Positions 1-24,141 of a DNA stretch of 24,141 nt are shown here, one piece after another (the first letter of the stretch is position 1; each line of letters starts with the position of its first letter). The notes under the pieces are model-generated. The model was not told the origin of the DNA. It made no database searches and worked only from the letters and a program-made list of their open reading frames with translations. This DNA comes from a virus. A program made the translations under genes and the position numbers. Location of the stretch: IMG/VR virus record IMGVR_UViG_3300048591_001680, positions 1 through 24,141 of that record. One strand, written 5' to 3'.

Positions 1-963
1 GTGGCTTCCGGACTGCTCGTACTGCTCGACGACGTCGCGGCTATTGCGAAGGCGGCGGCAGCGTCACTTGATGACGTGGCCGCCCAGGCGCTCAAGGCCG
101 GCGGCAAGGCGGCTGGAGTCGTCATCGACGACGCCGCCGTCACGCCAAAGTATGTGATCGGATTGTCACCGGCCCGCGAGATTCCCATCGTCTGGAACAT
201 CGCCAAGGGGTCGCTCAAGAACAAACTTGTCATTCTGATGCCCGCGCTGCTTCTTCTTGGGTACCTCGCGCCATGGTCGATCTCGCCGCTGTTGGCGGTG
301 GGAGGCCTGTTTCTGTGTTTCGAGGGCTACGAAAAGCTCGACCAGATGTTCCGCGGTTTCGCTCACCAGTCGCACGCCCCCACGGCTGACACGGTGGTTG
401 CACTGAATCCCGAAGAGCTCGAGCAGTTGCGGACTGCCGGCGCTATTCGAACCGACTTCATCCTTTCAGCCGAGATCATGGCGATCGCCTATGACGTCAT
501 ACGGGACGAGCGATTCGCGACACGGTTGGGCGTCTTGGTCGTGGTGGCGATAGCGATCACGGGAGGTGTCTACGGGTTCGTCGGTTTGATTCTCAAGGCG
601 GACGACCTCGGGCTCCACCTGGCGCGCCATGGCACCCGGGGCCCCCTCCGCAGCTTTGGAAGAATGTTGATCGCCGCGATGCCGTGGTTGCTCGTGGTGC
701 TCGGCTACGTAGGGACGGCTGCCATGCTTTGGGTTGGCGGCGGCATCGTGCTCCACGCGTTCCCACGAATCCATGACGTCATTCATGACAACGTCGCCGC
801 GATTGATCTCCCGAGCGCCGGGGCATGGGGTGTTGAAGCGGGCATCAGCCTGATCACGGGGATCGCCATCGGTTTCGTCGTCGCGTCGATCGTCGCCGTC
901 GCGAAGGCTTATTTCCGGAAGGATCGCGACATCAGCCGCTCGACTTCGTGGCGACAGGGATAA
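1..963 (+). CDS. DUF808 (YedI-like) inner-membrane protein, host flank
   Basis: A 320-residue protein starting with GTG at the window edge. The N-terminus (ASGLLVLLDDVAAIAK, then SLDDVAAQALKAGGKAAGVV and DDAAVTPKYVIG) is the hallmark opening of the DUF808/YedI family, a widespread multi-pass membrane family of unknown function. Hydrophobic segments are visible near residues 75-105, 175-200, 220-250 and 275-300. The length is close to the family norm, so the gene looks complete, although the start sits exactly at base 1 and its ribosome binding site cannot be seen. It is a typical chromosomal gene, separated from the phage genes by a terminator and an attachment-like site, so I read it as host flank. 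Family assignment is strong; the function is unknown. Confidence 0.88.
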   Translation: MASGLLVLLDDVAAIAKAAAASLDDVAAQALKAGGKAAGVVIDDAAVTPKYVIGLSPAREIPIVWNIAKGSLKNKLVILMPALLLLGYLAPWSISPLLAVGGLFLCFEGYEKLDQMFRGFAHQSHAPTADTVVALNPEELEQLRTAGAIRTDFILSAEIMAIAYDVIRDERFATRLGVLVVVAIAITGGVYGFVGLILKADDLGLHLARHGTRGPLRSFGRMLIAAMPWLLVVLGYVGTAAMLWVGGGIVLHAFPRIHDVIHDNVAAIDLPSAGAWGVEAGISLITGIAIGFVVASIVAVAKAYFRKDRDISRSTSWRQG

Positions 964-1034
964 CCGCCCGGTCGGATGTCGGGGTCATAACGAAAATGCG
1001 GACATGGGCAAGGATGCCAGCGCGAGGCAGGACT

Positions 1035-1053
1035 GGCCGGCACGATGCCGGCC
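1035..1053. other. Perfect 8-bp hairpin
   Basis: GGCCGGCA, a 3-base loop CGA, then TGCCGGCC. It lies between the end of the DUF808 gene and the minus-strand terminator. No T-run follows on the plus strand, so it is not a canonical terminator for DUF808, though it could protect the end of that mRNA. Confidence 0.5.
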
Positions 1054-1060
1054 CCGTTAC

Positions 1061-1097
1061 AAAAAAAGCCCGCAGGGGCCACGAGGGCCCTGCGGGC
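1061..1097 (-). terminator. Rho-independent terminator (minus strand)
   Basis: On the minus strand an outer 10-bp GC-rich stem (GCCCGCAGGG pairing with CCCTGCGGGC, positions 1068-1097) is followed directly by seven T (1067-1061). This is a textbook intrinsic terminator for a transcript coming from the right. The only candidate upstream on that strand is the tRNA-3'-end-like segment at 1134-1156, so it is probably the original terminator of a tRNA-type gene whose 5' part is now elsewhere. Confidence 0.8.
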
Positions 1098-1133
1098 GTA
1101 AAGTGGTGGGGGCGACAGCGGTCCACCATTGAA

Positions 1134-1156
1134 TGGCGGGCAGGATTCGAACCGCC
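1134..1156 (-). other. tRNA 3'-end-like segment, putative attL
   Basis: Read on the minus strand this segment contains GGTTCGAATCC, the signature of a tRNA T-arm, then TGCCCGCCA. The 5' side of the T-stem (GGCGG) pairs poorly with the 3' side (CCTGC), and no D-arm or anticodon arm can be built from the bases upstream. It is therefore a 3' fragment rather than a complete tRNA. It lies between an intrinsic terminator and a tyrosine integrase. That is what remains when an element integrates into a tRNA-type gene and the intact copy is rebuilt at the opposite end. Which tRNA is involved cannot be decided from this fragment, and the attL role is inference. Confidence 0.45.
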
Positions 1157-1262
1157 ACAAGCCGCACAACCGTTACCAGTGGACTGGTGGCGTCGGTGGA
1201 AACCGGGGATTCCCAACCCCCACCTACAGGGACGTGACCTATCCATAAGAGGGAGGGTTGCG
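1157..1262. other. Structured intergenic stretch between attL-like site and integrase
   Basis: No gene is seen here. The stretch carries an inverted repeat CGCCAC (1153-1158) / GTGGCG (1187-1192) enclosing CCAG/CTGG. A second hairpin has GGTGG (1195-1199) pairing with CCACC (1220-1224) and an inner GGGG/CCCC. Such pairs could be integrase arm or core sites or an RNA leader. Purine-rich GGGAGGG just before 1263 is the integrase ribosome binding site. Confidence 0.35.
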
Positions 1263-2165
1263 ATGACACTCGATGTATTTCTCGACACGGTCTATGTGCC
1301 GTTGAAGCTGCGTGGCCGATCAGAGGAGACCATCCGTCTCCTTCGCCACGCGATTCGTCAGTTCGGCTTGTGGCTCGGACACCCGGCCACGCTCGACGAT
1401 CTCGACGACCTGGTGGTGAGCCAGTTTCTCGCCGAGCGGGCGAAGAAGCTCAAACCCAACAGCGTCAGCCGCGAGCGGAGCGGATTGGTCGCGATCTGGA
1501 ACCTGGCCCAGCGTCGCGGCCTTGTGCGTTGCGGGCCGTGCGTCGCGCCGGAGCTCGTGCCCGAGCGAATCCCGAGAGCGTTGACGACTCGTGAGCTCGA
1601 GCTGCTATGGATCGCGTGCGGCAATGCGACGGGATGGGTTGGTCCGATCCACTCAGGCGTTTGGTTTCGCGCTCTGCTCGGGGCCCTCTTCTACTCCGGA
1701 GAGAGAATCACTGCGTTGCTGTCCGTTCCTCGCGACTGCTGGCGTAGCCCGTGGCTGTCGGTGCCTGCCGCTTGCCGCAAGGGATCACGTAAGCCGATGA
1801 GCTATCGATTCCCGGACGAGGTGGCCGCGCTCGTGAGCCGCGCGACATCGCACGATGGGCCGGTCGTCTTGTGGTGGCCTTACACCGACACAGCCCTGCG
1901 GAAGCGATGGAAGAACATCACGAAGGCGGCGGGGATCGGAGAGGGCTCTGACGTCCAGTTCCACGCGCTGCGGCGATCGTTTGCGAGCCACCTGACAGCA
2001 AAAGGTGGAGACGCCCGCGAGGGACTTGGGCATGCGTCAGAGCGGACGACTCGCCAGTACCTTGACCCGCGGATCACTCAGGCCGGCGAGCCAACGCCCG
2101 CCGACCTCTTGCCGCGGATATGGGACGCGCCGCCAGACGAACCACCGACGGCCGCTGCGGGGTGA
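1263..2165 (+). CDS. int: Tyrosine recombinase / phage integrase
   Basis: A 300-residue site-specific integrase that would cut and rejoin attP and attB. Residues 1-90 form an N-terminal SAM-like DNA-binding domain (helices around LRHAIRQFGLWL and SVSRERSGLVAIWNLA). The catalytic domain shows Arg148 (SGERITAL), a Lys at 173 or 177, His234-x-x-Arg237 (FHALRRSFASHL), His257 (GLGHAS) and the nucleophile Tyr266 (RQYLDPR), so the active site is complete. I chose ATG 1263 because GGGAGGG lies just before it. The same frame stays open back to 948, but that extension runs through the terminator and att region. It sits beside a tRNA-like 3' end, the usual integrase position. Family is certain; the target site is inferred. 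Confidence 0.93.
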   Translation: MTLDVFLDTVYVPLKLRGRSEETIRLLRHAIRQFGLWLGHPATLDDLDDLVVSQFLAERAKKLKPNSVSRERSGLVAIWNLAQRRGLVRCGPCVAPELVPERIPRALTTRELELLWIACGNATGWVGPIHSGVWFRALLGALFYSGERITALLSVPRDCWRSPWLSVPAACRKGSRKPMSYRFPDEVAALVSRATSHDGPVVLWWPYTDTALRKRWKNITKAAGIGEGSDVQFHALRRSFASHLTAKGGDAREGLGHASERTTRQYLDPRITQAGEPTPADLLPRIWDAPPDEPPTAAAG

Positions 2166-2192
2166 CACCGCCCCTTCGCAGGGGTAGGCTGC

Positions 2193-2381
2193 GTGGCCGA
2201 AATGACAGAAGACCCGCCCATGCCAGGCGACGAGCTCGAGCGGAACGGTGAGCGGTTCACTGTGCTCAGCGTCGCGTTCCTGGACTGGACGGTGCTGGTC
2301 GACGGGCCGCGCGGACAGGAGTATCTGGACTCGCGGGAGTGCCGGCGGATCGAGAAGGACGGAGGGCAAGCGGATGCATGA
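2193..2381 (+). CDS. Hypothetical protein, 62 aa
   Basis: A small acidic protein (GDELERNGERFTVLSVAFLD, then WTVLVDGPRGQEYLDSREC). Its alternating hydrophobic pattern suggests a small beta-barrel of the kind that binds nucleic acid or protein, but I do not recognise a family. GTG 2193 has AGGGG eight bases upstream; ATG 2202 and ATG 2221 are possible alternative starts. Its stop overlaps the start of the next gene, so the two are probably translated together. Function unknown. Confidence 0.6.
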   Translation: MAEMTEDPPMPGDELERNGERFTVLSVAFLDWTVLVDGPRGQEYLDSRECRRIEKDGGQADA

Positions 2382-2868
2382 TTTCAGTTTCCTCGAGGAT
2401 GACGACGGGGACGAGAAGCCGATCCGCGTGAACACCAGCACCGTCCGCAAGCGACCGTCTGGTGTGAGAAAGAAAAAGCCGAAGCCCCAAGCGATGACCA
2501 CAGAGCAGGCCGGCGGTTGCGGTTGTGCCGCGATCCTTCTGTTGCTCATGATCGTAGGTGCGGTTCTCCCGAAGCAGACACAGAAGGAGTTTCAGGCGGG
2601 CGACCACCGCCGGCTGGCGGTGATCTGTGCTCAAGAACACGTCAAGGGGCTCCTGAAGGCCCCGGCGTCGGCAAAATGGCCAGGTGCTTTTTCGGGCATC
2701 GACATTGAAACTCATGCGAAGAAACTTGCCGACGGGACATACCTCGTCGACTCATACGTGGACGCGCAAAACTCATTTGGGGCGATGGTTCGCACGCGTT
2801 ACGTCTTGAAATTGAATGTGTTCCAGGACGGAAACTACTCTGTGATCGAAGGCGGCCTCGTCGAGTAG
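2374..2868 (+). CDS. Single-pass membrane protein, 164 aa
   Basis: Residues 1-45 are charged (an acidic start, then a Lys/Arg-rich stretch RKKKPKP). They are followed by a Gly/Cys-rich turn and one hydrophobic helix (CAAILLLLMIVGAVL, about residues 50-66). The C-terminal part has CAQEHVKGLLKAPASAKWPG and YLVDSYVDAQNSFGAMVRTR, a pattern I associate with a recurring domain in phage and plasmid hypothetical proteins (KSPSTAKFP ... DAQNSFGA). The topology suggests a cytoplasmic basic tail and a small external domain. ATG 2374 follows GGAGGG by eight bases and overlaps the previous stop. A role in the cell envelope, for example superinfection exclusion, is only a guess. Confidence 0.7.
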   Translation: MHDFSFLEDDDGDEKPIRVNTSTVRKRPSGVRKKKPKPQAMTTEQAGGCGCAAILLLLMIVGAVLPKQTQKEFQAGDHRRLAVICAQEHVKGLLKAPASAKWPGAFSGIDIETHAKKLADGTYLVDSYVDAQNSFGAMVRTRYVLKLNVFQDGNYSVIEGGLVE

Positions 2869-2873
2869 CAGCG

Positions 2874-2902
2874 TTGACCACGCACGCAACCGAGGCTATT
2901 GT
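2874..2902 (+). promoter_or_regulatory. Candidate sigma70-type promoter for the HTH gene
   Basis: TTGACC (2874-2879), a 17-base spacer, then TATTGT (2897-2902). The ATG at 2910 begins seven bases after the -10 element. Transcription would then start at or within two bases of the start codon, giving a leaderless mRNA. No Shine-Dalgarno sequence is visible before 2910, which agrees. Confidence 0.5.
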
Positions 2903-2909
2903 CGCCTTC

Positions 2910-3143
2910 ATGGCAAAAGCCGGCCCCGAATACATTTCTCTCGGCGAGGCATCGAAGCGGATCAGCCGTTCCGTGCGGTCGATCCAGCGGGCCCTCACTG
3001 ATGTGTCGCTCTCGCATCTTGCCATCCGCATCGAGAGCGGAAGGATCGCTGCGGTGCGAGTCGAGGGCCTCGCAAAGCTGCGGGCGTTCATCCGGGAAAC
3101 CTCTGGCAACCCGAACTTCGTGAAGAAAAGCCCAAAGAAATAG
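2910..3143 (+). CDS. Small helix-turn-helix protein (excisionase/Cro-like)
   Basis: A basic 77-residue protein. Residues 8-30 (ISLGEASKRISRSVRSIQRAL) read like the two-helix DNA-binding unit of MerR/excisionase or other small phage regulators. The rest (IRIESGRIAAVRVEGLAKLRAFI) would form the wing and a closing helix, and the tail is Lys-rich. The frame is open back to a TTG at 2874, but ATG 2910 fits a promoter placed immediately upstream. Its position after the integrase suits an excisionase or a lysogeny regulator. A 24-bp inverted repeat just downstream of the gene (3178-3201) could be its operator. DNA binding is likely; the exact role is open. Confidence 0.65.
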   Translation: MAKAGPEYISLGEASKRISRSVRSIQRALTDVSLSHLAIRIESGRIAAVRVEGLAKLRAFIRETSGNPNFVKKSPKK

Positions 3144-3177
3144 GGATCCTGGAAGTCTGAAAAAATATCTCACGGCC

Positions 3178-3201
3178 CTATTGCATGTTTTGCGACAATA
3201 G
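3178..3201. promoter_or_regulatory. Inverted repeat, possible operator
   Basis: CTATTG (3178-3183), 12 bases, then CAATAG (3196-3201): a perfect dyad in an AT-rich island within GC-rich surroundings. It overlaps the candidate promoter at 3181-3208 and lies 35 bases after the helix-turn-helix gene, so it is a natural binding site for that protein. Binding itself is inference. Confidence 0.45.
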
Positions 3202-3208
3202 ATACAAT
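3181..3208 (+). promoter_or_regulatory. Candidate promoter, second leaderless arrangement
   Basis: TTGCAT (3181-3186), a 16-base spacer, and TACAAT (3203-3208, five of six matches to the -10 consensus). ATG 3215 follows after six bases. The -35 match is weak (three of six). The spacing to the start codon mirrors the promoter before the preceding gene. Confidence 0.45.
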
Positions 3209-3214
3209 ACTGCC

Positions 3215-3415
3215 ATGACACGGAACGACACCAACACGAAAGGGACAACGATGGGAAAGAAAATCGGAAAGCTGATCAGCCGGGGATACGAGGCCGAGTG
3301 CAAGGGACAAGTCGAGAAGGCCAGCAACCTCTACCGACAGGCACAAGACCTGGCCCGGCCGCTGAGCCCGGAATGGACGGTGGCCCGGACGGCAGCCCGG
3401 AGGGTGGAGGGCTGA
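3215..3415 (+). CDS. Small TPR-like hypothetical protein
   Basis: A 66-residue basic protein if translation starts at ATG 3215, six bases after a candidate -10 box. An alternative start at ATG 3251 gives 54 residues and has AAAGGGA five bases upstream, so both forms are possible. Residues 18-50 (ISRGYEAECKGQVEKASNLY, then RQAQDLARPL) resemble a single tetratricopeptide-type helix pair. No catalytic motif is seen. It sits between the regulator and a strong hairpin, at the head of the early operon. Function unknown. Confidence 0.55.
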   Translation: MTRNDTNTKGTTMGKKIGKLISRGYEAECKGQVEKASNLYRQAQDLARPLSPEWTVARTAARRVEG

Positions 3416-3423
3416 GGCCCCAG

Positions 3424-3452
3424 CGACCCCGCCGCACAGGGCGGCGGGGTCG
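3424..3452 (+). other. Perfect 12-bp GC-rich hairpin
   Basis: CGACCCCGCCGC, a 5-base loop ACAGG, then GCGGCGGGGTCG, in the gap between the 66-aa gene and the DUF6900-like gene. No T-tract follows, so it is not a canonical intrinsic terminator. It could act as an attenuator, an RNase barrier or a processing site that separates expression of the two genes. Confidence 0.55.
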
Positions 3453-3481
3453 AACGCCACGACGATTCAAGGAAACCGAGC

Positions 3482-3664
3482 ATGAGCAAGACGACCGACA
3501 AAGCTGAAACCCTGGTCGAGGAGATCGCGAAGAAGCACCTCGGGATCGAGACGCTCGAGGAGCGAAAGAGCGATAGCCTCGACTTTCACGAGCTCTCTGT
3601 GTGGCAGATACGAGCGGCCCTCCTGGAGGCCTACGAGGCCGGCCGGCGGGAGCAAAAGCCATGA
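3482..3664 (+). CDS. DUF6900-like small protein
   Basis: A 60-residue protein with EIAKKHLGIETLEERKSD, then SLDFHELSVWQIRAALLEAY and EAGRRE. This closely follows the pattern I associate with the DUF6900 domain (IA..hLgieTLe.R.sDslDFhe.sVw.ir.aLe.AY.aG), a short domain common on plasmids and phages and of unknown function. ATG 3482 follows AAGGA by nine bases. The stop overlaps the next start as ATGA, so it is coupled to the metallopeptidase gene. The assignment is from memory of the pattern; the role is unknown. Confidence 0.7.
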   Translation: MSKTTDKAETLVEEIAKKHLGIETLEERKSDSLDFHELSVWQIRAALLEAYEAGRREQKP

Positions 3665-4134
3665 CACGAATCGTCCTCGAAGATCCGGACTTCTCCGAGC
3701 TGTTCGTCCAGGTGGTGTCCCACTGGATCGCCGGGATGCTTCGGTTCCCGAAAGGCGACTTCGACCGCCTGACAATCGTGGTTGGTCTTCGTCGCGACCG
3801 GAACGGCAAGGGCTCGTGGGGAGGTCTCTATCGCCACAAAGAGCGGACCGTGAAGGTTCTCATGCCTCGCACGCCGGTGACCTACCCACAGTCCCTCGCC
3901 CACAACCGAGCTGAGGCCGGCCGCCAGGCCGCCGACGACGTCGAGCTGTTCGTCTGGATCCTCGCCCACGAGCTGTTTCACGCGATGGCCAGCCACGTCG
4001 CGGAGACGCCTGAGCAGCTTCTCGACATGAACTATGAGCCTCGCGTCCGAAACGCATCCTGGGACCTTCTGGTTGCATTCCGGCACCAGCGGCCAGGGAT
4101 GCTGCTCGACAGGGAAGGAGCGATCCGGCAATGA
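3661..4134 (+). CDS. Putative zincin metallopeptidase (HExxH)
   Basis: A 157-residue protein. His103-Glu104-Leu-Phe-His107 (ILAHELFHAMASH) is a zincin zinc-binding helix. A Glu near residue 126 (LDMNYEP) could be the third ligand. Residues 35-75 look like a beta-sheet core (LTIVVGLRRD, TVKVLMPR). The size and plan recall SprT-like or small phage-encoded zincins, which are often DNA- or protein-processing enzymes. ATG 3661 has GGAG nine bases upstream and overlaps the preceding stop by four bases. It also overlaps the prim-pol gene by four bases, so a role near replication is plausible. The peptidase motif is visible; the substrate is unknown. Confidence 0.7.
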   Translation: MTRIVLEDPDFSELFVQVVSHWIAGMLRFPKGDFDRLTIVVGLRRDRNGKGSWGGLYRHKERTVKVLMPRTPVTYPQSLAHNRAEAGRQAADDVELFVWILAHELFHAMASHVAETPEQLLDMNYEPRVRNASWDLLVAFRHQRPGMLLDREGAIRQ

Positions 4135-4790
4135 AACGCCTCGCCCTCGCCCGCCACCTCGCTTCGCAGGGATTCTGCGTGATCCCGCTGGGAGCGGGCT
4201 GCAAGAAGCCGGCCGTGCGGTGGAAGCGGTTCCAGACTGAGCGGCCGACCGACGCGGACCTGGTCGCGTGGTTTCAGGACCAAAACTACTGGCCAGCGAT
4301 CGTCACGGGGGCCGTGTCAGGGATCACCGTCATCGACTGCGACAGCCGGGGGGCGGCGGATGCATGGGCGGCGGGCGGCAGCTCGAGCCCGCTCCGGCAG
4401 ACCACGAAGCGGGGTATGCACTTCGTCTACCGATGGGCCGGCGAGCGAAACACCGTCCGCGTCGAAGGCATGGCGGGCGTCGACCGGCGCGGCGAGGGCG
4501 GATACGTGGCTGCCTACCCTGAGTCGGTCCACTGGACGCGAGAGGCCGTCGAGGCGGCGCCCACTCTCACGGCCGGCGAACGCGTTTGTGAAGATGTGAA
4601 ACCCTATTTCACAAACGCGTTTGACGACGATGCGGACGACGCCGGCGAGCCTGAAATCCCCATGCCGGAGGAGGCAGCGGTGTGGGACGACGATCGCGAC
4701 TGCTGGCGGGTCGACTACGTCGACGATGGTCAACCGCGGGCGTTCTACCTGGACCCACGGACGCACGCTCCCATCGAGGTGCTCTCGTGA
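4131..4790 (+). CDS. Stand-alone prim-pol (bifunctional DNA primase/polymerase-like)
   Basis: A 219-residue protein of the archaeo-eukaryotic primase superfamily, prim-pol type. Visible motifs are GFCVIPLGAGCKKPAVRWK (residues 14-32), motif I Asp69-x-Asp71 (TVIDCDSRG), motif II with His97 (TKRGMHFVYRW), and the trailing VDRRGEGGYVAAYPE (117-131). These residues hold the metals and nucleotide in the family. No helicase domain is attached, unlike the long phage D5-type proteins. The C-terminal 60 residues are acidic and of unknown fold. The likely role is to prime element replication, borrowing a helicase from the host or from elsewhere on the element. AAGGAG precedes ATG 4131, and the gene overlaps the zincin gene by four bases. 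A long inverted repeat lies inside its 3' part. Confidence 0.85.
   Translation: MKRLALARHLASQGFCVIPLGAGCKKPAVRWKRFQTERPTDADLVAWFQDQNYWPAIVTGAVSGITVIDCDSRGAADAWAAGGSSSPLRQTTKRGMHFVYRWAGERNTVRVEGMAGVDRRGEGGYVAAYPESVHWTREAVEAAPTLTAGERVCEDVKPYFTNAFDDDADDAGEPEIPMPEEAAVWDDDRDCWRVDYVDDGQPRAFYLDPRTHAPIEVLS
4579..4621. repeat. Perfect 14-bp inverted repeat inside the prim-pol gene
   Basis: AACGCGTTTGTGAA (4579-4592) and TTCACAAACGCGTT (4608-4621) are exact reverse complements separated by 15 bases. Within it a smaller dyad GTGAAA / TTTCAC is nested. It falls at the junction between the catalytic domain and the acidic tail. It could be a regulator or replication-initiator binding site, or an mRNA hairpin. 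Confidence 0.7.
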
Positions 4791-4812
4791 AACTCCCATC
4801 GAACAAAATGGG

Positions 4813-4840
4813 TTGACGCTTTTTCAGGCAGGGGTATTCT
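4813..4840 (+). promoter_or_regulatory. Promoter for the second recombinase gene
   Basis: TTGACG (4813-4818, five of six matches), a 16-base spacer and TATTCT (4835-4840). It lies just after the prim-pol stop codon and about 115 bases before the recombinase start. This suggests that the recombinase and the four genes after it form a separate unit with a leader of about 110 bases. Confidence 0.55.
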
Positions 4841-4873
4841 GCCGCCCCGCGACAGATCCCGATGGGCCGCAGT

Positions 4874-4908
4874 TTGGGTTTCGTAAATTGGTGATTTACC
4901 AAACCCAA
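4874..4908. promoter_or_regulatory. 35-bp imperfect palindrome before recombinase
   Basis: TTGGGTTTCGTAAAT (4874-4888) and ATTTACCAAACCCAA (4894-4908) pair with one mismatch around a 5-base centre, TGGTG. No T-run follows. Such a site fits a dimeric operator, a leader hairpin, or a core-type site for a tyrosine recombinase. The gene for one begins 48 bases downstream. The role is inference. Confidence 0.6.
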
Positions 4909-4955
4909 CGGAAGGACGGGTGGCCTGGGCTGTCTGCGGTCATGGAGGGTATGGC

Positions 4956-5858
4956 ATGTTCCGACGGGCCGGACCGCTCACGATTGGGGATCTCGCACGC
5001 GACTATGTCACCTACCGTGACTGCAAAACAGGCACCGTAAACCAGTACCGGATCGCGGCTCGACGGCTCGAAGAATGGGCCGGCCGAGGCGTGCTGCTTG
5101 CGGAGCTGAACGAAGGCCTCGTGTCGGAATGGCTCCGCGAGTTTGCGGGCGGTGCGTCTGCGTCGACGGTTCGTGGTAAGCGCGCGATGATCATGGCTCT
5201 CTGGCGGACCGCGGCCGACGAGGGCCTGTGCGAGCCGCCGACGCGGCGGGTGCGGGTGCTCCGGAAATCCACCCCCAGGCCGGCCGTGGAAGCCTGGACG
5301 ATCGATGACGTCGACCGGCTCCTGTCGGCCTGCCGCCGCCTCAAGCGTCGGCACCGCTGCGGCCTGAGCCGGGCGATGTGGTTCGAGCTGGCCGTCCGGG
5401 TGGCTTGGGACTCAGGGCTCCGGTGGCGGGATCTCGTCAGCCTGGAGGCCTCCAGCATCGCCGCAGACGGCCGATGTACTGTTGTCCAGGGGAAGACGGG
5501 CCGGCTGGCCCGCTTCCGGCTCTCAGGCACGACCAGGGCCCTTCTTCAGGAAACGATGCGTATCTGCCCTCGCGAGCTGGTCTGCCCGTGGCCGGCTTCT
5601 CAGCAGGCTTTCGGCCGGCAGGTACGCCGGCTCGTCGCCGCGGCAGGCATTCGGCCTGGCACGTGGCGGTGGATCAGGCGTGCGTCAGGCACCGACGTCG
5701 AGATCCAGCGGCCCGGTTCCGGGAGCGTTCACCTCGGCCACGCCCCCGGGTCGCGGGTCTTCCACGATCACTACGGGGCCACCGAGATCCTCGATCAATA
5801 CCGTCCGGCGCCGCGGGCGTTGGGCGTTGGGTTTTGCGTCTCAGGAGGACCACGATGA
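4956..5858 (+). CDS. Second tyrosine recombinase, atypical catalytic box
   Basis: A 300-residue tyrosine recombinase. The N-terminal domain (about 8-100) is the SAM-like core-binding fold. The catalytic part has Arg156 (SGLRWRDLVSLE), Lys180 (VQGKTGR), Arg241 (RWIRRAS), His262 (HLGHAPGSR) and Tyr273 (FHDHYGATEIL). The first His of the usual HxxR box is replaced: RWIRR stands where HDLRR is expected. That position tolerates some substitution in the family, so activity remains likely. ATG 4956 is preceded by GGAGGG at six bases, which I prefer over GTG 4920. It is not a close copy of the integrase at 1263. It might resolve multimers, invert a segment or act as a second integrase. It overlaps the next gene by four bases. 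Confidence 0.85.
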   Translation: MFRRAGPLTIGDLARDYVTYRDCKTGTVNQYRIAARRLEEWAGRGVLLAELNEGLVSEWLREFAGGASASTVRGKRAMIMALWRTAADEGLCEPPTRRVRVLRKSTPRPAVEAWTIDDVDRLLSACRRLKRRHRCGLSRAMWFELAVRVAWDSGLRWRDLVSLEASSIAADGRCTVVQGKTGRLARFRLSGTTRALLQETMRICPRELVCPWPASQQAFGRQVRRLVAAAGIRPGTWRWIRRASGTDVEIQRPGSGSVHLGHAPGSRVFHDHYGATEILDQYRPAPRALGVGFCVSGGPR

Positions 5859-6190
5859 TTCGCAGGAAACACTTCAAAACCCAATTCCGGCCACGTGATC
5901 GTCTCGTCCGGGTGTCGACCGAAATCGGCAAGATACACCACCTGGTAGGTAATGAGGACGTGGAGAGCACCTCGGCTCGCATGATCGAAGAAGGCCTCGA
6001 TTTCATCTATGGCGAGATCACCTCGAGGCTCGAACGGATGCGGATGCACGTCCACTTCGCATCCGGCATGGGCGCGAACGCCGGCCGGATCGATTCACTT
6101 TTCGACGAACTGATCGAATTCATCAGAGATACCGATGGCGGAGGGAACGCGGCCTTGCCTGCTGAAGAGCCACGAGTGCACAATGCGTGA
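5855..6190 (+). CDS. Hypothetical protein, 111 aa
   Basis: Starts at ATG 5855, six bases after AGGAGG, and overlaps the recombinase stop as ATGA. The N-terminus is basic (RRKHFKTQFRPRDRL). A predicted helical middle (STSARMIEEGLDFIYGEITS) and an acidic C-terminal helix (SLFDELIEFIRD) follow. The arrangement recalls small ribbon-helix-helix-like accessory proteins, but no diagnostic motif is visible. Its translational coupling to the recombinase suggests a partner or directionality role, which is inference only. Confidence 0.6.
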   Translation: MIRRKHFKTQFRPRDRLVRVSTEIGKIHHLVGNEDVESTSARMIEEGLDFIYGEITSRLERMRMHVHFASGMGANAGRIDSLFDELIEFIRDTDGGGNAALPAEEPRVHNA

Positions 6191-6210
6191 CAGCCGGAGA
6201 GACGGCTCCT

Positions 6211-6312
6211 ATGGATGATGACGAACTATTCATCGCGTGGTGTGCCTTGCTGGCCTGGGCGGCGTTCGTGTTCCTGGACGAGCTGATCTTCGGGAGTCGC
6301 TGCGATGAATGA
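6211..6312 (+). CDS. Very small membrane peptide, 33 aa
   Basis: An acidic start (MDDDELF) and then a hydrophobic helix rich in Trp and Ala (AWCALLAWAAFVFL), ending GSRCDE. It overlaps the next gene by eight bases. The purine-rich GGAGAG about ten bases upstream lies across a small hairpin (AGCCG, loop GAGAGA, CGGCT), which may limit its translation. Expression is unproven. A one-helix peptide like this could be a holin-like or toxin-like peptide, but I cannot tell. Confidence 0.4.
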   Translation: MDDDELFIAWCALLAWAAFVFLDELIFGSRCDE

Positions 6313-6583
6313 ACCAGAAACAACCCGCTTGGATGTTCCATTCCAAGGCGGCGCAGACGCGCTCCTGAAGCTCCTGGATGGCATAACGATCGAGGACTAC
6401 AACGACCAGGTCGAACACGGGAACGTCCGGATTGCGGTCCGTGACGGCTGGTGGGTCGTCGTTTTCTACGACTGCGGGGAGCTCGATTACATTGACCACT
6501 TCGTGGCCCCGGACGGCAGCGTCGTAGATTTCTGGGAATGGCCGGATTCAGATGATCGCCAACGGCTGATCGCCTGGAGGTGA
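6305..6583 (+). CDS. Hypothetical acidic protein, 92 aa
   Basis: A compact acidic protein with NVRIAVRDGWWVVVFYDCGE and FVAPDGSVVDFWEWPDSDD, a regular beta-strand pattern that suggests a small single-domain fold. It has no signal peptide or membrane helix and no recognised family. The start ATG 6305 lies within the end of the preceding small gene. The next gene follows after one base, so they form a tight unit. Function unknown. Confidence 0.6.
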   Translation: MNEPETTRLDVPFQGGADALLKLLDGITIEDYNDQVEHGNVRIAVRDGWWVVVFYDCGELDYIDHFVAPDGSVVDFWEWPDSDDRQRLIAWR

Positions 6584-6584
6584 A

Positions 6585-6827
6585 ATGCGGGAACTTGACG
6601 GAATGGCGTGCGGCTGCAAATTCGCCACCGACGAGGAAGGGGAATCAGACCCTTGGCACTTTGAACGAAAGTGCGAACACTGCGGCGGTACGTGGTGGGG
6701 CCTGCATTGCCCCCACGACTCATACCAGAACCCTTGCCCCGATTGCGGGGAGCGACCTACGGTTCTCATCATGCCTTCAGGGTTCTTCTTGCGGCGCGAC
6801 GAGAATCAGAGTAGCCGTGACGAGTGA
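6585..6827 (+). CDS. Small zinc-ribbon protein, 80 aa
   Basis: Two CxxC pairs stand out: CEHCGG (about residue 31) and CPDCGE (about 52), with further Cys and His between them (GLHCPHD) and near the start (ACGCKF). This is the pattern of one or two structural zinc sites. ATG 6585 has TGGAGG four to five bases upstream. It is the last gene of the plus-strand early cluster and stops 16 bases from the stop of the opposing phosphoesterase gene. Probably a small nucleic-acid- or protein-binding accessory factor; no family recognised. Confidence 0.6.
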   Translation: MRELDGMACGCKFATDEEGESDPWHFERKCEHCGGTWWGLHCPHDSYQNPCPDCGERPTVLIMPSGFFLRRDENQSSRDE

Positions 6828-6843
6828 ACGACGGCGAGTCCGC

Positions 6844-7845
6844 TTAAGACGCCCTCACCTTCCCCTTGCTGATCCGGAAGTTGTTCACGTCGTATTCGCC
6901 GCCGTCGTGAACGTGGACGATCGCCGCGCCGTGGTTCCAGCGGTTGATGCGGGCATACTCCGGCGTCATGTCACACAGGCAACCGGTAGACCAGCAGAAT
7001 GTTTCTTTGTGCCACATGTCGCTTTCAGCGTGCCCGCTGGTGCGATGCGAGTGGCCGACCATCACGCTCGATAGCGTTCTCAGGAACGCCCCGCGAGCGA
7101 CGTTCACCGGGGCGGCAAGCCCCTTCGGCAGCTCGTGCCCATGCAGCACAGGGAGCTTCCCGAGCATCACCGGCCGCTGATCCTCGACGAGCGTGATGTC
7201 GAGCTTGTCGAGGTGGAGCCACGCCGAAAGGCTCATCATGGGCTCATCGCTGATCTCGGGGGCGTGCTGCCAGAGCCAGTGTTTCCATCGCTCGTCGTGG
7301 TTGCCGGCTTTGAAGACGATCGGCACACGGGGAAACTGCTCGCGGAACCATGCCAGCCAGTCGCGGCAGATTTCCAGCTCGCCTTTGAAGTCGCGTTTCG
7401 CCGGATCCCTTTCCCAGCGGCTGATCGCGTAGAAGTCCGACGTGTCGCCGTTGAGAAGAACCGCGTCGACGCTGGCCTCTTGAATGTGCTTGATTGCGGC
7501 ACTGACCGCGATTTCATCGTGATACGGAAGGTGGATATCAGAGAGAACGCCCACGGTCGCCCTGGATTTGGCCATCACATAGGGCGTCCACGGCTCGGCG
7601 AGGCTTTTGGGCATCGCCCTCGTTTGCCCAGGCTTCCGGGGATCTCGCTTGGCAACAGTGGAGGGTTGCTTGCGGGCCCGGCTGCCGATGCTGCCGAACG
7701 CCTGCCGGATGCGGCAGTACGCAGCGTTCAGCGTGATCGCCTTTTTGCACTCCTTGTGGAGCCGGCGGGCCAGCGTCATGGCCGGCGCGTCGGGGTGGGC
7801 CTTCACCAGCCTTTGAACCTTCTCCGCTATCGGATCGCGTGGCAT
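6844..7845 (-). CDS. Calcineurin-like metallophosphoesterase with N-terminal extension
   Basis: A 333-residue protein. Residues 97-270 carry every motif of the calcineurin-like phosphoesterase family: Asp103-x-His105 (LSDIHLP), Gly133-Asp134 with Asp137 (LNGDTSDF), Gly-Asn-His183-Asp-Glu (AGNHDER), Gly-His237 (LHGHEL) and Gly-His265-x-His267 (VGHSHR). These bind two metal ions. Residues 1-75 are a basic helical region (MTLARRLHKECKKAIT) that resembles a DNA-binding or partner-binding segment. Substrates in phages range from DNA ends to RNA and nucleotides, so none is assigned. ATG 7845 follows AGGGAG by six bases. It is the last gene of the leftward late cluster. Confidence 0.9.
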   Translation of the reverse strand: MPRDPIAEKVQRLVKAHPDAPAMTLARRLHKECKKAITLNAAYCRIRQAFGSIGSRARKQPSTVAKRDPRKPGQTRAMPKSLAEPWTPYVMAKSRATVGVLSDIHLPYHDEIAVSAAIKHIQEASVDAVLLNGDTSDFYAISRWERDPAKRDFKGELEICRDWLAWFREQFPRVPIVFKAGNHDERWKHWLWQHAPEISDEPMMSLSAWLHLDKLDITLVEDQRPVMLGKLPVLHGHELPKGLAAPVNVARGAFLRTLSSVMVGHSHRTSGHAESDMWHKETFCWSTGCLCDMTPEYARINRWNHGAAIVHVHDGGEYDVNNFRISKGKVRAS

Positions 7846-7871
7846 GGCAGCTCCCTATGGTTACGCCGCAG

Positions 7872-8141
7872 TCAGCCGGCCGGCTTTGCCTGGAACGTCG
7901 GAAACCAGAGGCCCGGCCAGTCGCAGGCCTCCACGGGGAACGTGCCGTTCAGCGTCACGGGCCCGACGAAGTGATCCTCATCGCAGCACACCGCGACGGC
8001 CTTGCCCTCGTCGTCGTAGACACCGCGGAGTTGCCACGCTTCCGGGTGGCCGGCGATGACCTGGCCGACCACGTAGAGCTGCGTCGGTTCGCCGCAGCGT
8101 TTGCAGAGGTCGGCGATCATCTTGTCTTTGATGTGGCCCAC
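7872..8141 (-). CDS. Hypothetical protein with Cys motif, 89 aa
   Basis: Starts at GTG 8141, one base after the stop of the gene upstream, with AGGAAA six bases before it. CKRCGEP near residue 13 and CCDEDH near residue 52 could together hold one zinc ion. The rest (QLRGVYDDEGKAVAV, GTFPVEACDWPGLWF) reads as a small beta-rich domain. No family recognised. An alternative start at an internal ATG (about 8120) would keep the Cys motifs. Confidence 0.55.
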   Translation of the reverse strand: MGHIKDKMIADLCKRCGEPTQLYVVGQVIAGHPEAWQLRGVYDDEGKAVAVCCDEDHFVGPVTLNGTFPVEACDWPGLWFPTFQAKPAG

Positions 8142-8142
8142 G

Positions 8143-8529
8143 TCAGGTTTCCTGGGCGACTCTCGGGATCTCGTGCAGGCGCCGCGTCATCGCCCGGAGC
8201 TGGATCCTCCATCCCTCTCGCGACCACCAGAGATCGAGAACGATCGCGGCGATCTCCTTGGCGGCCTCGCCAAGACGTTCCTTCCAGAGCGGGCTGACGC
8301 CGTGACGGGCCTCCCACTGCTCGCGGACCTGGGCGAGGATCAGCCGCATGATCTTCGGCACCTCAGCGTGGTTGCGGCCGTGTGGCAGCAGCTCCTCGAG
8401 GTGGCGGTGTGCCCAGTGGCGGACGACCAGGGCCGTCAGCTCGTCAACACGCTGGTCGCCGTGGAAGCCCAGCGGCGAGAGCCGGTAACGCATGTGGGCG
8501 GCGAGCTGGACGAGGTCGGGGTCTTGCAT
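8143..8529 (-). CDS. Hypothetical protein, 128 aa
   Basis: A helical, Arg- and Trp-rich cytoplasmic protein with LVQLAAHMRYRLSPLGFHGD, TALVVRHWAHRHLEELLPHG and WWSREGWRIQLRAMTRRL. No signal peptide, membrane segment or known motif is visible. It starts at ATG 8529, three bases after the stop of the spanin-like gene, and runs to within one base of the next. The position suggests a late accessory gene. Function unknown. Confidence 0.5.
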   Translation of the reverse strand: MQDPDLVQLAAHMRYRLSPLGFHGDQRVDELTALVVRHWAHRHLEELLPHGRNHAEVPKIMRLILAQVREQWEARHGVSPLWKERLGEAAKEIAAIVLDLWWSREGWRIQLRAMTRRLHEIPRVAQET

Positions 8530-8532
8530 GGG

Positions 8533-8739
8533 TTAGTAGAAGGCCTCGCGGATACGTTTCACTTCGGAACGCAGCTCGACGACCACCGCGCTCAGCTCCA
8601 TGTGCCTGTCTTCCAGGTTCTGGATCCTTTCAGACGAGGACCCAGGATTCCGCAAAGATTTCACCTCCAGACCCAGGGTAAAAACGCGAAATGTCAGGAT
8701 TCCGAGCACGAAGACCAGGCATCCCTCCCGGAACGTCAT
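8533..8739 (-). CDS. Small membrane-anchored coiled-coil peptide (i-spanin-like)
   Basis: A 68-residue peptide with one N-terminal membrane helix (EGCLVFVLGILTFRVFTLGL, about residues 6-24). A charged heptad-like helix follows (NLEDRHMELSAVVVELRSEV). This is the general shape of the inner-membrane spanin Rz, though shorter than usual, and no overlapping lipoprotein partner (Rz1) is obvious. ATG 8739 overlaps the stop of the desaturase gene (TGATG). Its location among secreted and membrane proteins after the tail genes supports a lysis role, which remains inference. Other coiled-coil membrane peptides would look the same. Confidence 0.5.
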   Translation of the reverse strand: MTFREGCLVFVLGILTFRVFTLGLEVKSLRNPGSSSERIQNLEDRHMELSAVVVELRSEVKRIREAFY

Positions 8740-9266
8740 CACGCGGCCTCTCTTTCGGCCCGCGGCTCCACGTCAGCGACCCACCAGACAACCTCTTCCA
8801 CGGCCGGCCAGAAGCCGATCGCCGTGAGAACCGGGTTCACCCAGTCGGTCATGACGCAGTAGTTGCGGTCGAAAGGCTTCTTGTGGTGGCTGGCGTGCTG
8901 TTCCTGGCTTTGGATCACCCCCAGCATCTGCAGCCCTCGGATCGGCCGGCTGCACTTCTGATGGGCCCACGCGTGGATCTCGTTACCGAATCCAGCGAAG
9001 ACGAACACCAGCGCCAGCCACGGAGACCCAAGCATCCAAGCGACGGCCGCAATCACCCAACACGGCACGAAGGTCGTCCAGTTGCGGGTGACGAGGTTGC
9101 CCTGCAGGAACGCGGTCGGCTGCGAATGGTGCTCGATGTTCGGTGAGACCACCAGCGGCCCAATGATGGGCCAGTCCTCGACGCCGTAGCGGTCCTCCCA
9201 CCAATGGAAGACCCCGGATAGGAAATCCGCCATGAGCCACGCGAGGAAGATTTCGTGCAACGCCAC
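8739..9266 (-). CDS. CarF/TMEM189-family lipid desaturase (plasmanylethanolamine desaturase-like)
   Basis: A 175-residue integral membrane protein of the Lipid_desat/CarF/Kua family. Conserved blocks appear in the family order: His4; ADFLSGVFHWWEDRYG with His21 and Asp25; PNIEHHSQPTAF with His46-His47; GNEIHAWAH with His98 and His102; LQMLGVIQ; QEQHASHHKKP with His124, His127 and His128; and NYCVMTDWVNPVL with FWPAVEE. These histidines bind the di-iron centre in family members. The characterised enzymes (animal TMEM189/PEDS1, myxobacterial CarF) introduce the vinyl-ether double bond of plasmalogens. GTG 9266 begins just after the previous stop, with GGAAG eight bases upstream. The frame is open further to 9392, but that part overlaps neighbouring genes. 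The family is clear; the phage role is unknown. Confidence 0.9.
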   Translation of the reverse strand: MALHEIFLAWLMADFLSGVFHWWEDRYGVEDWPIIGPLVVSPNIEHHSQPTAFLQGNLVTRNWTTFVPCWVIAAVAWMLGSPWLALVFVFAGFGNEIHAWAHQKCSRPIRGLQMLGVIQSQEQHASHHKKPFDRNYCVMTDWVNPVLTAIGFWPAVEEVVWWVADVEPRAEREAA

Positions 9267-9271
9267 TTCGG

Positions 9272-9406
9272 TTACTTCCGGAAGGTCTGGACGACGTTTC
9301 GCAAGATCGCCGACGCGAGCCAAGCGACGAACAACACGCAAACGACAAACAAGACGATTGGCCCCACGTACAGCAGCAGGGCAATCCACCACACCCAGCC
9401 GATCAC
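9272..9406 (-). CDS. Small membrane peptide, 44 aa (holin-like)
   Basis: Begins at a GTG (9406-9404) overlapping the stop of the thioredoxin-like gene as GTGA. Almost the whole peptide is hydrophobic (WVWWIALLLYVGPIVLF, then FVAWLASAILRNV), enough for one long or two short membrane helices, with a basic end (RNVVQTFRK). The desaturase gene starts five bases after its stop. The shape fits a small holin or a membrane partner of the desaturase. It is too short to assign by sequence alone. Confidence 0.5.
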   Translation of the reverse strand: MIGWVWWIALLLYVGPIVLFVVCVLFVAWLASAILRNVVQTFRK

Positions 9407-10326
9407 CCCGCGGACGCCTTCGCCGAAGGCTTTGGCCCGGCTGCCGTCGAAGACTCGTTCTCGGTTCGGATGCTCTGCTCGAGCGCCGATAGACGGCTGA
9501 GAAGGGCCTCCGACAGCACTACCCTTCGGTCCCGCTCCTCCCGCCACTTCCTGACTGACCCCACAGCCAGTGGAAGGACGAATACCAGAGCGAGCGTCGC
9601 GCCCACCGAGATCACGACCAGACCCACCGTCGAAAGGCCCGCTACTCCCATCGACGGCGATGGGGGTGGAATCAGCGGCAGGCCGTCGGGAAAAACCACC
9701 GGTCCCGAAGGCACGGGGTCGTCACGCTTCGGGGGTGGAGACCATGGCGGGTCGTAATCCCGGAACGCAGTAGAAGCCGGGTCGGCCGTTGCCTGCACTC
9801 GCGTGACATACCTCCGAACCGCGTCGGTAATCTGCCGTGCGAGCTTCTCAGGATCGCCGCCGTAACCGCCCTGGTAGACCACGTCCTTCGGGTCGCCGTA
9901 CTTCCCATTGCGAGGCGGCTGGACGATCACTGTCGGGTAGCCCGTGACCTTAATCCCCTCGAACCGGAAGGCCTGGCTTTTGTCCTCTCGCGGGTAGATC
10001 TGGTAGTGGGCCCATGACCGCTTGGGATTGTCGGGGTCTGCGAGGGCGAGCAGGTGCTGGCTCGATCGCCAGTCCGCCTTGAGCCGCTCACAGGGGGCGC
10101 ACCCTTGCATGGTGAGAACGGAGACAAACCACTTCCCGGAGTCGTCGGGAGGGGTGGCCATCGCCTGAATGAAGGCGTCGTTTGCGTCCTGCCGGATGCC
10201 GTCGACGTGCTGCACGGTGTCGCCGAGGCGGAGCACCTCTGCAACGTCCACATCGGCGGGCTCATCGCCTCGCCCAGTTGCCGCGAACATCGCGACAACA
10301 ATCGCCACCAACACGGGCCACCTCAT
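9403..10326 (-). CDS. Membrane-anchored periplasmic thioredoxin-like protein
   Basis: A 307-residue protein. Residues 1-20 are a signal peptide (MRWPVLVAIVVAMFAATGRG). A thioredoxin fold follows (about 60-175), with redox motif Cys76-Ala-Pro-Cys79 (QGCAPCERLK) and the cis-proline loop at Tyr130-Pro131 (VTGYPTVIV). A Pro-rich linker (195-225) leads to one transmembrane helix (about 229-257) and a basic, then helical cytoplasmic tail. The active site would therefore face the periplasm, where it could make, break or sort disulfides. AGAAGGAG precedes ATG 10326. Placement directly after a secreted Cys-rich papain-like protein suggests a client relation. The fold is clear; the role in the phage is inference. 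Confidence 0.82.
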   Translation of the reverse strand: MRWPVLVAIVVAMFAATGRGDEPADVDVAEVLRLGDTVQHVDGIRQDANDAFIQAMATPPDDSGKWFVSVLTMQGCAPCERLKADWRSSQHLLALADPDNPKRSWAHYQIYPREDKSQAFRFEGIKVTGYPTVIVQPPRNGKYGDPKDVVYQGGYGGDPEKLARQITDAVRRYVTRVQATADPASTAFRDYDPPWSPPPKRDDPVPSGPVVFPDGLPLIPPPSPSMGVAGLSTVGLVVISVGATLALVFVLPLAVGSVRKWREERDRRVVLSEALLSRLSALEQSIRTENESSTAAGPKPSAKASAG

Positions 10327-10342
10327 CGTTGCACTCCTTCTG

Positions 10343-10918
10343 TTACCACCACTGCCGATACGCCGGCCGCTCTGGGTGGGGGGGGTAATCGAGAATCACG
10401 CACCACTGGCCGCTCGCGAGATGGAGCCGCCGGAATGCCGCTTCGTCGTACTCGTCAATTCGGCTGGTCGAGTTGTTGTTGCAGACGTACCAGCGGCCGG
10501 CTGCCGGGTCGTAACCCGCAAGGGTCTGGAAATGAGCGGTAGCGGCGCCAATGGCACACGGGCGGCCGGTCGCGATGGCCCACTTCATCCACTCCCACGT
10601 GTGCGTGCCCGTGACGTTGTAGATGCGGATGCCTCGCCGGCGGGAGTATTCGGCGACACGAGACGGGTACGATCCGCCGCGCTCGGCGGGGCCGTATTCG
10701 GTGTCCCAAAGGAGCGTGGCCGCCGCCGGTACGTTCTGGTCGACCCCACACATCCCGATCGAGCACTGGACACACGAGCCGTCGGGGTTTTTGAACCACG
10801 CCCGGAGATCCTTCGGGAGGTCCATTGCCAGCCGCGGATCGCGCGGCTCGGCCTGCTGGGCGTAGCCGGCACCGACGCAAAGCAGAGCGACCAAGGCGAG
10901 AACGGAGGCGCGGATCAT
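10343..10918 (-). CDS. Secreted papain-like cysteine peptidase
   Basis: A 191-residue protein with a signal peptide (MIRASVLALVALLCVGAGYA). Three blocks fit a papain/C39-type active site: DGSCVQCSIGMCG with Cys49 or Cys52 as nucleophile, ATAHFQTLAGYD with His129, and WYVCNNNSTSRI with Asn147 or Asn148 as third residue. Between them lies GIRIYNVTGTHTWEWMKWAI, typical of the helical part of such folds. After export it could cut peptidoglycan peptides or envelope proteins, so it is a candidate endolysin or envelope-remodelling enzyme. ATG 10918 overlaps the previous stop by four bases. The peptidase call rests on motif order only. Confidence 0.65.
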   Translation of the reverse strand: MIRASVLALVALLCVGAGYAQQAEPRDPRLAMDLPKDLRAWFKNPDGSCVQCSIGMCGVDQNVPAAATLLWDTEYGPAERGGSYPSRVAEYSRRRGIRIYNVTGTHTWEWMKWAIATGRPCAIGAATAHFQTLAGYDPAAGRWYVCNNNSTSRIDEYDEAAFRRLHLASGQWCVILDYPPHPERPAYRQWW

Positions 10919-11313
10919 GCGGCGGGTCCCTTTCTGACGAGCTCAAGGATCTGTTCCATGGTTCCGCCGGCGAATGCAATCACCAGCGCGCGAAGAATGG
11001 GCTTGGCGAACGGCCACACTGGATAGAGCCAGACCGGCGCGGCGTAGCCGGCGACGACATCAAAGAGCCGGCCGACGAGATCCATGACGGCGGCCTTCTT
11101 TTCCTCGTTCGTCATTCGTTCGACGGTATCGAGGAACGCGGTCGATAGCTTCATCAGCGACGACGTCAGCTCGGAGAACTCGGACCACGAGAGGCCGTCT
11201 GCGGCGACCTGGCGGGCGTTCTGGATGAACGCCAGACCCTTGTCGTAGATGTCGCCAGGCGTCAGAAACCCAGCCTCTGGGAGGGCGACAATCGCGGTGG
11301 AGACGCTGGTCAT
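10915..11313 (-). CDS. Hypothetical phage protein, 132 aa
   Basis: ATG 11313 is preceded by GGAGGG at nine bases and overlaps the stop of the 76-residue gene as ATGA. The frame is open further upstream, but that part overlaps the neighbour and looks non-coding. Residues 20-85 are helical (IYDKGLAFIQNARQVAADGL, TNEEKKAAVMDLVGRLFDVV). The C-terminal part is moderately hydrophobic (PFAKPILRALVIAFAGGTM) and could associate with a membrane. It leads directly into the secreted-enzyme cassette, so a holin-like or chaperone role is possible but unsupported. Confidence 0.55.
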   Translation of the reverse strand: MTSVSTAIVALPEAGFLTPGDIYDKGLAFIQNARQVAADGLSWSEFSELTSSLMKLSTAFLDTVERMTNEEKKAAVMDLVGRLFDVVAGYAAPVWLYPVWPFAKPILRALVIAFAGGTMEQILELVRKGPAA

Positions 11314-11540
11314 TTGGTCGTTCCCTCCTGGAGCATCTTGGCGGCAGCGGCGAGGCTGCATCGGTGTCGTCGGGCGAAGTCGGCGATGATCTCGCGGCCC
11401 CTGGTCGTGACGGCTCCAACGCCGGCGGTCTGCCGTGGCTCGTGGTAGTGCACGTGCCGGCCGCGATCGCCGCCGGAGCACAGTGCTTCACGGCAGCCGC
11501 AGCGCCCCCGGGAAACGCCTTCAGTGGCTTTGATGATCAT
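11310..11540 (-). CDS. Small Cys/His-rich protein, 76 aa
   Basis: It overlaps both neighbours by four bases (ATGA at each end), which argues for a real gene. CGCREALC followed by HVHYHEP could bind a metal. The C-terminal half (REIIADFARRHRCSLAAAAK) looks like a short helix pair. No family recognised. Confidence 0.5.
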   Translation of the reverse strand: MIIKATEGVSRGRCGCREALCSGGDRGRHVHYHEPRQTAGVGAVTTRGREIIADFARRHRCSLAAAAKMLQEGTTK

Positions 11541-12055
11541 GCGTTGTCCGAGTAGGTGCCCACGCCCATAAACGCGATGTCGATCTCGACGCCGGCGCCG
11601 GTCGGATTGGCGATGTAGAGCCAGTTGTTGACGCTCTCGGTGATGGTCAGTCCGTCGAGGTAGTCAGCCCACCGGTAATCGCCGCCGCGACCGACCCGGG
11701 CGGAGTAGCCCGTGATGTCGCTCGGACTGATGACACCGAAAAGCACGTGGGCCCCGGCAGTCGTCGTGCGGACGACACAGAAGATTTCCTTCAGCTTCGT
11801 GATCGCCACGATGCCGGCGTAGTTGAGGGCACTCCCCTCGAGCTCGAGGAGGTTGAGGCCGAGGACCTGGCCGGCCGGGATCGTCACGCGGTTGCGCCAG
11901 CCGGCGTTCGCCTGTCCTTCGCCGGTTCCGTGCGTGACGGTTCGCGAGGTCCGGATCTCGAATCCGTCCGATGCACTGCCGATCGGCTGGGTGCCCGACA
12001 GCGAAAAGGTCAGTCGCGAGTTGCCGGTCGAGGAGAGCGTGACGCTCACAAACAT
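11537..12055 (-). CDS. Putative virion/fibre protein, 172 aa
   Basis: Beta-rich and low in charge, with repeated Ser/Thr/Gly strands (VSVTLSSTGNSRLTFSLSGT, SVNNWLYIANPTGAGVEIDI). This composition is common in tail-tip, fibre-head and decoration proteins. No signal peptide or catalytic motif is seen. CTGGAGC lies close before ATG 12055, and the gene is followed with a four-base overlap by the 76-residue gene. The location after the tail-tip genes supports a structural role. No specific family recognised. Confidence 0.55.
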   Translation of the reverse strand: MFVSVTLSSTGNSRLTFSLSGTQPIGSASDGFEIRTSRTVTHGTGEGQANAGWRNRVTIPAGQVLGLNLLELEGSALNYAGIVAITKLKEIFCVVRTTTAGAHVLFGVISPSDITGYSARVGRGGDYRWADYLDGLTITESVNNWLYIANPTGAGVEIDIAFMGVGTYSDNA

Positions 12056-12103
12056 GCTCCAGGATTCGCGGGGCGGCCCGCTATCCTGTGAGTGTACCTT
12101 TGT

Positions 12104-12631
12104 TCACGTTTCAGGTGGCAACAATGGCGGCTTGCAGCCCTGCGATCGGAGCGTTCCTTCGTTCAAATGAGGCCAGAGCTCATACGAGTGAATTGCTGCA
12201 AGCAATCCCCATGCCGCATGCGGAAGGTGCGGCTCGCAACGGTCCCCTGCGAGGAACATGTTGATGTGGCGGAGTACGTGGTTCAGGAGGTCATGGACCG
12301 GCATCCCCTTTTCCCAGTTCCACTCGCCATACTTCGCTGCCCCCTCGGCGCACGTCCGCGCGACGGCCTCCAGGCCGATCGGCGAGATCAGGTCGTACCG
12401 TGTCGCCTCGGCATCGCTGGACCTCACGGCGCCGGTTTTGAATCGCACGCCTTCGGCGGAGTAGACGCGGCCACGCCGCTCTTCCGGCGGCAATTCTTCG
12501 GGCTTGGGGCCGGCGAATGTGTCGAACGCCACCACGGGTTCGGCGGCGGCCAGTTCCTTGACGGCCTCCCAAGCGGAAAGCATGGCCGTCTCGGGCAACG
12601 CAGCAACGCAGACGGGCTCTGGTTCGCTCAT
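12104..12631 (-). CDS. dATP/dGTP diphosphohydrolase-like protein (DUF5664, MazG/MazZ-related)
   Basis: A 175-residue protein. Residues 75-150 carry ATRYDLISPIGLEAVARTCA, EGAAKYGEWNWEKGM, LLNHVLRHINMFLAGD and LPHAAWGLLAAIHSYE, the signature of the DUF5664 / dGTP_diPhyd_N family of all-alpha nucleotide pyrophosphohydrolases. Acidic and His residues on these helices would bind magnesium and the triphosphate. Members in phages include MazZ, which works with PurZ in 2-aminoadenine (Z) genome synthesis, while many others are uncharacterised. The first 60 residues are a low-complexity acidic extension. No PurZ or DNA polymerase is in this window. It likely trims dNTP pools; the Z-genome link is only a possibility. 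Confidence 0.78.
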   Translation of the reverse strand: MSEPEPVCVAALPETAMLSAWEAVKELAAAEPVVAFDTFAGPKPEELPPEERRGRVYSAEGVRFKTGAVRSSDAEATRYDLISPIGLEAVARTCAEGAAKYGEWNWEKGMPVHDLLNHVLRHINMFLAGDRCEPHLPHAAWGLLAAIHSYELWPHLNEGTLRSQGCKPPLLPPET

Positions 12632-12641
12632 GGTTGGAATC

Positions 12642-13067
12642 CTACAGGTGATCGGATTTCGCGTCGGCGGATTTTCGGGATGATCGTCTGGCCATTTTGA
12701 TGGCTCGCCGCACGAGCATCTGGCCTATCAGGTCGGTGAACGGCAAACCTCGCCTCGCGGCCTCCTCTCTCAGCCAAAGGACGATCGTGTCGATCTGACG
12801 TTCGCATTCGTCCGGACCCCAGGCATCCATCTGGAGGGCGTGATATTCGCAGGGGCACTCCTGAGTAGTTTCGATAAAGAATGGCCATCGCGCGAGAAGC
12901 TTCTTCAGAGCGGTCCCGGGTCCAATCGCGGCCGGACGATATGCGGGCCTCGGAGCCTGCACTCGGCAAACAGTCGGCACGGCGTCGTGATGTGTTCTGA
13001 GGCGACGACCGCACCTGGCACACACCAGGTCGCCACCCTCCCGTTGGAACTGGCAGCGGTCTTTCAC
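12642..13067 (-). CDS. Zinc-ribbon-like late phage protein, 141 aa
   Basis: Starts at GTG 13067, overlapping the stop of the large fibre gene as GTGA. An N-terminal CARCGRRLRTHHDAVPTVC could bind zinc. A middle CPCEYHALQMDAWGPDECER is followed by two helices (LREEAARRGLPFTDLIGQML, VRRAIKMARR). The WGPDxCE and WLREEAARRGLP patterns recur, as I recall, in proteins next to tail-fibre genes of environmental phages, so an assembly or tail-tip role is plausible. The longer frame to 13100 only extends into the upstream gene. Confidence 0.55.
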   Translation of the reverse strand: MKDRCQFQREGGDLVCARCGRRLRTHHDAVPTVCRVQAPRPAYRPAAIGPGTALKKLLARWPFFIETTQECPCEYHALQMDAWGPDECERQIDTIVLWLREEAARRGLPFTDLIGQMLVRRAIKMARRSSRKSADAKSDHL

Positions 13068-15634
13068 TCGAACCTCACGCTGATATCGGGCGGAGCACAC
13101 TGTCGCTTCCAGCGGACGCTGTTGTCGTAGCTCAGGCCATCGTCGCCGATTTCGGTATTTGTGCCGTAGGGATCTTCCTCATGAATGACATCCCACGATC
13201 CTTCGATCGATGCCTCGCTCGGGCACTCCGGCAGAGCCACAGCCTCCTCGGGATCTCCGAACGTGCGGCGGTAATACTTGCCTCCGTCAGTCACGGTCGC
13301 GGACACAACTTCGCCATCGACGACGTCGAGCTCAATGGCCGCCGGCCGCACCGCGAAACCAGGGGGCGTGAGAGCCACCGAGGCGTAGGACGTGCCGGTG
13401 TAGCCTTCGTAGACGTAGCCTTCGCCCGGGTTGTCGATCGTCACGGAAGAGACACGCCAATAGCTGCGGCCGTTCGAGTCTGTCTCTTCGGCAGTCACCA
13501 GTGACAGCTCGGGCATGGTCGTGTCGGCCCAATCACCCGGCACGGCGTCGAGCGAGGGCTCCTCGTGAATGATCTCGACGGGCACAGGCGAATGCCCGAT
13601 CGCTTGCTGCCCGGAGGCAGACCCTACGGCGGCGATCGTTCCCGGCGCCGTGATGATCCCCTGATCCAAAACAGCCACCGACACGAGCTGTCCGTTCGCG
13701 ATCGTCGCTAGCAACTTCGGTGCGGTTCGCACGTGGCCGGCCGTGAGGTCCAGGAATACCTCAGCCGTTCCGTCGGGCCTGTCTGTCTCCCCACCGTCGG
13801 TCACGGTGACCGAACTCACGCGATACTGGCCGATGCTGAAATACGAGAAGTTGACCGTGACGGCTGGTGGCGTCGTGAACCCTCCGATTGATATCCCGGC
13901 CGCTGGGACGCTGTACGACCACGTGAGAAAAGGAGGCAATACGACGTAATAGTTCTCACCCTCGCCCACCAGGTAGATAGTGCCGGCGAAGTACATCAGA
14001 TTCGATCCGGCATCGAGGATCGAAATCCCCGTCAGTCGCCAGAACGATTCTTCCTTGCCATCCAGGCAGTGCTGCCAGGTCGCCTGGAATCGAGCCGGCG
14101 TTGCGGACGTGGGCTGGTTGACGATAACCAGAACATCAGGCGGCGGTTTTCTCCAAAGCGTTCGTCTCGCATACCAAACGGTTTCCGAGACAGAAGCTCC
14201 GTATGCGTTCCCCCACGATCGAGAGACTTTGACGTAATGCTCGCCCGAGAAGACCAGCGTTGGCGCGGACCCACCACCACCATCCTCGTCGATCCACGAG
14301 GCAAAAGTGTCAACATGGGTCGTGCACTGGAAGTTGTTGACTCTCCAGGAGATGCTTTCGCCGTATGGCGTGTACGGGAAATCACCGTCCGGAGTCGCGT
14401 CCAGAGTGTAGGACCGAAATATCTCACCCCCCTCCGAAAGCAGCACGTCTAGCTCGTGGTCGCGTTCCCACGCCAGGTGGGCGACAGCGCTCGCATCAGC
14501 CCCGCCGCCGCCAGTGATCGCGACCGTCGGCACTGACGTGAGTGGGCCTGTGTAACCTCCTGAGATTGCGACCACGCGGCCATTCCAAACCGCGGTCCCG
14601 TCAGCGGAGCCGGCGATGCTGAGCGTCGGCCAATTCGGAGACACCGCCCCACTGCTGAAACCCACACGCCGATAGGTCCCCGCGTTCCTCACCTGCACCT
14701 CGGTGACACTGCCGTTGATGGCCGCGGTCGCGGTGGCGCCAGTTCCGCCACCACCCGAAAACGTCACTCGCGGCGATGGCGGGTATCCAGAGCCTCCGGC
14801 TGTTACCGTGACAGACTGAACGCGGTAGCGCATGACCACGGTGGCCGTGGCCCCCGAACCTCCACCGCCAGAGATGGAGACGGTCGGAGTCGATGTGAAG
14901 TTGTCACCGGAGGCGGTTACCGTGACGGCAACAATCTCGCCGGTTTCGGCGTTCCGAGTAGCCACCGCCGTAGCCCCCGAACCTCCACCGCCGCTGATTG
15001 ATACGGTTGGCGTCGACGTGTAGTCGCCGCCTGGGTCAGTGATCTCAACCTGGAACACATACCCCACCATCACCGCTGTCGCAGTGCAGCCCGATCCTCC
15101 CTCCACGGCGACGGTTGGCGCCGTTGTGTACCCACTACCACGATCCACCCTCGTGATCGAAGCGACCGGGCCGGCAATCACAGACTGAAACACGGCGGCG
15201 TTGCCGTCTACTGTCGATCCGCCCGAAAAGCTGACGGCCGGTGGCGTCGTGTAGCCACTGCCAGGGTTTGTAATCGTGACAGATGCCACTTCGCCGTGCA
15301 GCGTCACGATATACGACGAGGGAGTGCCGCCACCACCACTGAACGTCACCGTAGGCGTGGAGGAGTATCCACTGCCGCCATCGACGATTTCCACATAGGC
15401 GAGTCCAACAACTGGTGAGACTGGCGTGCAGGTGGTCGACACCGCGTCGAAAGGATCGGTGTCCGGAAAGTCGGCCAGCCATTCAGGCGGAGGTCCAGCA
15501 AGGACGATCTCACCACCGGCACCAGGCTCAGGCGTTGACAGGGTGACGATGACCTTCGGGTTCGGCGAGTGGCAGTCAGTGCACACGGGGCAATGGCATG
15601 ACTTCTTGCCGAAGAGATATCCATCTTTACTCAT
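13064..15634 (-). CDS. Large repeat-rich tail fibre / tail-tip protein, 856 aa
   Basis: The longest structural protein here after assembly genes. Residues 1-25 hold a compact Cys cluster (CHCPVCTDC) that could bind metal. Residues 75-345 hold about seven repeats of a unit near 40-45 residues, with the core GSGYTSTPTVSISGGGGSGA, alternating with strands such as VASVTITNP. The middle and end (350-856) are beta-rich with Tyr and Trp. Repeats of this type are common in fibres of marine and environmental phages and are thought to form elongated beta structures exposed to the host. ATG 15634 follows the previous gene by 12 bases. The receptor-binding role is inferred from position, composition and size. 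Confidence 0.72.
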   Translation of the reverse strand: MSKDGYLFGKKSCHCPVCTDCHSPNPKVIVTLSTPEPGAGGEIVLAGPPPEWLADFPDTDPFDAVSTTCTPVSPVVGLAYVEIVDGGSGYSSTPTVTFSGGGGTPSSYIVTLHGEVASVTITNPGSGYTTPPAVSFSGGSTVDGNAAVFQSVIAGPVASITRVDRGSGYTTAPTVAVEGGSGCTATAVMVGYVFQVEITDPGGDYTSTPTVSISGGGGSGATAVATRNAETGEIVAVTVTASGDNFTSTPTVSISGGGGSGATATVVMRYRVQSVTVTAGGSGYPPSPRVTFSGGGGTGATATAAINGSVTEVQVRNAGTYRRVGFSSGAVSPNWPTLSIAGSADGTAVWNGRVVAISGGYTGPLTSVPTVAITGGGGADASAVAHLAWERDHELDVLLSEGGEIFRSYTLDATPDGDFPYTPYGESISWRVNNFQCTTHVDTFASWIDEDGGGGSAPTLVFSGEHYVKVSRSWGNAYGASVSETVWYARRTLWRKPPPDVLVIVNQPTSATPARFQATWQHCLDGKEESFWRLTGISILDAGSNLMYFAGTIYLVGEGENYYVVLPPFLTWSYSVPAAGISIGGFTTPPAVTVNFSYFSIGQYRVSSVTVTDGGETDRPDGTAEVFLDLTAGHVRTAPKLLATIANGQLVSVAVLDQGIITAPGTIAAVGSASGQQAIGHSPVPVEIIHEEPSLDAVPGDWADTTMPELSLVTAEETDSNGRSYWRVSSVTIDNPGEGYVYEGYTGTSYASVALTPPGFAVRPAAIELDVVDGEVVSATVTDGGKYYRRTFGDPEEAVALPECPSEASIEGSWDVIHEEDPYGTNTEIGDDGLSYDNSVRWKRQCAPPDISVRFE
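14830..15390 (-). repeat. Internal G-S-G-Y repeat array in fibre gene
   Basis: The minus-strand frame encodes a run of units containing G-S-G-Y-T-x-x-P-T-V. At DNA level CCCCCGAACCTCCACCGCC (plus strand) recurs exactly at 14851 and 14974, 123 bases (41 codons) apart. This shows recent duplication among older, diverged copies. Confidence 0.75.
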
Positions 15635-15646
15635 GACTCACGGCAC

Positions 15647-16399
15647 TCAGTTGCACTGAAACCACATCAGCACCCACGTCGAACCGTAGCGACAGGCGCC
15701 GAGCTTTCGATACTGGCCATTCGTCGAGAACGTCGCGGCAAAATTCACGACGTTGAACTCAACCGTTGGTGAAACCGGATTGCCTCCTTCGTTGAGAAGC
15801 TGAACAGTCTTCGTCATGCCGACTTCCCAGTACCCCTGAAAGCGAGCGACACGGAATGAATCTGGCTCCCCACCAATCCGCACCAGGGCCCACTTGTCGT
15901 CACCGACGCCCTCCGACCAAAGAATCTCGACAGGCCCGACCCAGGCCGACTCGAGCTTTCCGGCTTCGCCCTCGATCGCCTTCGCAAAACCGTGCGCCGC
16001 GTCCCGCACGTGCATCTTGCATTGGGTCACGCCGACAATGACCACGTCGCCGAACTCGTCCTCCTTGATCGGCTCGGAGGCGATGACGAGCTTTTTCGGG
16101 GCCGCACTTGGTTTCCCGACGGTCAGGCAGGGTAGCGTTTTGAACTGGCTCAGGCCTTGCCCGAAGCTGCCGGCATCGATCGCCGGTAGGATCCCGGTGA
16201 CCTCGAGGATGCCGAATCGCGGCACAAGCGATCCGGTGTTGTTCTTCGCGGCGATGACGAGGTTCATGGCCGCGGAGCTGCCGAGCGTAGTTGCGCCACC
16301 CTGCTGCTCGGTGGCCATGTCCATAAGCCGATTCACGGCGACATGGTGAAGCCCACGATTGACGGGCTGTCCCGGAGCGACCTTGCGAAACGGGTTCAT
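15647..16399 (-). CDS. Phage tail-tip / structural protein, 250 aa
   Basis: ATG 16399 overlaps the stop of the 311-residue gene as ATGA; a longer open frame upstream is shadow. The sequence has no signal or membrane helix and is rich in strands (AMNLVIAAKNNTGSLVPRFG, DVVIVGVTQCKMHVRD, PVSPTVEFNVVNFAATFST). It lies between a tail-tip protein and the fibre, the usual place for baseplate hub or fibre-adaptor proteins. I do not recognise the family. A structural role is inferred from order alone. Confidence 0.6.
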   Translation of the reverse strand: MNPFRKVAPGQPVNRGLHHVAVNRLMDMATEQQGGATTLGSSAAMNLVIAAKNNTGSLVPRFGILEVTGILPAIDAGSFGQGLSQFKTLPCLTVGKPSAAPKKLVIASEPIKEDEFGDVVIVGVTQCKMHVRDAAHGFAKAIEGEAGKLESAWVGPVEILWSEGVGDDKWALVRIGGEPDSFRVARFQGYWEVGMTKTVQLLNEGGNPVSPTVEFNVVNFAATFSTNGQYRKLGACRYGSTWVLMWFQCN

Positions 16400-17331
16400 G
16401 CCGCCCCCGCAAACGCGTCCGCTGGCTGGCCAAGAGTGGGGAATGGGTTGCCGATCAAGAGGTCGGCAAAATCTCCGCTCGGGCCGGTGCACTCGATGTA
16501 GACGAGCTTTGGTCGTTTGATGATGTGGTCGTGGTCCTCGCTCGTTTCATACTGGACCGACATATGGTCGTGGCCAAACTTTGTGATCTCGGCATAGCCG
16601 ACCGTGAACGTACGGTTTGGTATGGCCGTGAAGTTGAAATTGACCGCAACAGAGGATTGCCCCTGCGTGATCAGCCCCCTCGCTCCGTGGAACTTCACTT
16701 CGCCGGCATCGAAGATTCGCCACGGCTTGCTGTTGATCCTCCCCGTCATCAGGTACAGGGTGCGGATGTAGCTGGCGAGCACAAACGTCGACGGAAAATG
16801 CCACGTCTCGTTGAAGGTGAACGCGGGCACCGGGACATCGACACCCTGGACCTGGTCGCCTTGGACGTTGATGGCCCCGTCGAGATTTGGAACCGGGGTG
16901 TCAGGGGCTGCGCCTTCGACGACGAAATATCCTTTTTGTCCAGTTGCCCCCGCAGCCGTTGTTTTGTCTTCGCCACGATAGGCCTGCGTGATGTGCTCCG
17001 TGCCGCCGGTCGTGTCAAACTCGAACGTCGCCGGCTTCGGTTCCTCTCCGCCGTCGCCTTCGCCATCACCGGCATTCACTGCCGGGTTGTGGTAGTTCGC
17101 CGAAACGAGATAGAAGCCGTTTCCTTGCGAATCGAGGTTGAGGTTCTTCCGGCGATGGCTTCCGATCAGCCGAGGTGCGATCTCCTCACCCTTGGCCTCT
17201 GCGGAAGAGTACGACGTCATGCCGCTGATGAGCCAGCGGAGCGTCACGTTCCGAGAAACGGAGCCGTCGTCGCCGATCTCCAGGCTTCCGGATTGAGAGT
17301 CGAACAGCGGTATGACGTCAGGCACGCTCAT
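16396..17331 (-). CDS. Phage minor tail / distal-tail-like protein, 311 aa
   Basis: Directly follows the tape measure gene with a four-base overlap, the position where distal tail and tail-tip proteins are encoded in siphoviruses. It is strand-rich (SRNVTLRWLISGMTSYS, SVAVNFNFTAIPNRTFTVGY), with an acidic Gly-rich loop (GDGEGDGGEE) near residue 90 and a His-rich stretch (KFGHDHMSVQYETSEDHDH) near 255. No catalytic motif is seen. The assignment is positional; no specific family is recognised. Confidence 0.62.
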   Translation of the reverse strand: MSVPDVIPLFDSQSGSLEIGDDGSVSRNVTLRWLISGMTSYSSAEAKGEEIAPRLIGSHRRKNLNLDSQGNGFYLVSANYHNPAVNAGDGEGDGGEEPKPATFEFDTTGGTEHITQAYRGEDKTTAAGATGQKGYFVVEGAAPDTPVPNLDGAINVQGDQVQGVDVPVPAFTFNETWHFPSTFVLASYIRTLYLMTGRINSKPWRIFDAGEVKFHGARGLITQGQSSVAVNFNFTAIPNRTFTVGYAEITKFGHDHMSVQYETSEDHDHIIKRPKLVYIECTGPSGDFADLLIGNPFPTLGQPADAFAGAA

Positions 17332-19457
17332 GCGAACGCCACGCCTCCGTTTTTCACTTCACGGATCAGTTCCTTGAGAACGCGCGTTTGATCCTTGACC
17401 TCGGCAAGCATCTTTTCGGTCGCAGACATCATGTCGCGGTCCACCTGGGTCTTCGCGGTCTTCCCCTTGGCAATGTCGGCGGCGGCCTTGAGGCCCTCGT
17501 CAATGCTCGCGAGCTTCCCAGCCATTTCCTTCGTGGCGATCGCCGTCTGCTGTGCAGCTTCGAGCTGCGGGCCGATGCCCTGGACGTTGCTCGAATAGCC
17601 GGACAGCGTTGCCGCCTTCACGCCTTCGCCGGCCATGCCAGACTCACCGGGCGCTGGCATCTGAGCCTTGAACTCGGCCATCGCCTTCTGCATCCCCGTG
17701 GCGAGGTCTTCTTGCTTTTGGTCCGCCTCTGGCTTTGCCAACGCCTTTTCTTCAAGCCGCCGCAGATCGTCGCGAAGGGTGTCGATCGTGGCCTGCCGGA
17801 ATTCGCGATGAGCGTCGGACTCTTTCTTTCGCTGGTCCGAAATCTTCTGGCGGCCTTCCTCGCCGAGCGTCTCGAAAGCCTTGGCACCGGTCAGTCCGGC
17901 GATTGCGTTCACGGCGCTGGCGAGCTGGTCCCCGATGAACGTGGCGGCATCAAGGACACCGTTTTTCAGTTCCAGCCACAGGTCGCCAAAAAATCCGGCC
18001 ATCCGCTTCAGGGCGATGGCGGTTTTGGTGATCATGATCTGCCAGGCAGTGCTGAAATCGAGCCTGCTCATCGACGCCATGATCGCGTCCGTCGACTTCC
18101 GGAACTCCGGATTCATCTGACGGCCCATGAAAATCATTCCCGCAATCGCCGCCGAGAACCCCATGACGGCGAGCCCCATTGGCGTGAAGAGCGCCGGGAT
18201 CAGCGTCATCGCGTTCTTCACGAGCCCCAGCCCCCCGGCAAGAAACTTCAAGGCGAATCCGCCAGCTATCGCGGCGAGGCCGAACGCAAAGACGCCACCC
18301 GTAGCCGCGGCGACAACCTGGGCAACAATCGGAAACTGCTCGAGCAGTGCTCTAAGGACGCCGGAAAGCCACGTGGCCCCGGCCGCAACGACCTGCAGGC
18401 TCGGGGCGAGCGCGTCGCCGAACGCGAGGGACACGCCCTCGATGGCGCTCCACAGGATTCGGAGCGAGCCGCCGAGGCCAGCATCCATCTTCTTGGCTGT
18501 CTTCTCTGCGATGTCACCGGCGCCGACGATGTTCTTGTGAAGTGTGCGGGTGTCAGCCACGGCCCCAGCGATTGCCGCGGCCCCGGTGATTCCCAATAAT
18601 CCAAACGCTTCGTTGAACTTCGCCATCCGATCACCGCTTGGCATGTTGGCCGTGGCTGCGGCGACCTCTCCAAGCGTGTCCACGAGCGGTCGGATGTTCC
18701 TGTCAGCGTCGAGAAACGAGACGCCGAAGATCTTTTTGAGTTTCTCGGCCTCGGCTCCGGTGATCGTGAGGAGGCGGCGCACCGCCGTGCCTGCGTTGCT
18801 GCCCTGGATACCGACGTTCCCGAGCGTGCCGAGAATCGCGGCCGTCTCTTCAAGAGACATGCCGGCGTCTGCTGCATTCTTGCCGGCATAGCTCAAGGCT
18901 TCGCCCAGACCCTCCACCGTGTTGAACGACATGTTGGCGGCGGCCGTCAGCGTGTTAGCCACGCGCGTGGCATCTGCGGCGCCGAGCCCGAACTGACGAA
19001 TCGATGCGGCCATGATGCCGGAGGCGAGCGTCGCATCCGTGCCCGTCGCCCGCGCGAGGTTCATGACCGCTCCGGTCATCTCCTCGATCTCCGCTGGCTT
19101 GAAGCCGGCTCGACCAAGCTCCGCCATCAGAAGAGCGACCTGGGCGGCTGTGAAGCTCGTCGTGGCGCCCAGCTCGCGAGCCCGCTTGGTGAGCGAAGCA
19201 AGCTCCGGATCGGTCGCCTGGGCCACGGCCCCCGTCATCCGGATCGCGTCATCGAACGCCGTGAACTGACCGAGGGCCAGCACCATGGGCGCTCCAACCA
19301 TCGCCGCGCCCATGGCGAGATTGCGGCCGACATTCTGCATGGAAGCCCCCATGCGATTCATGCGGGCCTGCATGCGAGCCATCGCCTGATGAAACTTCCC
19401 GTCCTTCGCGAAGATTTCGACGAATGCCGCGCCGGCTCTGACTGCACCTGCTGACAT
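17328..19457 (-). CDS. Tail tape measure protein (TP901 family)
   Basis: A 709-residue protein. Residues 60-300 show the TP901-type core: FDDAIRMTGAVAQATDPEL, TSFTAAQVALLMAELGRAGF, SGIMAASIRQFGLGAADATR, AANMSFNTVEGLGEALSYAG and LGTLGNVGIQGSNAGTAVRR. Hydrophobic helices occupy about 360-460 (FAFGLAAIAGGFALKFLAGG), as is usual for proteins that help DNA cross the membrane. Charged coiled-coil stretches follow near the C-terminus. At about 1.5 angstroms per residue the tail would be near 100 nm long. It starts six bases after the stop of the frameshifted tail chaperone, the canonical order. Confidence 0.93.
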   Translation of the reverse strand: MSAGAVRAGAAFVEIFAKDGKFHQAMARMQARMNRMGASMQNVGRNLAMGAAMVGAPMVLALGQFTAFDDAIRMTGAVAQATDPELASLTKRARELGATTSFTAAQVALLMAELGRAGFKPAEIEEMTGAVMNLARATGTDATLASGIMAASIRQFGLGAADATRVANTLTAAANMSFNTVEGLGEALSYAGKNAADAGMSLEETAAILGTLGNVGIQGSNAGTAVRRLLTITGAEAEKLKKIFGVSFLDADRNIRPLVDTLGEVAAATANMPSGDRMAKFNEAFGLLGITGAAAIAGAVADTRTLHKNIVGAGDIAEKTAKKMDAGLGGSLRILWSAIEGVSLAFGDALAPSLQVVAAGATWLSGVLRALLEQFPIVAQVVAAATGGVFAFGLAAIAGGFALKFLAGGLGLVKNAMTLIPALFTPMGLAVMGFSAAIAGMIFMGRQMNPEFRKSTDAIMASMSRLDFSTAWQIMITKTAIALKRMAGFFGDLWLELKNGVLDAATFIGDQLASAVNAIAGLTGAKAFETLGEEGRQKISDQRKKESDAHREFRQATIDTLRDDLRRLEEKALAKPEADQKQEDLATGMQKAMAEFKAQMPAPGESGMAGEGVKAATLSGYSSNVQGIGPQLEAAQQTAIATKEMAGKLASIDEGLKAAADIAKGKTAKTQVDRDMMSATEKMLAEVKDQTRVLKELIREVKNGGVAFA

Positions 19458-19463
19458 GAGTCG

Positions 19464-20209
19464 TCACCTGAACATGGCTTTGAAGTCTTCCTCCGGCAGG
19501 ACCGGAAGGTGGGCGTATTTGTCGTTTCGTGGCACTGGTGCTTCGTCGTCTTCCGCGAACGGATCAAAGTCCTTCGGCTCGAATGGTTCGCTCTGTTTCT
19601 TGGGGTCTCGGTGCAGCTCACACATCTGAGCTAGGACCGACGACGTCCTCCTCCACTCGTCTTTCTGGCGGCCTTCCGCGAGCCACGTGAGCTTGTAGAG
19701 CGGCCAGGGCTCCGGATCGCCGATGCCAGCAATACCGGCGAGCTCGTAGCAAAGTCGCTCAATCTCATAAGCTCCGAGTCGATTTCCTTTTCCACCGCCG
19801 CGATCTGCTTCTCCATCGCCTCCCTGAGAGCGGGTTCGGCTTCTCTTGCCTTTTGCAGCCCGCGAGCGAACACGACGGCCAGCGGGTGGTTCAGGGCCTC
19901 TAAAAAAAAAGCAACCTCGTCGAGCAGTGCAGCGATTGCCTGCCGTCCCGAGTGACCGTCGAAAAGGTCGAAGAACTCATCCGGCGTGGTGATTCCGGCT
20001 TCGAGGCACTGCTTTTCAACCAAAACCCAGGCGACGCTGCAGAACGCGTCCGCTTCGTTCAGCTTCGCGATCAATCCCTCGCCGGCCGTGACATCGAAGA
20101 AGTCGATGCCCGTGCGCTCTTTCACGCGGCGGCGAACGCCGATCGTGATCTCGAAATTCCATTCCTTGCCGTTCTTGTCTTTGAATGTCTTCACGTACCG
20201 TGCATCCAT
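19464..20209 (-). CDS. Tail assembly chaperone, -1 frameshift fusion (gpGT-like)
   Basis: Two frames join to give about 248 residues. The first frame (from ATG 20209, or GTG 20194) encodes MDARYVKTFKDKNGKEW and helices up to KQIAAVEKEIDSEL. There the sense coding switches to the -1 frame, which reads AYEIERLCYELAGIAGIGDP, WPLYKLTWLAEGRQKDEW, RRTSSVLAQMCELHRDPKK and PFEPKDFDPF before TGA at 19464-19466. The second frame has no ATG, GTG or TTG start before residue 46 of that segment, so it needs a frameshift. A frameshifted chaperone pair immediately before the tape measure gene is conserved in long-tailed phages, lambda G/GT being the model. Chaperone role is strong by position; the slip site is inferred near 19787-19793. 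Confidence 0.8.
19631..20209 (-). CDS. Tail assembly chaperone, unshifted product (gpG-like)
   Basis: The zero-frame product is 192 residues and ends at TGA 19631. Its last 35 or so residues (SPVLLASAIRSPGRSTSSRG and an Arg-rich end) look like out-of-frame reading, as expected downstream of a slip site. It overlaps the end of the second tail-tube gene by 19 bases from ATG 20209, or by four bases from GTG 20194. The GTGA overlap of the latter matches the style of neighbouring genes, so the true start may be 20194. No strong Shine-Dalgarno sequence is seen for either start. It would coat the tape measure protein during tail assembly. Confidence 0.72.
   Translation of the reverse strand: MDARYVKTFKDKNGKEWNFEITIGVRRRVKERTGIDFFDVTAGEGLIAKLNEADAFCSVAWVLVEKQCLEAGITTPDEFFDLFDGHSGRQAIAALLDEVAFFLEALNHPLAVVFARGLQKAREAEPALREAMEKQIAAVEKEIDSELMRLSDFATSSPVLLASAIRSPGRSTSSRGSRKAARKTSGGGRRRS
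19787..19793 (-). promoter_or_regulatory. Candidate -1 slippery site
   Basis: GGAAAAG on the minus strand, read in the zero frame as G GAA AAG. A slip of the Lys-tRNA from AAG to AAA moves translation to the -1 frame exactly where coding character changes. It is not a perfect X-XXY-YYZ heptamer, because Glu-tRNA re-pairs poorly. Confidence 0.45.
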
Positions 20210-20562
20210 TGCTTGAGGGTGAAACGACCGATCACGCCGTCGTCGAGCGGCTCTGAAGACTCCGACTCGCACACCGTGTAGTTGCCAGATACGTCACGGA
20301 AGCCGCCGGACGTGGCGACCTGGCAGATGCCACCGGTTTCCTCTGCCGCGGCGAGGGCTGCGAAGCAGCTCTTCCGCAAAACCTCGACCTCGATCTCGTA
20401 CGTGCGGTGAGTGACGACCGTGGATTCGGCCGAGTGACCGTAGCCGGTGCCCTCGATCTCTTTCGTGCGGCGCCGGACGTAAACGTCTCGCACACCCGGC
20501 AGTAGATTGCCGTCTACGCGAAACTCGCAGTCCTTCCCGAGAACGAAATCATCGACTGGCAA
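20191..20562 (-). CDS. Tail tube-like protein, copy B (123 aa)
   Basis: A beta-rich protein starting at TTG 20562. An in-frame stop lies just upstream and there is no internal alternative. The sequence aligns by eye with its upstream neighbour: LGKDCEF at the start, DVSGNYTV and SEPLDDG near the end. Tandem related genes of about 125 residues before the tail chaperone suggest major tail protein or tube/completion variants. Charged strands (RTYEIEVEVLRKSC) fit a tube fold. Which copy builds the tube is unknown. It overlaps the start of the chaperone gene. Confidence 0.65.
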   Translation of the reverse strand: MPVDDFVLGKDCEFRVDGNLLPGVRDVYVRRRTKEIEGTGYGHSAESTVVTHRTYEIEVEVLRKSCFAALAAAEETGGICQVATSGGFRDVSGNYTVCESESSEPLDDGVIGRFTLKQWMHGT

Positions 20563-20587
20563 AGGTCACCCCGCTTCGTGGCTACGA

Positions 20588-20980
20588 TCAGGGGCCTTCG
20601 GGCTCTTCGTACGGGAGGATCGTGCGGATGAGCGAAATGGTCCAGAAGATGCCGTCGTCGAGCTCCTGGGGCTCGCTGATGTTCTCGACCTGGTAATCGC
20701 CAGAGACATCCGTGGTCGGCCCGGCAGGCGTCCGAACCATCGTTACGGTGCCAGTGCCCCGGTGGGTGCAAGTGTGATCGCCGACCACAACCTCGATCTT
20801 GGTCTTGGTGCGGACAACGACATCGAGCTCGTCGTCGCCGCTGCCGCGAACGGTCATTCGCGCGGTGGCACCGGGCTCCTGCGTGATAGTGACGGTGCGA
20901 ACGTCATCGTTCGCGATGCCGCCAGAGAAGGCGAAATTACAGTCCTTCCCGAGATACCACTTGCGTGTCGTGTTGGGCAT
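20588..20980 (-). CDS. Tail tube-like protein, copy A (130 aa)
   Basis: Starts at ATG 20980 with AGGAATC upstream. Its strand-rich sequence (DVRTVTITQEPGATARMTVR, ELDVVVRTKTKIEVVVGD) and position before the tail chaperone fit a major tail or tail tube protein. It shares LGKDCNF, DVSGDYQV and SEPQELDDG with copy B, so the two genes arose by duplication. A candidate promoter lies in the 100-base gap before it, as would suit a highly expressed virion protein. Function is inferred from order and composition. Confidence 0.68.
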   Translation of the reverse strand: MPNTTRKWYLGKDCNFAFSGGIANDDVRTVTITQEPGATARMTVRGSGDDELDVVVRTKTKIEVVVGDHTCTHRGTGTVTMVRTPAGPTTDVSGDYQVENISEPQELDDGIFWTISLIRTILPYEEPEGP

Positions 20981-21042
20981 GGATGATTCCTGATTTGGCG
21001 GCCGCGGGGCTCACTTTTCGGCAACTCGTTCCGGTGAACATA

Positions 21043-21075
21043 AGTATACCGCTACCCGATTTCGGCGGGCTGCTG
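21043..21075 (-). promoter_or_regulatory. Possible promoter before tail tube gene
   Basis: On the minus strand TATACT (21048-21043) is a good -10 match in the only sizeable gap of the tail operon (20981-21082). No convincing -35 hexamer lies 16-18 bases upstream, so activity would need an activator or an unusual sigma factor. The gap also holds a short CCGA/TCGG dyad. Confidence 0.3.
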
Positions 21076-21082
21076 CGCGGCG

Positions 21083-21895
21083 CTACTGGAACGCGTTGCG
21101 GAAGAACTCCGCGATCTTCGGCTTGCTCTTCATGAGCGCCGGTCGCATGAATGGTCGCTTCGGGTAGCCCTCGGTTTTCGTGGCGCCGGTGTCCTGCCAG
21201 CGAGAGGTCATTCGCGTCTTCGTGCTCACCCACTTGATCACGGGTGTGGGGTTCTTCTTCCAAGGCGGAGGCTTCAGCGCCCACGCTCGAAGCTTCTGTG
21301 AATCCCCAAACTCGTGGATATGGGGAATCATGTAGTCGCCGCCCTTCTTCGAGGGCCCGACGACCGCAGAAAGGCTGTTCATGTCCACCGCGTTGTAGAT
21401 ATTGCGACGGAACCCCAGCATGAATGAACTTGGCACGTGGGTGTGCGGCGGAGTGCCTGGCCTGGACGCCGGATACTCCTGCATCTCGCGAATGCGCTCG
21501 ATCACCTTGCGGCGGTCAGATTCGGAAATGAAACCGGCGCGGGACCGCATAGCTCCCGAGCCTTTGACATACCGCCCGCGGCTGTCTCGCTGAGTGCCTG
21601 CTCGCTGGGTCGTCATCCCGGGCAGGCTCGCAATCTGCGAGAGGCTCAGGCCCGAATTGAGGCCGACGACCTTGAGCGGCGGCTTGGCTCCCCCCATCTT
21701 CTTGATCGACTTCGCCGCTGTCCGCCGGACCAGGAGCGAGGATCGCGACAGAAACCGGCGCTCGGCCCGCGTCAGAGCCTGCACCACGTGGGCCATGTCG
21801 AAAAACATCGACGTCTTTATGTAGACCGGAATCCCGGACTGCTGGAGCGCCCAGCCGGCCAGTTTCGGCGCGTTGAGCGGGATCGCGATCGGCAT
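21083..21895 (-). CDS. HK97-gp10-like tail completion protein, 270 aa
   Basis: A basic protein with an N-terminal helical part (VVQALTRAERRFLSRSSLLV, TAAKSIKKMGG) and a C-terminal half typical of HK97-gp10-like head-tail joining proteins. These features are FRRNIYNAVD, SAVVGPSKKGGDYMIPHIHE with FGDS, and KRPFMRPALMKSKPKIAEFF. Family members are often nearer 130-170 residues, so this copy has an insertion (about 85-150). GAGGAG precedes ATG 21895 by six bases. It is followed by the tube genes and preceded by the tail-terminator-like gene, the normal order. Confidence 0.72.
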   Translation of the reverse strand: MPIAIPLNAPKLAGWALQQSGIPVYIKTSMFFDMAHVVQALTRAERRFLSRSSLLVRRTAAKSIKKMGGAKPPLKVVGLNSGLSLSQIASLPGMTTQRAGTQRDSRGRYVKGSGAMRSRAGFISESDRRKVIERIREMQEYPASRPGTPPHTHVPSSFMLGFRRNIYNAVDMNSLSAVVGPSKKGGDYMIPHIHEFGDSQKLRAWALKPPPWKKNPTPVIKWVSTKTRMTSRWQDTGATKTEGYPKRPFMRPALMKSKPKIAEFFRNAFQ

Positions 21896-21898
21896 CGT

Positions 21899-22369
21899 CT
21901 ACTCCTCTTCGGGAGGACGAATCTTGTCGCGGGAGGCCCGGTACTCGGCCATGATCTTGGCCTGGAAGATGTTGCGGCCCGTGAGGGCATCTGGCGAATA
22001 GTTGTCGCCGGTCTCGAACCGAATCGGCCGCACTTCGGAGGGCATCTCGATCAGCTCGGAGCGGATCAGGTCGAGGACTTCCTGCCGCAGGAGGCGGAGT
22101 GCGTTTCGGTCCGCTTGTTTCGGCGCGTGCTGGGCCAGGACCACGCCCACCTGGTAGTCGAAGGTGTCGCTTCCGTGCGTGCGTTTCTCCGCGCTCGAGC
22201 CGACGCAGAGCACGCTGCACTGGAGCTGCAGCATGTCGAGGCCCTCGTAGTCTGGGTCGTCCTCCGCGACGGCCGAGATCTTCGCGTAGGGGGCCGAGAA
22301 AGTCGCCGCGGAGATCCCGGCTGCGACCGCCTCGGCGACCTGGACGTCAAGTGCTGCTGTGGTGGGCAT
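21899..22369 (-). CDS. Putative tail terminator protein, 156 aa
   Basis: An alpha/beta protein with VLDLIRSELIEMPSEVRPI, an aromatic NIFQAKIMAEYRAS end and a hydrophobic VVLAQHAP strand, matching the general plan of siphovirus tail-terminator proteins. Those cap the tail tube before it joins the head. It lies immediately before the HK97-gp10-like gene with a three-base gap. No strong Shine-Dalgarno sequence is seen before ATG 22369. The assignment is by order and shape, not by a diagnostic motif. Confidence 0.55.
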   Translation of the reverse strand: MPTTAALDVQVAEAVAAGISAATFSAPYAKISAVAEDDPDYEGLDMLQLQCSVLCVGSSAEKRTHGSDTFDYQVGVVLAQHAPKQADRNALRLLRQEVLDLIRSELIEMPSEVRPIRFETGDNYSPDALTGRNIFQAKIMAEYRASRDKIRPPEEE

Positions 22370-22376
22370 GGGTCAT

Positions 22377-22853
22377 TCAGAGTGTTGAGGCTTCACGAAA
22401 CGCCTGGTCGATCTGCTCACTCGTGAATCCGAGAGCGGACGCCATCGGGACGAGCCAAGCGTGCGTGCGTTCAACGTAGGGGGCGTATTCCCACTCGACG
22501 CGAACGGCCTCACGGGTTGCCGCGTCCTCGATCGAGTCGATGGCGGCCTCGACGGTCGCCATGCTCACGCCGTGGGCGACAAGCCAGAGCCGAATCTGTC
22601 GGGCGGAGACCTGCGACGGCACAGGCAGCACGATAGCAGTACGCTCCCACTCCCCAACTGCTTCGTTCCACTGGAACTTGAATCCAGCCTCTCGCTGGAG
22701 TTGAGGGTTGGTGACATCCCCGTCATGGAGAATGGCGTTCCTCATGGCCGCTGCCTTAGCGGCAAGGGCGTCCGAGATTTCCACAGTCCGAGCGTTCGGC
22801 TCGTCAAGGATGCGGAAGATGCGACCACGAGGACCGACGATTGCGTATTTCAT
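22377..22853 (-). CDS. Tail-fibre-assembly-like protein, 158 aa
   Basis: The C-terminal half carries SARQIRLWLVAHGVSMATVE, EAVRVEWEYAPYVERTHAWL and GFTSEQIDQAFREAS. These are the hallmarks of a small domain found at the end of many phage tail-fibre-assembly and fibre-associated proteins (the R-LWL...VEWEYA...IDxxF pattern). The N-terminal part (YAIVGPRGRIFRIL, FKFQWNEAVGEWER) is a separate beta domain. It overlaps the sulfotransferase stop as ATGA. A host-contact role is likely. Confidence 0.65.
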   Translation of the reverse strand: MKYAIVGPRGRIFRILDEPNARTVEISDALAAKAAAMRNAILHDGDVTNPQLQREAGFKFQWNEAVGEWERTAIVLPVPSQVSARQIRLWLVAHGVSMATVEAAIDSIEDAATREAVRVEWEYAPYVERTHAWLVPMASALGFTSEQIDQAFREASTL

Positions 22854-23647
22854 AGCGCGTTCACCCAGTCGAATTTCTGTTGAAGAACATCACAAAGCTG
22901 ACGCCCGAGCATGTCGTGCCAGTACGGAACAAGCGGCCTCACCTGCGGGCGAACCTTGTGCTCACCGTAGGGCCATCCCATTTCGACCTCGTTCGTGTAT
23001 TGGGCTACGTTGTCGAAGTCGTGATCGTCGAAGTCCTCGCCGAGATAGTCCCACACTCGGGCCATCGTCTCGGCTGGCTTGGAGCAAAGGTCTTCGGCGT
23101 GAACGAACAGCAGGCGATCCTTGAACCGTTTGGCGGCTTCGTGGACCCGCTTGATGGCGATGCCGATGGGCGGCTCCTCCAGCCAAGCCTGGCATCGGCC
23201 TTCGATGGTCGGCCAGGCGGTCTTGTACTTGGCTTCGATGCCAGACATGGGGGCCGGGTTCTCTCGCCGCCTTCGCTCCATGGATGCCAGGATGCCACGA
23301 ACGTCCCGCACAGGAACAAGGACTTTGGCGTTCGGCCAGACTTGGAACGTCTGGTCAAGGTGGCCGACCCATGACCGGCACTTGTCCACCACCACCGGGC
23401 GGTCGGTCAGGCTGTCGAAAGCATGGGCACACCCTCCACGAACGTAGTCGTAGTATTGCGTGGCTGCATCCTGCGGGTTGACGAAGCACCGAGCCTCTTC
23501 GGTCTGGAACACCTGCCGGGCGATGTACCCAATCTCGTGCAGCATCGAAGACTGCGTTCCATGCACACGAGGGTTCTGTGACAGCAGGTTGACGAGCAAC
23601 GTGCTGCACGAGAACGGGAGGCCGGAAACGAAGTGGATCGTCTTCAT
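22850..23647 (-). CDS. P-loop sulfotransferase family protein
   Basis: A 265-residue sulfotransferase. The 5'-phosphosulfate loop lies at residues 6-18 (VSGLPFSCSTLLVN). VVDKCRSW follows at 86-93. The 3'-phosphate binding strand and helix are at 109-122 (VLVPVRDVRGILASM, with Arg114 and Ser122). VHAEDLCSKPAETMARVWDY near 205-225 is the usual late motif. The enzyme would move sulfate from PAPS to a sugar, lipid or peptide. Such genes occur in environmental phages, some near tail genes, and might modify virion or host-surface glycans. It is coupled by ATGA overlaps to both neighbours. Family is clear; the acceptor is unknown. Confidence 0.85.
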   Translation of the reverse strand: MKTIHFVSGLPFSCSTLLVNLLSQNPRVHGTQSSMLHEIGYIARQVFQTEEARCFVNPQDAATQYYDYVRGGCAHAFDSLTDRPVVVDKCRSWVGHLDQTFQVWPNAKVLVPVRDVRGILASMERRRRENPAPMSGIEAKYKTAWPTIEGRCQAWLEEPPIGIAIKRVHEAAKRFKDRLLFVHAEDLCSKPAETMARVWDYLGEDFDDHDFDNVAQYTNEVEMGWPYGEHKVRPQVRPLVPYWHDMLGRQLCDVLQQKFDWVNAL

Positions 23648-24141
23648 AGGTCTTTCACGACGGTCACAGCGAGCCCGCCAATCGTGTCAGCACCGGCAGT
23701 CCATGTACCGTCAGCGGCTTGGGCGTGGATGGTGGTCAGGGACGAGCAGCCAACGAACACGTTGGTTTGATTCAGGATTGTTTTCGTGACGTAGGAGTTG
23801 ACGGAGGTGAAGCCAGAGCAGTAGCTGAACGCATAGCTACCGATCGACGTGACGCCGTTGGGGATGGTCAGAGAGCCAGTGAAGCCGGAGCAGCCGGTGA
23901 ACGCACTGTCGCCGATCGACGTGACGCCGTTGGGGATGGTCAGAGAGCCAGTGAAGCCAGGGCAGCCGCTGAACGCACTGCCGCCGATCGACGTGACCGA
24001 ATCGGGGATGGTCAGAGAGCCAGTGAAGCCAGAGCAGCCGCTGAACGCACTGCCGCCGATCGACGTGACCGAATCGGGGATGGTCAGAGAGCCAGTGAAG
24101 CCAGAGCAGTAGCTGAACGCACTGCCGCCGATCGACGTGAC
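23644..24141 (-). CDS. BspA-type leucine-rich-repeat protein, 5' end beyond window
   Basis: Partial: 165 C-terminal residues are seen and the start lies past the right edge. Units of 24 residues read SLTIPDSVTSIGGSAFSGCS, with GFTG linking, matching the BspA/LRR_5 class. The last unit decays into NSYVTKTILNQTNVFVGCSS, and the protein ends WTAGADTIGGLAVTVVKDL. BspA-type repeats are usually surface or adhesive domains. The stop overlaps the sulfotransferase start as ATGA, so it belongs to the same late operon. It could be a fibre or host-binding domain; no transmembrane segment is visible in this part. Confidence 0.82.
   Translation of the reverse strand, partial: VTSIGGSAFSYCSGFTGSLTIPDSVTSIGGSAFSGCSGFTGSLTIPDSVTSIGGSAFSGCPGFTGSLTIPNGVTSIGDSAFTGCSGFTGSLTIPNGVTSIGSYAFSYCSGFTSVNSYVTKTILNQTNVFVGCSSLTTIHAQAADGTWTAGADTIGGLAVTVVKDL
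23841..24141 (-). repeat. 72-bp tandem repeats in the LRR gene
   Basis: The core CGATCGACGTGAC (plus strand) starts at 23841, 23913, 23985, 24057 and 24129, exactly 72 bases apart. Four full copies are nearly identical, differing at a few codons (GGS/GDS, DS/NG, SG/SY), and the array continues past the window edge. Confidence 0.92.

Follow-up and report, generated by a model that had tools for sequence, protein, structure and literature searches.

The 24,141-nt stretch of DNA analyzed here (the window), from the IMG/VR virus contig IMGVR_UViG_3300048591_001680, encodes on its minus strand (8739..9266) a 175-residue protein of the Lipid_desat family (PF10520) that belongs to a distinct, mainly phage-borne branch of that family, referred to below as N-type. 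On balance, we favor the reading that this protein is an active membrane diiron lipid desaturase, carried as accessory cargo in a late operon of a planctomycete phage. We infer its activity, substrate, electron donor, timing and benefit to the phage, and the substrate and type of reaction are suggested by analogy with the family.

Family membership, predicted fold and conserved residues

The likely start of the gene is a GTG at 9266 (MALHEIFL...) and its stop is at 8739, with the mechanical open reading frame (ORF) extending upstream to 9392. The protein matched the Pfam PF10520 profile over its full length (profile positions 1-174 of 175; E 2.2e-41; score 142 bits, cutoff 26.4), which is far beyond chance. 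The original prediction had placed it in this family from its HWWED, EHHSQP, NEIHAWAH and HASHH blocks, all of which are present in the ORF, and had called for its metal-binding histidines to be retained; they are. By spacing, H21, D25, H46, H47, H98, H102, H124, H127 and H128 of the phage protein correspond to H96, D100, H121, H122, H187, H191, H215, H218 and H219 of mouse PEDS1, a residue list taken from PMC8960569, in which mutagenesis showed that the eight histidines and the aspartate are essential for PEDS1. All nine positions are invariant in a 40-row alignment of phage and cellular N-type sequences, and AlphaFold2 predicted a largely helical structure with high confidence (pLDDT 95.6, pTM 0.90). 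The best named viral fold match in BFVD was a Harvfovirus protein that likewise bears the Lipid_desat name (A0A3G5A308; E 4e-6, TM 0.67) but is of giant-virus origin and only 21% identical.

Two other positions distinguish the phage protein from PEDS1. The position of PEDS1 F118 is occupied by an invariant Asn (N43) and that of PEDS1 H131 (CarF H113) by Gly (G56), with positions matched by spacing and by bacterial sequences; no verified sequence from human, M. xanthus or a plant was among those aligned. Every phage copy that was readable at both positions has Asn at the F118 site and none has His at the H131 site, whereas 20 planctomycete homologues have Phe at F118, 14 of which also have His at H131. 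Werner et al. found that mutants of PEDS1 at F118 and H131 have 6% and ~7% activity left, respectively, and H131 is retained in PEDS1 but not in FAD4 (PMC8960569); plant and alphaproteobacterial homologues without this His did not replace CarF (reviewed in PMC9131029). On the NCBIfam CarF equivalog NF045946 the phage protein scored 86 bits, far short of the cutoff of 500; this test is strict, since two F118-type planctomycete proteins, at 239-251 bits, also miss the cutoff. FAD4, the chloroplast 16:1 delta-3-trans PG desaturase, resembles the phage protein in belonging to PF10520, in having the eight His and the Asp and in missing the PEDS1-only His (PMC8960569), but it retains F118 (PMC8960569) where the phage protein has Asn; this comparison uses published descriptions of FAD4.

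Several PF10520 proteins encoded in Planctomycetota genomes (L102, L105-L108 and L110-L118) have Phe at F118, an HxxxD motif and mostly His at H131. Judged by these residues, they are candidate genuine plasmalogen desaturases of Planctomycetota.

Phylogeny and distribution of the N-type branch

N-type proteins share the motif pattern HxxED ... PNxxHH. A maximum-likelihood tree separated the N-type side from 18 other rows (17 with Phe and the divergent L129) with support of 100/99, and the divergent L131, which has Ile at the F118 site, grouped among the N-type rows. The window protein lies inside a planctomycete-phage clade of 28 rows, 26 of which are viral (94/92), and a second, mostly alphaproteobacterial-phage clade comprises seven rows (98/88); the host names of both clades are putative, being based on a few members in named genomes. 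N-type genes were present at 73 IMG/VR viral loci (two scans) and at 14 loci among 84,980 species genomes, both counts being lower bounds from an exact-pattern search. Thus, the original prediction, which knew of no characterized example in a phage, had not come upon an isolated case; the branch is present in at least two phage clades and is sparse in chromosomes. It is not exclusively viral, because copies in Roseibacillus, Flavobacteriales and the genomes G235, G160 and G474 lie in ordinary chromosomal surroundings. No plasmid copy of the desaturase was found, distant blastn searches with the desaturase neighborhood returned no phage record, and PHROGs v4 contained no family matching any of five N-type members. 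At one cellular locus (L139:8679-10455), a gene for a Rieske oxygenase (PF00355, 7.5e-21) comes after the N-type desaturase gene, which is a possible clue to the electron supply or pathway of that desaturase.

One cultured lytic phage, Erythrobacter phage vB_EliS-L02, carries an N-type gene (ORF 2337-2873, OL955261), whose product is 43% identical to the window protein over 85% of the query. The gene is located between phoH and the portal gene rather than beside protease or TM genes and is annotated as encoding a "hypothetical protein", and the paper describing vB_EliS-L02 does not mention a desaturase. Phage lipid desaturases are already known as a kind (PMC7300359), and the Lipid_desat name is already attached to a giant-virus protein. 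Like the N-type genes, the cyanophage and Arctic vFAD acyl-lipid desaturase genes are phage genes predicted to desaturate host membrane lipids (PMC7300359, which refers to a 2018 paper on lipid desaturases of cyanophages), but their products resemble stearoyl-CoA desaturase, with three histidine motifs, and do not have the PF10520 histidine pattern. The literature searched, which covered few subscription journals, yielded no description of PF10520 proteins from phages.

Genomic context of the window desaturase

The window record is a fragment of a virus contig. A tail tape-measure gene (17328..19457, minus strand; PF10145, 1.1e-42, and PHROG tape-measure families) is located upstream of the desaturase gene in the same leftward gene series, and the window also contains a weak tail-completion match and an integrase-like gene (948-2165, plus strand), part of which matches Phage_integrase. 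These genes and the virus record rule out a chromosomal locus and bear out the phage location originally proposed. No terminase or portal was found among those window proteins that were searched. Also in the window, an ORF at 4920-5858 (plus strand) resembles the integrase-like gene and has a 78%-identical homologue in the locus L006, a sulfotransferase-like gene (22850-23647; PF13469, 5.3e-15) lies within the phage structural region, and an open-ended ORF at the contig edge (23644-24141, minus strand) is built of repeated GSLTIPDSVTSIGGSAF-like units.

The desaturase gene is part of a leftward operon on the minus strand, flanked as predicted by two small membrane peptides. Along the operon, the order runs from a 132-residue protein with a hydrophobic C-terminal part (10915..11313), which is holin-like by shape only, has homologues in L006, L025 and L031 (the L006 homologue was used to set its start) and matched no family. 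Next is a candidate exported cysteine peptidase (C39/papain-like; 10343..10918), with Cys, His and Asn in conserved blocks and 71-92% identical homologues. This candidate had no Pfam match, and its low-confidence model (pLDDT 57.5) showed only weak fold similarity to C39 and papain-like peptidases. The gene after that (9403..10326) encodes a Trx-like protein that is predicted to be exported and anchored in the membrane, with a CxxC motif (GCAPC), a proline-rich linker, a C-terminal TM segment and a sub-threshold Thioredoxin_2 match (E 0.07). Its stop is overlapped by the GTG of a 44-residue hydrophobic membrane peptide (9272..9406), which is followed by the desaturase, the stop of which is overlapped in turn by the start of a 69-residue peptide (8533..8742) with one N-terminal TM segment, a charged, possibly coiled-coil tail and no credible Pfam or PHROG match. 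L006 has the identical gene order, including a 44-residue counterpart and a homologue of the 69-residue peptide, and in L025 a similar TM peptide follows the Trx-like gene.

The Trx-like and peptidase pair is conserved in L006, L025 and two Planctomycetota genomes. In L025, 3.4 kb separate the desaturase and Trx-like genes, and neither of the two Planctomycetota genomes yielded an N-type desaturase, indicating that the desaturase is optional cargo and that the Trx-like protein is not a partner dedicated to it. Such a redox role of the Trx-like neighbor, suggested by the FAD4 and PRXQ case, was rejected because the pair occurs in those genomes, where no N-type desaturase was detected, and because the signal peptide and C-terminal TM segment of the Trx-like protein would place the Trx domain outside the cytoplasm. 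Relatives of the window peptidase gene are present in 3 of 392 Planctomycetota genomes, two of them close (71-80% identical); the regions containing the two close relatives include a phage capsid gene (L145) or a tape-measure gene (L146), and one of these two regions sits inside a 7-Mb contig. Because the peptidase has relatives in Planctomycetota genomes that are accompanied by phage genes, the sequences suggest a planctomycete host for the window phage.

In planctomycete phages generally, a protease gene often precedes the N-type gene, and small membrane proteins tend to be encoded close by. In seven other representative copies (L044:6812-7930, L048:6577-7941 and five other loci), the gene directly upstream encodes a trypsin-like protease that appears to have a signal peptide and carries a membrane segment at its C-terminus (the one tested matched no PHROG family), and two copies besides those in the window and L006 have a papain-family protease just upstream. 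Small TM genes occur no more than two genes away in 11 of 40 phage copies, compared with 5.6 expected under random placement within those loci (p 0.0055), a difference that is suggestive only, as obtained with a simple gene finder of our own and a hydropathy rule. In other phages the N-type gene is near portal or terminase genes. Among the window neighbors there was no holin, endolysin or spanin family match in Pfam or PHROG, only holin-like and spanin-like shapes and the peptidase candidate. The proposed connection with lysis is modest and only partly supported: small TM genes and proteases recur nearby, but none of the neighbors could confidently be called a lysis gene. A role in the envelope or in lysis late in infection is no more than plausible, and within the window's clade rather than in general.

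Proposed function and alternatives

On the favored reading, the protein would be made late in infection, would insert into the inner membrane and would draw on O2 and host electrons. It would put double bonds into the chains of host phospholipids, and membrane packing would be altered near the time of envelope breakdown. The absence of the desaturase from related prophage regions counts against this reading, as do the modest lysis link and the position of the gene beside portal or terminase genes in other phages.

The original prediction described a CarF/TMEM189-type plasmalogen desaturase. An enzyme with true CarF/PEDS1 function would produce vinyl-ether lipids in the planctomycete host, with altered redox or light responses. 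Like CarF and TMEM189 (PEDS1), the plasmanylethanolamine desaturase, the phage protein belongs to PF10520 and has the eight His and the equivalent of Asp100 at matching spacing; the residual activity of PEDS1 F118A and H131A means that the missing residues are no strict bar, and F118/H131-type homologues in some Planctomycetota genomes mean that suitable lipids may exist in such hosts. However, both residues are substituted in all readable phage copies, homologues without the His did not replace CarF, the CarF equivalog score is far below its cutoff, the N-terminus is shorter and the protein falls in a separate clade. We therefore do not retain the CarF/TMEM189 designation and consider a true plasmalogen desaturase quite unlikely; plasmalogen formation by the phage protein is unlikely and a vinyl-ether product is disfavored. 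Because its branch is separate and two residues important in CarF/PEDS1 are missing, the phage protein probably has a different effect on the membrane lipids of its host.

A second alternative is that the protein is a lipid hydroxylase, adding oxygen to the chain on the same diiron scaffold. The closest solved fold to the desaturase model was the fatty-acid 2-hydroxylase Scs7p, a weak match (TM 0.43-0.46), the FA_hydroxylase profile matched just below threshold (29.9 versus 31 bits), and the invariant change from F118 to Asn is close to the ligands. The Lipid_desat score is much higher (142 versus 30 bits), however, and the fold ranking is biased because sequence searches of the PDB found no relative and no PF10520 structure, and we regard a hydroxylase as unlikely. 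It is similarly improbable, in our judgment, that the gene acts in lysogenic conversion (a moron) rather than late in lytic growth, altering the membrane of the lysogenic host, for instance to protect it from superinfection or stress. Its accessory nature and absence from related prophage regions, the N-type copies in Mu-like and other prophage-type loci and its cargo-like position beside exported proteases fit such a gene, whereas its location on the same strand as its tightly packed or overlapping operon neighbors, and the homologue in a lytic phage, do not. We thus continue to favor a late-expressed lipid desaturase. It is possible, though we would not expect it, that the N-type proteins form a hitherto unrecognized class of enzyme, the third after PEDS1 and FAD4, whose lipid product is new, and that Planctomycetota and Alphaproteobacteria phages acquired this class and retained it beside proteases as part of an envelope-remodeling module.

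Our results indicate that a PF10520 match in a phage or bacterial protein should not be taken to identify a plasmalogen enzyme until the F118 and H131 positions have been checked. With the homologue in the cultured phage vB_EliS-L02, which infects Erythrobacter litoralis DSM 8509, what a lipid desaturase does for a phage can be tested directly.
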